Below are positions 1 to 64,000 of a stretch of 64,000 bases of DNA, in pieces. The position numbers were made by a program, and so were the translations under genes. The stretch spans positions 1 to 64,000 of the forward strand of contig JAAYHQ010000015.1 in assembly GCA_012727425.1 (NCBI GenBank), read 5' to 3'. Every line of letters starts with the position of its first letter. Within the stretch, counting starts at the first letter, position 1. The notes beneath the pieces are model-generated. The model was not told the DNA's origin, made no database searches, and saw only the letters and a program-made list of their open reading frames with translations. The stretch comes from Bacillota bacterium. GTDB taxonomy: Bacteria; Bacillota; UBA4882; UBA10575.

Positions 1-827
1 ACGTTGGGTAGAAAGAACATGGACCTGAGCACATTGCGAAACCGCAGTTTAGTATCGAGAATCAATGCCAAGACCAAGGCCAGTAAATTCGAACCAAGCA
101 CATTATAAAAGGTGAAAAATAAGGTAAAACCGATTACGCCCCGTTCCCACCGGTATTCATACAAATAGTCACTCAACAACAAGCGGAGGCGATCCTCCGC
201 CTCCCAGCTCATCTCCTCCGTTAACTCATAGACCTTGTTTTTCCCGTTATATGTATAAAGGGAGAGTAGAAAAGCTTGATCATCTTCGTCGGTAATATGA
301 TCCAGCAATTTCTCCTGGAAGTCTTTAGCTTTAAGGTTTAATGGCAAAGCATCAAACTCACTGAAGAGGTACCTTTTCACCCGCCGTGGTAAAAACCGCT
401 GGTCCTTCCACATCTCCCGGAAATTATCCAGACCAATGTATTTAATCGGGGTGATTCCCACTTTTTTCAGGATCTTTTTAATTTCCTTCCGTTCATGGTC
501 CGTCAATTGTCTGGTTGCGGTCCCTTCCCCTTGATTATCCGCTTCAATCCAGCTTTGCAACTGATAAAATTGGCCAGTGGCATCCAGCCGGTAATATCTT
601 TGGATAAAAGCCAGATCCTGCTCACTCTGCAACTGGGCCAAAACCCCTTGTTCAAACTCGCCTTTTTTCATGCTCAGAGGAATCTCCGGAACGATCCCGT
701 TCCAATCGGTAAAGGAATAGGTTACGCCCTGGATTAGAGGAAAGATGAAAAAGGTAGCATATAATGCTAAAGCTGGCAACAGAAACAAACAGAAGTAGAA
801 GACTTTATTCCTTTTGGAAGCAACCAT
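1..827 (-). CDS. Sugar ABC transporter permease, MalF-like, C-terminus cut by window edge
   Basis: Reading the minus strand from the ATG at 827 gives 275 uninterrupted codons to the window edge, with a purine-rich ribosome site (GGGGAG) just upstream. The product begins with a short basic stretch and a hydrophobic segment (FLLPALALYATFFIFPL, about residues 14-32), then FTDWNG and later IGLDNFREM, both typical of the MalF/UgpA family of binding-protein-dependent sugar permeases. A second membrane stretch starts near residue 233 (IGFTLFFTFYNVLGSNLLALVLALIL), and RNVLRSMFFLPNV is the usual lead-in to the next helix. Between the first two helices lies an unusually long hydrophilic region of about 190 residues, where ordinary permeases have roughly 60. 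It follows the binding protein gene on the same strand after 93 bases that contain a strong hairpin. Substrate is inferred as maltose or maltodextrin from the neighbouring maltose phosphorylase. Confidence 0.85.
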   Translation of the reverse strand, partial: MVASKRNKVFYFCLFLLPALALYATFFIFPLIQGVTYSFTDWNGIVPEIPLSMKKGEFEQGVLAQLQSEQDLAFIQRYYRLDATGQFYQLQSWIEADNQGEGTATRQLTDHERKEIKKILKKVGITPIKYIGLDNFREMWKDQRFLPRRVKRYLFSEFDALPLNLKAKDFQEKLLDHITDEDDQAFLLSLYTYNGKNKVYELTEEMSWEAEDRLRLLLSDYLYEYRWERGVIGFTLFFTFYNVLGSNLLALVLALILDTKLRFRNVLRSMFFLPN

Positions 828-863
828 CTTTTCTCTCCCCCTTTTCCATCAAAGCACAAATGG

Positions 864-901
864 GGAAAAAGGGAAGAGAAAACTCCTCCTTCCCTTTTTC
901 C
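864..901 (-). other. Intercistronic stem-loop between binding protein and permease genes
   Basis: A perfect 13-bp inverted repeat (GGAAAAAGGGAAG at 864-876 and its complement at 889-901) with a 12-base loop lies just after the binding-protein stop codon and before the permease start. There is no U-run after it on the minus strand, so it is more likely an mRNA-stabilising or partial attenuation element that sets a high binding-protein to permease ratio than a full terminator. This role is inferred by analogy with other binding-protein operons. Confidence 0.6.
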
Positions 902-920
902 TTTTCTTTGCAATGCTTTT

Positions 921-2177
921 TTATTTGCTGATCTCCCGTTTCCAGGTTTGGTCGATTAATTCAACCACACTATCCGCGTCCCGCAACCCGAGCATATACT
1001 CCTGCGCGCCGGTTTTGCAGGCATCTTCGAAGACCGCTACCGGATACATGGAGAAGGCCCAGGGGTTAGTCTTGCCTTCGTTCATATACCGGACCAGATC
1101 CTGGAAGGGCGGTTCCATCTTCGAAACGTCCGCACCTTTGAAGGTGGGAACCAGTTTACAATCTTCGACCCACATCTTAATCGCTTCCGGAGTGGACAGC
1201 CAATCCAAGAAGAGTTTGGCGGCGCGCTTCTGCTCCGGACTGGCCGTAGCCGCGATCGCAAAGGTCGAATCCACATCGGCAAAGAGTTTATTGTCCGCCG
1301 GGTTATTGCTCACCGGGAAGGGAATAAAGCCGCAGTTCAAGTTCGGATTAATCTGCAGACAGGCCTGATAAGCCCATAAGCCTTGAACCATCATCGCCGC
1401 TTCCCCGGCCGCAAAAGCAGCGTGTTGCTCGGCCTGATCCATTTCGGCGGCATTCGGATGGAGGTTAGCCTTGTAGAAATCCAATAGTCTAAACAACTGT
1501 CTGGTATCAACCGGATCGGCAAAGGAGGCTTTCCCTTGGTTCATCTGCTCCATCCACGGCAGCAACTTGTCGCCGGCCAAGGTGGTATGGAGCATCGAAA
1601 TGATATGACCCATCGACCAGTTGGCCTTCAACAAAGCGGAAAACGGTACCACACCATTGCGGCGGAGCGTGGCGCAGACCGACCGCAACTCATCAAAGGT
1701 GGCCGGCGGTTCCAGATTGTATTTCTCAAAGATGTCCTTGTTATAAATAATCCCAATCCCCGCCAAGTCCATGGGCAGAGCATAAATTCTTCCGTTATAT
1801 GTAACCGCATTCTTGGCCCCATCCACTACTTTGGACATGACCGGTTCCTCGGTAAGGTCCACCAACCAGCCGGCCGCAGCAAACTCGTAAACGGCCGCAT
1901 AAGATTGGAGCTGAATAATGGCCGGCGCATCTCCACTGGCCATCCGGGCCTTTAAGGTCACCATATTGTCATTGGGGATCATCGTCAGCTTAATGGAGAT
2001 ATCCGGGTACTTTCGGGAGAAGGCCGCAGCCATGTCGCCCATTTGTCTCACAATCTCTTGCTTGTAGTAATAGAGTTCGATCTCGGTTTTCTGCGCCGCC
2101 AACAGCGGAGTAACCCCGGTGATTAACACCAAAACAAGCAGACTGCCCAACAAAACCTTACCTAACCGTACCTTCAT
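921..2177 (-). CDS. Extracellular sugar-binding protein of ABC transporter (MalE/UgpB family)
   Basis: The 418-residue product has an N-terminal signal sequence (basic MKVRLGK followed by a hydrophobic core ending near TPLLAAQK) and then a family 1 extracellular solute-binding protein fold: RKYPDISIK, LKARMASGDAPAII, YALPMDLAGIGIIYNKDIFEKY, FAAGEAAMMVQGLWA and a C-terminal FLDWLSTPEAIKMW. It would capture a sugar outside the membrane and hand it to the permease encoded downstream. No lipobox cysteine follows the signal sequence, which is unusual for a Gram-positive binding protein; the predicted cut is after an Ala-Ala. It lies directly upstream of the permease gene and has its own leader of about 220 bases containing a LacI-type operator. 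Substrate is inferred as maltose or an oligomer from context, not from binding residues. Confidence 0.88.
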   Translation of the reverse strand: MKVRLGKVLLGSLLVLVLITGVTPLLAAQKTEIELYYYKQEIVRQMGDMAAAFSRKYPDISIKLTMIPNDNMVTLKARMASGDAPAIIQLQSYAAVYEFAAAGWLVDLTEEPVMSKVVDGAKNAVTYNGRIYALPMDLAGIGIIYNKDIFEKYNLEPPATFDELRSVCATLRRNGVVPFSALLKANWSMGHIISMLHTTLAGDKLLPWMEQMNQGKASFADPVDTRQLFRLLDFYKANLHPNAAEMDQAEQHAAFAAGEAAMMVQGLWAYQACLQINPNLNCGFIPFPVSNNPADNKLFADVDSTFAIAATASPEQKRAAKLFLDWLSTPEAIKMWVEDCKLVPTFKGADVSKMEPPFQDLVRYMNEGKTNPWAFSMYPVAVFEDACKTGAQEYMLGLRDADSVVELIDQTWKREISK

Positions 2178-2304
2178 TCTTTAACCTCCTAACCTATTGT
2201 TTTTTCTGACCAGAAAAGGAGCCAACCGCCAGCGCCAATACCACCCCCCGCCCCCAAACAACTGCAATTCGTTGCATAACCACGCTGTTTTTTACCTTGT
2301 TTTT

Positions 2305-2320
2305 ACGCTAACGTTTGCAT
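2305..2320 (-). promoter_or_regulatory. LacI-family operator upstream of the sugar-binding protein gene
   Basis: The sequence ACGCTAACGTTTGCAT matches the palindrome ATGCAAACGTTTGCAT with two changes, both in the left half. It lies 128 bases upstream of the binding protein start and shares its core with the two other copies at 3466-3481 and 3609-3624. It is the probable binding site for the LacI regulator encoded next door. I could not assign convincing -35 and -10 boxes around it. Confidence 0.75.
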
Positions 2321-2395
2321 AACTAATGATCTAACAATTCTTTTCCCAATTGAAAACTCCTTCTGACTTTGGAAAATTTTTTTCAGGCCTTTACA

Positions 2396-3436
2396 TTATT
2401 CTTCGGCCGTCAACTGGGATGGTGTTTTCGCGCCACAGGACCCCCTAATGACCAGTTCCGAAGAGAGGATTTTTTGGGGAGGGGTTACTTTCTTTCCATC
2501 CAAAACGGCGATTATTGTTTCCGCGGCGGCTTTCCCCATTTCGTAAATGGGAATACGCACAGTGGTCAACGGCGGGTCAAGCAAGTGCGCAAAGGAGTCG
2601 TCATTAAAACCAACTACCGCAACATCTTCGGGAATGTTTAACCTTTCTTCTTTGATTGCCCGGTAAAGACCGATCACCATCAAATCATCAACCGCAAAGA
2701 AGGCTGTGGGGCGTGGTCTCAAATTCAGTAACTCCTTGCCCAATTTATAGGCGTCTTTATGATCAAGCTGTGCGTAGCGGATGTAGCGCTCATCGACCTC
2801 CAAACCGAATTCACGCAAGGCCATGCAGTAACCCTGATAACGATCCTGACAAAAAGTATATTCAGCCGGCCCGTTCAGGAAAGCAATCCGGCGGTGCCCA
2901 AGATTGAGCAGATGGCGAACCGCCGAGTAGGAGGCTTGAATGTTATCATTGTTCACCGCATAATGCTGCGGCAACCCATTCACCCGGCCGACGACGACAA
3001 AAGGATGCTTATGCGCGGCAAGCTCTAAAATCAACTCGTCATTTACCCGCGGTGCTAAGAGAATCAAGCCGTCGACCCTTCGTTCCATTATCATCTGTAA
3101 GCACTGTTTAGCTTCGTCTTTATAGTTTTCGGCGGTGGAAAGGACCAAGGCATATTGGTGTTCCTGGGTCACTTTACTTATCCCGCGCAGGATCTCAGCG
3201 AAAAACGGGTTGGAAAAAGCACTCTCCGTGGAGCGGGAGAGGATAAGACCCAGAGCGTGACTGGAACGCTTAATCAAACTCCGGGCAATGTAATTTGGAT
3301 AATAACCCAATTCCGCCATGGCCTGGCGTACCCGCTCTTTTGTTTCAGCGCTAATACTTTTGTGGTCCGCGATGACCCGAGACACCGTTGACGGCGATAC
3401 TTTTGCCAACCGGGCAACATCCTTAATCGTAACCAT
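2396..3436 (-). CDS. LacI-family transcriptional repressor of the maltose module
   Basis: A 346-residue LacI/GalR regulator. The N-terminal helix-turn-helix and hinge are canonical (MVTIKDVARLAKVSPSTVSRVI, then YYPNYIARSL), followed by a periplasmic-binding-like effector domain with LGLILSRS, DGLILLAP, NLGHRRIAFL, FFAVDDLMVIGLYRAI and DVAVVGFNDD. The start at 3436 is chosen because it gives the standard family N-terminus and has GAAGGAC ten bases upstream. An in-frame ATG at 3457 adds seven residues and would sit only nine bases from the operator. A perfect palindromic operator directly upstream suggests autorepression. It lies between the divergent maltose phosphorylase and the downstream binding-protein gene, both of which carry the same operator. 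The effector is unknown; maltose or a derivative is inferred. Confidence 0.92.
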   Translation of the reverse strand: MVTIKDVARLAKVSPSTVSRVIADHKSISAETKERVRQAMAELGYYPNYIARSLIKRSSHALGLILSRSTESAFSNPFFAEILRGISKVTQEHQYALVLSTAENYKDEAKQCLQMIMERRVDGLILLAPRVNDELILELAAHKHPFVVVGRVNGLPQHYAVNNDNIQASYSAVRHLLNLGHRRIAFLNGPAEYTFCQDRYQGYCMALREFGLEVDERYIRYAQLDHKDAYKLGKELLNLRPRPTAFFAVDDLMVIGLYRAIKEERLNIPEDVAVVGFNDDSFAHLLDPPLTTVRIPIYEMGKAAAETIIAVLDGKKVTPPQKILSSELVIRGSCGAKTPSQLTAEE

Positions 3437-3465
3437 TTTGATCCCGTCCTTCTCCATAACATCCT

Positions 3466-3481
3466 ATGCAAATATTTGCAT
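3466..3481. promoter_or_regulatory. LacI-family operator at the start of the regulator gene
   Basis: ATGCAAATATTTGCAT is a perfect 16-bp palindrome placed 30 bases upstream of the preferred regulator start. It differs from the other two sites only at the centre (AT instead of CG). Its position implies negative autoregulation. Confidence 0.8.
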
Positions 3482-3608
3482 TACTAAAACATTTTTTCGG
3501 CTTTTCTGGAAAAAAACCTGCTTGCTTCCGTAAATTAATAACCATCCTGCATTAAGCCTGCTTGTTTCAATATTCCGCAAAAGAGAGGCGGGGTTATTAA
3601 ATCGTTTT

Positions 3609-3624
3609 ACGCAAACGTTTGATT
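3609..3624. promoter_or_regulatory. LacI-family operator overlapping the maltose phosphorylase promoter
   Basis: ACGCAAACGTTTGATT carries the core GCAAACGTTTG and overlaps the first two bases of the -35 box of the promoter at 3623-3651. A repressor bound here would block RNA polymerase directly. Confidence 0.82.
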
Positions 3625-3651
3625 GACACCGTCCGCTCCTTTCATTATAAT
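3623..3651 (+). promoter_or_regulatory. Sigma-A promoter of maltose phosphorylase
   Basis: TTGACA at 3623-3628 and TATAAT at 3646-3651 are both perfect consensus boxes separated by exactly 17 bases. Transcription should start near 3658, leaving a leader of about 65 bases before the ATG at 3724, which is preceded by GGAGGAGG. Confidence 0.92.
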
Positions 3652-3723
3652 TAAAAGCAAATTTGGAAAACCATCCCTGCATCCTTTCTTCTTTGAACAT
3701 GATCAAACGGAGGAGGAATCAAA

Positions 3724-6027
3724 ATGACCCACCGGTTCATTGCCGATGAATGGAAAATTATAGAAGAAGGCTTTTCTCCTGAGCAAAACCGTTTTTCGGA
3801 AAGTATCTTTACATTGGGAAACGAACATATGGGTCTCCGGGGTTTTTTCGAGGAACGCTACTCGGGCGACAGCCTGCCCGGTATTTACCTCGCCGGTGTT
3901 TATTATCCCGATAAGACAAAAGTAGGTTGGTGGAAAATCGGCTATCCCGAATCCTTCGCCAAAGTGATCAACTCCACCAATTGGATCGGTATTGATATTA
4001 AAATTAACGGTGTCCCCCTTGATTTAGCCACCAACCAATTCCGGGCCTTCCGTCGGGAATTGGATATGAAAAATGGCCGTTTAACACGGTCTTTTATCTG
4101 GGTCGGTCCGAATGGGGAAGAGATTGCCTTCACCTTTAGCCGGTTCTTGAGTATGTCCCGTAAAAACATTGCCTGCCTCTCCGTGGCGGTTGATCCCCTC
4201 AATTTCAGCGGGGTAATCACACTCCTTCCCTATCTGGACGGGGATGTAAGTAATGAAGACGCCAACTACGGAGAGAAGTTTTGGACCAAAATTAACCAGG
4301 AGATTACAGACGATACCGCCCTGTTAACCATGGAGACAAAAAAAACCGGCTTTCTCGTTGCCACCACCATGGCCGCCCAAATTATCCACCAACCGGGGGC
4401 ACCGCTTCAGGCCAAGAAAGAACTCTATTCCGCCGATCAGTTGGTCGGATACCGATATTCGGTTCCGGTAACAGCCGGCACCCGGTTTACACTCCAAAAA
4501 TATGTTGCGGTCTGTACTTCACGGGATTTTCCCCGGTCCGAGCTGGAAACCATCAGCCGGTCCCAGTTGGAAGCAGCCGTAGCTGCCGGTTATGACCGTT
4601 TGTACGCTGAGCACCGCGCTCAACTCCACGCCAAGTGGGAAGAGACCGACGTGGTCATCACCGGGGATATCCGCGCCCAACAGGGTATTCGCTACTGTAT
4701 TTTCCAACTTCTTCAGACTTATACCGGGTCCGATCCCCGCCTGAACATTGGCCCCAAAGGCTTCAGCGGGGAAAAATACGGCGGGGTGGTCTACTGGGAT
4801 ACGGAGGCTTTCTGTTTTCCATTCTATCTGTATACCAACGCGGATACCGCCAAAAACCTCCTTTTCTTCCGCTACCACCAATTGGACAAGGCCAAAGCGA
4901 ACGCGGCCAAACTGGGATTGAAAGGTGCCCTTTACCCAATGGTCACCATTGACGGTACGGAATGCCATAATGAATGGGAGATCACCTTCGAGGAGATCCA
5001 CCGCAACGGGGCCATTGCCTATGCCATCTACAATTACACCCGCTACACCGGTGATCATAGTTACCTCTTGGATTACGGTCTGGAAGTCCTGGTTGAGATC
5101 AGCCGCTTCTGGGCCGACCGCGTCACCTATAATCCGCGCAAAGACTGTTATATGATCCTGGGGGTCACCGGTCCAAATGAGTATGAAAATAACGTCAATA
5201 ACAACTGGTATACAAATCTGATCGCCGCCTGGACTTTAACATACACCATGGAAAGTCTCAAATTCCTCGAAGAAACCAACCGCCAAAAATACGCCGCCTT
5301 CGTCGCCAAATTCCAACTTACCGCCGACGAACTGAACCTCTGGCGGACAATTAACGAAAAGATGTATTATCCGTACGTCGAAGAGCTCGGCATCTTCGAA
5401 CAGCACGATCTTTATATGGATAAAGAGCTGCAGGTGGTGGCCGATATCCCCCCAAACGAGCTTCCCCTGAATAAACACTGGTCATGGGACCGGATTCTGC
5501 GCTCCTGCTTTATTAAACAGGCCGATGTGGTCCAAGGTTTATATTTCTTTCCGGAGAAATTCGACCCGGACACGATCCGCCGGAACTTTGATTTCTACGA
5601 ACCCCGAACGGTGCATGAGTCATCCCTCTCGCCCAGCGTACACTCGATCGTCGCCAGCCGGATCGGCTACAAAGAAAAGGCCTATGAGCTTTATCTCCGC
5701 ACGGCCCGTTTGGACCTGGACAATTACAACGCAGACACGGACGAAGGAATCCACCTGACCAGCATGGCGGGGAGCTGGACGGCAATCGTCGAGGGTTTTG
5801 CCGGTCTTGCGGTCCGGGACGACCGTCTATCGCTGACCCCCTATCTCCCGGCCGCCTGGACCAGTTATTCCTTTAAAATCTCCTTCCGGGGGCGGAAACT
5901 CCAGATCACCGTCGACCAGGAACAGGTGACCATCCAACTGTTAACCGGGGCGCCCCTGACAATTATGGTTTACGATCAGGAACTGCCCCTCGAGTCGGAG
6001 CGCAGCCGTGCACTGAGGATAAGATGA
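3724..6027 (+). CDS. malP: Glycoside hydrolase family 65 maltose phosphorylase
   Basis: The 767-residue protein is full length for GH65 phosphorylases. These cytoplasmic enzymes cleave maltose with inorganic phosphate to beta-glucose 1-phosphate and glucose, saving one ATP. The N-terminal beta-sandwich starts with FSPEQNRFSESIFTLGN; the (alpha/alpha)6 catalytic barrel holds GGVVYWDTEAF, TIDGTECHNEWEITFEEIHRNGAI and the catalytic acid in GVTGPNEYENNVNNNWYTN (Glu in PNEYE). That asparagine-rich form, with NKHWSWDRI and KQADVVQGLY, is what I recall for maltose phosphorylases; trehalose and kojibiose enzymes have GPDEYHE-type motifs. It sits divergently from a LacI regulator, has a consensus promoter overlapped by an operator, and ends at a strong terminator. 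A beta-phosphoglucomutase would be expected nearby but is not in the window. Substrate assignment is by motif and could be another alpha-glucoside. Confidence 0.88.
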   Translation: MTHRFIADEWKIIEEGFSPEQNRFSESIFTLGNEHMGLRGFFEERYSGDSLPGIYLAGVYYPDKTKVGWWKIGYPESFAKVINSTNWIGIDIKINGVPLDLATNQFRAFRRELDMKNGRLTRSFIWVGPNGEEIAFTFSRFLSMSRKNIACLSVAVDPLNFSGVITLLPYLDGDVSNEDANYGEKFWTKINQEITDDTALLTMETKKTGFLVATTMAAQIIHQPGAPLQAKKELYSADQLVGYRYSVPVTAGTRFTLQKYVAVCTSRDFPRSELETISRSQLEAAVAAGYDRLYAEHRAQLHAKWEETDVVITGDIRAQQGIRYCIFQLLQTYTGSDPRLNIGPKGFSGEKYGGVVYWDTEAFCFPFYLYTNADTAKNLLFFRYHQLDKAKANAAKLGLKGALYPMVTIDGTECHNEWEITFEEIHRNGAIAYAIYNYTRYTGDHSYLLDYGLEVLVEISRFWADRVTYNPRKDCYMILGVTGPNEYENNVNNNWYTNLIAAWTLTYTMESLKFLEETNRQKYAAFVAKFQLTADELNLWRTINEKMYYPYVEELGIFEQHDLYMDKELQVVADIPPNELPLNKHWSWDRILRSCFIKQADVVQGLYFFPEKFDPDTIRRNFDFYEPRTVHESSLSPSVHSIVASRIGYKEKAYELYLRTARLDLDNYNADTDEGIHLTSMAGSWTAIVEGFAGLAVRDDRLSLTPYLPAAWTSYSFKISFRGRKLQITVDQEQVTIQLLTGAPLTIMVYDQELPLESERSRALRIR

Positions 6028-6033
6028 AACCAG

Positions 6034-6068
6034 AAAAAAAAGAAGATGCACATGGCATCTTCTTTTTT
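6034..6068. terminator. Bidirectional terminator between maltose phosphorylase and dnaE
   Basis: An 8-bp stem (GAAGATGC / GCATCTTC) with a 5-base loop is flanked by an A-run on the left and a T-run on the right, so it can stop transcription from both the phosphorylase (+) and the convergent dnaE (-). Confidence 0.9.
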
Positions 6069-6511
6069 GGGCACTTTTCGCCTTATTATGCAAACGGGAG
6101 AGACCGGGTAGACATGTTTCCCCGGTCTCGTTGGTATACTGCTCTGTTTCGCCACAGCCGCAATTTAAACAGCATCTTTGCCCGGTTGCTTGCCGCGTAA
6201 TCTGGTTGATCAAGTAGAAGAACAGTTGCCGGAGCCAAATGTTAAATCCTGAGGCAAACTCTGGTGTGACCTCTGGTCCGATTTTTAAGGTGATGATTGC
6301 CTTCATTTTACTACGGTGTCTGTCACGTTGTTTTGGAGAACAGAGCGGTATTCCATACTCATATTACCAGCTAAAAGCGGAATTGTAAACTAAAAGATAA
6401 TGCCTGAAATAAGGTTTATTTCCGGTGTGCAACATAACGCTTTACCCTTTGGTTATTTATTAATTATTCATCGTCCTTTGATTGGCAACCGGCTCCGGCT
6501 GGTCCCTCCTT
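6069..6511. other. Non-coding stretch between maltose phosphorylase terminator and dnaE
   Basis: These 443 bases hold no credible gene. Two structures can be seen. A 9-bp perfect hairpin lies at 6100-6129 (GAGACCGGG / CCCGGTCTC, 12-base loop). An imperfect long-range inverted repeat pairs GGTATACTGCTCTGTTTC (6133-6150) with the complement of 6336-6354, bracketing about 185 bases. A minus-strand reading of about 120 codons from 6306 runs into the phosphorylase gene antisense and matches nothing I recognise. The bracketed segment could be a decayed small repeat element. Confidence 0.4.
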
Positions 6512-6799
6512 CTATCCCTCCGATCGCTCCGGCAGCCAACGGATCTGTTGTGCTAAAAATTTACGGTCCTCATCGTCGGCTTCAATGCGCCCCTTCACCA
6601 ATACAACCCGGTCATTGGCCGCCTCCTGGGCAATTTTTTCATACAGTTGCGGAAAAACCAGGACCTCGATGGTTTCCGAAAGATCCTCCAACGTAAAAGT
6701 GGCCATGGTTCTCCCTGATTTTGTCGTCATGCGGCGCCACTCACTGACCACCCCGCCCACAATCACATCGGTCTCCACGCCCGCCTCCAAAACGTCGGC
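6512..6799 (-). pseudogene. dnaE: OB-fold end of DNA polymerase III alpha, separated from dnaE by an in-frame stop
   Basis: Translation continues in the same frame directly after the dnaE stop codon, giving 95 residues (ADVLEAGVETDVIVGG..., TTKSGRTMATFTLEDL, IEVLVFPQLYEKI, VLVKGRIEADDEDRK) that match the OB-fold nucleic-acid-binding domain expected at the end of DnaE. No base is missing or added: a single TAA at 6800-6802 separates the two parts. The first possible start after the stop is TTG at 6790 without a ribosome site, so independent translation is doubtful. The segment is therefore either lost from the protein, made by readthrough or reinitiation, or the stop is a sequencing error. The domain identity is firm; its status is not. 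Confidence 0.8.
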
Positions 6800-9697
6800 T
6801 TAAGCCGGAATACGGTTAGCGGCGAATTTTTCCCGCCAAGGCTCAAGGGGATGGCCGCTCAGATAGACGCCGAGGTATTCTTTCTCCATGTTCAATAAGG
6901 CGGATGGCGGGTATTCCTCTTCCGTCCCGCCGCCCGGTTCCGGGGTGGCGGAAAAATCATCCTCCGGTCCAAAAAGGGACAACTGACCGCTGGCCAGTTG
7001 CGCCGCATACCGGTGGCCCAGCTCAAAAGCCTCCTCCAGTTGGGCCAGCATTGCCCGGCGGGTGTGTCCGGTCGAAGCAAAGGCTCCGACCCGCACCAGG
7101 CTCTCCACCGCCCGCTTGTTGACCGCCCGGAGATCGACCCGGCGGCAAAAATCGTACAGTGAAGTGAAGGGGGCTTTGGCCTGCTCTTCCAGGATCGCCT
7201 GGATCGCGCCGCTCCCCAAATTCTTGACGGCCAGCAACCCGACGCGAATGCCGTTCCCTTCAACCGTAAACCGTTCTTGACTGTGATTCACGTCGGGCGG
7301 GAAGATCGGAATCCCCATCCGCCGGCACTCTTCAATATAAACGCGGACTTTATCTGAATTCCCCATCACGCTAGTCAAAAGGGCCGCCATAAACGCCTGG
7401 GGATAGTTGGCTTTGAAAAATGCGGTCCAGTACGCAATTAAGGCATAAGCTGCCGAGTGGGACTTGTTGAACCCGTAACCGGCAAAGAATTCCATCAAGT
7501 GAAAGATCTCCTCCGCCGTCCGCCGGGGGATTCCGCGCTCCTGGGCCCCCTGCACGAATTTTTCGCGCATCGCGGCGAGCACCTCCGGTTGCTTCTTACC
7601 CATCGCGCGCCGGACCAAATCCGCTTCCGCGAGGGTAAACCCGCCCAAACGGTGGCAGATCTGCATCACTTGCTCCTGGTAAAGGATGATTCCGTAGGTT
7701 GGCGCCAGGATCTCCGTCAAGGACGGATGGAGATATGTAACTTCTTTTTCGCCGTGGCGCGCCTTGATGAAATCCTCCACCATTCCGCTGCCCAAGGGGC
7801 CCGGCCGGTACAAGGCCACCAGCGAAATCAGATCCTCCAACCGCTCCGGGGCCATTTGGACCAAAAGCCGGCGCATCCCGCTGCTCTCCAGTTGGAAAAC
7901 ACCCTGGGTCAATCCGGAACAAAGGAGGCGGTAAGTCGCCTCGTCTCCTGACGGGACGGTGGCCAACGTATACTCTTTCCCGGTGGACGCCTTGACCAAA
8001 GCGATCGTATCGCGGAGCACCGTCAAGGTCCGCAAACCTAAAAAATCCATTTTTAAAAGGCCGATCGCTTCCAGATCCTCCATGGGAAACTGGGTAGTGG
8101 CTTCACCCTCACTGGCCCGGGCCAGCGGCACATACTCGGTCAACGGTTTGGGCGTAATCACGACCCCGGCCGCATGGGTCGAGGCGTGACGGGGAAAACC
8201 CTCGACGGCCTTGGCGATCTGCAGCAGTCGGCCCACTTGCTGATCTTCCCGGGCTAAACTGGCCAGGGCCGGTGTGTTCTGCACAATCTCCTCCAGTGTT
8301 GAACCGGCGGTGTGGGAGATCAGTTTCGCGATCTTGTCGACTTCTCCGTAGGGAAAGCCCAACACCCGGCCGACATCACGGACAGCCGCCTTGGCCGCCA
8401 TCGTCCCAAAAGTGATAATCTGCGCCACATGGTCGCGGCCGTATTTTTCCTTCACATACTCGATGACCTCGCCCCGCCGTTCGAAACAGAAGTCGATGTC
8501 AAAATCGGGCATGGAGATCCGTTCCGGGTTTAAAAACCGCTCAAAAAGAAGCTGGTGCTCAAGGGGGTCCAGTTCGGTGATGCCCAAAAGATAACCGACC
8601 AGGCTGCCCGCACCCGAGCCCCGCCCCGGTCCGACCGGGATCCCCTGTGCTTTGGCGTAACGGACAAAGTCCCCCACAATCAAGAAGTATCCGGCAAAAC
8701 CGGTTTTCTTAATCACCTCCAGTTCGTAAGCGAGCCGCTCCTCCACTTCCGGCGTAACCCGCGGATAACGGCGGGGCAGGTTTTCCCGGCATAAATGGGC
8801 CAGATAGGCGTCTTTATCCTCAAAACCGGGCGGCGTCCGGTAGTCGGGCAAATGGTGTTTCCCCACTTCAAAATGGAAGTTGCAGCGTTCGGCGATGGCC
8901 ACGGTGTTCTTCAGCGCCTGGGGAAACTCGGAAAAAGCGCGGGCCATTTCTTCTCCGGTTTTAAAGTAGAATTCGTCGGTGGGAAACTTTAAGCGCTGCG
9001 GATCATTGATTGTCTTCCCGGTCTGAATACAGAGCAATACATCATGGACCAGTGCGTCTTCCCGTTTGATGTAATGTAGGTCGTTGGTCGCCACCAACTC
9101 CAGGTCCAACGCTCGGGCCAGGGCGGCCAAGTCCCGGTTGAGCTTTCTTTGCCCTTCCAACCCCTGGTTTTGCAGCTCAAGAAAGAAATTCCGCGGGCCA
9201 AAAACCTCCCGGTACCAGGCGGCCGCTTCTTCAGCGGCGGCATAGTTGCCGGCCAGCAAATGGGTGGGAATCTCCCCGCTGAAACAGGCCGAGAGCGCGA
9301 TCAGGCCGTCGGCGTATTCCGCCAGAAGCTCCCGGTCGACCCGTGGCCGGTAGTAAAAACCCTCCAGATGGCCAAGGGAGACCAGCTTGGTCAGGTTCTT
9401 GTACCCCTGCTCGTTTTCGGCCAGCAGAACCAGGTGGTAAGGGTCGTCGTCAACCTTGGCCTCCCGGTCGTGCCGGCTCCGTTTAGCCACATAGACCTCG
9501 CAACCGATCACCGGTTTGATCCCGGCGGCCATGGCGGCCTGGTAGAATTTGAACGCGCCATACATTACTCCATGGTCTGTGAGGGCCACCGCCCGCTGGC
9601 CGGTGGCAACCGCTTCCGCGACCAACCGTTCGATCGAAGCCGCCCCGTCCAAGAGCGAATACTGGGAATGGACATGCAGATGGACAAAATCAGTCAT
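6800..9697 (-). CDS. dnaE: DNA polymerase III alpha subunit, ends early at an in-frame TAA
   Basis: Replicative DNA polymerase of the C family. The start at 9697 has GGAGG nine bases upstream and gives the usual MTDFVHLHVHSQYSLLDG beginning of the PHP domain. Then come ALTDHGVMYGAF, the palm motifs GPGRGSGAGSLVGY and MPDFDIDF with the catalytic aspartates, the finger region, YGFNKSHSAAYA, and the helix-hairpin-helix region. The product is 965 residues and stops right after MEKEYLGVYLSGHPLEPWRE...NRIPA, where relatives continue into an OB-fold; that domain follows in frame beyond the stop (6512-6799). Without the stop the protein would be 1061 residues, normal for this family. It is a single-gene unit facing maltose phosphorylase. 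A TATAAT box on the minus strand at 9794-9799 may be its -10, but no good -35 is seen. Confidence 0.93.
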   Translation of the reverse strand: MTDFVHLHVHSQYSLLDGAASIERLVAEAVATGQRAVALTDHGVMYGAFKFYQAAMAAGIKPVIGCEVYVAKRSRHDREAKVDDDPYHLVLLAENEQGYKNLTKLVSLGHLEGFYYRPRVDRELLAEYADGLIALSACFSGEIPTHLLAGNYAAAEEAAAWYREVFGPRNFFLELQNQGLEGQRKLNRDLAALARALDLELVATNDLHYIKREDALVHDVLLCIQTGKTINDPQRLKFPTDEFYFKTGEEMARAFSEFPQALKNTVAIAERCNFHFEVGKHHLPDYRTPPGFEDKDAYLAHLCRENLPRRYPRVTPEVEERLAYELEVIKKTGFAGYFLIVGDFVRYAKAQGIPVGPGRGSGAGSLVGYLLGITELDPLEHQLLFERFLNPERISMPDFDIDFCFERRGEVIEYVKEKYGRDHVAQIITFGTMAAKAAVRDVGRVLGFPYGEVDKIAKLISHTAGSTLEEIVQNTPALASLAREDQQVGRLLQIAKAVEGFPRHASTHAAGVVITPKPLTEYVPLARASEGEATTQFPMEDLEAIGLLKMDFLGLRTLTVLRDTIALVKASTGKEYTLATVPSGDEATYRLLCSGLTQGVFQLESSGMRRLLVQMAPERLEDLISLVALYRPGPLGSGMVEDFIKARHGEKEVTYLHPSLTEILAPTYGIILYQEQVMQICHRLGGFTLAEADLVRRAMGKKQPEVLAAMREKFVQGAQERGIPRRTAEEIFHLMEFFAGYGFNKSHSAAYALIAYWTAFFKANYPQAFMAALLTSVMGNSDKVRVYIEECRRMGIPIFPPDVNHSQERFTVEGNGIRVGLLAVKNLGSGAIQAILEEQAKAPFTSLYDFCRRVDLRAVNKRAVESLVRVGAFASTGHTRRAMLAQLEEAFELGHRYAAQLASGQLSLFGPEDDFSATPEPGGGTEEEYPPSALLNMEKEYLGVYLSGHPLEPWREKFAANRIPA

Positions 9698-9902
9698 GCT
9701 ATAACGCCTCCACCCCCTTTGTCCCCGGATCACCCGGCGCACCGGATCGACCCGGATGTGGCAAAGGGCTTTCAACACTATCCTCTTGTCTTCATTATAA
9801 CACAAGCTTTTTCCGGGATAGCCAAAAAACTTTACCGTCACCCGTAATTGCTGACCATTAAAAAACAACGCGCCCGGATTGGGGTGGAAACACCGCCCGC
9901 CC

Positions 9903-9931
9903 TTGACAAGCGGAAGCCGGCCACATATAAT
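9903..9931 (+). promoter_or_regulatory. Sigma-A promoter of the T-box/trpS unit
   Basis: TTGACA (9903-9908) and TATAAT (9926-9931) with a 17-base spacer: perfect consensus on all counts. Transcription should start near 9938 and lead into the T-box RNA. Confidence 0.92.
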
Positions 9932-9959
9932 AATTGGCAACGGTTATAATAAAACAACG

Positions 9960-10226
9960 GTAATCTTATAAAGCGATGAGCGGAACGAGTAGGTCTTCTT
10001 TAAGGTGCAGAGAGCCGGTGGCAGGTGCGAACCGGTCCGGCGGAAGGCGGAATGGATCCGCGAGCCCGGGGCTGAAAAAGACAGTAGGTTCCGGCGGACC
10101 CCCTCCGTTACCAGGGCAACGGCCAACCGGCCGGACAAAAGGGGACCGTTGGGCCCAGCCCTCCCGGTCAACTTGGGTGGCACCGCGAGTAACCTCGTCC
10201 CAAGAGCGGGACGGGGTTTTCTTTTT
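9960..10226 (+). promoter_or_regulatory. T-box leader with tryptophan (UGG) specifier controlling trpS
   Basis: The leader shows T-box landmarks in order. Stem I begins with AGCGATGAGCGGAACGAGTAG. The AGAGAGCC and GGTGCGAACCGG elements come next. A specifier region GGAATGGATCC places the UGG tryptophan codon at 10053-10055. The T-box GGGTGGCACCGCG lies at 10175-10187. The terminator pairs CCTCGTCCC (10193-10201) with GGGACGGGG (10208-10216), followed by a U-run to 10226. The competing antiterminator pairs CTTGGG (10172-10177) with CCCAAG (10199-10204). Uncharged tRNA-Trp binding would favour the antiterminator and switch on trpS. The specifier agrees with the gene downstream. Confidence 0.93.
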
Positions 10227-10450
10227 AGCATAACAACCTCAGATAAAACTAATCGTCGCCTCAAGATAAATAAAGTTTAATCACTTATGATTCAGATCAT
10301 CTCTGGGGCATTAATGCTGGAATGCGCTATTTTAAATCCGAACTCCCCCGATCCACTACCCATAAGCTAATAAGCTAATAATAACCGATAATTCAATGAA
10401 GCCCGGTCATTAAGTAATAACTAAACATCCATAAACAGGTAAAATTAAGC
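10227..10450 (+). other. Untranslated spacer between T-box terminator and trpS
   Basis: About 240 bases separate the T-box terminator from the trpS start, long for such leaders. The stretch is AT-rich with a short tandem run of AGCTAATAAGCTAATAATAA near 10367-10385 and no open frame or further hairpin that I can support. Confidence 0.4.
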
Positions 10451-10468
10451 AAAGGAGTGTTGCATCTG

Positions 10469-11458
10469 ATGAAAAAGCGTGTCTTCTCCGGGGTTCAACC
10501 CAGCGGTTCCTTAACCCTCGGCAATTACTTGGGGGCAATCCGCAACTTTGTCAAGTTGCAACATGAAGCCGATTGTTTCTTTTGCGTCGTCGATCTCCAT
10601 GCCTTGACCGTCCCCCAGGATCCGGTGGCGTTAAAAGAAAACATCAAAAATACGGCCCGTCTGTTTGTCGCCGCCGGGATCGATCCGGAGATCTCCACCA
10701 TCTTTGTCCAATCCCACGTTCCCGCCCACAGTGAGCTCAGTTGGCTGTTGGAATGCCACACCTACATCGGGGAGTTAAGACGGATGACCCAGTTTAAAGA
10801 CAAGGCCAAAAAACAAGAAGTGGTCACCACCGGACTTTTCACCTACCCCGTCCTGATGGCCGCCGATATCCTCCTGTACAATAGCGACCTGGTCCCGGTC
10901 GGCGAAGACCAGAAACAACACCTGGAGATCACCCGTGATCTGGCCCTCCGCATCAATAACCGTTTTGGCGAAACGGTCTTTACCGTCCCCGAACCCTACA
11001 TTCCCCCACGGAGCCAAGGTGGGCGGATCATGAGTCTCACCGATCCAGCGGAAAAAATGTCCAAGTCATCACCGAACCCGAAAAGCTATATCGCTCTTTT
11101 GGATCCGCCGGATGTCATCAGAAAGAAGATCCGGTCCGCGGTCACCGATTCGGAGGCCGTCATCCGTTACGACGAAGAAAAGAAACCGGCCATCTCCAAC
11201 CTGATGGTCATCTACTCCCTCTGCTCCGGACGGAGTATTGCGGAGATCACCGCGCAGTACGAAGGCGTAGGCTATGGCCAGTTCAAAAAGGACCTGGCCG
11301 AATTGGTGGTGGAGACCCTCCGGCCGCTCCAGGAGAAGGTGAAGGAGTTGTCGGCTCCTGGTGCCATTGAAAGCATCCTGGAAGCAGGGGCCGACAAAGC
11401 GCGGGCAGTCGCCGCGCCGCAACTCCAGCGTTTCCAGGAAAAACTGGGGCTCCGTTGA
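10469..11458 (+). CDS. trpS: Tryptophanyl-tRNA synthetase
   Basis: The 329-residue class I aminoacyl-tRNA synthetase joins tryptophan to tRNA-Trp. The start at 10469 (MKKRVFSGVQPSG) has AAAGGAG eleven bases upstream; a GTG at 10457 lies inside that ribosome site and is rejected. Visible motifs are the HIGH-like LTLGNYLGAI, the specificity region with GLFTYPVLMAADILLY and VPVGEDQKQHLEITRDLA, and the KMSKS loop in DPAEKMSKSSPN. Length and motif order are normal for bacterial TrpRS. The gene is the only one downstream of the T-box with a UGG specifier, so its expression should rise when charged tRNA-Trp is scarce. Confidence 0.98.
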   Translation: MKKRVFSGVQPSGSLTLGNYLGAIRNFVKLQHEADCFFCVVDLHALTVPQDPVALKENIKNTARLFVAAGIDPEISTIFVQSHVPAHSELSWLLECHTYIGELRRMTQFKDKAKKQEVVTTGLFTYPVLMAADILLYNSDLVPVGEDQKQHLEITRDLALRINNRFGETVFTVPEPYIPPRSQGGRIMSLTDPAEKMSKSSPNPKSYIALLDPPDVIRKKIRSAVTDSEAVIRYDEEKKPAISNLMVIYSLCSGRSIAEITAQYEGVGYGQFKKDLAELVVETLRPLQEKVKELSAPGAIESILEAGADKARAVAAPQLQRFQEKLGLR

Positions 11459-11515
11459 CCGGCACCGCTCAAGGAGCCCCTAACCGCCACGGCCAATACC
11501 CTGGTCCCGCCAGTT

Positions 11516-11556
11516 AAAAAAGACTTTCCCCAATTAACAGTGGAAAGTCTTTTTTT
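11516..11556. terminator. Bidirectional terminator shared by trpS and the ger/menA/hepT operon
   Basis: Stem GACTTTCC (11522-11529) with GGAAAGTC (11542-11549), flanked by A-run and T-run. The stop codon of the convergent polyprenyl synthase gene (11534-11536) lies inside the loop. Confidence 0.9.
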
Positions 11557-12505
11557 GCCGGTCTTTTCTTTCTAAAAAACGGTCGGCGTAATCCCAAAGG
11601 AGGGCGGCTTGGGGCAAATCCAAGCCGGTAAGCCATGCTTGCGCCCGCTGCCGATAGACGGTGATCCGCCGCCAAACTTCGGCTTCCACCCGCCCGTCCG
11701 CGATCCATTTTCCGATGAGCCGTCGGTGTTTCGGCCAGACTTTACCCTCCGCCTGCACCTCCGCCAGCATCTCAGCAAAACCCGGTTGCTCACTGATTAA
11801 CAGTAACGGCAAGGTGAGAACGCCGTTTTTCAGGTCCTGATAAGCCGGTTTGCCGTCCCCTTGCGCCCCACCACTTAAATCCTGCCAATCATCAAACAAT
11901 TGGTAGGCCATCCCCAATTCACGACCAAAGGCCCCCAACTTGACCTGGACAGGCCGGGGCAAAGCGGCAAATTCGCCCCCCAGTTCACAGACGACCTGGA
12001 AAAAGCGGGCTGTTTTCTTCTCGATACGCTCCAAATAACGGTCGACCGGGATTAAACAGAACTTGTCCATCTCCTCGGCCAGTTCCCCGGCGACCATCTC
12101 GCGGAGTAAAAAATTGATCCGTTCCATCCCTTCCTTCCCGCACGCATTGTACAACAGGCGATAGGCGACGGCAAAAAGATAATCGCCAACCAAAACGGCG
12201 GTTTTTACCCCCCATTTCTTCCAAACCGCCGGCCGTCCCCGTCGCCGCTCCCCCCGGTCCAGCAGGTCATCGTGGACCAAAGTCGCCAAATGTAAGACTT
12301 CAACCCCTAGAACCAGAGAATTCAGCGCGGAAGAGCCGGTGACCGACGGTGAAACACCGGCGCAGAGCATCAGTAATTCTCCGCGTAACCCTTTCCCCGG
12401 TGTTGCCAAAAGCTCCAGCAGAATTTTCCGGAGCGGCGTCATCATCCCGTCCCCCTCATCCGGAAACAAGGCCGCATCGGGAGAGAAGACATTTACGCCC
12501 TTCAA
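11534..12505 (-). CDS. Polyprenyl diphosphate synthase (heptaprenyl synthase component II-like)
   Basis: A 323-residue trans-isoprenyl diphosphate synthase. It shows the chain-length region and first aspartate-rich motif VHDDLLDRGERRRGRPA, the GDYLFA segment, and the second aspartate-rich motif FDDWQD. These residues bind magnesium and the allylic diphosphate. The start is a TTG at 12505 directly after the TGA of the preceding prenyltransferase gene, with GGGGGG as ribosome site; starts further in are possible. Translational coupling to the menA-like gene suggests that it makes the side chain attached by that enzyme, as in menaquinone synthesis. Product chain length cannot be read from the sequence. 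The gene ends inside the terminator loop. Confidence 0.85.
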   Translation of the reverse strand: MKGVNVFSPDAALFPDEGDGMMTPLRKILLELLATPGKGLRGELLMLCAGVSPSVTGSSALNSLVLGVEVLHLATLVHDDLLDRGERRRGRPAVWKKWGVKTAVLVGDYLFAVAYRLLYNACGKEGMERINFLLREMVAGELAEEMDKFCLIPVDRYLERIEKKTARFFQVVCELGGEFAALPRPVQVKLGAFGRELGMAYQLFDDWQDLSGGAQGDGKPAYQDLKNGVLTLPLLLISEQPGFAEMLAEVQAEGKVWPKHRRLIGKWIADGRVEAEVWRRITVYRQRAQAWLTGLDLPQAALLWDYADRFLERKDRQKKTFHC

Positions 12506-13414
12506 TCAGTTCCCCCCTTTAACTAGCGTAAAAATGAGCATCAACCCACAGGCCGTATGGAGCAGAATCATCGCGGTACTGGCCAGCATAAACCGGGGCG
12601 CTTCCTTTAAGCCCCCGTGCCGTTGGGACCACAACCAAAAGCCCAAAGGCAGGGTCAGAATAGACCCGGCCCCGTACCGACGGGCACCCAGCCGCAGGAA
12701 GCTCAAGTACAATAGAGAAGAGGCAATAACCAGGAGAACAACAAGAAGGCGGATACTCTGCGCCCGCCCCAGACGCACGGCAAGAGTGCGTTTCCCCGCT
12801 TGCCGGTCACTTTCCAAATCGGGAAGTTCATTAATGAGGACCACCGCGGCAATCAAAACACCAACCGGAAGGGAGACCAACAGGGCGTTAGGCAGAAAAC
12901 GCCCGGCCAAAGCGGCCGTTGTCCCCAACACCAAAAAGGGGCCAAAAGCCAAACCAACACAGAGTTCACCGAGGCCGGTGGCCGCCAGCCGCACAGGAGG
13001 TGCCGAATAAAAATAACCGCAGCCCAATCCGGCCAGCGCGAAAAGGAGAACCCCAACTCCTCCCCCGGTCAACGCCAAGACAAAAGCACAGACGCTCCCC
13101 AACGTATAGCATAAAGCAACCGCCTTTTTCAGTTGCGCCGCCGTAATAATTTTATTCACCAAAACCCGGCTGCCCCCGTTAAACAGGGATGGTTGCCGGT
13201 TTAGGCGGTCCGCTTCCTCGTCATACAGATCATTAATAAGATTGGCCCCACTATGATAAAAGAAGACGCCCGCCAACACCAAAAGGAGACGCCAACCGTT
13301 GACCGGCCCCGCCTTTCGGGCGACAAACGATCCGAGCAAAACCGGAAGCATAGAAGCGGAAAGAAAATGGACCCTTAAGGCTTGTATCCACCCCTTAAAC
13401 CGTCGCCAGAACAA
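12506..13414 (-). CDS. menA: UbiA-family prenyltransferase, probable MenA
   Basis: A 302-residue, highly hydrophobic UbiA-superfamily protein with about eight to nine membrane helices. The two aspartate-rich loops are clear: NLINDLYDEEAD in the first half and NELPDLESDRQAGKRTLAVRLG in the second. Family members transfer a polyprenyl chain onto an aromatic ring; pairing with a polyprenyl synthase suggests 1,4-dihydroxy-2-naphthoate polyprenyltransferase of the menaquinone pathway. I chose the TTG at 13414 because GAGGAGG lies nine bases upstream, so the gene starts 14 bases after the gerC stop. An ATG at 13462 would extend it into gerC. It belongs to the unit that also contains the germination genes. 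Other UbiA activities cannot be excluded, since no other men genes are in the window. Confidence 0.8.
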   Translation of the reverse strand: MFWRRFKGWIQALRVHFLSASMLPVLLGSFVARKAGPVNGWRLLLVLAGVFFYHSGANLINDLYDEEADRLNRQPSLFNGGSRVLVNKIITAAQLKKAVALCYTLGSVCAFVLALTGGGVGVLLFALAGLGCGYFYSAPPVRLAATGLGELCVGLAFGPFLVLGTTAALAGRFLPNALLVSLPVGVLIAAVVLINELPDLESDRQAGKRTLAVRLGRAQSIRLLVVLLVIASSLLYLSFLRLGARRYGAGSILTLPLGFWLWSQRHGGLKEAPRFMLASTAMILLHTACGLMLIFTLVKGGN

Positions 13415-13428
13415 CCGTCGCCACCTCC

Positions 13429-14601
13429 TCACCCACCGAACCTCCGGATCGTCATCGCCCATTCCATCTCGACCTCGACTGCAATCGGCAAAGCAACAAA
13501 CTCCTGTTCCCAACGGTCCTTCACCTGTTGCCACCGTTTTGGTTTATAACTTTGCAAGTAACGGCCAACCCCTAAAACATCGGCCCCCAACTCCTGCGCG
13601 CGCCGGACGGTCTGTTCCAACTCCCTCCGCACCACCGCACTCACCCGCTGTTCCAAATCCTTCTGGAACGCGGCTAGCGGGCCATGGCCATCGGAAAACT
13701 CGATGGTCTCAAATTTGCCCCTTACTTGAATCAGAAAAATGGTTTGCCCGTTGTCTTCAAGCCACCGGTAGCGGGAACGAAAAGCATCCACACCGACCAC
13801 AATTGACTCTCCGGGATGAAGTGGACATTCCACTTCATATTTGGTGCCGGTCCCTTGGTTTAAAATAATATTCAACCCGCGTGTTTCAAAGTTGCTCAAC
13901 CAACCCCGGAACTTCCCGTTTTTGATCACGGCGGCCCCCCCGGTCAGCGTGGCCTCCTTGCCCGGTTGCAGCCGTGGCAGAACCGGATCGATCCCGTCGT
14001 CCGACTGTTCCACCAGAAAACGGCCGAAGTCCGAGATGTAATTGATAGCAACCCCGCTTTGCGGCGAAAGCAAATTTTCAATGTAGGCGGATGGGGTCTG
14101 GCTGATCGGTGGTTGTGTGTTCAGAATTTCGCGGGCTTCTCCGTCAATAATGGCGATCCGGGTCATCCGTTGCACCCGAAAATCCCGCTTAAAGTGGTCC
14201 AACAACCGATCCACCCCGATCGTCGCCGCCACCTCTGAATTGATCAAGAACATATGGGTATGGCCGAAAAAAAGCTCCCGGTCCAACTGCCGTTGCAACT
14301 GCCGAATCCCCACCGACACCATTTTGGCGGTGGTGCCATAGACCACAAAAGGCGCATCGCCACCACCCTGTTCCCCGTCTTCACCCATCTTGGCGGGGAT
14401 GGGGATCTGGACGCTAAGGAGAAACTCCATGGGGTCGGCCCCTTCCTCCGTCGGGACGTCAAAAGCGACCGCCGTCACAAAGGCTCGCGCGTTCAACTCC
14501 CGCCCTTCCCAGCAACCGGCGACCGTTAAAGTAAGAACAAGGATCAGACCCATCAAGCCCTTCTTTTTCCTTTTCAATACTACCTTCACCCTTTTAGACA
14601 C
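13429..14601 (-). CDS. gerC: Spore germination protein GerC, germinant receptor lipoprotein
   Basis: A 390-residue Ger(x)C-family protein, the lipoprotein subunit of nutrient germinant receptors in the inner spore membrane. It opens with a basic N-terminus, a hydrophobic segment and the lipobox LTVAGC, so Cys30 would be lipidated. Characteristic segments follow: REILNTQPPISQTPSAYIENLL, GGAAVIKNGKFRGWLS, RGLNIILNQ and the C-terminal QELGADVLGVGRYLQSY. The GTG start at 14601 overlaps the gerB end by eight bases, so the three ger genes are translated as a coupled set. Expression would be expected in the forespore, though no clear sigma-G promoter was identified. The germinant is unknown. Confidence 0.93.
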   Translation of the reverse strand: MSKRVKVVLKRKKKGLMGLILVLTLTVAGCWEGRELNARAFVTAVAFDVPTEEGADPMEFLLSVQIPIPAKMGEDGEQGGGDAPFVVYGTTAKMVSVGIRQLQRQLDRELFFGHTHMFLINSEVAATIGVDRLLDHFKRDFRVQRMTRIAIIDGEAREILNTQPPISQTPSAYIENLLSPQSGVAINYISDFGRFLVEQSDDGIDPVLPRLQPGKEATLTGGAAVIKNGKFRGWLSNFETRGLNIILNQGTGTKYEVECPLHPGESIVVGVDAFRSRYRWLEDNGQTIFLIQVRGKFETIEFSDGHGPLAAFQKDLEQRVSAVVRRELEQTVRRAQELGADVLGVGRYLQSYKPKRWQQVKDRWEQEFVALPIAVEVEMEWAMTIRRFGG

Positions 14602-15691
14602 GGTGTTTCCCCTTCACCAAACTCAACAGGTAAAGCAAAGGATAACCCAGGAAGGTGATGACCAGTGACAGCACCGCCACATAAAAACTGGCCTGACTCC
14701 AGACAAAATAGTTCTTCAGTTTGGTGCTCAGATAGTAGGCCACCGGGGCCAGCCCCCAAATAAAAGCCGCTTCTTTGCGGACCCGGAACAGCCGCCCCAA
14801 AGCCGCCCCCACCAGGTAACAGGCGATTAGGCCGGTGGTAAATAAGGCCGAGATCCAGGAGACAATCAGAACCAAATCCAACCTTTCAAGGATAACGGCC
14901 TGGGCATTAACGGATTTTGCCAGTTCCAACGCAACCCAGGACAGTTCGATCGTTTCCTTGTACCCAAAAACGCCGATGGTCGTCGCGGTAAAAAAGGAGT
15001 AAACCATGGTGATGACCAAAGACGCCTTCAAAGTGGCCTTCGTGACCTGCCAGGGCTGGCGGATGTAGGGAACCACCATGTTCACCACCGGAATACTGCC
15101 GAAGGAAAAGGTCATCCCGATCAACTGCTCGATTTTGTCCAGGTTGATCTGGTCCCTACTCAACAGCGGACGTAAATGCAACGGTTCAAAGTGTTGAAAA
15201 GCGGTCAGGGCCACAAACAGACCAATCAGTAAAGCAATCTCGATCAACAGTTCATTAACTTGCGCAATCTGATCGACCGGACGGGTCGCGCCGTAGGCCA
15301 GGACCAGAAGATAGGAGCCGCTCACGAACCAAACGGGCGCTCCAGGCAGGAGCGAGATATTGACCAGCTCCTGGAGAATCCGGATGTTCACCGGAATGAC
15401 CAGAAAAAGGTGGACAATAAAGACCAGGTTGAACAGGAGTCCAAACCCTTTGCCCAGCAGACGGGGGCTGTATTCGATGATCGTTTCCTCCGGAAATTTG
15501 GCGGCCAACCGGGCCGCGATCCACGCACTCCCCATGTAAAGCAACCCCAGCGCCAGAACCAGCAACCAGCCGGAAGCCCCCAAAACTTCCGCGGCCAAAC
15601 TGGGGAGGGTTAAAATCCCACCCCCTATGGCAAAACCTAGAATCAACAAGGTAATCTGGCGGGAAGACAAAAAACGTTCGTTTCCGCTCAC
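14594..15691 (-). CDS. gerB: Spore germination protein GerB, endospore germinant receptor permease subunit
   Basis: A 365-residue integral membrane protein of the GerAB/GerBB family, related to amino acid permeases. It begins with ERFLSSRQITLLILGFAIGGGILTLPS, and ten membrane segments can be counted from the hydrophobicity. In this family the subunit holds the germinant-binding pocket and, in recent models, helps form an ion channel. GTG start at 15691 overlaps the gerA stop by four bases (GTGA). It stands between gerA and gerC in the classical order. Which amino acid or sugar it senses cannot be deduced. Confidence 0.93.
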   Translation of the reverse strand: MSGNERFLSSRQITLLILGFAIGGGILTLPSLAAEVLGASGWLLVLALGLLYMGSAWIAARLAAKFPEETIIEYSPRLLGKGFGLLFNLVFIVHLFLVIPVNIRILQELVNISLLPGAPVWFVSGSYLLVLAYGATRPVDQIAQVNELLIEIALLIGLFVALTAFQHFEPLHLRPLLSRDQINLDKIEQLIGMTFSFGSIPVVNMVVPYIRQPWQVTKATLKASLVITMVYSFFTATTIGVFGYKETIELSWVALELAKSVNAQAVILERLDLVLIVSWISALFTTGLIACYLVGAALGRLFRVRKEAAFIWGLAPVAYYLSTKLKNYFVWSQASFYVAVLSLVITFLGYPLLYLLSLVKGKHRV

Positions 15692-17337
15692 TCTTCCTGG
15701 CCCCCTCCTTTGCGTCGGCGTGACGGCGGGTTAAACAGGGCTTCCCACCAGTGGTTGGCCTTGGAGCCCTCCCGCCGCACATCGAGGGGTTCGTTGAGCA
15801 GCGGCCGTTTAATCATTGTCCAGCGCGGCGCCACAAACAAGAAATCCTTCAGGTCGGAGAGGTTCAAGGGCACCACGGGGGAGAGGAAAGGAACCCCGAA
15901 CGAACGGATCCCGGCCATATTGATCAACAGCAGAATGGTGGCGAGCGAGAGACCGTACAGCCCGCCAATCTGCCCGATCAACATCAGGGGGAAACGCAGG
16001 ATCCGCATGGTAATGGCCACCCCAAAACTGGGCGCCGTAAATGAAGAGATCGCCGTTAAAGCCACAATAATTGTCATGATCGGTGAGATTAAACCGGCCC
16101 GGACCGCCGTATCACCCAAGATAAAGCCGCCCACGATCCCGATGGTCTGGCCGAAGGGAGCGGGCAACCGCACCGAAGCTTCACGGAGAATCTCGATGGC
16201 TATCTCCATGAACAAGGTCTCCAAAAAAACCGGAAAGGGCGTCCCTTCACGGGTTCCGGCTATTTTAATTGCCAGGTTAAACGGAATCAGCTCTGGATTA
16301 TGAACCGCGAGGGCAATGAAGATCGCCGGCAGATACAGCGAGAAGAAAAAAGCAAGAAAACGGATCATCCGGATCAGAATGCTCAACGGCCACCGGTGGT
16401 AGTAATCTTCTGCCGAGTAGTAAAGCTGCCAGAAGGTGATCGGCATAATCAGGGCAAAAGGCGTATTGTCGACAAGCACGGCAACTTTTCCCTCGAGCAA
16501 CGCCGCCACTACCCGGTCCACCCGCTCCGTCACCTGGACGGTGGGGAAAAGACTGTACGGCCGGTCCTCAATGTATTCCTGCAAATAGGCGCTTTCGACC
16601 ACACTGTCGATGTCGATCTTGCGCAGGCGCGCTTCGACCTCGGTCACCAGGTCCGGGTTGGCGATTGACTCCAGATAAACAAGGGCCACATCGGTCTGGG
16701 TGCGCACCCCCAGTTTGATCCCTTTTACTCTTAGATCCGGGTCGCGAATCCAGCGCCGTACCTGAGCCGTGTTGGAGCGCAAAACCTCATTAAACCCGAC
16801 CCGCGGACCCCGCACCGCCGATTCGGTCGTTGGCTCTTCGATCCCCCGGCGCTCCCAACCCCGGGTGTTACAGATCAGGGCCCGGTCCTCCCCTTCCAAC
16901 AGTAAAGCGGACTCCCCGGACAGAATCGCGGTGATCACCGGCGTCCATTGGGTCTGGATGCTCACTTCATTGATGGTCAAAACATGATCTTTGATGTTCT
17001 CGGCCAGGTTCCGCCGGTCCCGTGCCCAGGCGGCGTCCGTTCCCTCAAAAGTAGTCAGCGCCAGGAGAATATACTCGTTGATCGCATTGCCGTTGACCAG
17101 GCCGTCAACAAAGACCAGCACCGCCCGGACCGGTGTGGAGAGGGGAATGACAAATTCACGGAAGACCACATCGTTACTGGACCCGATCCGCGCTTCCAAA
17201 TAAGCGATATTCGCCGCTAAATCAGGAACCAGAACGGGCCCCTGTTCCTGCCCTTCCTGTTCCGGAGTGCGCTCTTTTCTTTCCTTCTCCTTTCGCAATT
17301 CGGCCACAGGCCGGGGACGGCGAAAACTTCTCTTCAT
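15688..17337 (-). CDS. gerA: Spore germination protein GerA, receptor A subunit
   Basis: A 549-residue GerA-family subunit. The N-terminal half is a soluble domain with NIAYLEARIGSSNDVVFREF, LLEGEDRALICNTRGWERRGIEEPTTE and VRGPRVGFNEVLRSNTAQVRRW, which are family hallmarks. The C-terminal half has membrane helices (LIRMIRFLAFFFSLYLPAIFIAL, GFILGDTAVRAGLISP) and a short basic tail. It acts with GerB and GerC in the inner spore membrane to trigger germination. The gene opens the ger trio with AGAGG six bases before ATG. It follows the activase gene after 94 bases that contain two small hairpins (near 17355-17371 and 17407-17419) but no obvious terminator. Confidence 0.95.
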   Translation of the reverse strand: MKRSFRRPRPVAELRKEKERKERTPEQEGQEQGPVLVPDLAANIAYLEARIGSSNDVVFREFVIPLSTPVRAVLVFVDGLVNGNAINEYILLALTTFEGTDAAWARDRRNLAENIKDHVLTINEVSIQTQWTPVITAILSGESALLLEGEDRALICNTRGWERRGIEEPTTESAVRGPRVGFNEVLRSNTAQVRRWIRDPDLRVKGIKLGVRTQTDVALVYLESIANPDLVTEVEARLRKIDIDSVVESAYLQEYIEDRPYSLFPTVQVTERVDRVVAALLEGKVAVLVDNTPFALIMPITFWQLYYSAEDYYHRWPLSILIRMIRFLAFFFSLYLPAIFIALAVHNPELIPFNLAIKIAGTREGTPFPVFLETLFMEIAIEILREASVRLPAPFGQTIGIVGGFILGDTAVRAGLISPIMTIIVALTAISSFTAPSFGVAITMRILRFPLMLIGQIGGLYGLSLATILLLINMAGIRSFGVPFLSPVVPLNLSDLKDFLFVAPRWTMIKRPLLNEPLDVRREGSKANHWWEALFNPPSRRRKGGGQEE

Positions 17338-17431
17338 TCTGAACCTCTTACTCTCCTTAGGAATGACCTAAGAATAACTTCTTCTGGGACAAGAATTCAG
17401 ATTCAGCCCACATTGGGCGTCCTGGTTTATT

Positions 17432-18406
17432 TTACCCGGTGGCCTCGGTGTTTATCCGCTGCCACTTGCCACAGCGGTCGCCCCAGCCGGAGACCGGCCG
17501 CTGGTTAATCTGCACTTTAACCACCTCACACCGGTTGGGACAGTCCACGCACTCAAAACTGCTGACGCCAATCTCCTCCTCACTCAGTTGGAACCCGCGG
17601 AAACTGGTCTTACCGTACACCGCTTTCTCCTCCTGGGCCAGTAAAGCACTGCCCCAGGCCCCCATCGTATCGTAATATTCCGGAACAATTACCGGGTGTC
17701 CCAACTCCTGCTCAAAAGCCCGTTTGATCCCGGCGTTCGCCGCCACGCCCCCTTGAAACAAAATGGGCGGACGGATCTCTTTCCCTTTCCCTACATTGTT
17801 CAGGTAGTTCCGCACCAAAGCGGCACAAAGGCCCGCCACAATATCCTCCAGACTATGGCCCATCTGTTGCTTGTGGATCATATCCGATTCGGCAAAGACT
17901 GAACAACGCCCCGCGATCCGCACCGGGTGTTTCGAACGCAGAGCGATCTGCCCAAATTCCTCGATGGACAGGTTAAGCCGGTGCGCCTGCTGGTCCAGGA
18001 ACGAACCGGTCCCCGCGGCACACACCGTATTCATCCCAAAGTCGACCGCCACCCCATGGTCGATCAGGATGATCTTTGAATCTTGGCCGCCGATCTCCAG
18101 AACCGTCCGGACCTGGGGATAAGCGCGCAAAGCCGCCACCCCATGGGCGGTGATCTCGTTTTTAATCACATCGGCCCCGATGATCGCCCCAATCAGCTGC
18201 CGGCCGGAACCGGTGACCCCCACCCCCAGGACCTTGGCCTGACTAAACTCCGGGGCCACTTCGCGAAAGGCCTTCTGGACCGAACTAATAGGATTACCTT
18301 CGGTACGCAGGTAGATTTTTTTGATGATCCGCCCGTTTGGCGCCATCACCACCAGGTTCGTACTGACCGAACCCACATCCACACCCAAATAAACACCGTC
18401 TTCCAT
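17432..18406 (-). CDS. BadF/BadG/HgdC-type acyl-CoA dehydratase activase-like ATPase
   Basis: A 324-residue ASKHA-fold ATPase of the 2-hydroxyacyl-CoA dehydratase activator family. It has the phosphate-binding GVDVGSVSTNLVV, GVGVTGSGRQL, IGGQDSKII and GGVAANAGIKRAFE. The two cysteines that in HgdC bind a dimer-bridging [4Fe-4S] cluster are present (NTVCAAGTGSFLDQQA and GRCSVFAESDMIHKQQMG). Unusually for simple activators, it carries an extra C-terminal cysteine-rich tail (VDCPNRCEV, WGDRCGKWQ). Such proteins use ATP to deliver a low-potential electron to a partner. Its probable partners are the two HgdB-like proteins encoded immediately upstream; no standard dehydratase alpha/beta pair is present. 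AGGTGA lies a good distance before ATG 18406. The true substrate is unknown. Confidence 0.85.
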   Translation of the reverse strand: MEDGVYLGVDVGSVSTNLVVMAPNGRIIKKIYLRTEGNPISSVQKAFREVAPEFSQAKVLGVGVTGSGRQLIGAIIGADVIKNEITAHGVAALRAYPQVRTVLEIGGQDSKIILIDHGVAVDFGMNTVCAAGTGSFLDQQAHRLNLSIEEFGQIALRSKHPVRIAGRCSVFAESDMIHKQQMGHSLEDIVAGLCAALVRNYLNNVGKGKEIRPPILFQGGVAANAGIKRAFEQELGHPVIVPEYYDTMGAWGSALLAQEEKAVYGKTSFRGFQLSEEEIGVSSFECVDCPNRCEVVKVQINQRPVSGWGDRCGKWQRINTEATG

Positions 18407-18555
18407 CCAAGATCACCTGCCTAAGAAGATACTAGTTGATACTCTCCGCGCAAAAAGGACCACGGACCAATGGCTAACTGCTTATGGACGCCGCTTGGGT
18501 AAAAGACCGTTTCCACCGGGTGGCGACGAAATGGTCGGCTTCACGACCGAACCCC

Positions 18556-19671
18556 CTACCCCAGCGCCCCAGGAAACACCCGCCTTGCCCCTTTGTTCCC
18601 GGTGCGCCGGCGCCGCAACAGATCGACAAAGGCCTCCAACCGGGTTCGCACCCCCGCCTCCGCCGAATGCTCATCCAGGACCAGGGTCAAGATGGGCAAC
18701 TGGTAGGCAGCGCTGACCGCCGGTGTAATGCTTTGGGCGACAATCTCCGGCATACAGGTGAAGGGGAGGACTTGAATCACGCCATCCAAACGGTTCACCC
18801 CCGCATCGACCATCTCCGCGATGGTCTCCCGGCCGTGGCCGCCGACGAAAGCCGACAAAAAGGGTTCGGAAAGCAGAATCGTCCGCCGCCGGTGGTGGGG
18901 GTAGAAAAAACCAAACAAGTGTTCTTCCAGCCACTGGGAGATGGACATGTTCCGGACCACCTCAACCCCCATCTCCCCCAAAAGCATCTCCAGATGAAAA
19001 TTGACCCGGGGTTCCAACACCATATAGATTTCGCCGATCAGCTTCACCCGGAGCGGAGGTTCGCCCTCGGGTCGCCGGTTTGCCCGGAGCTCCGCCGCCA
19101 ACTGCCGATAGTGGAAACTGAGGTTTTTCATCTTTTCCTCCCGGCGCATCGCCGCCAAAAATTGTTCGTAACTGCGCTGCGCTTTGCCCTGGTCAATGCA
19201 GCGGGGCAGCATGAAGCGGAGAAGGGCGTTTCCCTGGTCGATCCAGCGGATCTTCTGCCAGGCCAGCCGAAAGACCGCAGCCGCCCGGGACAACGGGACC
19301 TTGCCCAGCAACAACCGTAAGGTACGGGAAAGCTCCTGTCGTTCGCCCCCGAGCGGTTCGAACAGAAACAGCTGGAATTTATAACCCAAATCGGCCAGGA
19401 TCTGCCGTTGAATTTGGGCGTAGTAACCGAAACGGCAAGGCCCCAACCCTCCGCCCATCAAGATCCCTTCCGCCCCTTGCTCCAAAGCTTCAATAAAGTT
19501 CCCCAGGTTAATCTTGAACGGGAGACAGGCGCCCTCCGGTGCATATTTGGCCCCCAGTTCAAAAGTGCGTTTGTTGGTTGGCGGGGCGAGCACCGCCTCA
19601 TGGCCAAGGCCGTTCAGTAAAGTTTCCACCGGAAGGGAAAGGAGTCCCATGTGGGGAAAGGTTAAACGCAA
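18556..19671 (-). CDS. HgdB/DUF2229-like protein A (activase partner, large form)
   Basis: A 371-residue protein of the group often labelled acyl-CoA dehydratase activase-related (DUF2229 / HgdB-like). It begins LRLTFPHMG, as the family usually does, from a TTG start with GGAG six bases upstream. Conserved cysteines occur in EGACLPFK, LGPCRFGYY, MLPRCID and PFTCMPEIV; in relatives such residues bind an iron-sulfur cluster. The C-terminal LVLDEHSAEAGVRTRLEAFVDLL closely repeats the end of the neighbouring protein B, so the two are paralogues. Its start overlaps the end of protein B by ten bases. It would act with the downstream activase, but the reaction is unknown and no CoA-pathway genes lie nearby. 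Confidence 0.75.
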   Translation of the reverse strand: MRLTFPHMGLLSLPVETLLNGLGHEAVLAPPTNKRTFELGAKYAPEGACLPFKINLGNFIEALEQGAEGILMGGGLGPCRFGYYAQIQRQILADLGYKFQLFLFEPLGGERQELSRTLRLLLGKVPLSRAAAVFRLAWQKIRWIDQGNALLRFMLPRCIDQGKAQRSYEQFLAAMRREEKMKNLSFHYRQLAAELRANRRPEGEPPLRVKLIGEIYMVLEPRVNFHLEMLLGEMGVEVVRNMSISQWLEEHLFGFFYPHHRRRTILLSEPFLSAFVGGHGRETIAEMVDAGVNRLDGVIQVLPFTCMPEIVAQSITPAVSAAYQLPILTLVLDEHSAEAGVRTRLEAFVDLLRRRRTGNKGARRVFPGALG

Positions 19672-20627
19672 CTTAATCTCCTCTTTCTCTGCAAAAGATC
19701 GATAAACGCCTCGATTCTCGTCACCAGCCCGGCTTCCCCCGAATGTTCGTCCAGAGCCAACTGGAGGAGGGGAAGGCCCGCCACTTTGGCTTCCTTCTTC
19801 ACCAACTCCCCGATCAAGGCCTCCGGGCCGCAGGCAAAGGCGCTAAGGTAGATGATCCCCTCCACCCTTTGCTTGCACAGCAGGCGAAAGGCGCCGACGA
19901 TCCGCTGGCTCAAAGTCCAAAACAAGGGTTTGGTCAGCAGGCGTAGCTCCGCCTCGATCTGCCGGGGAGTGAAATACTCCGGAGCCAATACTTGAAACCC
20001 ATAGCGCTGTAAAAGATCGATCGTCCCCAAATTGATTAAAGGGTCGTACAAACAATAGGGGTGGCCAATCAGGCCAATCCGGCGCCCTTTTTCCGCCCGG
20101 TGGGGGAAAGCCCCAGTGAAAAGGACGGTCTCCGCTTCCTCCGGAAATAACCCTTCCTGCAGAAGACGGTGGTAAGTGCGGAAGGCGGCTTCCGCCTTTT
20201 GCAGTCCTTTCTTGATGCGCCGGGCGGAAAAACCCTGGCGCAGCACGGCCGGAAGCGCCTGCGGCGACCCCAAAGCGCAGTTTTTCTCGCTCTTCCAGAT
20301 GAAAAGCGGCCGGTCTCCCACCGCCTGCCTGGTCATCTCCGGTAAACCCATAAATTTGGGGCAAATATAATCCTTTTTATTGACGCTGACCAGGCGGGGG
20401 ACCATGAGAAAATCGCATTGGGCGCGCAAAGACAAACAGTGGCCGATAAAAACCTTCACCGGCAGACAAGCCTCATCGACAGTGGCTTTGACCCCGGTGT
20501 TCAGGAGTTCCTTCCCGGTCGGCCCTGAGACCACCGGCGTCAAACCCAGTTCGGCCAGAAAAACGCGCCACAACGGACCATACCAGTAGTAGAGCAGCGC
20601 TCGTGGAATACCGATCTTGATCCTCAT
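19662..20627 (-). CDS. HgdB/DUF2229-like protein B (activase partner, small form)
   Basis: A 321-residue paralogue of protein A. The chosen ATG at 20627 gives MRIKIGIPRALLYYWYGPLW and has GGAGG close upstream; a GTG at 20654 is the alternative. Cysteines lie in VDEACLPVKVFIGHC, DYICPKFMGLPEM, HPYCLYDP and AFACGPEALIGE. Both paralogues share the ACLPxK and FxCxPE patterns and the C-terminal DEHSGEAGLVTRIEAFIDLL. In double-cubane and dehydratase relatives these positions bind [4Fe-4S]-type clusters that receive electrons from the activase. It is followed at once by protein A and then the activase, so a three-component redox module is likely. Function is not established. Confidence 0.75.
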   Translation of the reverse strand: MRIKIGIPRALLYYWYGPLWRVFLAELGLTPVVSGPTGKELLNTGVKATVDEACLPVKVFIGHCLSLRAQCDFLMVPRLVSVNKKDYICPKFMGLPEMTRQAVGDRPLFIWKSEKNCALGSPQALPAVLRQGFSARRIKKGLQKAEAAFRTYHRLLQEGLFPEEAETVLFTGAFPHRAEKGRRIGLIGHPYCLYDPLINLGTIDLLQRYGFQVLAPEYFTPRQIEAELRLLTKPLFWTLSQRIVGAFRLLCKQRVEGIIYLSAFACGPEALIGELVKKEAKVAGLPLLQLALDEHSGEAGLVTRIEAFIDLLQRKRRLSCV

Positions 20628-20666
20628 CCCTCCTCCCGTCCGGACCCCAACCACAAGCCATTACCC

Positions 20667-21143
20667 TTAAGCATCGCCACTTTGCCCCTTCTGTGCCAGC
20701 TCCTTTTTGACGACCGCCACCAACTGGCGCAACCGGGGTAAAGACCGGATGATCCCCAGGGTGGCCAGGGGTTTCCCCAGCCTCGGACAGCGTAGTTTTT
20801 TTGAGATAAAACCCCCGACCCGGGTCGTCAAGCCAATCGCCGTTAAGGTGTTAACCAAGAGGATCCGGTCGGCCAAACCCAGTTGGCCGGCCAGACTGAG
20901 CATAGCCCGGACACAAAGGGGCGTCTGGCCGTTCAGGCCCAAAATATAGACCTCGTTTCCCGCTTCGTCCTGCCCCACAAAATAAGGCGCACCAAAATCC
21001 GCGGCCTCGGCACGATCAAATTCGGGGACCGCCATAATTTGCTCCTTTGATACCGGTCCCGCCAGTGGCAGGGTCCCCAGGTGCAAGTGGGCGGCAACCA
21101 CCGACGAATGGGCCCGCCCGTAACAATGATAGATTACTTTCAC
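20667..21143 (-). CDS. DUF3189 family protein, copy 1
   Basis: A 158-residue protein starting MKVIYHCYGRAHSSVVAAHLHLGTLP, the signature opening of the DUF3189 family known from spore-forming Firmicutes. A second block, ILLVNTLTAIGLTTRVGGFISKKLRCPRLGKPL, is also characteristic. No enzyme motif with an accepted function can be named; the histidine and cysteine near the start (YHCYG) and the conserved HSS are candidates for metal or substrate contact. Its GTG start (21143) shares one base with the stop of copy 2, with AGAGGGG as ribosome site, so both are translated together. It lies between spoIIP and the HgdB-like genes, which suggests a sporulation-related role. Confidence 0.7.
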   Translation of the reverse strand: MKVIYHCYGRAHSSVVAAHLHLGTLPLAGPVSKEQIMAVPEFDRAEAADFGAPYFVGQDEAGNEVYILGLNGQTPLCVRAMLSLAGQLGLADRILLVNTLTAIGLTTRVGGFISKKLRCPRLGKPLATLGIIRSLPRLRQLVAVVKKELAQKGQSGDA

Positions 21144-21559
21144 TACAAACCCCTCTGCACTTCCCGGACCATCCGGCCGAGGGCATTATACCAACCGCAA
21201 AGCCCCGCACCCACGACGGTGCTTTGCCGACGGTGCCGGTTCAGTGCCAATTGACAGTCAATAAAATGATAGTTTGACGGGTCCTCCCCCAAGAGCGGAA
21301 GGAGGTTCGTGATTGTTTTTAGCAGCAAATCCGGTTTTTTCCCGGTCGCCAAGGTGTACACCGCTTCCCCCTTCCGTCCCCAACCAGCTAGACATAGCAC
21401 GCCAAATTCACCAGCGGTCACCCCTTTCCGCCACGGCAGTTCCTGCCGGAGAAAAAAACGGAGTTCTGCTGCGCTCTCGACCCGGGAGGGCAAATACCCA
21501 AGATGAATGGCCGCCGCCAAAGGCGCCACCCCACCTCTACCCGCCCAGTGGTAGATCAC
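21143..21559 (-). CDS. DUF3189-like protein, copy 2 (divergent paralogue)
   Basis: A 138-residue protein whose start, MIYHWAGRGGVAPLAAAIHLGYLPS, mirrors copy 1 but has lost the cysteine (YHWAG instead of YHCYG) and the paired serines. The second half (FIDCQLALNRHRRQSTVVGAGLCGWYNALGRMVREVQ) keeps the spacing of the family but with different residues. The GTG at 21559 has AGAGG six bases upstream. It starts ten bases after the spoIIP stop. The loss of the N-terminal Cys suggests a non-identical role, perhaps as a heterodimer partner; this is inference. Confidence 0.65.
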   Translation of the reverse strand: MIYHWAGRGGVAPLAAAIHLGYLPSRVESAAELRFFLRQELPWRKGVTAGEFGVLCLAGWGRKGEAVYTLATGKKPDLLLKTITNLLPLLGEDPSNYHFIDCQLALNRHRRQSTVVGAGLCGWYNALGRMVREVQRGL

Positions 21560-21568
21560 TTTTAACCT

Positions 21569-22693
21569 CTATTCCCCCTTCGGCGGTTCGCGGTCGGCGG
21601 GCGCATCCAGGCCGGTGTCACCCTCCGGGCCCCCACCGGTACCCCCAAGACTCGTGCGGATCTTGCCAAATCCGCCGTTTATCACAAAATAGATCACCAC
21701 CCCGACCACCAAAAGACCAATCACCCACCAAAGGGACCGCAAAGCCCCGGCTCCCACCGCTCGCTTGCTGGCCCCCGCATTGGTCAACACCTCTTTGGTC
21801 GCTGCTGCGAAGATGGCGGCACCCCTTTCCGCTTCTTCCCGGCTGTTGGCGTGGGTCCCCATCTCCACCAGGAGCAGCCGCGGGGCCAAGTCCTGGTTAT
21901 ACTTGCCGTCTGCGTAGAAAATCCCTTTGATGAAACCGGGGTATTTTTTATCGACTACCGCCTTGATTTGGTAGGCAAAGGCTTCATTGGCTTTCATGTT
22001 CGGGTTTTGCCGGCCAACCACCAGTTGGGCTTTGGTGACCGCCGTATTATTGACCTCGCCCGCATACTCATCGGCCGGAACCGCATCACGGTGGATATCC
22101 AGCAGGGCAATGGGGTTTTTCTTCAAGAGCTCGGCGGCGGTCCGCCGTGACCGGTCATAAGCCAGCGCATCATGGGGATCGTGGGGGGTTTTATCGTGGA
22201 TCACATTGACCCCGCGCTCCCGTAAAGCCTGGGCCAAAGCTTCGCCCACCTTAAAGATCCCGCCGTTCCCCCGAATGCTTGACCGCCCGTCCGTCGGCAC
22301 ATAGGATTCGGCCGAATGGGTATGGTAGATCGCCACCGGCCGGTTATCACTCTGGGCGTATTTTTCTTTTCCGGGGAAAAGACGGAGCACCGCACTGGTC
22401 AGCCGGGTAAGGAAAGACGGGGCAATCGCCGCTTCCAAGTTCACTTGCCGTACAAAACGAAGATGGGCGGTGTTTTCCTTCACTTCTTCCACCCGGTACA
22501 ACTTATTATCGGCCGTTAAGTACTGGTCCCCTTTTTTCACTTCATGGGCCGTCCGGGCAATGCGGCGTCCTTCCGCATCAACCAGCGTAAAATAACCATC
22601 CTCCCGTTCCGTATGTCCGCAAACCGGACCGGCCAGCGTTAGGAAGACAAGCAAAAGCAGCCACCGGTGCCCGCCTCCTCTTTTATTCATCAT
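21569..22693 (-). CDS. spoIIP: Stage II sporulation protein P, engulfment amidase
   Basis: A 374-residue membrane-anchored cell-wall amidase/endopeptidase of the DMP engulfment complex (SpoIID-SpoIIM-SpoIIP). The start at 22693 (MMNKRGGGHRWLLLLVFL) has AAGGAGG upstream and gives a signal anchor. The catalytic domain shows AIYHTHSAESY, VIHDKTPHD, LLDIHRDAVPADEY, AQLVVGRQNPN and LLVEMGTHANSREEAERG, which carry the zinc-binding histidines and catalytic glutamate of the family. A second membrane segment lies near the C-terminus (LWWVIGLLVVGVVIYFVI), followed by a glycine-rich acidic tail. Its start overlaps the stop of the DUF1614 gene. It is firm evidence that the organism forms endospores. Confidence 0.93.
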   Translation of the reverse strand: MMNKRGGGHRWLLLLVFLTLAGPVCGHTEREDGYFTLVDAEGRRIARTAHEVKKGDQYLTADNKLYRVEEVKENTAHLRFVRQVNLEAAIAPSFLTRLTSAVLRLFPGKEKYAQSDNRPVAIYHTHSAESYVPTDGRSSIRGNGGIFKVGEALAQALRERGVNVIHDKTPHDPHDALAYDRSRRTAAELLKKNPIALLDIHRDAVPADEYAGEVNNTAVTKAQLVVGRQNPNMKANEAFAYQIKAVVDKKYPGFIKGIFYADGKYNQDLAPRLLLVEMGTHANSREEAERGAAIFAAATKEVLTNAGASKRAVGAGALRSLWWVIGLLVVGVVIYFVINGGFGKIRTSLGGTGGGPEGDTGLDAPADREPPKGE

Positions 22694-23366
22694 CCGCACC
22701 TCCTTCCGGTTTTTCCGGTGCGACCAGACCCTCTGTGCGCGCGGAAGAACGGTCCGGCCCGCCCTGGAGCCATTCCCGGGACTCCCCAATGATTTCGGCC
22801 AAAACCACACCGATCAGCCCGGCAAGAACCACCGTATCCAAAACACCGGCCCCGCCGATCCGGCTTGGCCCGTAGCGCATACCCCGTAAGGCCCCTTCGA
22901 CCGCGTGAGCAATGTCGGCCAGAATCACCCCGGTCGTGGCTCCCACAAAAGCCAGCCGCCGCGAACGTCCGATCAGATAGGCGGTGACCCCGGCAATTAT
23001 TCCCCACAGATACTGGGGATCAACGAATCCGGCGTTGATATCAAATTTATAGATCTTGGCCACACCGTAGATCAGTGCCCCCACCAGCAATGCCCCCAGG
23101 ATGCCCCGGGTGGTCTCCCTGGCGGTTCCGGCCCGGTATAGAACATAAATACTCAGGGCCAGCGGAATAAGGGCGCCGCCCAAATTGATGCTGACCGGCG
23201 GCTGACCCCGGTAGAGGGGGATCTCGATAAAACTGCCCACCACCATGGCTGCCAGAATCAGCAAAGCCTGTTTATCATTGAGATAGAGCCGGTCCAAGAC
23301 TTGCTGGGCCAGTCCCAACAGGATCAGAATTCCTGCGCCAATCAGCAGCAGCAAGCCGATACTCAT
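22683..23366 (-). CDS. DUF1614 family membrane protein
   Basis: A 227-residue protein with about seven hydrophobic segments (GLLLLIGAGILILLGLAQQVL, ALLILAAMVVGSFIEIPLY, GALIPLALSIYVLYRA and others) and an acidic C-terminal tail. The conserved PVSINLGGALIPL, VDPQYLWGIIAG, SRRLAFVGATTGVILADIAHAV and IGGAGVLDTVVLAGLIG identify DUF1614, a family of unknown function common in spore formers. The gene has GGAGGAAATAAGG before its ATG and leads the operon that continues into spoIIP by a short overlap, hinting at a role in sporulation. Molecular function unknown. Confidence 0.8.
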   Translation of the reverse strand: MSIGLLLLIGAGILILLGLAQQVLDRLYLNDKQALLILAAMVVGSFIEIPLYRGQPPVSINLGGALIPLALSIYVLYRAGTARETTRGILGALLVGALIYGVAKIYKFDINAGFVDPQYLWGIIAGVTAYLIGRSRRLAFVGATTGVILADIAHAVEGALRGMRYGPSRIGGAGVLDTVVLAGLIGVVLAEIIGESREWLQGGPDRSSARTEGLVAPEKPEGGADDE

Positions 23367-23526
23367 CCTTATTTCCTCCTCCCGTTCCTGACGTTGGGTC
23401 CGGTCATGTTAAAATTTATTATCCCACCGCTTTTAATTCCAATTCACAAACTGACCGACCCGGCAAGGATAAGCCACCGGACGCCACTGCCCTCCGGTCG
23501 CGCCAAACGCAGCTTGGCACCAGGAC

Positions 23527-23563
23527 AAAAAAAAGGCCTTCCTTTTTCTCGAGGAAAGCCTTT
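23527..23563 (-). terminator. Terminator of the yloU to ispH-rpsA operon
   Basis: An imperfect stem of 12 pairs with one mismatch (23532-23543 with 23552-23563) is followed on the minus strand by a run of eight U from the A-tract at 23527-23534. It lies 29 bases after the ispH-rpsA stop. Confidence 0.88.
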
Positions 23564-23591
23564 GGCAAACAACGTTTGGCGCTGATTATGC

Positions 23592-25838
23592 TTATTCTGA
23601 ATCGCGGCCGTTTTGCCCCAAACCCATCTTTTCGGCCAAGATATCACCTAAGTTTGAGGAGAGTGGTTTATCTTCCAGACCAGGAATGGACAGGGCCGGT
23701 TTCTGCTCCGGTGCCGGTTCCTCCTTCTTCTCCTGGGCGGCACGGATACTTAAACCGATCCTCCTTTCTTCCGGTTCGACTTTGATTACTTTAGCCCGGA
23801 CCGTCTGGCCGACTTGCACCACATCATCGGGTTTTTCCACCCGCCGGTCGCTCAACTGCGAGATGTGGATCAAGCCATCGACGCCCTCTTCCAGGTTCAC
23901 AAAGGCCCCAAACGAAGTCAGGCGGACCACTTTCCCCTCGACCACGTCCCCCACCTTATACCTCTCCCCGACATTACTCCAGGGATGGGGGGACAACTGT
24001 TTCAAGCTAAGGGAGATGCGTTTGGCCTCCGGATCAACCTTGGTCACCAAAACCTCAATCTCCTGGCCTTCTTCTAACCGGGCGGAAGGATGGGCAATCC
24101 GCTCCCAAGCGATCTCCGAAATATGGAGGAGTCCTTCCACGCCCTCACCGATATCCACAAAAGCACCAAAGGGCGTCAAGCGGGTGACAACTCCTTTGCG
24201 GGTTTCCCCCTCGGTCAGTTCGGCGTAGACCCTGGCCTCCACGGCCGCCTGCTCCTCCGTCAGCACCTCTTTGCGGGAGAGAACAGCCCGGCGTCGCTTG
24301 GCTTCGAAGTCAATCACATAAAACTCTGCTTCCAAGCCTTCCAAAGTGCTCAGATCGCCCACGTAACCCAGATCCGCATGGGAAGCAGGAAGAAAGGCAA
24401 TGAGGCCGTTGACGTTGACCTGGAGTCCACCCTTGATCGCACGGACAATTTTCCCAGACACCCGTTGGTGCTTTTCAAACGCGTCCTTCAATTGCAACCA
24501 GGCCAGCTCTTCATCGGCCTTACGCTTGGAAAGCCGCGTTTTTTCATCGCCGGCTTTCAGAACCATCACTTTGATCTTGTCCCCAACTTGCACGATCTCG
24601 CGGGCGGAATCCACTTTTGCACTGGTCAGCTCCGCCAGAGGAATCGTATAATCCGACTTCCCGCCGACATTAACCGCGATCTCATCATCGGCCACCGCCA
24701 CAACGGTCCCTTCGATAATCTCGCCCTCTTCCAACCGGGGGATCTCCTGGTTCAGCAACAACGCTTCGCCGTCCATGGCTTCGTTGGCTGCAGCTTCACT
24801 GTCCATTGTTTCGCCAACCACGGGTTCACTGCCGGTTGCTTCGTTGGCCATTACTACGCTGTCCATTTCTTTGTCCATGGGCCCGTTCGCCACTGGTTCG
24901 CTGTCCATGGTCGGCTCGGCCTTCTCCACTTTATCTACCTCCTCCGTCAGATGTCCGTTCGTAACTTGATGTTCTTCCATAGCTATACCTCCTGTATAAT
25001 TTTGTTGCAGCCAGTCCACGACCTCGGAAATCTGACTTTGAGGGGTCGACGCTCCGGCTGTCACTCCAATTATTTTTTTCCCTTCCAACCACTGGGGTTG
25101 AATCTCTTCTTTTGATTCTATATGATAAGTCGGAGTAAAAGAAGCCCCAATCTCTACTAGTTTACGAGTATTGGCCGAATTCTTTCCTCCGATTACCAAC
25201 AAAAGATCAACTTCCCGCGCTAGCTTGGCGGTTTCCTCCTGCCGCTCCCTGGTCGCATGGCAGATCGTATTAAAGATCTTTAATTCTTTCGCCACCGGAA
25301 GCAGCGCCGCGACCACCGCCGCCAACTGTTCCTGGGAAAGAGTAGTCTGGCAGACCAAGCCCAGTTTGGGTTTAAACTGCTGGGTTCGCCACTGGTCAGG
25401 CCGGGCCGGATTGACCACAACCGCTTCTCCGTCTACAGTATCAACCACGGCCTTTACTTCCGGATGGGCGGGGTCACCGACCACCAAAACCTGATAATCA
25501 TCCCGGCGTAACTCCCGGGCTAAAGTCTGTTCCTGTTTCACAAAGGGGCAGGTGGCATCAACCACCGTCAGCCCCCGTTCCCGCGCCGCGGCAAAGATCT
25601 GCGGTCCCGCGCCATGGGAACGGATGAGGAGAATTCCCCCTGGGGCGGCCTCGGTCAAGTCGGAGATGGTTTGCATCCCCTGTCTCTCCAGATCCGCAAT
25701 CACCCGTGGATTATGGATCAAGGCCCCCAGAATGTAGACCGGTTGTTGGTTTTGCCGACGGCTTTCCCGGGCAATGCGGAGCGCCCTTTCCACCCCGAAA
25801 CAGAAACCGGCTTTCTCTCCGACTATAATTTTACCCAT
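23592..25838 (-). CDS. ispH-rpsA: Fused IspH (HMBPP reductase) and ribosomal protein S1
   Basis: A 748-residue two-part protein. Residues 1-285 are 4-hydroxy-3-methylbut-2-enyl diphosphate reductase, the last enzyme of the non-mevalonate isoprenoid pathway. The three cluster-binding cysteines are present (C13 in AGFCFGVERA, C97 in DATCPFV, C193 in NTICHATRERQ). Residues about 370-700 hold four S1 RNA-binding domains, the last two very regular (RLTPFGAFVDIGEGVEGLLHIS and RLTSFGAFVNLEEGVDGLIHIS). They are joined by an acidic linker of about 80 residues with imperfect repeats of an MDSE-VAN-like unit (bases about 24756-24914). This fusion is known in Clostridia. It ends an operon after cmk and plsC, the usual context of rpsA. 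An internal start could give free S1, but I see no convincing one. Confidence 0.95.
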   Translation of the reverse strand: MGKIIVGEKAGFCFGVERALRIARESRRQNQQPVYILGALIHNPRVIADLERQGMQTISDLTEAAPGGILLIRSHGAGPQIFAAARERGLTVVDATCPFVKQEQTLARELRRDDYQVLVVGDPAHPEVKAVVDTVDGEAVVVNPARPDQWRTQQFKPKLGLVCQTTLSQEQLAAVVAALLPVAKELKIFNTICHATRERQEETAKLAREVDLLLVIGGKNSANTRKLVEIGASFTPTYHIESKEEIQPQWLEGKKIIGVTAGASTPQSQISEVVDWLQQNYTGGIAMEEHQVTNGHLTEEVDKVEKAEPTMDSEPVANGPMDKEMDSVVMANEATGSEPVVGETMDSEAAANEAMDGEALLLNQEIPRLEEGEIIEGTVVAVADDEIAVNVGGKSDYTIPLAELTSAKVDSAREIVQVGDKIKVMVLKAGDEKTRLSKRKADEELAWLQLKDAFEKHQRVSGKIVRAIKGGLQVNVNGLIAFLPASHADLGYVGDLSTLEGLEAEFYVIDFEAKRRRAVLSRKEVLTEEQAAVEARVYAELTEGETRKGVVTRLTPFGAFVDIGEGVEGLLHISEIAWERIAHPSARLEEGQEIEVLVTKVDPEAKRISLSLKQLSPHPWSNVGERYKVGDVVEGKVVRLTSFGAFVNLEEGVDGLIHISQLSDRRVEKPDDVVQVGQTVRAKVIKVEPEERRIGLSIRAAQEKKEEPAPEQKPALSIPGLEDKPLSSNLGDILAEKMGLGQNGRDSE

Positions 25839-25841
25839 TTT

Positions 25842-26444
25842 TCAACCGCCGCCTCCGCTTTTTTCCCATAATTCCATCAGCCGCGCATAGATCTGCTCGG
25901 TACCGCGCCGGACCGCCGTTTTTTTATCGGCGGCCGCTTCCAACTTGAGCACCGGACCCACATAGGCTTTGATCCGTGGAAAACGGAAGGGTTTCAACTG
26001 GTGGGTTCCGGTGATGACCATTGGCAGGACCAGCGCCCCGGTTTCCACCGCCAGCAGAGCCGCTCCCGGCTTCAAAGGGTGAATTTTTCCGTCTTTATAC
26101 CGCGTTCCTTCGGGGAACATTCCCACTACCTTACCGGCCACCAGCGCCGCCCGGGCCGCCCGGAAAGCGCCCCGGTCGCCGGTCCCCCGTTTCACCGGAA
26201 AGGCCCCGAGGCGCCGGATTAAACCGCCAAACAAGGGGATCCGGAACAACTCTTCTTTGGCCATAAAACAAACCTGCCGTTGATGCAGGCTACAACCGAC
26301 AACAATCGGATCGATGAAGTTGGCGTGGTTACTGACGACAATAACCGGACCCGTTTCCGGAAGATGTTCCGCACCAAAGACCTGAAACCGGTAGCAAAGT
26401 CGGAGCAAACCAGTAAGTAGCATGCGGCCAATTCGGTATAACAA
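25842..26444 (-). CDS. plsC: 1-acyl-sn-glycerol-3-phosphate acyltransferase
   Basis: A 200-residue membrane-associated acyltransferase that adds the second acyl chain in phosphatidic acid synthesis. It shows the catalytic NHANFIDP (the HX4D box), the VKRGTGDRGA segment and the substrate-binding FPEGTR. TTG 26444 is favoured as start because GGAGGG lies nine bases upstream; a TTG at 26453 directly abuts that site. The gene starts six bases after the cmk stop and ends three bases before ispH-rpsA, a common cmk-plsC-ispH-rpsA order in Clostridia. Confidence 0.92.
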   Translation of the reverse strand: MLYRIGRMLLTGLLRLCYRFQVFGAEHLPETGPVIVVSNHANFIDPIVVGCSLHQRQVCFMAKEELFRIPLFGGLIRRLGAFPVKRGTGDRGAFRAARAALVAGKVVGMFPEGTRYKDGKIHPLKPGAALLAVETGALVLPMVITGTHQLKPFRFPRIKAYVGPVLKLEAAADKKTAVRRGTEQIYARLMELWEKSGGGG

Positions 26445-26449
26445 ACTTG

Positions 26450-27160
26450 TCAACCCTCCTGCTTCGCCCAGAAAGAAGAAGATAAGGCCAGGATCTTTGC
26501 GACCACTTCCTCAATGGTGAGCGCCGTCGTGTCCAGGATTATACTGTCCGCCGCCGGTTTGAGCGGTGCCACCGGGCGCCCCGCGTCGAAAGCATCCCGC
26601 CGTTCTAAATCTTCTTCCACCTCTTCCTTAGTCACCAGGCACCCTTTGGCCCGCAATTCGCGCCACCGCCGGTGGGCTCGTTCCGCCAAGGATGCGGTTA
26701 AAAAAATCTTCAGATCGGCCTGGGGGAGAACGACCGTCCCAATATCACGGCCGTCCATCACCACTCCCCCCTGGCGGCCAATCCGTTGCTGTTGCTGGAC
26801 TAAGACGGCCCGCACCCCCGGCACCGCCGAGACCGCAGAAACAGCTTGCGTCACCGGCACGGACCGGATCTCCGTACTGACATCCTCGCCGTCCATAAAA
26901 AGGTGGTAGGTCCCGTCGGCGGTCTGTTTAAACTCCAGAACGGTCGCCGCCGCCAACTCCGCCAGCGCGACCTCATCGGTCAAGGATAAACCGGCCCGGA
27001 GCGCCTTTAAAGTTACGGCGCGGTACATCGCCCCCGTGTCGAGATACAAGATCCCCAAGGCCGCCGCGACCCTTTTGGCCACGGTGCTCTTCCCGGATCC
27101 GGCCGGACCGTCGATGGCAATTGTTATTTTCCCGGTTTCCTTTGGTCGAGGCTTACTCAT
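26450..27160 (-). CDS. cmk: Cytidylate kinase
   Basis: A 236-residue nucleoside monophosphate kinase that phosphorylates CMP and dCMP. The P-loop IDGPAGSGKSTVAK, the LYLDTGAMYRAVTLKAL segment, and the CMP-binding VMDGRDIGTVVLPQADLKIFLTAS with RAHRRW follow the Cmk pattern. ATG 27160 is preceded by GGTGAAGAA, a modest ribosome site. It belongs to the minus-strand operon running from yloU to ispH-rpsA. Confidence 0.96.
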   Translation of the reverse strand: MSKPRPKETGKITIAIDGPAGSGKSTVAKRVAAALGILYLDTGAMYRAVTLKALRAGLSLTDEVALAELAAATVLEFKQTADGTYHLFMDGEDVSTEIRSVPVTQAVSAVSAVPGVRAVLVQQQQRIGRQGGVVMDGRDIGTVVLPQADLKIFLTASLAERAHRRWRELRAKGCLVTKEEVEEDLERRDAFDAGRPVAPLKPAADSIILDTTALTIEEVVAKILALSSSFWAKQEG

Positions 27161-27180
27161 TTCTTCACCATAATATTTAA

Positions 27181-27663
27181 TTAATCGCTGTTTTCTTCCG
27201 CCGTTCCTTCTTCTTCGCCAACCGACCGGTATTGTTCCTTCGACCGGTGGACCACCTTTAGTGCTTGTAAGAGGTTATCTTCCAGTCGGCCTAGAATCTC
27301 ATAGACATTCCGGTTGGCTTCCTTCTCCATCTGCTGGGCCACTTGAAAAGCTTGGGCTTTAATCGCCTTACTCTCTTCCTGCGCCAACTTGATCAGATGG
27401 TGCTCCGAGAGGAGCCGCTGCGCTTCCTTGGTTGCCCGGCTGAGGATCCGGTCCGCTTCTTCCTGAGTTTTCCGGAGCAGAGCTTCCCTTTGCTTGACAA
27501 GCTCTTGTGCCGCCTTCACTTCGTCGGGGACAATCACCCGGATCTTATTCATGATCTCCAAAGCCTCATCGACCGGCAGAAAAGCACGCCCCGCCAAGCG
27601 CGGACTTTTGGTGATCAGCTCCTCCAGGCGCCCCAGGAGGGAGAATAAGTGGTTGCTACTCAC
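27181..27663 (-). CDS. Coiled-coil protein (ATP synthase b-subunit-like), coaD neighbour
   Basis: A 160-residue, charged, mostly helical protein. Residues about 55-125 (VKAAQELVKQREALLRKTQEEADRILSRATKE and beyond) form a long predicted coiled coil rich in Lys, Glu, Gln and Ala, resembling the stalk of ATP synthase b subunits and the DivIVA/ATPase-like proteins seen next to coaD in Clostridia. The N-terminus (LFSLLGRLEELITKSPRLAGRAFLPVDEALEIMNKIRVIVPDEV) is the more conserved part. The GTG start overlaps the coaD stop by four bases. No catalytic motif. Function unknown; a scaffolding role is only a guess. Confidence 0.75.
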   Translation of the reverse strand: MSSNHLFSLLGRLEELITKSPRLAGRAFLPVDEALEIMNKIRVIVPDEVKAAQELVKQREALLRKTQEEADRILSRATKEAQRLLSEHHLIKLAQEESKAIKAQAFQVAQQMEKEANRNVYEILGRLEDNLLQALKVVHRSKEQYRSVGEEEGTAEENSD

Positions 27664-28160
27664 CGCTGCCCCCTCACTTCAGCCATTTTTTTCTGTAAAG
27701 GGGCCAAAACCGCTGGGGGAATCAACCCTTCCGGATTCCCGCCAAAGAGCACGATCTCCTTGACTAGACTGGAACTGAGAAAGGCGTATTTATTCTCCGT
27801 CATCATAAACATGGTTTCGAGTTCCGGAGCCAATTTTTTATTGGTCAAGGCCATTTGAAACTCATATTCAAAATCGGAGAGCGCCCGTAAACCCTTCACG
27901 ATCACCTGCGCCTTTTGGGCCCGGGCGTAATCAACCTGCAAACCCTCGAAATGGTCGACGCGCACATTTGCAAGGCCGGTCCCGGCGATCGCTTCTTTCA
28001 ATAACGCGACCCGCTCTTCAATGGTAAACAGGGTTTTCTTGGCCGGGTTGTTCCCCACCGCCACGATTACCTCGTCGAAGATCTCGGCCGCCCTGGTAAT
28101 AATATCAAGATGACCATTGGTCACCGGGTCAAAGCTGCCCGGGCAGATGGCCCTCGTCAT
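27660..28160 (-). CDS. coaD: Phosphopantetheine adenylyltransferase
   Basis: A 166-residue nucleotidyltransferase that converts 4'-phosphopantetheine and ATP to dephospho-CoA. The ATP-binding PGSFDPVTNGHLDII (with the TxGH motif), VIVKGLRALSDFEYEFQMALTNKKL and the C-terminal FLSSSLVKEI are all present and in order. The ATG overlaps the rsmD stop by four bases, the standard rsmD-coaD pair. Confidence 0.97.
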   Translation of the reverse strand: MTRAICPGSFDPVTNGHLDIITRAAEIFDEVIVAVGNNPAKKTLFTIEERVALLKEAIAGTGLANVRVDHFEGLQVDYARAQKAQVIVKGLRALSDFEYEFQMALTNKKLAPELETMFMMTENKYAFLSSSLVKEIVLFGGNPEGLIPPAVLAPLQKKMAEVRGQR

Positions 28161-28735
28161 TCCACATCAGCTCCATCATTTATATACTCCCAAAATTCCA
28201 AGGACACCTCACCATAGACCCGCTTATCGACCCGCTGGAGCCGGCCCACCCGTTCCGGAAGGTGGTTATGGCGCGGGATCTCCACTACAATCCGGCCGGC
28301 GGGGGCCAAAACCGACAAGCGGGAAATCAGCTCTAAAACTGGTAACCAAAGGTTTGCTTGAAAAGGGGGGTCAATGAAAATCAGGTCATAAGGAGCCTCT
28401 TCCCGACTGATTTTCGGTAAAATCCGCCGGACATCAACGGGATAGATACTGACCTCTTTCGTGTCCATGGCGGGGAGGCGTTGCAGATTTTTTTTGAGGA
28501 GGCGTAACCCCTTCGGATCTTTTTCCACAAAGGTAACGGCCCCGGCCCCGCGGCTTAAGGCCTCGATCCCCAATGTACCAGCACCGGCAAAGAGATCCAA
28601 AACCCGCCCGTTAAGAAAGGTGGCGCCCAAAATGTTAAAGAGCGCCTCCCGCAACCGATCCGTGGTCGGCCTTAATCCTTCGTGGGTCGGCCCCAGCAGT
28701 TTCAGTCCGCCGTATTTTCCGCCTGTGATCCGCAT
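28157..28735 (-). CDS. rsmD: 16S rRNA (guanine-966 N2)-methyltransferase
   Basis: A 192-residue SAM-dependent methyltransferase. Family landmarks are MRITGGKYGGLKL, RPTTDRLREALFNIL, the SAM-binding VLDLFAGAGTLGIEALSRGA and the catalytic FIDPPF. It methylates G966 of 16S rRNA in the small subunit. It is coupled to coaD and separated from the upstream fakA by 45 bases. Confidence 0.96.
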   Translation of the reverse strand: MRITGGKYGGLKLLGPTHEGLRPTTDRLREALFNILGATFLNGRVLDLFAGAGTLGIEALSRGAGAVTFVEKDPKGLRLLKKNLQRLPAMDTKEVSIYPVDVRRILPKISREEAPYDLIFIDPPFQANLWLPVLELISRLSVLAPAGRIVVEIPRHNHLPERVGRLQRVDKRVYGEVSLEFWEYINDGADVE

Positions 28736-28780
28736 CTTAAACCTAAAACCCTAACCCTACTTCGCAGATTGAAACTTTTC

Positions 28781-30406
28781 CTACTCCACTGAGAATAAAT
28801 AGTAGTAAAGTGGTTGTCCACCATAATATAATTCCACTTCCGCGTCGGGGAAGAGCGACTGGACTTTTTCCAGGACCCCTTCGGCTTCCTTCTCATTAAT
28901 ATCATGACCATAATAAATAGTGATAAATGAATCCTCAGCTTCAACACAGTTGGCGAGCAAATCAAGCAGGACCGCCGAAGCATCCTTTCCTTTACAGACG
29001 ATATCACCATCTTTTAAGCCGATGATGTCCCCTTCCTGGATCTCCAAGCCGTTAATGGAAGAAGCCCGGACCGCAAAGGTCACCTCGCCGGTGACCACCG
29101 TGCTCAACGCCCTGGTCATGGCCTCCTGGTTGTGGACCAGCGTTTCTTCGGGCGCAAAGGCCATCAAGGCCGCAATCCCTTGCGGGATCGACTTGGAGGG
29201 CACCACCGCCAGCGGAATATCGGTAAGTTCACTGACCTGCCCTGCGGTCATGACAATATTGCCGTTGTTCGGCAGAATGATCACTTGTTTCGCCGGGACC
29301 TTCATCACCGCTTTATAAAGATCCTCGGTGCTGGGGTTCATCGTCTGACCACCGGCGATAACCTCATCCACGCCAAGACTACGGAAGATGTTCTGGAGTC
29401 CTTCACCGGACGCCACCGCCACTAAGCCAATCTCTTTATTGGCCTGGGGCGTCTTGTCGCGGCGGAGTTGTTCCAGCCGCTGTTGACTCTGCTCCACCAT
29501 ATTATTGATGTCGATCTCCGACAAAGAACCAAGATGCACGGCATAGTCCAGGATCAAACCCGGGTTGTTGGTATGGATGTGGATCTTGACTGTCTGCTCG
29601 TCCCCCACCACTAAGAGACTGTCCCCGTGGGGTTCCAGATCCTCTTTGATCGTTTCCAAATCCATATTTTCCCCGCGGATGATAAACTCCGTACAGTACT
29701 GGAAGGTGATGTTTTCCGGATCAAGGTCATCCTCAACCGGCGCAAAAAGCGGTTTCTTCTCGGCCGGTGCCGCCTTCTTAACCGGAATGGCCTCTCCCTT
29801 CAAAGCGGCAAGGACACCTTGAAAAAAGAAAAGCAGACCTTTTCCGCCCGCATCGACCACTCCAGCCTGTTTTAAAGTGGGTAACATCTCCGGTGTTTTG
29901 GCCAGCACCTCTTCGGCATGGCGGTAAACTTGTTCAAAAAACCGGATCGGATCCTGCTCTTTCCCCTGGAGTGCTTGGGCTTTTGCGCCTGCTTCTCTGA
30001 TCACGGTAAGAATTGTCCCCTCGACCGGTTTCCGTACAGCCTGATATGCCGTGTTGGCGGCCCCAACGATACCCTTGGCGATCTCTGGAATGCCCAAATG
30101 CTGCGCTTTACCGACCGCACGGGCAAAGCCACGGAAAAACTGGGAAACAATAACCCCGGAATTACCCCGGGCCCCCATCAATGCACCCTGTGCTGCCCGT
30201 TCCAGAATATCCGGAACCTCATCGCTGGCTTTTTCCGCTTCCCTTAACGCCGCTTGAAACGTCAGGGACATGTTGGTTCCCGTATCACCATCGGGAACCG
30301 GGAAAACATTAAGGGCATCTACTTCCTCCTTATGCCCCACCAACGTCTCCACGCCGGCAGCAAGTATCTCTTTGATTTTTGGTCCATCGATTAAATCAAG
30401 GCTCAA
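28781..30406 (-). CDS. fakA: Fatty acid kinase catalytic subunit FakA (DAK2 / YloV family)
   Basis: A 541-residue protein with an N-terminal DhaL/DAK2 kinase domain (NVFPVPDGDTGTNMSL with metal-binding aspartates, and GARGNSGVIVSQFFRGFA) and a C-terminal DegV-like/DAK1-related domain (VAVASGEGLQNIFRSLGVDEVI, ILPNNGNIVMTAGQ, VVPSKSIPQGIAAL). In Staphylococcus the orthologue phosphorylates fatty acids bound to FakB. I chose the TTG at 30406 because AGGGAGG lies upstream; a GTG at 30451 would overlap yloU by 32 bases. It follows yloU, the usual Firmicutes pair opposite rpmB. A DegV protein (56996-57838) could be its FakB partner. Confidence 0.92.
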   Translation of the reverse strand: MSLDLIDGPKIKEILAAGVETLVGHKEEVDALNVFPVPDGDTGTNMSLTFQAALREAEKASDEVPDILERAAQGALMGARGNSGVIVSQFFRGFARAVGKAQHLGIPEIAKGIVGAANTAYQAVRKPVEGTILTVIREAGAKAQALQGKEQDPIRFFEQVYRHAEEVLAKTPEMLPTLKQAGVVDAGGKGLLFFFQGVLAALKGEAIPVKKAAPAEKKPLFAPVEDDLDPENITFQYCTEFIIRGENMDLETIKEDLEPHGDSLLVVGDEQTVKIHIHTNNPGLILDYAVHLGSLSEIDINNMVEQSQQRLEQLRRDKTPQANKEIGLVAVASGEGLQNIFRSLGVDEVIAGGQTMNPSTEDLYKAVMKVPAKQVIILPNNGNIVMTAGQVSELTDIPLAVVPSKSIPQGIAALMAFAPEETLVHNQEAMTRALSTVVTGEVTFAVRASSINGLEIQEGDIIGLKDGDIVCKGKDASAVLLDLLANCVEAEDSFITIYYGHDINEKEAEGVLEKVQSLFPDAEVELYYGGQPLYYYLFSVE

Positions 30407-30419
30407 TCCTTGACCCTCC

Positions 30420-30803
30420 CTACAAATTGCCGTTACTTCCCGTGCGGACACCGGTTACAATCACGTTGATTTTGGTGGCCACAACGCCAAGCTGATTTTC
30501 GATCGCGTATTTCACATTTTCGATCACATTGTGGGCGACTTCATTGATTTTGGTCCCGTACTCCACAATCACATACAGATCGACGATCACCCGGTTATCC
30601 TCGATCCGCACTTCGATTCCTTTGGTCAAATTTTCTTTACCTAATATTAATTCGGCAATCCCATCCTGAAAGCTCCGGGAGGACATGCCGACAACACCGA
30701 AACATTCCAAGGCCGCAATCCCGGCCACCATGGCAATGGCTTCCGGGGCGACGTCTATCCGGCCCAAGGTTTTTTGGGACTTAACGGAGAGGTTTCTCTC
30801 CAC
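30420..30803 (-). CDS. yloU: Asp23/Gls24 family protein YloU
   Basis: A 127-residue Asp23/Gls24 domain protein (GRIDVAPEAIAMVAGIAALECFGVVGM, VIVDLYVIVEYGTKINEVAHNVIENVKYAIE, INVIVTGVR). The GTG start has AGGAGG eight bases upstream. It lies upstream of fakA and divergent from rpmB, as in many Firmicutes. Family members are linked to envelope stress or lipid-related functions, but the biochemical role is unclear. It is the first gene of the eight-gene operon running down to ispH-rpsA. Confidence 0.92.
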   Translation of the reverse strand: MERNLSVKSQKTLGRIDVAPEAIAMVAGIAALECFGVVGMSSRSFQDGIAELILGKENLTKGIEVRIEDNRVIVDLYVIVEYGTKINEVAHNVIENVKYAIENQLGVVATKINVIVTGVRTGSNGNL

Positions 30804-31178
30804 GGGTCAGACCTCCTTTTGGGGATAAATCTTCAATTATATTCGCCCTCCAATCCGCAACTCCTGCTCATTTCGGAAAAAACCTGGAAAAAACGGAACA
30901 AGAGGACAAATAATCGGCAAACGATCCTTTCCCCCCTATTATATTACCGAACGCCCCCTATTAACTTCTTGCCCGAGGAATAATTCTCCTCTTTTCTCCT
31001 CTATTATCTTTTTATTTAATATTTTTCTTAATTGTTTGTTAATTATCCTCCTTTTTCCGGGTAAACCGGTTTTTCTTTACGATTGAGAAATATTGAGATC
31101 TGTGGCTTGCGGAGCGGTGCCCGATATGATAGAATTGACTCTGTATGGACTAAGCTTGCTGTGGAGGTGTAAAATCAA
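30804..31178. other. Divergent promoter region between yloU and rpmB
   Basis: About 375 bases, AT- and pyrimidine-rich, without a gene. The rpmB promoter sits at 31107-31135. On the minus strand, TATAAT-like boxes occur near 30835-30845 and 30948-30954, but neither has a good -35 at 17 bases, so the yloU promoter is unresolved. Confidence 0.5.
31107..31135 (+). promoter_or_regulatory. Probable sigma-A promoter of rpmB
   Basis: TTGCGG (31107-31112), 17-base spacer, TAGAAT (31130-31135). Each box deviates from consensus, but the spacing is exact and the distance to the rpmB start (43 bases) is suitable. Confidence 0.65.
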
Positions 31179-31370
31179 GTGGCTGCTCGTTGTGATATTT
31201 GCAGTAAGGGACAGCAAACCGGTAATCTGGTCAGTCACTCGAACATCAAGACCAAACGGGTTTGGAAGCCAAATATCAAACGGATCAAAGCTCTGATCAA
31301 CGGAACGCCCAAAACAATTAAAGTTTGTACCCGCTGCCTGCGTTCGGGGAAGGTACAAAGGGCGATCTAA
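31179..31370 (+). CDS. rpmB: 50S ribosomal protein L28
   Basis: A 63-residue zinc-ribbon form of L28: CDIC at residues 5-8 and CTRC at 50-53 form the metal site, with SNIKTKRVWKPNIKRIKALING between. The start is GTG with GGAGGTG upstream. It has its own promoter and a terminator directly after it, and it lies divergent from yloU-fakA, the standard Firmicutes arrangement. Confidence 0.96.
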   Translation: MAARCDICSKGQQTGNLVSHSNIKTKRVWKPNIKRIKALINGTPKTIKVCTRCLRSGKVQRAI

Positions 31371-31380
31371 GGTAGAGTGT

Positions 31381-31416
31381 ACCCCCAAAAAAGGCCTTTT
31401 TTATGGGTCTTTTTTG
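31381..31416 (+). terminator. Terminator after rpmB
   Basis: ACCC...GGGT closes around the palindrome AAAAAAGGCCTTTTTT, followed by a T-run at 31410-31415. Confidence 0.85.
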
Positions 31417-31553
31417 TTTGTTTTCCGGTTATTTTACTTTATGCCGGGATGTCCGGTCCGGATGTCCACCCCTCCGTGTTGCGTTTCATGGTGGATGATG
31501 AGTGGAGGATAAAATAAGCCAAGTATTAGGATTAGGCAATAATGAGGTGATTA

Positions 31554-32501
31554 ATGGTGAGCCGTTACCCACAGCTGAAACTTTTTACCGGTACCGCCAA
31601 CCCCGCTTTGGCTCAAGAAATTGCCAGCCATCTCGGAGTCTCCCTGGGTGGAGTGCGCATCTCCCGTTTTGCCAACGGGGAAATCTATGTCCGTTATGAC
31701 GAAAGCATCCGCGGCGCCGATGTCTTCGTAGTGCAACCCTTTTCCAAACCCGTTAATGAAACCCTCATGGAACTGCTCGTGATGATTGATGCGTTACGAC
31801 GCGCTTCCGCCGGACGGATCACAGCCGTTATCCCCTTTTACGCTTACGCTCGTCAGGAAAAGAAAACCGCCCCCCGGGAACCGATCACCGCACGTATGGT
31901 GGCTGACATCCTCACCACGGCCGGTGCCGACCGGATCTTGACAATGGATCTCCATTCCCCGGCGATTCAAGGTTTCTTTAATATTCCCTGCGACAATCTG
32001 ACCGCCCTCCCCAAGCTCTCCCAATACATAAAGGAAAAGGAGATCGAGGACGGTGTCGTGATCGCCCCCGATGCGGGCAGTGTGAAGAAGGCGGAAAAAC
32101 TGGCTACTTATTTACATTTACCCCTTGGCGTCATGTACAAAAGAAGACCCGGTCCGAATGTGGCCGAGATGTCCTTTTTTATTGGCGATGTTAAAGGAAA
32201 ATCACCGATTATCATCGACGACATGATCGACACCGCCGGCAGCTTGGAACAGGTTATCAATGCATTGGAGGAAAGGGAAGCCAAAGAGATCCACATTTTA
32301 GCCACCCATGGGGTCTTTTCCCCGCCGGCGCTCGAGCGCCTGAACCGGCCCAGCGTTAAGGAACTGGTCGTCTGTAACACCTTGCCCTTGGCCGAAAACC
32401 CTGCCTATCCCAAGTTAAAACTGATCTCGGTCGCGCCCTTGTTTGCCGAGGCGATCCGCCGGATCCACGAAAACATCTCCGTCAGTGTGTTGTTCGATTA
32501 A
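31554..32501 (+). CDS. prs: Ribose-phosphate pyrophosphokinase
   Basis: A 315-residue PRPP synthase, which makes 5-phosphoribosyl 1-diphosphate from ribose 5-phosphate and ATP for nucleotide, His and Trp synthesis. Motifs: LKLFTGTANPALAQEIA, FANGEIYVRYDESIRGADVFV, PFYAYARQEKKTAPREPITARMVADIL with TMDLHSPAIQGFF, and the PRPP loop PIIIDDMIDTAGSL. ATG 31554 has GAGGTG close upstream. The flexible loop has RQEKKT where most bacterial enzymes have RQDRK, a mild divergence that may indicate a paralogue or lineage variant. It lies alone between two terminators. Confidence 0.95.
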   Translation: MVSRYPQLKLFTGTANPALAQEIASHLGVSLGGVRISRFANGEIYVRYDESIRGADVFVVQPFSKPVNETLMELLVMIDALRRASAGRITAVIPFYAYARQEKKTAPREPITARMVADILTTAGADRILTMDLHSPAIQGFFNIPCDNLTALPKLSQYIKEKEIEDGVVIAPDAGSVKKAEKLATYLHLPLGVMYKRRPGPNVAEMSFFIGDVKGKSPIIIDDMIDTAGSLEQVINALEEREAKEIHILATHGVFSPPALERLNRPSVKELVVCNTLPLAENPAYPKLKLISVAPLFAEAIRRIHENISVSVLFD

Positions 32502-32521
32502 ATCACCAAATTTGCTCTGCA

Positions 32522-32567
32522 TTCCTGGCGAGTGGTGAATCTTTCCTACTCGCCAGGAAGCGTTTTT
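32522..32567 (+). terminator. Terminator of prs, with the yunB stop codon at its loop
   Basis: A perfect 12-bp stem (32522-32533 with 32548-32559), 14-base loop and a T-run at 32563-32567. The convergent yunB gene ends at 32546, inside the loop. Confidence 0.88.
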
Positions 32568-33247
32568 AAGAGGTCCGGGATGCTCACCACCGGTTGACCG
32601 CCAAAATAAACCTGGGGCACTTCGCCCATGATGATCGCTTCGGTCAGGGGTACTTCGGCCCGGATCTCCACATGAGAACGGAGCAAAGGAACGACCACCC
32701 GGACCATTGTTTTTACTTCCAAGTAGATCTTGTGCCGCGTTTGATTAATACCGGCTTCCTCAAAAACGTCATAGACCCGGCTCTCCACCGTCCCGACCGG
32801 GACTATAACAATTGGCACATCCGGACCCCGTCCCGCCAGCAACTGGCTCCCCAACAATTGACCAAGGGGTAGATAGATTTTATCCTTGGTGTTTTTCATC
32901 AATTGCTGCACGGTGATCGTGGCATCCGAAGCCAACCGGTTAATCTCGCCGGTGTTCGGTTGCATCAGGACAACCCGTCCCCGGTTATCCACTTTCACCG
33001 AGATTAAATCTTCGTAACGGATATTTTTCGCCACCTTTTCCCGGATCGCCTGATTAATTGATGTTGTCGCGAGGACGCGGGCCTGCGCTTCCGCTTTCGC
33101 TTGGATCACCGGGCGTAATTGATGATCAGCAAAGAGGAATCCACCAAACAAACAGAGAATAAATAAGACAAAGCGCAAAGTGGTTTTTCTCTGAAAAACC
33201 GGTGGTAAAACCCGGATTCGCCTTCTCTTTTTTAGTCGCATCCGCAT
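32546..33247 (-). CDS. yunB: Sporulation protein YunB
   Basis: A 233-residue protein with a strongly basic start (MRMRLKKRRRIRV), one membrane segment (LRFVLFILCLFGGFLFADHQL) and an exposed domain with VLATTSINQAIREKV, VVLMQPNTGEINRLASDATITVQQL, VPIVIVPVGTVESRVYDVFEEAGINQTRHKIYLEV and VVPLLRSHVEIRAEVPLTEAIIMGEVPQVYF. This is the YunB family, whose gene in Bacillus subtilis is under mother-cell sigma-E control and needed for normal spores. The start at 33247 has AAAGGTGG upstream and removes an implausible Arg/Ser-rich extension. It is divergent from the class A PBP gene. No sigma-E promoter could be assigned with confidence. Confidence 0.9.
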   Translation of the reverse strand: MRMRLKKRRRIRVLPPVFQRKTTLRFVLFILCLFGGFLFADHQLRPVIQAKAEAQARVLATTSINQAIREKVAKNIRYEDLISVKVDNRGRVVLMQPNTGEINRLASDATITVQQLMKNTKDKIYLPLGQLLGSQLLAGRGPDVPIVIVPVGTVESRVYDVFEEAGINQTRHKIYLEVKTMVRVVVPLLRSHVEIRAEVPLTEAIIMGEVPQVYFGGQPVVSIPDLLKTLPGE

Positions 33248-33458
33248 ATGCCCACCACCACCTTTGCCTTGGGACTGACGTGCTGTCGTCAATCCTGTTT
33301 TCCTTCTTCTATTTTTATGTGTTCTTTTCAAATTCTGACCTCTGGATGGGCATCGGCACCGGTCTTTAAGCCAGCACTTTTCTAACCTAAATATATAGCT
33401 AGACTGCAGTCGCCAAGTATGCACTTTTGTTAACCTACCAAACGGGGAGGGGCAGCTC

Positions 33459-35783
33459 ATGTCCAACCTGCATCAACCTTTCGGCTTATCATGGCGTTTA
33501 GTTACGATCGTCGTTGTCTCCGGACTCCTACTCGGGATCGCGGCCGGGGTCATCTTTGGTTCCAAAATCCCGGACAACCCCCCGCCCCCGGTGGAAGCCA
33601 CGATCATCTATGATATCAATGGTGATATTGTCCAACGCCTTTTTCAGGAGAACCGGATCCCCGTGGATTTCGACCAGATTCCGGAGATGATGAAGAACGC
33701 CATCATCGCCGTGGAAGATCCGGATTTTTACAACCACCGCGGGATCAAAATCAAAGCAATCCTGCGCGCCACCTGGATGAACCTTAAAGCCTGGGATTTC
33801 ATTCAAGGGGGCAGTACCATCACCCAGCAGTACGCTAAAGTCTCTCTCTTAACCCACAAGAAAACCATCTCGCGAAAGGTCAAGGAATGGTTCTACGCAA
33901 TTAACCTGGAACGAAACTTATCGAAAAACGAAATTCTCGAACGTTATTTGAACTATATCTATTTCGGAAACGGGGCCCACGGGGTGGAGGCCGCGGCCCA
34001 GCGTTATTTCAATAAACACATCTGGGAACTGGAACTGCCACAGTTTGCCTTGCTTGCCGGGATCATCCGGAGTCCCGCCAACTATTGCCCGTTTAAAAAC
34101 CCGGAAAACGCCCTGAACCGCCGGAACTTTGTGCTCGACAAAATGGTGGAAGCCAACTACCTCACCCCGGAAGAAGCCGCCCGGGCCAAGCAAGCACCGC
34201 TCGGGGTGGTCAGTGAAGGCGCCCGGATGCGGAATGCGCCCTACTTTGTCGACTACATCATTCAAGAACTGACCACCAAACGTAAGCTGTTTACCGAAGA
34301 AGACCTTTATACCCAGGGCTATCGGATCTACACCACTCTGGATCTGCGGATGCAAGCCATCGCTGAAGAAGCCATCGCCGACCTGCCCACCGGTGAGCCG
34401 GACCGGAACAATGTCACCCAACCGCAGATTGCCTTTGTCGCCCTGGACCCCACCAACGGCCACATCAAAGCGATGATTGGCGGGCGCGATTGGCAAAACA
34501 CTCAGTTAAACCGGGCAACTAAAGCCCACCGCCAACCGGGGTCCTGTATCAAACCCTTTGTTTATACGGCGGCTATTGATAGCCATCGGTTCACCCCCGC
34601 CACCGTCTTGGTCGATGAGGAGATCGAGTACCCCAACGGCAACGGCGGAGTCTGGGTCCCCCGGAATTTCAGTAAAACTTTCCAAGGCCCGGTCCGTCTG
34701 CGTCCGGCCTTAGAGGCCTCGCTCAACACGATCTCCGTACGCCTCACCGACCAATTGGGGGTCAGTACCGTCTTTAAGATGGCCCAAAACATGGGCTTAT
34801 CCAGCCTGGTCTCCAGCGGTGAATTGAATGATATGGCCCTCTCCCCGCTGGCCCTGGGTGGTTTAACCCGCGGGGTCACCCCCCTGGAGTTGACCGCCGC
34901 CTATACCCCCCTGGCCAACAAAGGGATCTATTCCGAACCCATCGCCATTCTTAAAGTAACCGACAGCCAGGGCCGAGTACTATTGGAGAATGCGCCCAAA
35001 CGGCGTGTGGTCATCCGGGAATCCGTGGCGTACGTGGTCACGGATATGCTGAAGGGGGTCATTGAAAACGGAACCGGGCGCCGGGCACGGATCGGGCGGC
35101 CGGCCGCCGGGAAAACCGGCACCTCCGACCAGGACACCAACGCTTGGTTCGTCGGTTATACCCCGGAGATCATTGCCGGCGTCTGGATCGGCAATGATAG
35201 TCAAGCCCAGCCTTTGGTGGTCAATAACACCAAAATTACCAGCGGTTACGCCGCCGAGATCTGGGGCCGGTTTGCCCGCCGGGTTTTAGAGAACCGGCCG
35301 ATCACCGACTTCCCAGTTCCAGCCGGGGTCTCGACCAATATTGAAGTCTGCGCCGAAACCGGCTACCTGGCTTCTCCCTACTGCCCGGAGACCATCCGGG
35401 AAGTCTTCATTAGCGGGACCGAACCGGTGGATTCCTGTCCGACCCACTCCGCCCCCGACCTCGGGAGTAAAATCATCCTCCAAGTCTGTCTCGACTCGGG
35501 AGCACTAGCCACCTCCTTCTGTCCGTCGGACCGGGTGATCACCAAGACCTACTGGGCGGTAACCGGCACGGAAACCACCGACGGCAGTCCGATGCCGACC
35601 GAACACTGCCCGCTGCACGGGGAGGCCCCCGCCGAGGAGGTTGTATTGGAAATCTGTACCGAATCGGGGTTAATCGCCACCCCCTTCTGCCCCTTCGACG
35701 CCGTTGAGACCATGACCTTCACCCCCGGTGAAGAGCCGACCCTCCCGTGTAATCTCCATACGGGGCGCAACCGCCGGCATTAA
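33459..35783 (+). CDS. Class A penicillin-binding protein (transglycosylase/transpeptidase)
   Basis: A 774-residue bifunctional peptidoglycan synthase. One membrane anchor is at residues about 13-33. The GT51 glycosyltransferase domain has catalytic Glu86 (VEDPDFYNHRG) and GGSTITQQYAK. The transpeptidase domain has SxxK at Ser362 (GSCIKPF), SLN and KTG at 552-554 (KTGTSDQDTNAWFVGY). The C-terminus (about 627-770) holds three copies of a cysteine motif module of about 45 residues: CxxTGxLAxxxCP then CPTH/CPLH/CNLH. Such repeats occur in clostridial PBP1A-like proteins; their role is unknown and a disulfide or metal site is possible. GGGGAGGGG precedes ATG 33459. It lies alone, divergent from yunB and facing rodA. 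Confidence 0.95.
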   Translation: MSNLHQPFGLSWRLVTIVVVSGLLLGIAAGVIFGSKIPDNPPPPVEATIIYDINGDIVQRLFQENRIPVDFDQIPEMMKNAIIAVEDPDFYNHRGIKIKAILRATWMNLKAWDFIQGGSTITQQYAKVSLLTHKKTISRKVKEWFYAINLERNLSKNEILERYLNYIYFGNGAHGVEAAAQRYFNKHIWELELPQFALLAGIIRSPANYCPFKNPENALNRRNFVLDKMVEANYLTPEEAARAKQAPLGVVSEGARMRNAPYFVDYIIQELTTKRKLFTEEDLYTQGYRIYTTLDLRMQAIAEEAIADLPTGEPDRNNVTQPQIAFVALDPTNGHIKAMIGGRDWQNTQLNRATKAHRQPGSCIKPFVYTAAIDSHRFTPATVLVDEEIEYPNGNGGVWVPRNFSKTFQGPVRLRPALEASLNTISVRLTDQLGVSTVFKMAQNMGLSSLVSSGELNDMALSPLALGGLTRGVTPLELTAAYTPLANKGIYSEPIAILKVTDSQGRVLLENAPKRRVVIRESVAYVVTDMLKGVIENGTGRRARIGRPAAGKTGTSDQDTNAWFVGYTPEIIAGVWIGNDSQAQPLVVNNTKITSGYAAEIWGRFARRVLENRPITDFPVPAGVSTNIEVCAETGYLASPYCPETIREVFISGTEPVDSCPTHSAPDLGSKIILQVCLDSGALATSFCPSDRVITKTYWAVTGTETTDGSPMPTEHCPLHGEAPAEEVVLEICTESGLIATPFCPFDAVETMTFTPGEEPTLPCNLHTGRNRRH

Positions 35784-35811
35784 GCACTAAACTGAACGCG
35801 CCAATTGGAGC

Positions 35812-35844
35812 AAAAAAACCGCCTGCGCAAAAGGCGGTTTTTTT
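35812..35844. terminator. Bidirectional terminator between the class A PBP and the rnf-to-rodA operon
   Basis: ACCGCCT (35818-35824) pairs with AGGCGGT (35832-35838), flanked by A-run and T-run. It can end both the PBP transcript and the minus-strand operon finishing with rodA. Confidence 0.9.
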
Positions 35845-35913
35845 ATGGATAACGGAAAACATGACACAATTGTCGATACGAGCGGAAGCCATCACTCTGC
35901 GTAAATCATGCCA

Positions 35914-37053
35914 TTAAAAGAGCAGCTTCTGCCGGCGGATCCAGATGTTCTCCAAAAAGCCGATGGCGAAAAGGTTGGTAATCATTGAACTGCCTCCGGA
36001 ACTGATAAACGGCAACGGAATCCCCGTAATCGGCATAATTCCGATGTTCATCCCGATATTTTCCAGGATATGAAAGAGGAACATCGCCATAATCCCGGTG
36101 GCAACCAGCGCCCCGTTTTTATCCTTCGCCTGTTGGATAATGACCAGACAGCGCCAGATTAAAATGAAGAATAAAATCAAGACCAAAAATCCGCCGATGA
36201 AACCCAACTCTTCACAGAGAATCGCAAAGATAAAATCGGTATGGCTTTCCGGTAAAAAGCCCAAGCGACCCTGGGTACCCTGGAAAAGCCCTTTGCCGAA
36301 AAAGCGACCGGACCCGACCGCAATGATCGCCTGCCGCACATTCCAACCGCTCCCAGTGGGGTCCCGGTCCGGATTGAGAAAGATCATCATCCGTTGAATC
36401 TGGTACTCTTTAAACGGCAGCGGTGTGCCGAAAAAATAATGGCCGGCAAAAAGGAGGACCAAACTCATCGCCCCGGCAAGAATAAGCAACAGCAAAAAGC
36501 GGCGGCTATAACCGGCCACATACAACATGACAAAGAAGAAGAAGATAAAAACCAGCGTCGTCCCCAAATCCGGCTGCAGTAAGATCAGGAGCAGCGGCGG
36601 AGCGATATGCAGAAAGGGCGACCACAAATCCCAGAAGGATTCGATCTCTTCCTTCTCCGCCAAATGTTTGGCTAAAGTCAAAATCACAAACAGCTTCGCA
36701 AACTCCGAAGGTTGGAGAGAGAACCCACCAAGATTAAGCCAAGATTTGGCGCCTTTAATCTCCATACCCAGCGGCGAGAGGACCAGAAGCAACAAAACAA
36801 GGTTGACCCCGTAGAAAACCTGGTACATTAGATCGGGCAGCCGGTAGTCGCTGAACATAATGAGGACCATCCCCACAAGTCCGATGACCACGGCCACCAA
36901 CTGCTTCTTCACCACGGCAAAAGGGTCGCCTCCGGTTAGGTCGTAATTATTTCTGGTCGCGCTATAAACCATCACCAAACCGATGGTCACCAACAGTAGG
37001 ACCGAAAGCAACAAATAATAGTCGATGTTCTTGAAGGTCTTCTTATCCCACAA
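35914..37053 (-). CDS. rodA: Rod-shape SEDS glycosyltransferase RodA
   Basis: A 379-residue SEDS-family protein with about ten membrane helices, the lipid II polymerase partner of PBP2 in cell elongation. Hallmarks are VMVYSAT near the start, GAKSWLNLGGFSLQPSEFAKL, LLQPDLGTTLVF, GKGLFQGTQGRLGFLPESHTDFIFAILCEELGFIG and GIPLPFISSGGSSMITN. TTG 37053 is preferred because AAAGGTG lies eight bases upstream; a TTG at 37074 gives seven more residues without a ribosome site. It closes the minus-strand operon after minE. Confidence 0.94.
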   Translation of the reverse strand: MWDKKTFKNIDYYLLLSVLLLVTIGLVMVYSATRNNYDLTGGDPFAVVKKQLVAVVIGLVGMVLIMFSDYRLPDLMYQVFYGVNLVLLLLVLSPLGMEIKGAKSWLNLGGFSLQPSEFAKLFVILTLAKHLAEKEEIESFWDLWSPFLHIAPPLLLILLQPDLGTTLVFIFFFFVMLYVAGYSRRFLLLLILAGAMSLVLLFAGHYFFGTPLPFKEYQIQRMMIFLNPDRDPTGSGWNVRQAIIAVGSGRFFGKGLFQGTQGRLGFLPESHTDFIFAILCEELGFIGGFLVLILFFILIWRCLVIIQQAKDKNGALVATGIMAMFLFHILENIGMNIGIMPITGIPLPFISSGGSSMITNLFAIGFLENIWIRRQKLLF

Positions 37054-37091
37054 CTCTTCGTCACCTTTTCTCAACGCCCACGGCGGTGTTA

Positions 37092-37343
37092 CTACTCAAC
37101 GGCACGACGTACCTTGACGACAGGAATATTGGCGACTAGTTCAGCCTTGGATTCGGTAGCGTTCAGTTCAATCTCGATATTTTCCTCTTCAATCTCCACA
37201 TATTTGGAGATGGCATTGATGATCTCGCCCCTTAATTGCTCAAGCAGACCGGTGGAGACCTTCGCCCGGTCATGAACAAGAATCAGACGCAACCTTTCAA
37301 CCGCCTGGTTTTTGCTGGGGGTTTCATCGCGAAACAACTTCAT
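37092..37343 (-). CDS. minE: Cell division topological specificity factor MinE
   Basis: An 83-residue MinE with an N-terminal amphipathic start (MKLFRDE), the MinD-activating segment AVERLRLILVHDRAKV and the C-terminal topological specificity domain (LRGEIINAISKYVEIEEENIEIEL). It stimulates MinD ATPase and restricts MinCD to the poles. It follows minD by 46 bases. The set MinC-MinD-MinE, rather than DivIVA-based Min, implies oscillating or MinE-driven septum placement. Confidence 0.96.
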   Translation of the reverse strand: MKLFRDETPSKNQAVERLRLILVHDRAKVSTGLLEQLRGEIINAISKYVEIEEENIEIELNATESKAELVANIPVVKVRRAVE

Positions 37344-37389
37344 TCCTTCTTACCCCTTTCCCTCCGCTTCTTCCTGTGCTCCTCGCCTC

Positions 37390-38190
37390 CTACTTCCCGT
37401 TCAACAGTTTTAAGAACCGGCCAAAGAGGCCCGGCTCACCGTTGACCGACATAAAAGGAACCTCTTCGCCCTCCATCCGGCGGACAATATTCCGGAAAGC
37501 CTCGCCCGCTTTGGAGTGGTTGTTTAACACCGCCGGTTCCCCTTTGTTCGTCGAAATGATAATCTCTTCGTCATCGGGGACAATGCCCAGCAGCTTGATG
37601 GCTAAAATATCGTTGATGTCATCCACATCCATCATGTCACCCTTGCGGACCATATCTGGACGGAGCCGGTTCAAAATCAACACCGGATCGTAGATCTCTT
37701 TATCCTGCAACAACCCGATAATCCGGTCGGCATCCCGGACCGCCGAGACTTCAGGTGTTGTGACTACGATCGCCTCCGTCGCCGCCGCCACCGCGTTGTC
37801 AAACCCCCGTTCAATGCCGGCCGGGCAGTCCACCAGGATGTAATCGAACTCTTCTTTTAATTCATCAACGATGGCCACCATCTGTTCCGGACTGATCGCA
37901 TCCTTATTCCGGGTCTGCGCCGCCGGAAGCAGAAAAAGATTACTTAGCCGCTTGTCTTTGATGAGCGCTTTATGCACTGAACGACAGGTCTTCTCCGCCA
38001 CATCAACCAAGTCATAGATGATCCGGTTTTCAAGACCCATCACCACATCCAGATTGCGCAAGCCAATATCGGCATCGATCATCACCACTTTTTTATGGCG
38101 CAGCGCCAATCCGGTCCCAATATTGGCTACGGTTGTGGTTTTTCCCACACCACCTTTTCCGGAAGTTACCACGATCACCCGTCCCGCCAT
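37390..38190 (-). CDS. minD: Septum site-determining ATPase MinD
   Basis: A 266-residue deviant-Walker ParA/MinD ATPase: VVTSGKGGVGKTTTVANIG, MIDADIGLRNLDVVMGLENR, ILVDCPAGIERGFDNAV, and a C-terminal amphipathic membrane-targeting helix (LFGRFLKLLNG). It recruits MinC to the membrane and is released by MinE. It sits between minC and minE. Confidence 0.97.
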   Translation of the reverse strand: MAGRVIVVTSGKGGVGKTTTVANIGTGLALRHKKVVMIDADIGLRNLDVVMGLENRIIYDLVDVAEKTCRSVHKALIKDKRLSNLFLLPAAQTRNKDAISPEQMVAIVDELKEEFDYILVDCPAGIERGFDNAVAAATEAIVVTTPEVSAVRDADRIIGLLQDKEIYDPVLILNRLRPDMVRKGDMMDVDDINDILAIKLLGIVPDDEEIIISTNKGEPAVLNNHSKAGEAFRNIVRRMEGEEVPFMSVNGEPGLFGRFLKLLNGK

Positions 38191-38210
38191 GAAGAATCCT
38201 CCTTTATCTC

Positions 38211-38849
38211 CTATAATCGCTCAACAACAATCTTTTCCCCTTTGATGTAAGCAATCTCCGGGCCGTGTTGCCCTTTTCTTCCTTCCGGCGCCCGGGAAAA
38301 AATATGAGCGATCCGCAATTGCACCGGGGCTAAAGTAAAAGCAATAATCTCCGCTTTCACGTTTCCCCCGGCCCCTGCATGGGCAATCCCTCTTAAGGCG
38401 CCCAAAACAATAATATCCCCGGTCGCCACCAACTCGCCGCCGGGGTTCAAATCCCCTTTCACGACAATATCGCCCTCATGTTCCAACCGTTGACCGTTCC
38501 GTACCGTTCCTTTAATCAGCAAAACACCGGAGGACGCCGGTAGCTGCTTTTCGGGCCGCGGATTAAGTTTTTTGCGCTGCACCGGATTGAAACCTTTAAT
38601 CCGGATCCGGTATTTCGCCAGAATTTTTTTCAACCCGGCCAGTTCTCCGGGGGTTAATTGGCGCTCGCCCAGTTCAACCAGGATGGCACCACCTTGAAAG
38701 AAACCCTTGGCCTGGTCCAACTGGCGATCCAGTACTTCCAACCAGTACACAAAGGATTCCTTTTCGGGGACGAACAGGGTCAACCCCTGCTTGAGCCCTT
38801 TAAAGACCAGTTGTTCAACGTGAACGGGCTGTGTCGCCGGTACAAACAT
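38211..38849 (-). CDS. minC: Septum site-determining inhibitor MinC
   Basis: A 212-residue FtsZ polymerisation inhibitor. The N-terminal domain (VEQLVFKGLKQGLTLFVPE, GGAILVELGERQLTPGELAGLKKIL) and the C-terminal beta-helix (LLIKGTVRNGQRLEHEGDIVVKGDLNPGGELVATGDIIVLGALRG) are joined by a short linker. ATG 38849 has AAGGTG eleven bases upstream; a longer upstream reading is Arg-rich and unlike the family. It is separated from mrdA by 136 bases without other features. Confidence 0.94.
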   Translation of the reverse strand: MFVPATQPVHVEQLVFKGLKQGLTLFVPEKESFVYWLEVLDRQLDQAKGFFQGGAILVELGERQLTPGELAGLKKILAKYRIRIKGFNPVQRKKLNPRPEKQLPASSGVLLIKGTVRNGQRLEHEGDIVVKGDLNPGGELVATGDIIVLGALRGIAHAGAGGNVKAEIIAFTLAPVQLRIAHIFSRAPEGRKGQHGPEIAYIKGEKIVVERL

Positions 38850-38985
38850 CCTTTGCTCACACCTTAGATCATTTTCTCTTCTTATTCCACAACACCGTTG
38901 GAAAATCCTCCCGTCGGTCTTAGCCTTCCGCCACCGGCCCCGTCTTGCCGGAAAGCACTGCCGCTTCCATCCCGGTCCGTAGCTC

Positions 38986-40827
38986 TTATTGTCCGGTCGT
39001 GGCCGGTTGATCCAGCCCAAAGTAGGCTTCATAAATCTTCCGGGCCACCGGGGCCGCCGTCTGGGAACCAAAACCGCCCTCTTCAATCACCACGACCACC
39101 ACCAACTCGGGATTGTCGGCTGGCGCGTAACTGGCAAAAAAGGCATAATCGTTCTTCCCGATATTCTCGGCCGTCCCAGTTTTCCCGGCAACCGGGATCC
39201 GGTCCAGGGGAAAACCCCAAAAAGCATACCGGGCGGTCCCGTCCGTCACCACCTGTTCCAAACCTTTCCGCACGATAGCCAGGTGCTCCGGTTTTATCTT
39301 CAGCTCCCGCACTATTTTCGGGGCAAATTTGGTCACCGTCTCCCCCGCAGCCGTCGTGATCTCCCGGACCAATTGGGGTTGGTAGACCTTCCCGCCACTG
39401 GCAATGGTGGCGTAGACTTGCGCCAGTTGCATCGGGGTCACGTCGACAAAACTTTGGCCGATGGCAATCAGCGCCGTCTCCATGGGATACCAGGGTTCGC
39501 CCCGGGCCTGTTTTTTCCATTCCGGATCGCCAATCAGTCCATCCAACTCCTCCGGTTCCAGTTTGAGGCCGGTCTTCGCGCCCAAACCCAGACGGCGAGC
39601 GTACGCCGCCAGCTTTTCCGGGCCCAACCGGAAGGCCAATTCGGCCATGACAGTATTACAGGAGTTTTTTAACCCATCAACCACGTTTAGTTTTCCATGG
39701 ACCTGGCTGCACCGGAGCTGCCGGTTGCCAAACCGCACTACCCCCGTACAGTTGAAGGTCTCGGCCGGATCGACCAGGTCTTCTTCCAACGCCGCCAGCA
39801 CGGTAATGGGTTTAAAGGTGGAGCCGGGCATGAACTTCCCACGCGTGACCCGGTTGGAAAAGGGATTTAACGGGTTGTTGATCAATTCATTAAAGGCGGA
39901 CCGCGATATATTGCCCACAAAAAGGTTGGGGTCAAACTCCGGGTAACTAACCAGGGCCAGAATGCCACCGGTCCGGGGGTCCAACACCACAACCGAGCCG
40001 GCGTTGGCCTTATTCACCTGTTCGTTGGTCTGGCTCTGGGCCCAGGCGATCTGCTCGCGGATCGCCCGTTCGGCCACCTCTTGCAAACGGGCATCGATCG
40101 TTAGATGCAGATTATGGCCGGGAACATACTTCTTCTCTTCCAACACTTTGATCGGTTGCCCCACCCGGTCGACTTCCCAAATCCGGACGGCTTCTTCACC
40201 CCGCAGTTCCAGATCATAGGTTCTTTCCAAACCCATCTTGCCGATTTCATCACCCAGGCGGTAGCCCAGACCCCGCCGCTGCGCCAGCTCCTGCTCGTTA
40301 ATCTCACCGAGATACCCAAAGAGGTGAGCGCCCCATTCCCCTTTCGGATAGTAACGGACCGGATAATCCTCCACCACCACGCCGGGCAGATCCAGTTTTG
40401 CTTCCAGAATTTGCCCGATCGCCACCGGATCCACATCCCTCTTCAACGGTACATACTGGTCCTTCTGGTACTTGGCGCTCTCCTGCAGCATCTGAAACAA
40501 CTCGGCTTCGGACAATTCCAAAACTTGACTTAAAAAGCGAACAACATAAGGATTTTCCTCGATATCTTCCGGCACCACGGAAACAACATGCGAAAACCGG
40601 CTGGTCACCAGTAATTCGCCCCGCCGGTCGTAGATATTGCCCCGGGGGGCCGTGATCCGAATCGGCCGCATCCGGTTACGGCTGGATTTTTCAAAGGTTT
40701 CCTCACCTTTGATGATCTGTAGATACCAAAGGCGGAAAAGAAGCACGGCGAAGATGAAGATCACCAGGATGGAAAGGACTCTAACACTGCGCTCCAGCCC
40801 GATAATTGTCCGCTTCTTCAACGTCAC
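38986..40827 (-). CDS. mrdA: Penicillin-binding protein 2 (elongasome transpeptidase)
   Basis: A 613-residue class B PBP. It has one membrane anchor (VRVLSILVIFIFAVLLFRLWYLQI), a dimerisation/pedestal domain starting TAPRGNIYDRRGELL, and the transpeptidase domain with SxxK at Ser336 (GSTFKP), SCN (KNSCNTVMAE) and KTG near 549 (KTGTAENIG). It crosslinks glycan made by RodA. Its GTG start overlaps the mreD stop by four bases; the mreBCD-mrdA-min-rodA order is typical. Confidence 0.96.
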   Translation of the reverse strand: MTLKKRTIIGLERSVRVLSILVIFIFAVLLFRLWYLQIIKGEETFEKSSRNRMRPIRITAPRGNIYDRRGELLVTSRFSHVVSVVPEDIEENPYVVRFLSQVLELSEAELFQMLQESAKYQKDQYVPLKRDVDPVAIGQILEAKLDLPGVVVEDYPVRYYPKGEWGAHLFGYLGEINEQELAQRRGLGYRLGDEIGKMGLERTYDLELRGEEAVRIWEVDRVGQPIKVLEEKKYVPGHNLHLTIDARLQEVAERAIREQIAWAQSQTNEQVNKANAGSVVVLDPRTGGILALVSYPEFDPNLFVGNISRSAFNELINNPLNPFSNRVTRGKFMPGSTFKPITVLAALEEDLVDPAETFNCTGVVRFGNRQLRCSQVHGKLNVVDGLKNSCNTVMAELAFRLGPEKLAAYARRLGLGAKTGLKLEPEELDGLIGDPEWKKQARGEPWYPMETALIAIGQSFVDVTPMQLAQVYATIASGGKVYQPQLVREITTAAGETVTKFAPKIVRELKIKPEHLAIVRKGLEQVVTDGTARYAFWGFPLDRIPVAGKTGTAENIGKNDYAFFASYAPADNPELVVVVVIEEGGFGSQTAAPVARKIYEAYFGLDQPATTGQ

Positions 40828-41330
40828 GCACCAACCTTTAACCGTCGTTCGCCCATTAGGACAAGGACTTTTTTGAGCCCGAAATAAACCGGGGCCGTCA
40901 GCACCAGGTTATAAAGGCAGAGGGGTAAAAGCGTGCCCCCAAGGAAGGAAAGGAACGCCATCCGCCAGCCAAAGGCCAACAGAATGCTATAGGAAAACAG
41001 TTCGGCAATGACCGTGCCCACCAGGACCAAACAGAGCGGAATGATCAGATACCCTTTGAAAACCAACCTTTCCAAATAGCCGGCGGCAAACCCCAAAAGC
41101 CCCAGGATGGTAATGTTGATTCCCAAGATACCACTGCCGGCTAGATCCAAACAGATCCCGCCCAGCAGGCCGAAGCACAATCCCGGCCGGATCCCTTGTA
41201 ACAAACCATAACAAACGGTGGTAATCAAAACCAGGTTCGGGATCACCCCAAAGAGGGAAAGGTGGGGAAAGAATGCGGTTTGCAAGGCCAAGACAACGAT
41301 AATCAACAGCAGCTTCTTCCCGACCGACAC
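40824..41330 (-). CDS. mreD: Rod shape-determining protein MreD
   Basis: A 168-residue hydrophobic protein with about five helices (LLLIIVVLALQTAFFP, IPNLVLITTVCYGLLQGI, CFGLLGGICLDLAGSGILGI and others), the MreD pattern. GTG 41330 has AAAGGAGG eight bases before it. It is located between mreC and mrdA and bridges the MreB filament machinery to PBP2/RodA. Confidence 0.94.
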   Translation of the reverse strand: MSVGKKLLLIIVVLALQTAFFPHLSLFGVIPNLVLITTVCYGLLQGIRPGLCFGLLGGICLDLAGSGILGINITILGLLGFAAGYLERLVFKGYLIIPLCLVLVGTVIAELFSYSILLAFGWRMAFLSFLGGTLLPLCLYNLVLTAPVYFGLKKVLVLMGERRLKVGA

Positions 41331-41348
41331 CGGACCGGCCTCCTTTCC

Positions 41349-42176
41349 TCACTTCTCCTTAACCACGTACAGGTACTCCAACCGGCTGAAGTCGGTGGCC
41401 GGTTCCAGATAGGCATAGTGTTCATACCCGTCTTCGGACGAATAGACTTCCACCAGGGTGCCGATGACCAAATTCTTCGGAAAAAACAAACTGGACTCGG
41501 CCGTTAAAATCCGGTCGCCGGTTTGCAACTTCACACTCAAATCCGATGGTTTCACCAAACAGGTCCCCTTCTTGCCACCACCATAGATGTACACCAGTTC
41601 CCTGGTGCGTTCCACTACCCCGCTCATGCTGTTCCCGGGGCGGGGATCGGTCAGTAACATGACTTCGGACGAGAAAGGTTCCACCCGGTACAACCGTCCG
41701 GCCAGTCCTTCCGCGGTAATCACCGGCATATTCCGGGTTAATCCGAAGTTACTGCCCTTGTCGATGGTGATCGTGGCACTGGTGTTCCGGGGGTTTCTAG
41801 CAATCACCTCGACCGGGATCAACTCCAAAGTTGAGGCTGTCTTGAACTGCAGAAGCTCCCGCAGCCGTTCATTCTCCGCGCGCAACTGCTCCAACTGGGA
41901 CAGTTCGGTCGCCAGCTCGGAAAGGCGTTTGCGCAGCTCGTCGTTCTCCCGGTGTAAAGCACCCAGTTCATTGATGGTCGCCCACGAATCCTGCACAAAA
42001 GTGGTTACGTAATGGATACCCTTTTGGAAAGGGTATAAAACAAACTTGAACGCCTTCTCGAGCCAGATCTCCTTCTCCCTTTCTTGCGACGAATAGAACA
42101 TCAACCCGGTAATAATCAGAAAACAAACAGCTAAGGTCACCAGCAAGACCCGTTTTTGGAAGAAAGGTTGCAACAC
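41349..42176 (-). CDS. mreC: Rod shape-determining protein MreC
   Basis: A 275-residue protein with one N-terminal membrane helix (VLLVTLAVCFLIITGLMFY), a coiled coil (ENDELRKRLSELATELSQLEQLRAENERLREL, about residues 78-112) and the double beta-barrel domain (VIARNPRNTSATITIDKGSNFGLTRNMPVIT, LAGRLYRV, LLTDPRPGNSMSGVVERT). The GTG start has AAAAGGGG nine bases upstream. It scaffolds the elongasome. Confidence 0.95.
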   Translation of the reverse strand: MLQPFFQKRVLLVTLAVCFLIITGLMFYSSQEREKEIWLEKAFKFVLYPFQKGIHYVTTFVQDSWATINELGALHRENDELRKRLSELATELSQLEQLRAENERLRELLQFKTASTLELIPVEVIARNPRNTSATITIDKGSNFGLTRNMPVITAEGLAGRLYRVEPFSSEVMLLTDPRPGNSMSGVVERTRELVYIYGGGKKGTCLVKPSDLSVKLQTGDRILTAESSLFFPKNLVIGTLVEVYSSEDGYEHYAYLEPATDFSRLEYLYVVKEK

Positions 42177-42208
42177 CTTAATCGGCCCCTTTTCCTAATC
42201 TTCTCCGC

Positions 42209-43240
42209 TCAACGCTTATTCGAGATTAAGACTTTCCGCAGATCTTCCAAGGCCTCAAGGGCCATCCCCGTCCCCCGGGCCACACACGTCAAGGGATCTT
42301 CAGCCACTTGCACTGGCATTTCCGTCTCTTCGGCCAGGAGACGGTCGAGTCCCCGCAGGAGGGCACCGCCCCCCGACATCACGATCCCGCGGTCCAGAAT
42401 ATCCGCAGCAAGCTCCGGAGGGGTTTTTTCCAAGGTCATCTTGACCGCTTCCAAAATCGCCCCCACCGGTTCCGCCAACGCTTCCATGACTTCCCGCGAC
42501 GAGATGGTGATCACCTTCGGCAAACCGATTACCAGATCCCGGCCACGCACTTCCATGGTCTCCTCTTCTTTCTGCGGATAAGCCGACCCAATTGCTCTTT
42601 TAATCTCCTCGGCGGTTTGCTCACCCACCATTAAATTATAACACTTTTTAATATATTGGATAATTGCTTCATTGAGTTCATCGCCGGCCACCCGGATCGA
42701 GCGGCTGGTCACGATTCCGCCCAGGGAGATCACGGCAACTTCGGTGGTCCCTCCGCCGATATCGACAATTAAATTGCCGGTGGGTTCCTGAATGGGAAGG
42801 CCCGCCCCAATCGCCGCGGCCATCGGCTCTTCGATCAGATAGACTTCACGGGCGCCGCCTTCCCGGGCCGCATCCATCACGGCCCGCCTTTCCACTTCCG
42901 TAACCCCGGAAGGAACCCCAATAATCACACGGGGCGCCAAAAAAGCCCGCCGGCGACCGGCTTTTTTAATATAATACTGTAACATCTTTTCCGTTACTTC
43001 AAAGTCAGCAATCACACCGTCTTTGATCGGCCGGACGGCAACGATACTGCCCGGCGTCCGGCCCACCATCTGTTTGGCTTCCAGCCCTACGGCAATGATA
43101 TTGCCGGAGTCCCGGTCAAAAGCCACAACCGTTGGCTCCTGGAGGACAATCCCTTGGTTACTGACAAAAACGAGCGTGTTGGCCGTCCCTAAATCAATTC
43201 CCATATCGCGCGAAAAACGTCCAAGCATTTTGTTGAGCAT
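42209..43240 (-). CDS. mreB: Rod shape-determining actin homologue MreB
   Basis: A 343-residue bacterial actin with [79 protein letters not shown] and [15 protein letters not shown]. It forms membrane-associated filaments that orient wall synthesis. ATG 43240 lies nine bases after GGAGGG. It follows radC by about 75 bases in the same direction. Confidence 0.98.
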
Positions 43241-43315
43241 CAATGCTTTCCCTCCGGTTGAAAAAATATGATGTGGATTCTCACAAATAAAAAATTCTGG
43301 TTCGTTGGAGTTCCG

Positions 43316-43999
43316 TTAAATCAACCCTTCCTCCTTCATGCTAAAGTACTTGTTGTCACCAATAATCACATGATCGAGAATGGGAATGCCCAGGAGCTCT
43401 CCGGATTCTTTAAGGCGGTGCGTCAGCTTGATATCCTCTTTACTGGGCCGGGGGTCGCCACTGGGGTGGTTATGGGCTAAAATCAGGGAAGCGCTGCTTT
43501 GGCGGATCGCCGCTTTAAACACTTCCCGGGGATGAACCAAGGATGCATCCAACGTCCCAACGGAGATCGTCTCGGTCCCAAGCAGCCGGTTTTTTGTATT
43601 AAGGTGCAGCGTCAAAAAGTGTTCCTGGTCCAGAAACCGCAGACGCGGCATTAAAAAACCGGCGACTTCCTGAGGTGAAGACAAAGGTTGGTCTTCGGTC
43701 AGCCGGGTAGTCTGTAACCTCTTCCCCAGTTCAAAGGCGGCCAACAACTGAATGGCTTTTGTTTTCCCCACGCCCCGCACCGTACATAATTCCTGAAGGC
43801 TTGCCGCCGCCAGGTTTGGCAAAGATTCAAATTTGGCCAAGAGGAGCTTGGCCACCTCCAGCACCGACAGGTGGGCGGTTCCGGTCCGGAGGACAATGGC
43901 CATTAATTCAATGGTCGAGAGGCTCTCCGCACCGTACTTCGCCAACCGCTCCCGGGGGCGCTCCTCCGCCGGAAGCGCTTTAATCACCGGTCCGGACAA
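43316..43999 (-). CDS. radC: RadC/JAMM-domain DNA repair family protein
   Basis: A 227-residue protein with an N-terminal helix-hairpin-helix region (VRGVGKTKAIQLLAAFELGKR) and a C-terminal JAMM-like domain whose metal motif is ILAHNHPSGDPRPSKED. TTG 43999 has GGAGGTG seven bases upstream and lies inside the end of maf. The maf-radC-mreB order is widespread. The molecular function of RadC remains uncertain despite its name. Confidence 0.95.
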   Translation of the reverse strand: MSGPVIKALPAEERPRERLAKYGAESLSTIELMAIVLRTGTAHLSVLEVAKLLLAKFESLPNLAAASLQELCTVRGVGKTKAIQLLAAFELGKRLQTTRLTEDQPLSSPQEVAGFLMPRLRFLDQEHFLTLHLNTKNRLLGTETISVGTLDASLVHPREVFKAAIRQSSASLILAHNHPSGDPRPSKEDIKLTHRLKESGELLGIPILDHVIIGDNKYFSMKEEGLI

Positions 44000-44612
44000 G
44001 GGTTTTCACCTCCGGTAAGTTAATCCCGTATTCTTTTAACAGAAGCGCAAAACGGGGGACAGGGAGGCCCATAACATTATAGAAGCAACCCTCAATCCGG
44101 TCAACAAAGATGGCGCCAAGCCCCTGAATCCCATAGGCTCCCGCCTTATCCATCGGTTCGCCAGTACGGAGATAAGCGTCGATCTCCCGGTCGCTCAGCG
44201 GACGAAAGTGGACCCGCGTCATTTCATAAGTGGTAATCGCTTTCGCCCGGTGCAAAAGGGCCAGTCCGGTAAAGACCTGGTGCCAGCGGCCGGACAGGGT
44301 CCGCAGCATCCGCCGGGCTTCAGCTTGATCGCCCGGTTTTCCCAGGACCTCACCTTCCAGCACCACGATGGTGTCGGCCCCCACCACCAGGCTGTCCGCC
44401 GTCTCCGGAACGCGGGAGGCCAGGCGAAAAACCTCTTCCGCCTTCCCCCGCGCCGCCGCCATGACCTGCTCCGCCGGGGTGGCTGCCGGATCCGGCTGCG
44501 CCCGTTCCTCATAAGAACTGGCCATGACGGTAAAATCCAGACCCAGCATGGCAAGGAGTTCCTGACGGCGGGGGGAAGCAGAGGCAAGGATAATCGGATA
44601 AATCAAAGCCAC
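43980..44612 (-). CDS. maf: Maf nucleotide pyrophosphatase
   Basis: A 210-residue Maf-family house-cleaning pyrophosphatase. The start IILASASPRRQELLAMLG, the catalytic VVGADTIVVLEGEVLGKPGDQAEARRML, and DKAGAYGIQGLGAIFVDRIEGCFYNVMGLP are family marks. It hydrolyses non-canonical or dTTP/UTP nucleotides. The start is probably GTG 44612 or TTG 44606; both have G-rich but poorly spaced ribosome sites. It overlaps radC by 20 bases. Confidence 0.95.
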   Translation of the reverse strand: MALIYPIILASASPRRQELLAMLGLDFTVMASSYEERAQPDPAATPAEQVMAAARGKAEEVFRLASRVPETADSLVVGADTIVVLEGEVLGKPGDQAEARRMLRTLSGRWHQVFTGLALLHRAKAITTYEMTRVHFRPLSDREIDAYLRTGEPMDKAGAYGIQGLGAIFVDRIEGCFYNVMGLPVPRFALLLKEYGINLPEVKTLVRTGD

Positions 44613-44691
44613 CCCCAGACTGATTTAAACGTCAAAACTTACACCGCGGCACCCGGAAGGGTGCCGCCAACGAACCATTTATATTATTTCC

Positions 44692-45516
44692 CTATCCCAC
44701 GGCGCTTTCCTGCTTGTCCGCGCCTTTAATCGTCTTCATGGGACATTTTTCCACGCAAACTTCACAGTTAGTGCAGCGTTCGGGAATGATCCGCGCCAAA
44801 TTATTTTCAACCAGAATTGCCTCCGCGGGACAGTTCTTGCTACAGAGCCGGCAACCGATACAGCCCACTTTGCAGACCGGCCGGACCGCCGCCCCCTTCT
44901 CCGTGTTCATGCAGAGCACGATCACCTTCTTCGCCACCGGCCACAGGGTGATAATCTGACGGGGACAGGCTTTCACACACAACCCGCAACCGGTACACTT
45001 CGCCTCGTCGACCACGGGCAGACCATTGTCCGACATCGTCATCGCCCCAAACGGACAAGCTTTAACACAACTGCCCAGGCCGAGACAGCCAAAGGTACAG
45101 GCTTTGGCGCCGCCGCCCAGAGTCTGGGCGGCCGCACAATCTTCCACCCCAATATAGATGAAACGCTGGGCCGCTTCCTTCAGCCCGCCGGCACAGCGGA
45201 CCCGGGCGACCATCCGTTCGGCGGTCGTGCTTTCCACCCCCATCACCGCTGCAATGGGCGCGTGGTCCTTCAAAACCGGACACCCGGTCACCGGTGCCGT
45301 CCCGGCGACAATCGCCTCCGCCAGTCCGCGGCATCCCGGATAGCCACATCCCCCGCAGTTGGCACCGGGTAACAACCCTTCAATCTCGTCGATGCGCGGG
45401 TCACTTTCCACCGCCAATTTGCGGGAAGCAAGGGCCAGACCCAAACCGAAAGCGGCGCCAAGGACTAACAGAACGGCAACGCCATGCAGAATAATATTTA
45501 AACTTCCGGCTTCCAT
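44692..45516 (-). CDS. rnfB: Rnf complex subunit RnfB (iron-sulfur protein)
   Basis: A 274-residue electron-entry subunit of the ferredoxin:NAD oxidoreductase Rnf. After one membrane helix (LHGVAVLLVLGAAFGLGLAL) comes the GANCGGCGYPGC cluster motif. Several ferredoxin-type motifs follow: CLGLGSCVKACP, CTGCGLCVKACP, CIGCRLCSKNCP and CTNCEVCVEKCP. ATG 45516 has AAAGGAG eight bases upstream; an upstream ATG at 45573 has no such site. It is the last rnf gene, 79 bases before maf. It presumably takes electrons from reduced ferredoxin at the cytoplasmic face. Confidence 0.96.
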   Translation of the reverse strand: MEAGSLNIILHGVAVLLVLGAAFGLGLALASRKLAVESDPRIDEIEGLLPGANCGGCGYPGCRGLAEAIVAGTAPVTGCPVLKDHAPIAAVMGVESTTAERMVARVRCAGGLKEAAQRFIYIGVEDCAAAQTLGGGAKACTFGCLGLGSCVKACPFGAMTMSDNGLPVVDEAKCTGCGLCVKACPRQIITLWPVAKKVIVLCMNTEKGAAVRPVCKVGCIGCRLCSKNCPAEAILVENNLARIIPERCTNCEVCVEKCPMKTIKGADKQESAVG

Positions 45517-45624
45517 CTTGTCAACTCCTTTAGTCGGAATTTTCGACGTCGTTTTCTTTGTCTCCTTCGCCAACGAAAAACGTGGTCTTCATCACTTGGA
45601 TCCAGAAAATTCCCGGCTTCACCC

Positions 45625-46218
45625 TCAAAGTCCGAGCAAAGCCGCCAGGTCGAATCCGGAAAAGCCCAGAAACGCGATGGAGATCAGGCCGGCCGTAATC
45701 AGGGCAATGGGAATCCCCTCTATGGCCTTCGGTAACGGCGCAAACGCCAGGCGCTCCCGGATGCCGGCGAACAAGATCAGCAATAACGAAAAACCGAGCG
45801 CCCCACCGATCCCGTTGACCACCGACTGGAGGAAATTATAGTTCTCATCGACGTTGATGATGGTCACACCCAATACCGCACAGTTGGTGGTGATCAGCGG
45901 CAGGTAAATCCCCAACGCCTGGTAGAGCACGGGGCTGCTCTTTTTGATCACCATCTCGACAAACTGGACCAAAACGGCGATGACCAGAATAAAGGTGATG
46001 GTCCGTAAAAACTCAATGTCCAACACGACCAGCACTTTCTGGATCCAATAGGTGATTCCAGAAGCCAAGGCCATCACAAAGGTCACCGCCATCCCCATGC
46101 CGGTCGCCGTCTCAACCTGTTTGGAGACCCCCAAGAACGGACAGATCCCCAAAAAGCGCGCCACGATAAAGTTATTGATAAAGATCGCACTGAGCACAAT
46201 AAACAGATATTCAGTCAT
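45625..46218 (-). CDS. rnfA: Rnf complex subunit RnfA
   Basis: A 197-residue, six-helix membrane subunit: YLFIVLSAIFINNFIVARFLGICPFLGVSKQVETATGMG and LGIYLPLITTNCAVLGVTIINV. The two conserved cysteines (GICPF and TNCAV) are thought to bind a cluster within the membrane together with RnfE. ATG 46218 is preceded by AAGGAGG. It overlaps the end of rnfE by eight bases. Confidence 0.96.
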   Translation of the reverse strand: MTEYLFIVLSAIFINNFIVARFLGICPFLGVSKQVETATGMGMAVTFVMALASGITYWIQKVLVVLDIEFLRTITFILVIAVLVQFVEMVIKKSSPVLYQALGIYLPLITTNCAVLGVTIINVDENYNFLQSVVNGIGGALGFSLLLILFAGIRERLAFAPLPKAIEGIPIALITAGLISIAFLGFSGFDLAALLGL

Positions 46219-46840
46219 GCGCCTTCTCCTCCTTCCGGGCGACAAGCCAGTTGATCCCGGCCAGCAGCAAGCCGAGGGTGATAAAGGCCCCCGGGGGTAA
46301 AATCAGCAGTTTTGCCCCCAGGTCTTCCGGGAAAAGAGCAAACCCCTCAAACCCGAAATCGGTCGCCTTCAGCAACGTACCGGTTCCCACCAATTCCCGG
46401 ATGGAGCTTAACAAGGTCAATGCCAATGTAAAACCCATTCCCATCCCCAAACCATCCACCGCGGCGTCCAGCGCGTTATGCTTGGAAGCAAAAGCTTCCG
46501 CCCGGGCCAGGACGATACAGTTCACCACGATCAGCGGGATAAAGATCCCAAGCACCCGGTGTAAATCGGGCATCGAAGCCGCCATCGTCTTATCAATAAT
46601 CGTGGTAAAGGTGGCAATTACCACAATATACGCCGGAATCCGGATCTCCTTGGGAATTACCTTCCGTAGTAAAGCAATGATCACATTCGACCCGGTCAGC
46701 ACCAGGGTGGTGGCAATCCCCATGCCCAGCCCGTTCACCATCGCGGTGGTCACCGCCAAAGTGGGGCACATCCCTAAAACCAAACGAAAGGTGGGGTTCT
46801 CGTTAAAAACACCGTTCTTGAAGATCTGCCATTTAGTCAA
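46211..46840 (-). CDS. rnfE: Rnf complex subunit RnfE
   Basis: A 209-residue membrane subunit homologous to RnfA: NGVFNENPTFRLVLGMCPTLAVTTAMVNGLGMG and LGIFIPLIVVNCIVLARAEAFAS, again with MCP and NC cysteines. The TTG at 46840 is taken as start because GGGGGTG lies six bases upstream inside the end of rnfG; a GTG at 46849 is possible. It is coupled to rnfG and rnfA. Confidence 0.95.
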   Translation of the reverse strand: MTKWQIFKNGVFNENPTFRLVLGMCPTLAVTTAMVNGLGMGIATTLVLTGSNVIIALLRKVIPKEIRIPAYIVVIATFTTIIDKTMAASMPDLHRVLGIFIPLIVVNCIVLARAEAFASKHNALDAAVDGLGMGMGFTLALTLLSSIRELVGTGTLLKATDFGFEGFALFPEDLGAKLLILPPGAFITLGLLLAGINWLVARKEEKAHD

Positions 46841-47438
46841 CGTCGACACCCCCGTTCGTCGCTTCAACTTCCAGTAAAGATTGGGCTGCGGATAAAGCGG
46901 CATTCACCCCGTGGACAACCGCCCGCGAGGAGATGGTGGCGCTGGCAATCGCATCCACTTCGCCTTTGTCTTTTGTCACGGCCAAGGCCATTCCGGCCTT
47001 TGCTTCCCGGAACGCCGGTTGGGTCAAAAACTGGGCGTCCGTGATCTTCGCTCCCAGTCCGGGGGTTTCGCTATGACTGATCACTTTCACTCCGGACAAG
47101 TTCCCCGTGGCCGTTACCCCGATCACCATCCGGATCGGACCCCCGTACCCCTTTTGGTCAACAATAAAGACAAAACCCTTCGCTTCCGCGTCATCGTAAG
47201 CGCGGTACACTTCCACAATCCCGGTCCGGCCTGAGCTTTCCGTTTTTCCTAAAAATTCTTTCTCCTCCACAAAAGTGGTGGCCGCCGGTAAAGCTTCTTG
47301 TAGAGCCCGTTGTTTGGCCAGTTCCTCTTGGGCCTTGATCACCGGTGCGGTCAGGGCGTTCACCCAGCCCAGCACCCCCCCGGAGACGACGCAGATGACG
47401 GTGAGTACCATAATTAAGCGCCATTCGGATTTACCCAT
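46833..47438 (-). CDS. rnfG: Rnf complex subunit RnfG (covalent flavoprotein)
   Basis: A 201-residue subunit with an N-terminal membrane helix (LIMVLTVICVVSGGVLGWV) and an exposed FMN-binding domain. The flavinylation motif appears as DAIASATISSRAVV, with the Thr of SATISS as the expected FMN attachment site. The GGYGGPIRMVIGVT and HSETPGLGAKI segments are typical. The ATG overlaps the rnfD stop (TAATG), with GGGGAGG nine bases before. Confidence 0.95.
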   Translation of the reverse strand: MGKSEWRLIMVLTVICVVSGGVLGWVNALTAPVIKAQEELAKQRALQEALPAATTFVEEKEFLGKTESSGRTGIVEVYRAYDDAEAKGFVFIVDQKGYGGPIRMVIGVTATGNLSGVKVISHSETPGLGAKITDAQFLTQPAFREAKAGMALAVTKDKGEVDAIASATISSRAVVHGVNAALSAAQSLLEVEATNGGVDVD

Positions 47439-48411
47439 TAGCCCGCACCTCCCCAAACCGCTTCGGTACCGTCCAGCGGTCCAGCAGCGGTGTGGCAATA
47501 TTCATCAGAAGAATGGAATAACAAACCCCTTCCGGTAGTCCACCATACATCCGGATCAACATGGTAAAGAGCCCACAACCAACCCCGAAGATCAGTCGGC
47601 CGCGTGGCGTCACCGGCGTAGTTACGTAATCGGTAGCCATGAAAAAGGCCCCCAACAGCAACCCACCGGCCAAGAGATGAAAGAGGGGATCCTCGCCCCA
47701 CAGGAAAGCCAGTACTACTACGGTCCCCAAAAAGCCGACTGGGATCCGCCAGTCAATAATCTTGAAGACCAATAAAAACAGGCCCCCCAGCAATATGGCT
47801 AAAGCCGACGTCTCCCCAAGGGAGCCGGCGATCTTTCCCAAATACATCTGAAGATAGGGGATCTTGTTAAGGCCCTCCCCCCAGAGCCCAAGGGCGGTCG
47901 ACCCGGCAACGGCATCCACCGAAAGCCCAAGTGCGGCCGCGGGGGGTTCGGTCACCCAACCCAGGGAACCCTCGGGCCAAACCCATTTCGTCATTAAGAC
48001 CGGCCAGGAAGCAAGTAAGAAGGCGCGTCCCACTAAAGCCGGATTAAACGGGTTATAACCCAAACCGCCGTAGATCTGTTTCCCCAAAACAATGGCAAAA
48101 GCCGACCCGGCCGCCGGGATCCACAGCGGAACGGTGGGCGGAAGCGTTAACGCCAATAACAATCCAGTTACCACGGCACTGCCGTCACCGATGGTTAACG
48201 GCCGTTTCATCAGTATACAGGTTAACGCCTCCGTGATAACCGCCGTCGCGATCGATACCAAGATGATCAACAACGCGTGTCGCCCAAAATAGAAGACTCC
48301 GGTCCCCGCCGCCGGGATGAGGGCGGCAACCACCAGCCACATAATCCGTTCGGCACTCAGTCCCGCCCGGAGATGGGGAGAAGCCGAAACGACAACTTCT
48401 GTCTCCAACAA
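47431..48411 (-). CDS. rnfD: Rnf complex subunit RnfD
   Basis: A 326-residue membrane subunit of the RnfD/NqrB family with SPHLRAG near the start, GDGSAVVTGLLLALTLPP, YGGLGYNPFNPALVGRAFLLASWP and FFMATDYVTTPVTPRGR. The likely FMN-threonine site is in DAVAGSTALG, a variant of the more common SGATxL. It follows rnfC by 23 bases and is coupled to rnfG. Confidence 0.95.
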   Translation of the reverse strand: MLETEVVVSASPHLRAGLSAERIMWLVVAALIPAAGTGVFYFGRHALLIILVSIATAVITEALTCILMKRPLTIGDGSAVVTGLLLALTLPPTVPLWIPAAGSAFAIVLGKQIYGGLGYNPFNPALVGRAFLLASWPVLMTKWVWPEGSLGWVTEPPAAALGLSVDAVAGSTALGLWGEGLNKIPYLQMYLGKIAGSLGETSALAILLGGLFLLVFKIIDWRIPVGFLGTVVVLAFLWGEDPLFHLLAGGLLLGAFFMATDYVTTPVTPRGRLIFGVGCGLFTMLIRMYGGLPEGVCYSILLMNIATPLLDRWTVPKRFGEVRANG

Positions 48412-48434
48412 AAAAATACCTCCCTTGTTTCTTT

Positions 48435-49778
48435 TTATTGTGCTGCTTTAATTTGCTGCTTCGCGTTCTTCACCAACTGGAGTAATGGTCTCCTGCTCGG
48501 ACAGACATAAGCACAGGACCCACACTCCCGGCATTGACTGATTCCGTATTTTTCGGCCTCCTCAAAGCGGCCATGTTCTGCATAGTCAGCTAAATAATTC
48601 GGGAGTAAATTAAAGGGACAAACCTGGATGCACTTTCCACAGCGAATACAGGGCAGAACCTGGGGTTTTTCCACCTCACGACGGGTTTGCACCAGAATAC
48701 CGGAGGTCGCCTTCATCACCGGTAAATCCAACCGGTAAACCGCCGGACCGGTCATCGGACCGCCCAGGATAATCCGCCCCGGTGGTTCCGTAAACCCACC
48801 ACAGTATTTGATGAGATCCTCGACCAAAGTCCCGATCCGCACCCGCAGATTCTTGGGTTCTTTGATCCCTTTCCCGGTCACCGTCACGATCCGGTCAACC
48901 AGAGGCAGTCCTTCGCGGAGATAACGGCCAAAAGCAGCCGCCGTCGCCACATTATTGACGATCACCCCAACGGCGATCGGTAAAGCATTGGCCGGTACCA
49001 CTCGCCGGGTAGCGGCGTAAATCAACATCCGCTCCTCCCCTTGAGGGTATTTGACCTTCAAAGGAACAACTTCCACCGGGAATCCGTCCGCTGCTTCCCG
49101 CAGCGCCGCAATGGCATCGGGCTTGTTCGCTTCAACCCCGATCATCCCCCGGGAAGCCCCGGCCGCCTTCATAAAGGCCAACAAGCCACGGATCACATCA
49201 GCCGCCTGTTCCACCATAAGCCGGTGGTCACAGGTTAAATAAGGCTCGCATTCAGCGCCATTCAAGATCACATAATCAACGGGTTGCGTTGGACAATACT
49301 GCCCGTGGGACGCTTCGGTCTCCGGCGGACAGTATTTCACGTGCGTCGGAAAGGCGGCCCCGCCCATCCCGACCAGACCGGCCTCTTTCATCAGCACCTT
49401 GATCTGTTCAGCCGAAAGCTCCTCCAGTTTCCGGCCAGTGACCAGATCCGGCGCCCGCCGGTCAGCTCCGTCACTTTCGATTACAATCGCCGGTTCCAAG
49501 CGCCCACAAACGTGGGGCCGGGGCTCAATGGCAACCACCTTCCCGGAGATGCTGGCGTGCAAAGGAACGGAAACCCCGCCTTGCGCTTCAGCGATCTTCT
49601 GCCCGGTCGCCACTTCCGCGCCGACCTCCACCAACGGTTTGGCCGGTGCACCGATGTGTTGTCCCAGCGGAAGAACAACTTGGGCCGGAAGCGGTAATTC
49701 TTCCACCGGTAAAGCAGCTGTCAGTTCTTTACCGGATGGGGGGTAAATCCCCTTTTTAAAAGTTTTCAGCCCCATCAT
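48435..49778 (-). CDS. rnfC: Rnf complex subunit RnfC (NADH-binding)
   Basis: A 447-residue soluble subunit related to the NADH and cluster-binding subunits of complex I. KTFKKGIYPPSGKELT opens it; MGGAAFPTHVK, LNGAECEPYLTCDHRLM and YPQGEERMLIYA belong to the FMN/NADH domain; CIRCGKCIQVCPFNLLP and CRECGSCAYVCPSRRPLLQ bind two [4Fe-4S] clusters. AAAGGAG precedes two adjacent ATG codons (49778, 49775). It is the first gene of the rnfCDGEAB operon, whose upstream region carries a direct repeat at 49809-49828. Confidence 0.96.
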   Translation of the reverse strand: MMGLKTFKKGIYPPSGKELTAALPVEELPLPAQVVLPLGQHIGAPAKPLVEVGAEVATGQKIAEAQGGVSVPLHASISGKVVAIEPRPHVCGRLEPAIVIESDGADRRAPDLVTGRKLEELSAEQIKVLMKEAGLVGMGGAAFPTHVKYCPPETEASHGQYCPTQPVDYVILNGAECEPYLTCDHRLMVEQAADVIRGLLAFMKAAGASRGMIGVEANKPDAIAALREAADGFPVEVVPLKVKYPQGEERMLIYAATRRVVPANALPIAVGVIVNNVATAAAFGRYLREGLPLVDRIVTVTGKGIKEPKNLRVRIGTLVEDLIKYCGGFTEPPGRIILGGPMTGPAVYRLDLPVMKATSGILVQTRREVEKPQVLPCIRCGKCIQVCPFNLLPNYLADYAEHGRFEEAEKYGISQCRECGSCAYVCPSRRPLLQLVKNAKQQIKAAQ

Positions 49779-49808
49779 CTCACTCCTTTGACTTAATTTT
49801 ACAAACAT

Positions 49809-49828
49809 AACTAGGACTCAACTAGGAC
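49809..49828 (-). promoter_or_regulatory. Direct repeat upstream of rnfC, candidate regulatory site
   Basis: AACTAGGAC occurs at 49809-49817 and again at 49820-49828, an 11-base period (about one helical turn), 31 to 50 bases upstream of the rnfC start. This layout suits a dimeric DNA-binding protein. No known consensus is matched and no clear promoter boxes could be set beside it. Confidence 0.35.
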
Positions 49829-49919
49829 CTTACTGTTTCTCGTAGCGATATCCCAATCTCATCTTAGCTGATCTTTCAGCTGCCGACAATGGTAAAGCGG
49901 TTAAGGACTCTTTACCAAA

Positions 49920-51224
49920 TCAAATGATATACCCGATGACCAGCGGTTTTGGTGGTGGTGGCGTAGAAGCCAGTTGCACCGCATTTAAAACCGCCGCCGC
50001 CCCCCTGGCCGCTTCCGCCTCCGACCGGGCGTAAACCTTGGCAATTTCCTCACCCGCTTCGACCCGGTCCCCGATCTTCTTCTCAATCACCAAACCAACG
50101 CGGTGGTCAATCGGGTCCTCCTTCCGGGCCCGTCCGGCCCCCAAGCGCATCGAGATGAGCCCGAGCTCCTCGGTGGCCCAAGCGCTAACATAACCGGCCG
50201 CCGGGCTTTTCACCCCGACAACCGACGGGGCCAGCGGTAAAAGCTGCGGATCCTCGACAATCCGGGGGTCACCGCCCTGCCCCTCAATCCAGCGGCAAAA
50301 GGTCCGCAAGCCTTCACCACGGTCAATTAGCGCTTTCAATTTTGCCCTGGCCGCCGCGGCTTCTTTTTCCGCTCCGGCCAAGACCAACATCTGGGCGCCG
50401 AGAACCAAGGACAACTCTTCCAGATCGGCCGGACCCTCACCCCGCAGGGTGGCAATGGCCTCCCTGACCTCCAAAGCGTTGCCGATCGCCTTCCCCAACG
50501 GTTGGTCCATGGCGGAAAGAACCGCCACCGTTTTCCGGCCGGCGTTTTTCCCAATCGCTACCATCAACTCGGCCAACTTCTCCGCCTCGGTCCTTGTTTT
50601 TAGAAAAGCACCGTCGCCCACCTTCACATCAAGGACAAAGCCATCGGCGCCGCCGGCCAGTTTTTTACTCATAATACTGGTCGCAATCAAAGGAATACTG
50701 GCCACGGTCCCCGTAACGTCCCGGAGCGCATAGAGGCGTTTGTCCGCCGGGACCAAATTTCCGGTCTGGCCGACCAGCCCAACGCCAACCTTTCTGACCT
50801 GGGCAAACAGCTCAGAAAGGGCAAGTTCGGTCCGAAAGCCGGGGATCGCTTCCAATTTATCGATCGTTCCCCCGGTATGGCCGAGACCGCGTCCGGACAT
50901 CTTGCAAACCGGGATTCCCGCCGCTGCCACCAACGGGGCCACCACCAGAGAAGTTTTATCACCAACCCCGCCGGTGGAATGTTTATCAATTTTCACCCCC
51001 GGCAACGGCGAAAGGTCAACCTGGTCCCCCGTGGCGGCCATCTGCACCGCCAGGTCGCGCGCTTCCCGAGGAGTCATCCCTTGAAAATAAACCGCCATAC
51101 ACCAAGCCGCCAGTTGATAATCGGGAATACTCCCATCAACAATCCCCTGGACGATATATTTGATCTCTTCCAGAGTATGTTCCAGACCATCACGTTTCCG
51201 GCTGATCACATCCACCATACGCAT
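49920..51224 (-). CDS. pdp: Pyrimidine-nucleoside phosphorylase
   Basis: A 434-residue thymidine/pyrimidine nucleoside phosphorylase, which splits uridine, thymidine or deoxyuridine with phosphate. Signature segments: MRMVDVISRKRDGLEHTLEEI, the phosphate-binding KIDKHSTGGVGDKTSL, MSGRGLGHTGGTIDKLEAIPG and SIMSKKLAGGADGFVLDVKVGDGAF. ATG 51224 has GGAGG eight bases upstream. It follows deoB, so deoxyribose 1-phosphate made here can be isomerised by its partner. It stands upstream of rnfC but is probably a separate unit. Confidence 0.95.
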   Translation of the reverse strand: MRMVDVISRKRDGLEHTLEEIKYIVQGIVDGSIPDYQLAAWCMAVYFQGMTPREARDLAVQMAATGDQVDLSPLPGVKIDKHSTGGVGDKTSLVVAPLVAAAGIPVCKMSGRGLGHTGGTIDKLEAIPGFRTELALSELFAQVRKVGVGLVGQTGNLVPADKRLYALRDVTGTVASIPLIATSIMSKKLAGGADGFVLDVKVGDGAFLKTRTEAEKLAELMVAIGKNAGRKTVAVLSAMDQPLGKAIGNALEVREAIATLRGEGPADLEELSLVLGAQMLVLAGAEKEAAAARAKLKALIDRGEGLRTFCRWIEGQGGDPRIVEDPQLLPLAPSVVGVKSPAAGYVSAWATEELGLISMRLGAGRARKEDPIDHRVGLVIEKKIGDRVEAGEEIAKVYARSEAEAARGAAAVLNAVQLASTPPPPKPLVIGYII

Positions 51225-51367
51225 TTTATTCACCTCCTCGTTTCAGGCCGGTTTCGTTATTGAAGTGCTCACACCGGTGGCATTATTTACCCGACGAAAA
51301 CTCGCTAAAATCCCTCATCCTATCATAATATTCTGGTTTCACCCGTTAAAACCTTTTCCGGCCTTTC

Positions 51368-52561
51368 TTATATTTCTGCCGCCCAGGCCAGTTCCTGGAA
51401 GAAACTTGTCCCCTTCGTCCAGCCGTCGATCGCAAAAAGGTCGGCAAGCGTGGCGGCCACATCGGTAAAGGAGGTCCGTACACCCAAAGGAACACCCGGC
51501 CGCACGGACGGCCCGGCCACCAACAACGGAACATATTCCCGGGAATGGTCAGTACTGGGTGTAGTCGGGTCGCCCCCGTGGTCGGCCGTGATGATCAACA
51601 CATCCTCCGGCCCGAGGAGCGCGGCTATCCTTTCCAGATAACCATCGGCGGTGGTGAGCGCCGCCGCGAACCCCACCGGATCATTCCGGTGGCCGTATAA
51701 GGTGTCAAAATCGATACAGTTGGCGAAGACCAGGGCGGGACCTTCCAACTCCACACCCAAGGATATCAGTTGCTCTAGAGTACCGACGTTGTCCCCCGTC
51801 GGGTAGCTGGCGGTCAAACCCCGTCCGCTGTAGATATCCTTGATTTTACCCACTCCGACCACGGCAATGCCACTGGCAGACAGCCGGTCCAGGATCGTCT
51901 CTTCCGGCGGCACTACGGAAAAATCCTTCCGCCGCTTCGTCCGGGTAAAAGAACCGGGCTGGCCAACAAACGGCCGCGCGATTACCCGTGCGACCTGATG
52001 CTCGCCCCGCAGGAGTTCCCGGGCGATCTGACAGAAACGGTACAACTCATCGATAGGAATGATCTCCTCATGGGCGGCGATCTGAAAAACACTGTCGGCC
52101 GAAGTGTAAACGATCGGGTCACCGGTCGCCAGATGCGTCGGCCCCAACTCTTCAATGATCTCCGTTCCGGAGGCCGGTTTATTCCCCAATATGCCCCGGC
52201 CAATTGTTTCGGTAAACGGAACGATAATCTCGTCCGGGAAACCATGGGGATACACCGGAAACGGCCGGTCTAAAACCACCCCGGTCAGTTCCCAATGGCC
52301 GGTAATAGTGTCCTTCCCCGCTGACGCCTCGGCCATTTTCCCGTACGCCCCCCGCGGATTGGCCACCGCCGGCACCCCCGGTAACGGTTCGATCCGGCCC
52401 AGTCCCAGGGTGGCCAGAAAGGGAACCCGAAGCCCGCCCACTTGCGCCGCCACATTCCCCAAAGTGTTACTGCCTTCGTCACCATAAAGGGCGGCATCGG
52501 GTAAGGCGCCGATCCCAACTCCATCTAGAACCACAAGAAAAACACGGCGTTTCGTCATCAT
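51368..52561 (-). CDS. deoB: Phosphopentomutase
   Basis: A 397-residue alkaline-phosphatase-superfamily mutase that converts ribose 1-phosphate or deoxyribose 1-phosphate to the 5-phosphate. Metal-binding and catalytic segments: [26 protein letters not shown]-type [48 protein letters not shown] and [33 protein letters not shown] precedes tandem ATG codons at 52561 and 52558. It is placed upstream of the nucleoside phosphorylase for nucleoside salvage. Confidence 0.96.
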
Positions 52562-52686
52562 CCAAACCTCCTTATGGCCGGGACCAGCCGCTTCTACGTC
52601 GGCTCTTGTTTTAAAAGTCCCAAGCCACAAACCGGCACTTCGCCCGTGGGTACAAGGAAAATTTCTTATGCCCTACATAAAGACAC

Positions 52687-52713
52687 AAAGGACCACCCGA
52701 AGGTGATCCCTTT
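52687..52713 (-). terminator. Terminator-like hairpin after rplS
   Basis: On the minus strand AAAGGGATCACC folds back on GGTGGTCCTTT around a UUCG tetraloop (complement of 52698-52701), an especially stable loop. The following tract is only modestly U-rich (TGTGTCTTTATG), so termination may be partial. Confidence 0.65.
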
Positions 52714-52716
52714 CTT

Positions 52717-53055
52717 TTACCGTTCACGAATCCGGGCCGCTTTACCCGAACGTTTCCGCAGATAGTAGAGTTTTGCCCGGCGTACCCTTCCTCTTCTCAC
52801 CACTTCAATCTTGGCAATCATCGGCGAATGGAGAGGGAAGATCCGCTCCACGCCAATTCCACCGGAAATTTTCCGTACTGTAAAGGTCTCGCGGAGGCCC
52901 CCGTGGGCACGGGCGATCACGACCCCTTCAAAGACCTGAATTCTTTCCCGTTCGCCCTCCACAACTTTAAGGTGAACCCGGACCGTATCGCCGGGGCCAA
53001 AGGCCGGAAGATCTTTCTTTAATTGTTCCTGTTCCACCAGATCAATCAGATTCAT
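52717..53055 (-). CDS. rplS: 50S ribosomal protein L19
   Basis: A 112-residue L19: [62 protein letters not shown] and [23 protein letters not shown] are canonical. Start overlaps the end of trmD by 14 bases, with GGGAGGG upstream. It is the last gene of the ylxM-ffh block. Confidence 0.98.
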
Positions 53056-53833
53056 CGTTGCTCCCTCCCTTCACAACAAAATCAGACTGTCCATCTTCAT
53101 AGGCCAGCCGGTTATTGGCAATCAATTCCTGTTCTTCCGCGGTCAATTCCAAACGCGCCAGTAAATCCGGGCGTCGGCGAGCCGTCCGGAGGAGCGCCTG
53201 CTGCCGCCGCCACTGGGCAATTTTCCCGTGGTCTCCCGAAAGCAGAATCGCCGGCACCTTTAAACCACGAAACTCCGCCGGTTTCGTGTACTGCGGATAA
53301 TCAAGGAGCCCCTCGGGTCCACTGAACGAATCCTGCCGGGCCGCATCCGGATCCCCAAGCACCCCGGGGAGCAGCCGGATAACCGCTTCGGCCATGACCA
53401 TCGCCGGGAGCTCGCCCCCGGTCAAAACATAATCACCGATGGACAACTCACGATCGGCCAGCATCCGGATGCGTTCGTCGTAACCCTCATAGTGCCCGCA
53501 GATAAACACCAAGTGAGACCGGGTGCTTAATTCAACCGCGATACCCTGGTGAAAGGTCTCTCCTTGCGGTGTGGTGAGAATGACATAAGGTTCGGTGGCG
53601 GCTTGTGCTTTAATCGCTTCCACCGCTTTAAAGATGGGTTCCGGTTTTAAGATCATCCCCGGACCGCCCCCGTAGGGCGTGTCATCCACCGTGGCGTGTC
53701 GGTCTTCCGCATAGGCACGGAAATTGATCGTTTCCAGTTTTACCAGCCCGCGATCCTGCGCTCTTTTGATGATGCTATGGGCAAAAGGGCCATCAAACAT
53801 CGACGGAAACAAGGTTAAAAACTGGATTAACAT
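53042..53833 (-). CDS. trmD: tRNA (guanine-37 N1)-methyltransferase
   Basis: A 263-residue SPOUT-class methyltransferase that modifies G37 to prevent frameshifting. [40 protein letters not shown], the SAM knot [44 protein letters not shown] and [27 protein letters not shown] are present. The ATG overlaps the rimM stop by seven bases. Confidence 0.98.
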
Positions 53834-54393
53834 CTTTCCTCATCCCCATCCAACAGGCCGGGCGGTAATTCCACCCGCATGATCCCCGCCTCCAGGTCAA
53901 TAAAGCGGACCACAGACTTTAAAGCCGGAAGGAGAATCTCGCCGTCTGCCCCGCCCCGCAGGACATAAACGTCATTCCCACCGGTAAAAAGGACCTGCGC
54001 CACCGTACCCAGAGGACGGCCGTCCAGAGTCTCAACCTTAAGCCCCAGCACCTGATCGACGTAAAACCGGTCCGGCGGCAAAGGCGGTCTTTCCGTCTCC
54101 GGGATCCACAAAAAGGTACCCTGGAGCGCTTCACCTGCAGAAATATCGTCAATTCCACGGAATTTAACGATGATAAACCCTTTGAAAGCGCGGACCTTCT
54201 CCAGGAAGAGCTCCTGCGGGCCACGGTCGGTGTAGACCACCACCCTTTTCAGTTCCAGCCAGCGTTCAAAAGTATCGGTTAAAGAAGCAACCTTGACTTC
54301 CCCTTTATTCCCCTGGGTCGTCAAAACCTCACCAACCGCAATCATCCCCGCCGGCGGATTGGACCAGGGATCATAGGGACGGCTTTTGCTCAT
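53827..54393 (-). CDS. rimM: 16S rRNA processing protein RimM
   Basis: A 188-residue ribosome maturation factor with an N-terminal RimM domain ([21 protein letters not shown]) and a C-terminal PRC-barrel ([63 protein letters not shown]). ATG 54393 overlaps the khpA stop (ATGA); an internal ATG about 16 codons further in would match the family start more closely and cannot be excluded. It binds S19 during 30S assembly. Confidence 0.94.
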
Positions 54394-54617
54394 TCCACCA
54401 ATTCCACCAGCACACGCTTGTCCGGGGGAGCACAGGCCCAAACTAAAGTCCGAATCGCCTTAATGACCCGGCCCTTACGTCCAATGATCTTCCCAAGATC
54501 TTCCTTGTTGACCGAAATCTCCAGAAGAATCGTGTTGTCTGTCTCTTCCCGGCGGACATGCACATCATCCACGTGGTCAACCAGGGATTTGGCGAGCAGC
54601 TCCACCAGTTCTTTCAA
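54390..54617 (-). CDS. khpA: KH-domain RNA-binding protein KhpA
   Basis: A 75-residue protein consisting of one KH domain with the GKIIGRKGR loop. It starts with TTG 54617 after AAAGGGTG and lies between rpsP and rimM, the standard position of khpA (ylqC). In other Firmicutes it pairs with KhpB/Jag to bind RNA and affect cell division or wall synthesis. Confidence 0.94.
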   Translation of the reverse strand: MKELVELLAKSLVDHVDDVHVRREETDNTILLEISVNKEDLGKIIGRKGRVIKAIRTLVWACAPPDKRVLVELVE

Positions 54618-54633
54618 GAAATCTCACACCCTT

Positions 54634-54894
54634 TCACTCCCCGACCGCCTCGGTGCCGAAGACACCAGCCTTCTTGAAGAGCCTTTTCACGGGTTCCGAC
54701 GGTTGCGCACCCCGGCTCAACCAATATAAGGCTTTCTCCTTATCCACCACGATTTCCGTCGGGTTGGCGATCGGGTTATAATGGCCTAAAATCTCAATAA
54801 ACCTTCCATCCCGCGGTGCACGAGAATCTGCCACCACAAACCGGTAAAAAGGACGTTTTTTCGCCCCCATCCGGGTCAAACGAATCCGTACCAT
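54634..54894 (-). CDS. rpsP: 30S ribosomal protein S16
   Basis: An 86-residue S16: [69 protein letters not shown] 54894 has AAGGGGG at a good distance; GTG 54900 sits too close to it. Follows ffh by about 84 AT-rich bases. Confidence 0.98.
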
Positions 54895-54978
54895 CTCCAC
54901 TCACCCCCTTACGTTGGTCTCAATCATTTCTATAATTAAATTAATAATTAAATTAATTAATACCATGCGCAAAACCGA

Positions 54979-56301
54979 TCAGAACGGAAACCGGGGAAAC
55001 CCGCCTTTTCCGATCTTACCCAACTGCTTCATCATTTTCTTACTCTGTTCAAACTGGTTCAGCAAACGGTTTACCTCCTGCACCGGCCGCCCCGAACCCC
55101 GGGCGATCCGCCGTCGCCGGCTGGCGTTAATGATCTGGGGCATTCTCCGTTCCTGCGGCGTCATCGACTGGATGATCGCTTCCACATGTTTCATGCTTTT
55201 CTCATCAAACGTCAAGCCCTGCAAGTGTTTTGGTTTCAGCCCCGGCAACATCCCCAAAAGTTGATCCAAAGGACCCATCTTCTGAACCTGGCGCATCTGC
55301 TCCAAAAAGTCTTCCAGCGTAAACTCGTCCTTTTGGATCTTTTTCAGCAAGGTCTTCGCCTGCTCGGCCTCGACGCTCGCTTCCGCCTTTTCGATCAGGG
55401 TCAAAACATCACCCATGCCCAGAATGCGGGAGGCCAACCGCTCCGGATGAAAAACCTCAAGTCCGTCCAGTTTCTCCCCGCTGCCAATGAATTTAATAGG
55501 GCAACCGGTGATCTCCCGGATCGAAAGGGCGGCCCCGCCACGGGTATCACTATCCAGTTTGGTCAGGATTAAACCGGTCAGACCCAATTGGGCATTGAAG
55601 GTCTGGGCGACATTAACCGCGTCCTGCCCGGTCATGGCGTCGACCACCAGGAGAACCTCGACCGGCGCAACCGCTTCCTTGATGGCGGCCAGTTCGCCCA
55701 TGAGTTCTTCATCAACATGCAACCGGCCGGCCGTGTCAATAATGACCACATCCCTTTGGGTTTGGCGGGCCTTCTCCACGGCGGCAACGGCTATCGCCAC
55801 CGGGTCCTGTCCGGGCGCACTATACACCGGGAGCGAAAGCTGCTGACCGAGAACTTCCAGTTGCTTCGCTGCCGCCGGCCGGTAGACATCCGCCGCCACC
55901 AGTAAAGGACGCCGCCCCTGTTTCTGGAGAAAACCACCGAGTTTCCCGGCGGTCGTCGTCTTCCCGGCCCCCTGCAGACCGGCGAGCAAATAAACGGAGG
56001 GCAAGCGGTCGCCGGTTTTGAGCTTCTCCGCCTTTTCCCCCATCATCCTGGTCAGTTCCTGATGGACAATCTTGATCACCATCTGTCCCGGGGTCAGGCT
56101 GTTGATTACTTCCTGACCAACGGCCCGCTCCCGGACCCGGTTGATAAAACTCCGCACCACGCGGAAGTGAACGTCAGCCTCCAAAAGCGCCAACTTAACC
56201 TCGCGTAAGGCTGCATCGACATCCTTTTCCCCCAGTTTTCCCTTCCCGCGTAAACGGCGGAAAGTGTCCTGGAGTTTTTCCGATAGTGCTGAAAAAACCA
56301 T
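54979..56301 (-). CDS. ffh: Signal recognition particle GTPase Ffh
   Basis: A 440-residue SRP54 protein. The N domain begins VFSALSEKLQDTFRRLRG; the G domain has GLQGAGKTTTAGKL, DTAGRLHVDEELM, TKLDSDTRGGAAL and GSGEKLDGLEVFHPERLASRILGMGD; the methionine-rich M domain ends in RRMPQIINASRRRRIARGSGRPVQEVNRLLNQF. It targets nascent membrane proteins to the translocon. It follows ylxM and precedes rpsP. Confidence 0.98.
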   Translation of the reverse strand: MVFSALSEKLQDTFRRLRGKGKLGEKDVDAALREVKLALLEADVHFRVVRSFINRVRERAVGQEVINSLTPGQMVIKIVHQELTRMMGEKAEKLKTGDRLPSVYLLAGLQGAGKTTTAGKLGGFLQKQGRRPLLVAADVYRPAAAKQLEVLGQQLSLPVYSAPGQDPVAIAVAAVEKARQTQRDVVIIDTAGRLHVDEELMGELAAIKEAVAPVEVLLVVDAMTGQDAVNVAQTFNAQLGLTGLILTKLDSDTRGGAALSIREITGCPIKFIGSGEKLDGLEVFHPERLASRILGMGDVLTLIEKAEASVEAEQAKTLLKKIQKDEFTLEDFLEQMRQVQKMGPLDQLLGMLPGLKPKHLQGLTFDEKSMKHVEAIIQSMTPQERRMPQIINASRRRRIARGSGRPVQEVNRLLNQFEQSKKMMKQLGKIGKGGFPRFPF

Positions 56302-56327
56302 CGTTTCGCCACCGCTCCCTTTATTCC

Positions 56328-56732
56328 CTAATGCTCCGCCCCTTTGGGGCACGGGTCTTCTCCCATTTCCAATTCGAGCACGGCAATGAGGCGGCGCAGC
56401 GCGGTTTGGACCCGGGTAAAGGCCTGCGTGACCCGTTCATCAGCCGGCAGCACCCCGGCCAAGTCACGGACGGCCTGTTTAATCCCTTGGACCGCCGCCA
56501 ACTCCTGCAAATAACGGTCGACCAGTCCCAGTTTGCTTTCCCAACCGGTCAGGAGCTTCTCCGTACGCTGTAAAAGATCATGCACGGCCTGCCTGGTCGT
56601 GCCAACTTCCGCCGCAATCTCGGCCAGGGAGAGGTTTTCCAGATAATACAGGCCAAAGACCCGCTGTTGCTTCTTGGTCAGTAAACCGCCATAAAAATCA
56701 TGGAGTAGGCCCATCCGCACCACATGGTCCAT
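56328..56732 (-). CDS. ylxM: YlxM/p13-like helix-turn-helix protein
   Basis: A 134-residue protein whose N-terminal half resembles sigma-70 region 4 (LLTKKQQRVFGLYYLENLSLAEIAAEVGTTRQAVHDLLQRTEKLL), followed by a helical C-terminus. ATG 56732 has AAGGGGG nine bases upstream. The gene precedes ffh, where YlxM is thought to modulate SRP. A near-consensus promoter lies 51 bases before the start, so this is the head of the operon running to rplS. Confidence 0.93.
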   Translation of the reverse strand: MDHVVRMGLLHDFYGGLLTKKQQRVFGLYYLENLSLAEIAAEVGTTRQAVHDLLQRTEKLLTGWESKLGLVDRYLQELAAVQGIKQAVRDLAGVLPADERVTQAFTRVQTALRRLIAVLELEMGEDPCPKGAEH

Positions 56733-56782
56733 CCTGATGAGCCCCCTTGCTGACAAGTATATTTGCTTTACACCACCACTTA

Positions 56783-56811
56783 AGTATAAAGACCAGCGCC
56801 GGAAAAGTCAA
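56783..56811 (-). promoter_or_regulatory. Sigma-A promoter of the ylxM-ffh-rpsP-khpA-rimM-trmD-rplS operon
   Basis: On the minus strand TTGACT (complement of 56806-56811), 17 bases, then TATACT (complement of 56783-56788). One mismatch in each box and exact spacing make it a strong candidate. Confidence 0.9.
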
Positions 56812-56995
56812 GCCTTTTTTGAACCCCCCGCTTTCGAAAAACAAGAAAAATTCGCCTGTAAGCACCTGTAATCATTTGGCCGGTTTTCCGTCTAAACAAG
56901 AAAAGAACCCGGTCTCGTCCAAACGCCGGCCTTTTGGGCTGAAGAGCTGTTCCCTGCGGGCCCCCCGGACGAAACCGGAACATGGAGGTCAACCA

Positions 56996-57838
56996 GTGAA
57001 AAAGATTGCCCTTGTCACCGACAGCACAGCCGATCTCACAACTGCACTGCAAAAAGAACTGAACGTTCATGTCGTTCCGCTCAAAGTCCGGTTCGGCGCG
57101 GCCGAGTTTCATGACCATGAACTATCCGCTGAAGATTTTTACCGTCGTCTGGCCGCCGGTGGGCCGTTTCCGCAAACCGCTCAGCCTTCGCCGGCGGATT
57201 TTCTCTCCCTGTACCGTAAGCTTTTAGCCAGCCATGACGCCATCCTCTCCATTCATCTTTCCACCAACTTAAGTGGGACCCTAAATGCGGCCGCCCTGGC
57301 TAAAGCGGAACTCAACGCCGAAATTGTGCTCTTCGATTCAAAAAACATCAGTCTGGGGATTGGTCCTCTCCTCAAGGAAGCAGCGCGGCTGATTGCCGCG
57401 CAACTCCCGCTCTCCACTATTGTGCAAAAACTGGAGGCGACCCGTGACCGGATCGTGACCCTTTTTACCCTTGACACCCTCGATTATCTCCATAAAGGGG
57501 GCCGGATTGGTAAAGTCCCCAACCTGCTGGGGTCGCTCCTGAAGATCAAACCGCTAATCCGGGTCAATGAAGACGGCGTTTATGTTCTCCAGGGAGTTGC
57601 CCGTAATCTGGAACGGGCGGTGAAAAATATGGTCCAAACCTTTCACGAGCAGGCTGCCGGTCGCAAGCCTTCCGCCCTCTTCGTCGCCCACGGCGCGGCA
57701 CTGGAGGCTGGCCAAAAACTGAAAAAGGCTTTGGAAGAAGCTTTTCAACTGCCCGCATCGGCCTTTACGCAAGTGGGACCAGTCATCGGCGCCCACACCG
57801 GCCCCGGCACCATTGGCGCCGCCATGCTCTTTGATTGA
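56996..57838 (+). CDS. DegV family fatty-acid-binding protein (FakB-like)
   Basis: A 280-residue DegV-fold lipid-binding protein: MKKIALVTDSTADLTTALQKELNVHVVPLKVRFG, LSIHLSTNLSGTLNAA, TLDTLDYLHKGGRIGKVPNLLGSLLKIKPLI, LFVAHGAALEAGQKL and GPVIGAHTGPGTIGAAML. The serine-containing loops bind the acyl carboxylate or phosphate. GTG 56996 has GGAGG seven bases upstream; an upstream extension is low-complexity and rejected. FakB proteins present fatty acids to FakA, encoded at 28781-30406, so a functional pair is plausible. Monocistronic and divergent from ylxM. Confidence 0.9.
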   Translation: MKKIALVTDSTADLTTALQKELNVHVVPLKVRFGAAEFHDHELSAEDFYRRLAAGGPFPQTAQPSPADFLSLYRKLLASHDAILSIHLSTNLSGTLNAAALAKAELNAEIVLFDSKNISLGIGPLLKEAARLIAAQLPLSTIVQKLEATRDRIVTLFTLDTLDYLHKGGRIGKVPNLLGSLLKIKPLIRVNEDGVYVLQGVARNLERAVKNMVQTFHEQAAGRKPSALFVAHGAALEAGQKLKKALEEAFQLPASAFTQVGPVIGAHTGPGTIGAAMLFD

Positions 57839-57851
57839 GAGCCGGGACAAC

Positions 57852-57886
57852 AAAAAAATAAACTGTCTTCTGGCAAGACAGTTTAT
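57852..57886. terminator. Terminator between degV and the CBS-ACT gene
   Basis: A 12-bp perfect stem (ATAAACTGTCTT 57858-57869 with 57875-57886), 5-base loop. The A-run at 57852-57858 gives a U-run on the minus strand, so it mainly serves the CBS-ACT gene, but it lies right after degV as well. Confidence 0.82.
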
Positions 57887-57919
57887 GCGCGGTACAATTT
57901 AATCCCTTTTATTATTAAG

Positions 57920-57948
57920 AAAACTATAGGGCAAAAAAACTATAGGGC
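57920..57948. repeat. Short direct repeat after the CBS-ACT gene
   Basis: AAAACTATAGGGC occurs at 57920-57932 and 57936-57948 (16-base period) just after the stop codon of the CBS-ACT gene. No function is apparent; it may be a local duplication. Confidence 0.5.
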
Positions 57949-57953
57949 GCCAA

Positions 57954-58583
57954 TCATTCCGAAACCGTAACGGAAGTAATCCGGAATCCCTTCGCCTGCA
58001 ACCGCTCGATGAGTTCATCGGGCTGGCGGGTGTCAACCCGGAGGACAATCTCCCCATGGTAGATCGCCAGATGGGTAATGTTGATATGGCAGTCGGCCAC
58101 CGTCTGCGCCAACTCCGCCAAAACCCCAGGCCGGTCCTCCTGGATCAAAATCGAAATCCGGCTGCCTCTTTCCCGGAAGCCCATAATTTCAATGAAGGCG
58201 TCAAAAATATTGGATTCGGTGATGATCCCGACCACCTTCCCGTTTTCCACGACCGGAAGCCCGCCCACTTTGTTATCGCGCATCTTTAAGGCGGCGATTT
58301 CCAATAGATCGTCGGGAGCAACGGTGACTACTTTTTTGGTCATCACCTGTTCGACTTTGGTCTTCGCCAGCAGGTAGTTAATCTCAAAAATACTCAGTGA
58401 AGTAGCGGAAGAGGGCGAAACCTCCATCAACTTCCGTTCGGTAATAATCCCCACCAGTTTCCCGTCTTTTACTACGGGAATCCGGTTGATATTTTTCTCG
58501 CGCATAATTTCTAAAGCCGTGGCGATCGTGGTATCCGGGGTAACCGTAATCGGGTTAATTGTCATCCGGTTCCGTACATACAT
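57954..58583 (-). CDS. CBS-pair and ACT domain protein (AcuB-like)
   Basis: A 209-residue soluble regulator. Two CBS domains (NPITVTPDTTIATALEIMREKNINRIPVVKDGKLVGIITERKLM and KKVVTVAPDDLLEIAALKMRDNKVGGLPVVENGKVVGIITESNIF) are followed by an ACT domain (ISILIQEDRPGVLAELAQTVADCHINITHLAIY). This layout is that of AcuB-type proteins, which probably sense adenine nucleotides and an amino acid. ATG 58583 follows GGAGGGG. It lies 50 bases downstream of livF in the same direction, so it may be co-transcribed with the branched-chain amino acid transporter, which would suit an ACT domain binding such amino acids; this is inference. Confidence 0.88.
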   Translation of the reverse strand: MYVRNRMTINPITVTPDTTIATALEIMREKNINRIPVVKDGKLVGIITERKLMEVSPSSATSLSIFEINYLLAKTKVEQVMTKKVVTVAPDDLLEIAALKMRDNKVGGLPVVENGKVVGIITESNIFDAFIEIMGFRERGSRISILIQEDRPGVLAELAQTVADCHINITHLAIYHGEIVLRVDTRQPDELIERLQAKGFRITSVTVSE

Positions 58584-58633
58584 CTTCCTTTCCCCTCCGT
58601 TTCGTCCTTTTTCGCAAAAGCTTGTTCTGCGTT

Positions 58634-59338
58634 TTACCCGCCCAAATAGGCCTTGCGGACTTCTTCGCTGTTGGCCAGCGCTTGCGCCTCGCCCTGCAAG
58701 ACCACCCGGCCGGTCTCCAGAACATAGGCCCGGTCGGCAATGGAGAGCGCCATTTGGGCATTCTGCTCCACCAACAAGATGGTGGTCCCGGCAGCATTAA
58801 TCTCCTTAATGATCTCAAAGATCTCACTCACCAGTAACGGAGCCAGACCCATTGAGGGTTCATCCATCAGGACCAGTTTCGGCCGGGACATCAAAGTCCG
58901 CCCGATCGCCAACATCTGTTGTTCGCCGCCGCTCAAGGTTCCGGCCATCTGGTTGAGGCGCTCCTTCAAGCGGGGAAAACGCGTGAAGACCTGTTCATAA
59001 TCGGCCTTGACTGCTTTGGCGTCTTTCCGGGTATAAGCACCCATCTCTAAATTTTCTTTTACGGTAAGATTGGCAAAAATCCTTCTTCCTTCCGGCACGT
59101 GCGCCAAACCCAACTGCACAATTTTATGGGGGGCCAGGGCCGTCAGTTCCTGGTCGAGAAAGCGGATACTCCCGGAACGCGCCGGAACCAGCCCGGAGAT
59201 GGCATGGAGAACCGTGGTCTTACCCGCGCCGTTGGCGCCGATTAGCGTCACGATCTCGCCCTGCTTTACTTCGAAACTGACCTCATGCAGGGCACGGATA
59301 TTGCCATAATAGACATCCAGCTTTTCCACCTTAAGCAC
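58634..59338 (-). CDS. livF: Branched-chain amino acid ABC transporter ATPase LivF
   Basis: A 234-residue ABC ATPase: Walker A GANGAGKTT, signature LSGGEQQMLAIGRTLM, Walker B LVLMDEPSMGLAPLL, H-loop VEQNAQ. The short form and the GLAHVPEGRRIFANLTVKENLEMGAY segment are specific to LivF. GTG 59338 overlaps livG by eight bases, with AAGGAG upstream. Confidence 0.97.
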   Translation of the reverse strand: MLKVEKLDVYYGNIRALHEVSFEVKQGEIVTLIGANGAGKTTVLHAISGLVPARSGSIRFLDQELTALAPHKIVQLGLAHVPEGRRIFANLTVKENLEMGAYTRKDAKAVKADYEQVFTRFPRLKERLNQMAGTLSGGEQQMLAIGRTLMSRPKLVLMDEPSMGLAPLLVSEIFEIIKEINAAGTTILLVEQNAQMALSIADRAYVLETGRVVLQGEAQALANSEEVRKAYLGG

Positions 59339-60122
59339 CGTTCTCCAACTCCTTCCCCAGGTAGGCTTTGATAACCAACGGATCATGGGCAACCTCGGCA
59401 GGTGTTCCACAGGCGATCGTCCGACCATAATTCAGGACCACAATGCGTTCGCAGATCCCCATTACCAGTTTCATATCATGCTCAATCAAGATAATGGTCA
59501 GGTCAAACCGTTCCCGGATATATTTGATCAAATCCATGAGCTCCAGAGTTTCCTGGGGGTTCATCCCGGCCGCCGGTTCGTCCAGGAGGAGAATATGGGG
59601 TTTGGTCGCCAGCGCCCGGACAATCTCCAGTTTCCGTTGCTCACCGTAGGGGAGGTTCTTCGCCAGTTCATCACTTTTGTGTTCAATCTCAAAGATCTTA
59701 AGCAACGCACGGCATTCTTCATCAATGCGCTTTTGCTCCCGGTAATAACCGGGTAACCGAAAAATCCCCGTCACGCTATTGTACTTTACATTCAGATGGT
59801 TACCAATCCGCACGTTATCCAGAACCGTCAAGTTTTTAAAGAGGCGAATATTCTGGAAGGTCCGTGCCATCCCCAAAGCCGTAATCTGGTAGGGATGGAG
59901 CCGGCTGATGTCTTGAAGCTGACCCGTCCGGTCTTGGACCAAAATCCGGCCCGCCGTTGGTTTATATACACCAGTCAGCATATTGAAGACTGTGGTCTTT
60001 CCGGCCCCGTTCGGACCGATCAAACCGATCAGTTCCCCTTTTTTGACATCCAGATTTAAATTGGCCACGGCCATCAGCCCGCCGAACTGAATCGAAAGAT
60101 TTTCGGTTTTTAAGACGGTCAT
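59331..60122 (-). CDS. livG: Branched-chain amino acid ABC transporter ATPase LivG
   Basis: A 263-residue ABC ATPase: Walker A GPNGAGKTTVFNMLTGVYKPT, the LivG-specific GMARTFQNIRLFKNLTVLDNVRIG, signature NLPYGEQRKLEIVRAL, Walker B ILLLDEPAAGMNPQE. ATG overlaps the livM stop by four bases. It pairs with LivF to energise uptake. Confidence 0.97.
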   Translation of the reverse strand: MTVLKTENLSIQFGGLMAVANLNLDVKKGELIGLIGPNGAGKTTVFNMLTGVYKPTAGRILVQDRTGQLQDISRLHPYQITALGMARTFQNIRLFKNLTVLDNVRIGNHLNVKYNSVTGIFRLPGYYREQKRIDEECRALLKIFEIEHKSDELAKNLPYGEQRKLEIVRALATKPHILLLDEPAAGMNPQETLELMDLIKYIRERFDLTIILIEHDMKLVMGICERIVVLNYGRTIACGTPAEVAHDPLVIKAYLGKELENGA

Positions 60123-61141
60123 TGGACTTCACCCGCCTTATCTGAAGATTCCTCTCCGCCCAGCGGCTTTTCCCCAAGCATCTTACTGACCAGACGGGTC
60201 AATGAAAACTCTTTATTCCCAAACAAGCCCATAATCCCGGAGGGTTGGAAGAGCATGACGATAATCAGGATGACCGGGTAGATCACCAGGCGGTAGTCTT
60301 TGAGAAAACGCAGGATCTCCTGTAAATAAGTGAGGCCGATCCCGGCCACCACCGTTCCGGTCAGGTTCCCCATTCCGCCTAAAACAACAATGATCAAAAA
60401 CTCCACGGATTTTTGGAAGTTAAACATGTTCGGGCTGAGGTAGCCAAAGAAAGGGGCATAAAGGGCCCCGCCCAACCCGCCGATAAAGGCGGAAAGGGTA
60501 AAGGCAAATAATTTGTAATAAAAGACATTGACCCCCATGGCGTTGGCGGCAATTTCATCCTCGCGGATCGAAACAATCGCCGCGCCGTGCGAGGAGTTAA
60601 GCAGGTTGTTGAGCAGGACGACCACCAGCGTCAACGCGAGGTAAACCAAAGCAAAGGGAATAACCGGCCGCCAAGCAAAGTTTGTCGTGTAAGTCGGAAT
60701 CCCCTTTAACCCGGCGGGTCCGCCCGTCAATTCGGGAAGGTTAATCATCAGCACCCGGATGATCTCACCAAAACCCAGCGTAACAATGGCCAGGTAATCG
60801 CCGCGCAGGCGTAAAGTGGGCAAGCCGATCAGAAAACCAAAAAGGGCCGACATTAAAGCCCCGCCCAGCACCGCCAAGGCCATCGGCAGGTTGACCTTCA
60901 TGAGCAAGGCTGCCGTAGTATAAGCACCAACCGCCATGAAACCGGCATGACCCAAAGCCAGTTGGCCGGTGAACCCGGAGATCAAGTTTAAACCCAAGGC
61001 AATGATTGCGTTGATTCCGGCGATGGTCAAAACCTGGCTGGTGTATTCACCGATCACCCGGAACCACACCAGGAGATTGAGGAGGATTAAAAACAAGGCC
61101 ACGATCAGCGCGGAAGCTATGGTGTTTGTCTTCTTACTCAT
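60119..61141 (-). CDS. livM: Branched-chain amino acid ABC transporter permease LivM
   Basis: A 340-residue membrane protein with about nine to ten helices. LGLNLISGFTGQLALGHAGFMAVGAYTTA, PTLRLRGDYLAIVTLGFGEIIR, SIREDEIAANAMGVNVFYYKLFAFTLSAFIGGLGGALY and VLGGMGNLTGTVVAGIGLTYLQEIL are LivM marks. I prefer ATG 61141, which has AGGTGA upstream; GTG 61150 directly abuts the livH stop. Confidence 0.96.
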   Translation of the reverse strand: MSKKTNTIASALIVALFLILLNLLVWFRVIGEYTSQVLTIAGINAIIALGLNLISGFTGQLALGHAGFMAVGAYTTAALLMKVNLPMALAVLGGALMSALFGFLIGLPTLRLRGDYLAIVTLGFGEIIRVLMINLPELTGGPAGLKGIPTYTTNFAWRPVIPFALVYLALTLVVVLLNNLLNSSHGAAIVSIREDEIAANAMGVNVFYYKLFAFTLSAFIGGLGGALYAPFFGYLSPNMFNFQKSVEFLIIVVLGGMGNLTGTVVAGIGLTYLQEILRFLKDYRLVIYPVILIIVMLFQPSGIMGLFGNKEFSLTRLVSKMLGEKPLGGEESSDKAGEVQ

Positions 61142-61150
61142 CAAGCTCAC

Positions 61151-62050
61151 CTACACTTTCTCGCCCATGGGTTTGCCCAGGAGACCCGATGGTTTAACCA
61201 CCAAAATCAGGATCAATAAACCGAAAGCAATGGCGTCGGCCAACTGCGAGGAGAGAAACCCTTTAGTCAAAGTCTCCGCTACCCCAAGAATAATCCCGCC
61301 GAGCATCGCCCCGGGAATACTGCCAATCCCGCCAAAAACGGCGGCAATAAAGGCCTTCATCCCCGGCATGATTCCCATATAGGGCTCAATCTGCGGGTAG
61401 GCACTGGCAAACAGAATCCCCGCCGCGGCCCCCAGGGACGAACCCAAGGCAAAAGTAAAAGAGATGATCCGGTCCACATTGATCCCCATCAGGGCGGCGG
61501 CACCCTTATCAAAGGAGACCGCCTGCATTGCTTTGCCGGTTTTCGTGTGGTTGATGATGTAATTAAGGATCAGCATTAAACCGATGGCTACGATAAAAAT
61601 AAGAATCTGAACCTGGCTGATGTTGATTCCGAAAAGGCGGTAGTTTACCACCGGTAAAGTAGGAAAAACACGGGGGTTGGGTCCAATAAACGGGAGGACC
61701 CGGGCGCCGTTTTCCAGGAAAAAAGAGACCCCGATCGCGGTAATCAAGGCATTGATCCGCGGTTGGTTGCGCAGGGGTTTATAGCACACCTTCTCGATCA
61801 GCACCCCCAGGATCATGCAGAACAACATCGCCGGTAAAAAAGAGAGCATGAGGTTTACGGGAGTAATTCCCCACTTCTTCAGCACAAAATAGCCGACAAA
61901 GGCCCCGACCATTAAAATATCACCGTGGGCGAAGTTGATCAGTTTCACAACCCCATAAACCATGGTGTATCCCAAAGCCAATAAAGCATAGATACTACCG
62001 AGGGACAATCCGTTCAACGTCTGTTGGCACAACTGCTGGAGAAAAGCCAT
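61151..62050 (-). CDS. livH: Branched-chain amino acid ABC transporter permease LivH
   Basis: A 299-residue permease: LNGLSLGSIYALLALGYTMVYGVVKLINFAHGDILMVGAF, AMQAVSFDKGAAALMGINVDRIISFTFALGSSLGAAAGILF, FIAAVFGGIGSIPGAMLGGIILG. AAGGAGG precedes the ATG. It follows livK after 204 bases that contain a strong hairpin, and forms the membrane channel together with LivM. Confidence 0.97.
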   Translation of the reverse strand: MAFLQQLCQQTLNGLSLGSIYALLALGYTMVYGVVKLINFAHGDILMVGAFVGYFVLKKWGITPVNLMLSFLPAMLFCMILGVLIEKVCYKPLRNQPRINALITAIGVSFFLENGARVLPFIGPNPRVFPTLPVVNYRLFGINISQVQILIFIVAIGLMLILNYIINHTKTGKAMQAVSFDKGAAALMGINVDRIISFTFALGSSLGAAAGILFASAYPQIEPYMGIMPGMKAFIAAVFGGIGSIPGAMLGGIILGVAETLTKGFLSSQLADAIAFGLLILILVVKPSGLLGKPMGEKV

Positions 62051-62196
62051 CCTAACCCCACCTCCTTAAGTTGGTAAACTGCACCGGTGCTTTATTGGAA
62101 TGAACGCCCCAAATTATTCTGCCGCCGGCAGGACGGATATTGGTCACGACGATGAACATGGCCAGTGGAGATTGACCTTAAATTAGTTTGTGAATA

Positions 62197-62229
62197 AAGT
62201 AATGGGAGAAAAGTCTTCTCCCATTACTT
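62197..62229 (-). other. Intercistronic stem-loop between livK and livH
   Basis: A perfect 14-bp stem (AAGTAATGGGAGAA 62197-62210 with 62216-62229) and 5-base loop lies 25 bases after the livK stop. On the minus strand it is followed by TTATTCACAAAC, so U-richness is limited. It probably causes partial termination or protects the livK message, giving more binding protein than permease. Confidence 0.75.
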
Positions 62230-62254
62230 CATACCAACCATTGTAACACCAAAA

Positions 62255-63406
62255 TTATTCCGGATCAACCATACCTACATATTCAGTGGTCAGCCGACCG
62301 TCCGGACCCTGAACCACCTTCAAAATAGTCGTGGATTTGACCGGGTTATGGCTCTCATCGAAGGTGATATGGCCGGTAACATATTTTTTGTTGGTCTCCA
62401 TCAGTGCCTCTTTCAAGACTTGCGGGTCGTCGGTCCCGGCCCGTTCGATTGCTTCCAACACGATATAGGCCGCGTCATAACCCAACGCTGCCAGGGCGTT
62501 CGGGGTGATGCCATAACGCTCCCGGTACTTGCGGACAAACTCCTGCACATCTTCATCATCGGCATCCGGGCTATAGTGATTACAGAAGTAGTTGCCAACG
62601 GCCTCTTCGCCGGCCTGCCCCACCAGTTCATCCCAACCATCGGGACCAAGCATGATCGCATCCAAGCCCTGGTTGCGTGCTTGGTTGATGATCAGCGAAA
62701 CCGTGTTGTAATAGTCGGGGAGGAACAGCACATCCGGATCGGCCGCTTTAATCTTGGTAATCTGAGCATTGAAATCCTTGTCCCCACCGGCGTAAGATTC
62801 GGTGGCCACCACGGTGCCGCCCAGCGCCACAAAGGTTTCTTCAAAGCTCTTCGTCAAACCGGTGGAGTAGTCATTGTTCATGTCATAAAGCACCGCCGCT
62901 TTGGTGGCGTTTAAATTTTCGATTGCAAACTGGGCCATAACTTGACCTTGGAAGGAATCCTTAAAGCAGGAACGGAAGATCAGATCACCGGCATCGGTCA
63001 CGGCATCATTGGTCGAAGTCGGAGTGAAAAGCAAGATGCCCCGGCGCTGCGCTTCCTGGGTGATGGCCAGCGTACAGTCGCTGGTCAAAGCACCGAGGAC
63101 CACTCTCACCTTGTCCTTCGTTGCTAACTTGACCAGCGCGTTCATGGTTTTTTCCGGGTTCTTCTCGTCATCTTCCACGATGAGTTGAACTTGCTTGCCA
63201 AGAACCCCGCCCCGCGCGTTAATCTCGTCAACCGCCAACTGGATCGCATCCCGGCATTGGGTCCCAAAATGGGAAACCGGACCGCTGGTCGACATGATGA
63301 CGCCGATTTTAATCGTATCACTACCGCCCCGGCCAGTCGCGAGGAAGATAACGGCGACCGCCACGACTACAACGAGTACTCCTAAGGCAATTAGTTTCTT
63401 TTTCAT
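62255..63406 (-). CDS. livK: Branched-chain amino acid binding protein LivK-like
   Basis: A 383-residue periplasmic-binding-protein family protein: IKIGVIMSTSGPVSHFGTQCRDAIQLAVDEINARGGVLGKQVQLIVEDDEKNPEKTMN in outline, then VRVVLGALTSDCTLAITQEAQ, VLYDMNNDYSTGLTKSFEETF, GGDKDFNAQITKIKAADPDVLFLPDYYN and ALGYDAAYIVLEAIERAG. The N-terminus is a hydrophobic anchor (LIALGVLVVVVAVAVIFLATG) without a lipobox cysteine, so it may stay membrane-bound by its signal. AAAGGAGG precedes ATG 63406. It has its own strong promoter and leads the liv operon. Exact ligand among amino acids is inferred. Confidence 0.94.
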   Translation of the reverse strand: MKKKLIALGVLVVVVAVAVIFLATGRGGSDTIKIGVIMSTSGPVSHFGTQCRDAIQLAVDEINARGGVLGKQVQLIVEDDEKNPEKTMNALVKLATKDKVRVVLGALTSDCTLAITQEAQRRGILLFTPTSTNDAVTDAGDLIFRSCFKDSFQGQVMAQFAIENLNATKAAVLYDMNNDYSTGLTKSFEETFVALGGTVVATESYAGGDKDFNAQITKIKAADPDVLFLPDYYNTVSLIINQARNQGLDAIMLGPDGWDELVGQAGEEAVGNYFCNHYSPDADDEDVQEFVRKYRERYGITPNALAALGYDAAYIVLEAIERAGTDDPQVLKEALMETNKKYVTGHITFDESHNPVKSTTILKVVQGPDGRLTTEYVGMVDPE

Positions 63407-63508
63407 TACACTACCTCCTTTTTATATTTGCATAAATTAATAAATATACAGACGAGACAGGTACTACCATGGGCAGGACAATCCCGTCTTCGGAAGTATA
63501 TAATGAAA

Positions 63509-63537
63509 AATATATCAGAATCGCAGCAAAATGTCAA
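63509..63537 (-). promoter_or_regulatory. Sigma-A promoter of livK operon
   Basis: On the minus strand TTGACA (complement of 63532-63537), 17 bases, TATATT (complement of 63509-63514). Near perfect. The leader to the livK ATG is about 100 bases, and no riboswitch or T-box features are visible in it. Confidence 0.9.
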
Positions 63538-63609
63538 TCTTCCCGGCGGTTAAGATCGTACTAAAATCCGAACAGAATAATAATTATTTATACAAAAATT
63601 TTTGCAAGA

Positions 63610-64000
63610 TTATTCTGGTTCCGGTTTGATCTCTATGGTTTCCTCCGGGGCCCCTTCGGCGGCGGGAAGTGCCATGTCCACGCTGTCCCCGATGGCCTCC
63701 TGGTCCGCGGGCCCATCCCCTGCAGCCCAGTTCGTCCTCTTCTCCGGTTCCGGATTCGCCGGCGTACCGCTGTCTTCCGGGTCCAGCGGGCCGGTGGGGC
63801 TGTCGCCCGCCGTAACCGCCCCGCTTGTCTTTCTTTCCCCTTCGCCGGTGTCGGACGGGTCGTCTGCTTGATCGTGCTCTTCGGCTGCTTCTCCTTCCGC
63901 CGTCACCCCCAGAACCACCGGGGAAAGCGTCACGTTTTCCCCGCGGTCCGCACCGTCTTCTTCCGCGGTCGTCGCCACACCATCCGTTTCTTCCACCATA
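63610..64000 (-). CDS. Acidic low-complexity protein, C-terminal part, continues past window edge
   Basis: A minus-strand frame is open from the window edge to a TAA at 63610, giving about 130 residues. It is rich in Glu, Asp, Ala, Gly, Pro and Thr, with only a few Lys and Arg (e.g. TTAEEDGADRGENV, AEEHDQADDPSDTGEGE, PANPEPEKR, PEETIEIKPEPE). No domain is recognisable; such stretches are usually disordered tails or spacers of larger surface, spore or ribosome-associated proteins. The ATG at 63999 is likely internal, since the frame reaches the edge. The complementary frame is open for about 90 codons but is Ser/Ala/Gly-rich and less gene-like. Real but unidentified; the upstream sequence decides. 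Confidence 0.55.
   Translation of the reverse strand, partial: MVEETDGVATTAEEDGADRGENVTLSPVVLGVTAEGEAAEEHDQADDPSDTGEGERKTSGAVTAGDSPTGPLDPEDSGTPANPEPEKRTNWAAGDGPADQEAIGDSVDMALPAAEGAPEETIEIKPEPE

Follow-up and report, generated by a model that had tools for sequence, protein, structure and literature searches.

A sporulation-linked gene triad of anaerobic spore formers as a probable ATP-driven Fe-S reductase of the BCR/HAD superfamily

Enzymes of the benzoyl-CoA reductase / 2-hydroxyacyl-CoA dehydratase (BCR/HAD) family employ ATP-dependent electron transfer as well as radical chemistry at Fe-S clusters (PMC11971306). Among those closest to the genes described here are the (R)-2-hydroxyacyl-CoA dehydratase systems HgdC/HgdAB and HadI/HadBC (PDB 3o3m, 1hux and 4eht), which likewise consist of an activase and two paralogous cysteine-bearing subunits, and the double-cubane cluster protein with its reductase (DCCP:DCCP-R; PDB 6eno, 7yyl and 7yzm), which likewise relies on an ASKHA-type activase partner. 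Our analysis started from a stretch of 64,000 nucleotides of a Bacillota bacterium (assembly GCA_012727425.1, contig JAAYHQ010000015.1; hereafter the window), in which five open reading frames lie between spoIIP and gerA and are transcribed in the order DUF3189 protein B, DUF3189 protein A, DUF2229 protein, HgdB-like protein, and activase (Table 1).

A preliminary description of this DNA had reported five same-strand genes at these positions, flanked by DUF1614 and spoIIP upstream and by gerA-gerB-gerC downstream, with a gap of about 150 bases before the activase. The open reading frames and their shared strand are confirmed, family matches establish the flanking genes, and the gap measures 149 bases, within which we found no promoter conserved within the genus. 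The remaining genes are packed more closely: the two DUF3189 genes have one base in common (21143), a 12-base gap separates DUF3189 A from the DUF2229 gene, and the latter overlaps the HgdB-like gene by 10 bases. Both pairs of paralogues recognised in that description also stand, as the small proteins are members of the DUF3189 family (PF11385, cut-off 23.2 bits) and the two HgdB-like proteins align with each other in a profile-profile comparison (hhalign, E 5e-38). The DUF1614/spoIIP overlap as listed suggests a later spoIIP start, and the DUF2229 subunit, listed with a GTG start, has an ATG nine codons in that better fits the start of its family.

Table 1. Genes of the window locus and its flanks, in order of transcription
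Feature	Position in window	Strand	Family match
DUF1614 membrane protein (neighbour, spoIIP block)	22683..23366	-	PF07758, 54 bits
spoIIP (neighbour, DUF1614-spoIIP-DUF3189 block)	21569..22810	-	TIGR02867, 187 bits
DUF3189 protein B, diverged paralogue	21143..21559	-	PF11385, 42.4 bits
DUF3189 protein A	20667..21143	-	PF11385, 143.5 bits
DUF2229/HgdA-like subunit, 330 aa	19662..20654	-	PF09989, E 6e-43
HgdB-like subunit, 371 aa, TTG start	18556..19671	-	PF09989, 42 bits
Activase (BadF/HgdC type ATPase), 324 aa	17432..18406	-	PF01869, E 1e-50; TIGR00241, 197 bits
gerA (neighbour, downstream)	15688..17337	-	NF052514, 290.6 bits (below cut-off 850)
gerB (neighbour)	14594..15691	-	TIGR00912, 177 bits
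gerC (neighbour)	13429..14601	-	TIGR02887, 236 bits

The five genes had been taken to form one system, a view that did not survive comparison with 80 homologous loci on contigs of GTDB genomes and 60 stretches from further genomes. Because the former were picked by similarity to a window protein and the latter to enrich paralogues, fractions of loci are not population frequencies, yet they define the conserved unit as a DUF2229-HgdB-activase triad: the DUF2229 gene is adjacent in 74 of the 75 loci with room, and the activase gene adjoins the HgdB-like gene in 68 of 76. Most loci of the sampled anaerobic spore formers have this triad after dacF-spoIIAA-spoIIAB-sigF-spoVAC-spoVAD-spoVAE-(spoVAEa)-spoVAF (families of representative neighbours were checked; the gene called spoVAF encodes a GerA-family protein and is named from its position). 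The DUF3189 pair is found instead in the order ispH/rpsA-DUF1614-spoIIP-DUF3189-DUF3189-der-gpsA-spoIVA in 17-18 of 20 other loci, where der, gpsA, and spoIVA are named from their sequences. Junctions of the two blocks were observed solely in the window's class and its near relatives. Sister genomes retain spoVAEa at the joint (PF14097, E 6e-61); this gene has no match in the window genome, whose spoVA operon is split, with spoVAC-spoVAD apart from spoVAE. The triad therefore occurs in two different sporulation arrangements, at the spoVA locus in most genomes and at the spoIIP locus in the window's class. A five-gene module is ruled out, since the DUF3189 pair stays with DUF1614-spoIIP-spoIVA where the triad travels with spoVA, and the window locus is a lineage-specific junction of two conserved sporulation blocks.

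In a tree of 141 HgdB-like proteins (111 in the sporulation group and 30 outside; rooted at the midpoint only), all 84 copies with sporulation neighbours fall into a single clade (SH-aLRT 98). Where 4 kb or more of upstream sequence was available, a sporulation gene lies within 8 kb at 74 of 91 loci inside the clade and at none of 28 outside it; the other 17 inside-clade loci show no such neighbour. The 30 outside copies belong to paralogous triads in mixed contexts, none with sporulation neighbours, and we found no recurrent pathway beside them that might give a clue to a substrate.

This division also organises the phylogenetic profile across 379 genomes that are 90% or more complete (327 SpoVA-positive and 52 SpoVA-negative). 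The triad family is present in 262 of the SpoVA-positive and 10 of the SpoVA-negative genomes, an odds ratio of 17, though the Fisher test ignores phylogeny and the negative set probably includes distant non-Clostridia. All ten SpoVA-negative carriers are accounted for: nine have only outside-clade paralogues and also lack SpoIIP, and the tenth (G246) is an incomplete, fragmented assembly with SpoIIP and dpaA. When the nine SpoVA- and SpoIIP-negative carriers were re-examined, no sporulation-clade triad was found in them. Within one family (f66), the sole sporulator (G274) has a paralogue in addition to a triad at the sigF locus, and three relatives without SpoVA and SpoIIP carry only the paralogue. 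Absence from non-spore-formers, which the preliminary description had proposed as a check, thus holds for the sporulation clade and fails for the family as a whole, which is ruled out as a spore marker by the outside-clade paralogues of non-sporulators. By genomics, the link of the triad clade to sporulation is strong. We consider it quite unlikely that the triad is a redox module for vegetative growth or housekeeping that just happens to lie beside sporulation genes: paralogous triads in varied non-spore contexts and in non-sporulators would suit such a role, as would the 65 SpoVA-positive genomes that manage without the family, but the sporulation clade stands beside sporulation genes at two places, each with spoVAEa as a neighbour, and was not found where SpoVA and SpoIIP are both missing. 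Those 65 genomes do imply that sporulation does not depend on the family in every spore former. The aerobic spore former B. subtilis, included as a control, has no DUF2229 match, which fits an oxygen-sensitive function.

At spoVA-type loci, lysA often follows downstream of the triad. Such a placement, with spoVA on one side and lysA on the other, is common among the loci and could hint at an alternative route to dipicolinic acid, the compound carried by the SpoVA channel. The family is indeed present in 43 of 46 SpoVA-positive genomes without dpaA, but the tendency is weak (p 0.015) and has lineage as a confounder, and most triad genomes, including that of the window, have dpaA as well. Such co-occurrence disfavours a dipicolinate synthase role and rules out replacement of this enzyme as the general function. 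The last step of dipicolinate synthesis, as known, is moreover an oxidation, to which a low-potential reduction is ill matched, and we regard the whole idea as highly improbable.

The DUF3189 family is itself spore-limited, occurring in 218 of 327 SpoVA-positive and 1 of 52 SpoVA-negative genomes, and the single exception (G225) has SpoIIP. Its predicted structure (pLDDT 95.5) has no significant match among PDB or viral structures. The DUF3189 pair probably serves a function separate from that of the triad.

Turning to the triad proteins, the activase surpasses the cut-off (125 bits) of TIGR00241, acyl-CoA dehydratase activase, and is nearest by sequence to MbdQ (E 4e-38). Both cluster cysteines ascribed to it earlier, C129 and C168, are invariant in 25 homologues, as are four extra cysteines (C286, C289, C293, and C312) in the C-terminal tail of a protein that is longer than solved activases (243-276 aa). 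A search of the window genome with PF06050 (HGD-D; cut-off 28.4 bits) gave a match at the triad locus only, where the DUF2229 subunit scores 27.9 bits as a protein and 29.1 bits in six-frame translation and the HgdB-like subunit 15.5 bits. We therefore reject the idea that the activase works with a canonical dehydratase encoded elsewhere in the genome, and likewise that of a second activase, as the only other strong PF01869 match resembles an N-acetylglucosamine kinase. Together, these two results make the two neighbouring gene products the likely partners of the activase.

Each of these partners has three invariant cysteines, which we infer from sequence to be putative cluster ligands: C49, C79, and C306 in the HgdB-like subunit, where they are also invariant in the paralogues, and C63, C98, and C275 in the DUF2229 subunit (alignment of 55 homologues). 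Clade-specific residues were seen near the cysteines and are given little weight, since conserved columns cluster there anyway. Modelling had been suggested as a way to look for a cluster site like that of double-cubane or dehydratase proteins, and the AlphaFold2 model of the HgdB-like subunit (pLDDT 91) matches the folds of both: Foldseek places DCCP first (E 1.7e-9), with 2-hydroxyisocaproyl-CoA dehydratase (E 1.5e-8) and benzoyl-CoA reductase as the only other folds below E 0.01. For the DUF2229 subunit, the same fold is predicted through its homology to the HgdB-like subunit. By family criteria, the activase, the HgdB-type fold, and the conserved cysteines of each subunit place the triad in the BCR/HAD superfamily of radical enzymes.

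We therefore favour, with a probability of roughly 60%, the reading that the triad is a spore-dedicated, ATP-driven, low-potential Fe-S reductase forming a branch of this superfamily, with its chemistry deduced from homology. The preliminary description had proposed a low-potential electron transfer module for sporulation or germination; the spore-dedicated triad and the presumed chemistry agree with that proposal, from which the DUF3189 pair has to be removed. Starting from the observed gene order, spore limitation of the clade, invariant cysteines, and fold of one subunit, homology and gene order point to a working model of clusters, electron flow, heterodimer, and compartment. An activase dimer would bind ATP and hold an Fe-S cluster between its subunits by C129 and C168, possibly with a second cluster on the four-cysteine tail. 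ATP hydrolysis would then drive single electrons of very low potential from the activase into a DUF2229/HgdB heterodimer, whose active Fe-S cluster or clusters would be held by the three cysteines of each subunit. The heterodimer would reduce its substrate, in all likelihood a small molecule, or form a radical on it for the maturation or revival of anaerobic spores. The products of spoVA and ger act in the forespore, which would thus be the most likely compartment.

Instead of acting on a small molecule, the triad might spend ATP on returning a metal cofactor or an Fe-S protein to its reduced state, like RACo with corrinoid proteins or the ATP-driven MCR activation complex, and so keep an oxygen-sensitive enzyme ready in the spore or revive it during germination. 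Activases donate single electrons, the triad has no linked substrate pathway, and its distribution matches anaerobes. ATP-driven reductive activation of an enzyme is also known from another system (PMC12176620). We think this serious rival rather unlikely, because an HgdB-like pair with its own cysteine sets looks fully catalytic, beyond what a reactivase needs, and no recurrent gene for a target metalloenzyme was recognised beside the triad.

Sporulation is known mainly from B. subtilis, an aerobe. If the favoured reading of the triad as a spore-dedicated reductase is true, anaerobic spores use chemistry that is absent from this model, and we tentatively propose that many anaerobic spore formers may rely on a dedicated ATP-driven reductive or radical step of extremely low potential in the maturation or revival of their spores, with its own substrate, that the aerobic Bacillus model lacks and therefore could not reveal. 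The triad proteins themselves belong to known families. A search of the open literature (leaving aside subscription journals and supplements) found no link between the genes and sporulation, and no account of the spore-limited clade or of its placement in the sigF-spoVA run. This clade is conserved, spore-limited, and probably oxygen-sensitive, and it lies within the sigF-spoVA run of many anaerobes. The triad thereby offers three defined genes as a target for deletion and biochemical study, and the BCR/HAD superfamily may gain a developmental role; the DUF3189 family is a second, separate spore-limited target.

Compared to the described systems, the triad combines familiar parts in a distinct setting. 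The (R)-2-hydroxyacyl-CoA dehydratases match it in subunit fold and in the activase, which aligns to the HadI structure with E 7e-36, but the DUF2229 subunits are shorter and have a DEHxxEAGxxTRxEAF signature. As the preliminary description had noted for the window locus, no dehydratase pathway is nearby: the neighbourhood maps of the triad contain no recognised genes for CoA-transferase, acyl-CoA dehydrogenase, or amino-acid/acyl-CoA fermentation. Class I benzoyl-CoA reductases (Bcr/Bzd/Mbd) have the superfamily fold in common with the HgdB-like model (8s02 and 9gai), but they use two different ATPase subunits where the triad has one activase, and no aromatic degradation genes were recognised beside it. 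DCCP has the same fold as the HgdB-like subunit and a C-terminal cysteine that aligned with the triad protein in the profile search, but it consists of one kind of subunit, not two different ones, and the double_cubane model (NCBIfam NF040772) scores only 16.8 bits against an equivalog cut-off of 350. Unlike DCCP-R, the triad activase has a four-cysteine tail, and the triad is linked to sporulation genes. Compared to the spoVA operon of B. subtilis, which to our knowledge is without triad genes, the triad extends the spoIIA-sigF-spoVA-spoVAF run in most of the sampled anaerobic spore formers.

Some of the homologous loci place a dodecin gene, encoding a flavin-binding protein (PF07311), directly 5' of spoVAC (L038, L046, L050, L053, L073, L075 and others), and after sigF in those spoVAC loci that have sigF. 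Members of this family are present in 38 of 80 loci. Storage of flavin near the spore genes might be relevant to electron supply. Sister genomes (L205, L206) carry spoVAEa between DUF3189 and DUF2229. The spoVA operon of the window genome is split into two pieces lying far apart, spoVAC-spoVAD and spoVAE, and spoVAEa has no match anywhere in this genome. The same genome encodes two SpoIIP proteins (contigs C57 and C47).

Positions of features in the window
Feature	Position	Strand and placement
UbiA prenyltransferase and polyprenyl synthetase genes	11534-13534	same strand as gerC, downstream of gerC
Equivalent of the spoVAEa position of the sister genomes	20654-20667	
DUF3189 protein starting with CxGxxHSSxxAA	20667-21143	

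Three paralogous triads (L156, L158, L161) have an additional HgdB-like gene 3' of the activase, and these four-gene sets (DUF2229-HgdB-activase-HgdB) lie in non-sporulation contexts. Two contigs labelled as Desulfovibrio or Deltaproteobacteria metagenome-assembled genomes carry Bacillota-type spoVA loci together with the triad (L059, L088) and are probably binning errors.

Fold comparison of DUF3189 gave weak and non-significant matches, several low-molecular-weight tyrosine phosphatases among them. The CxGxxHSSxxAA motif at its start recalls the phosphate loop of these enzymes.
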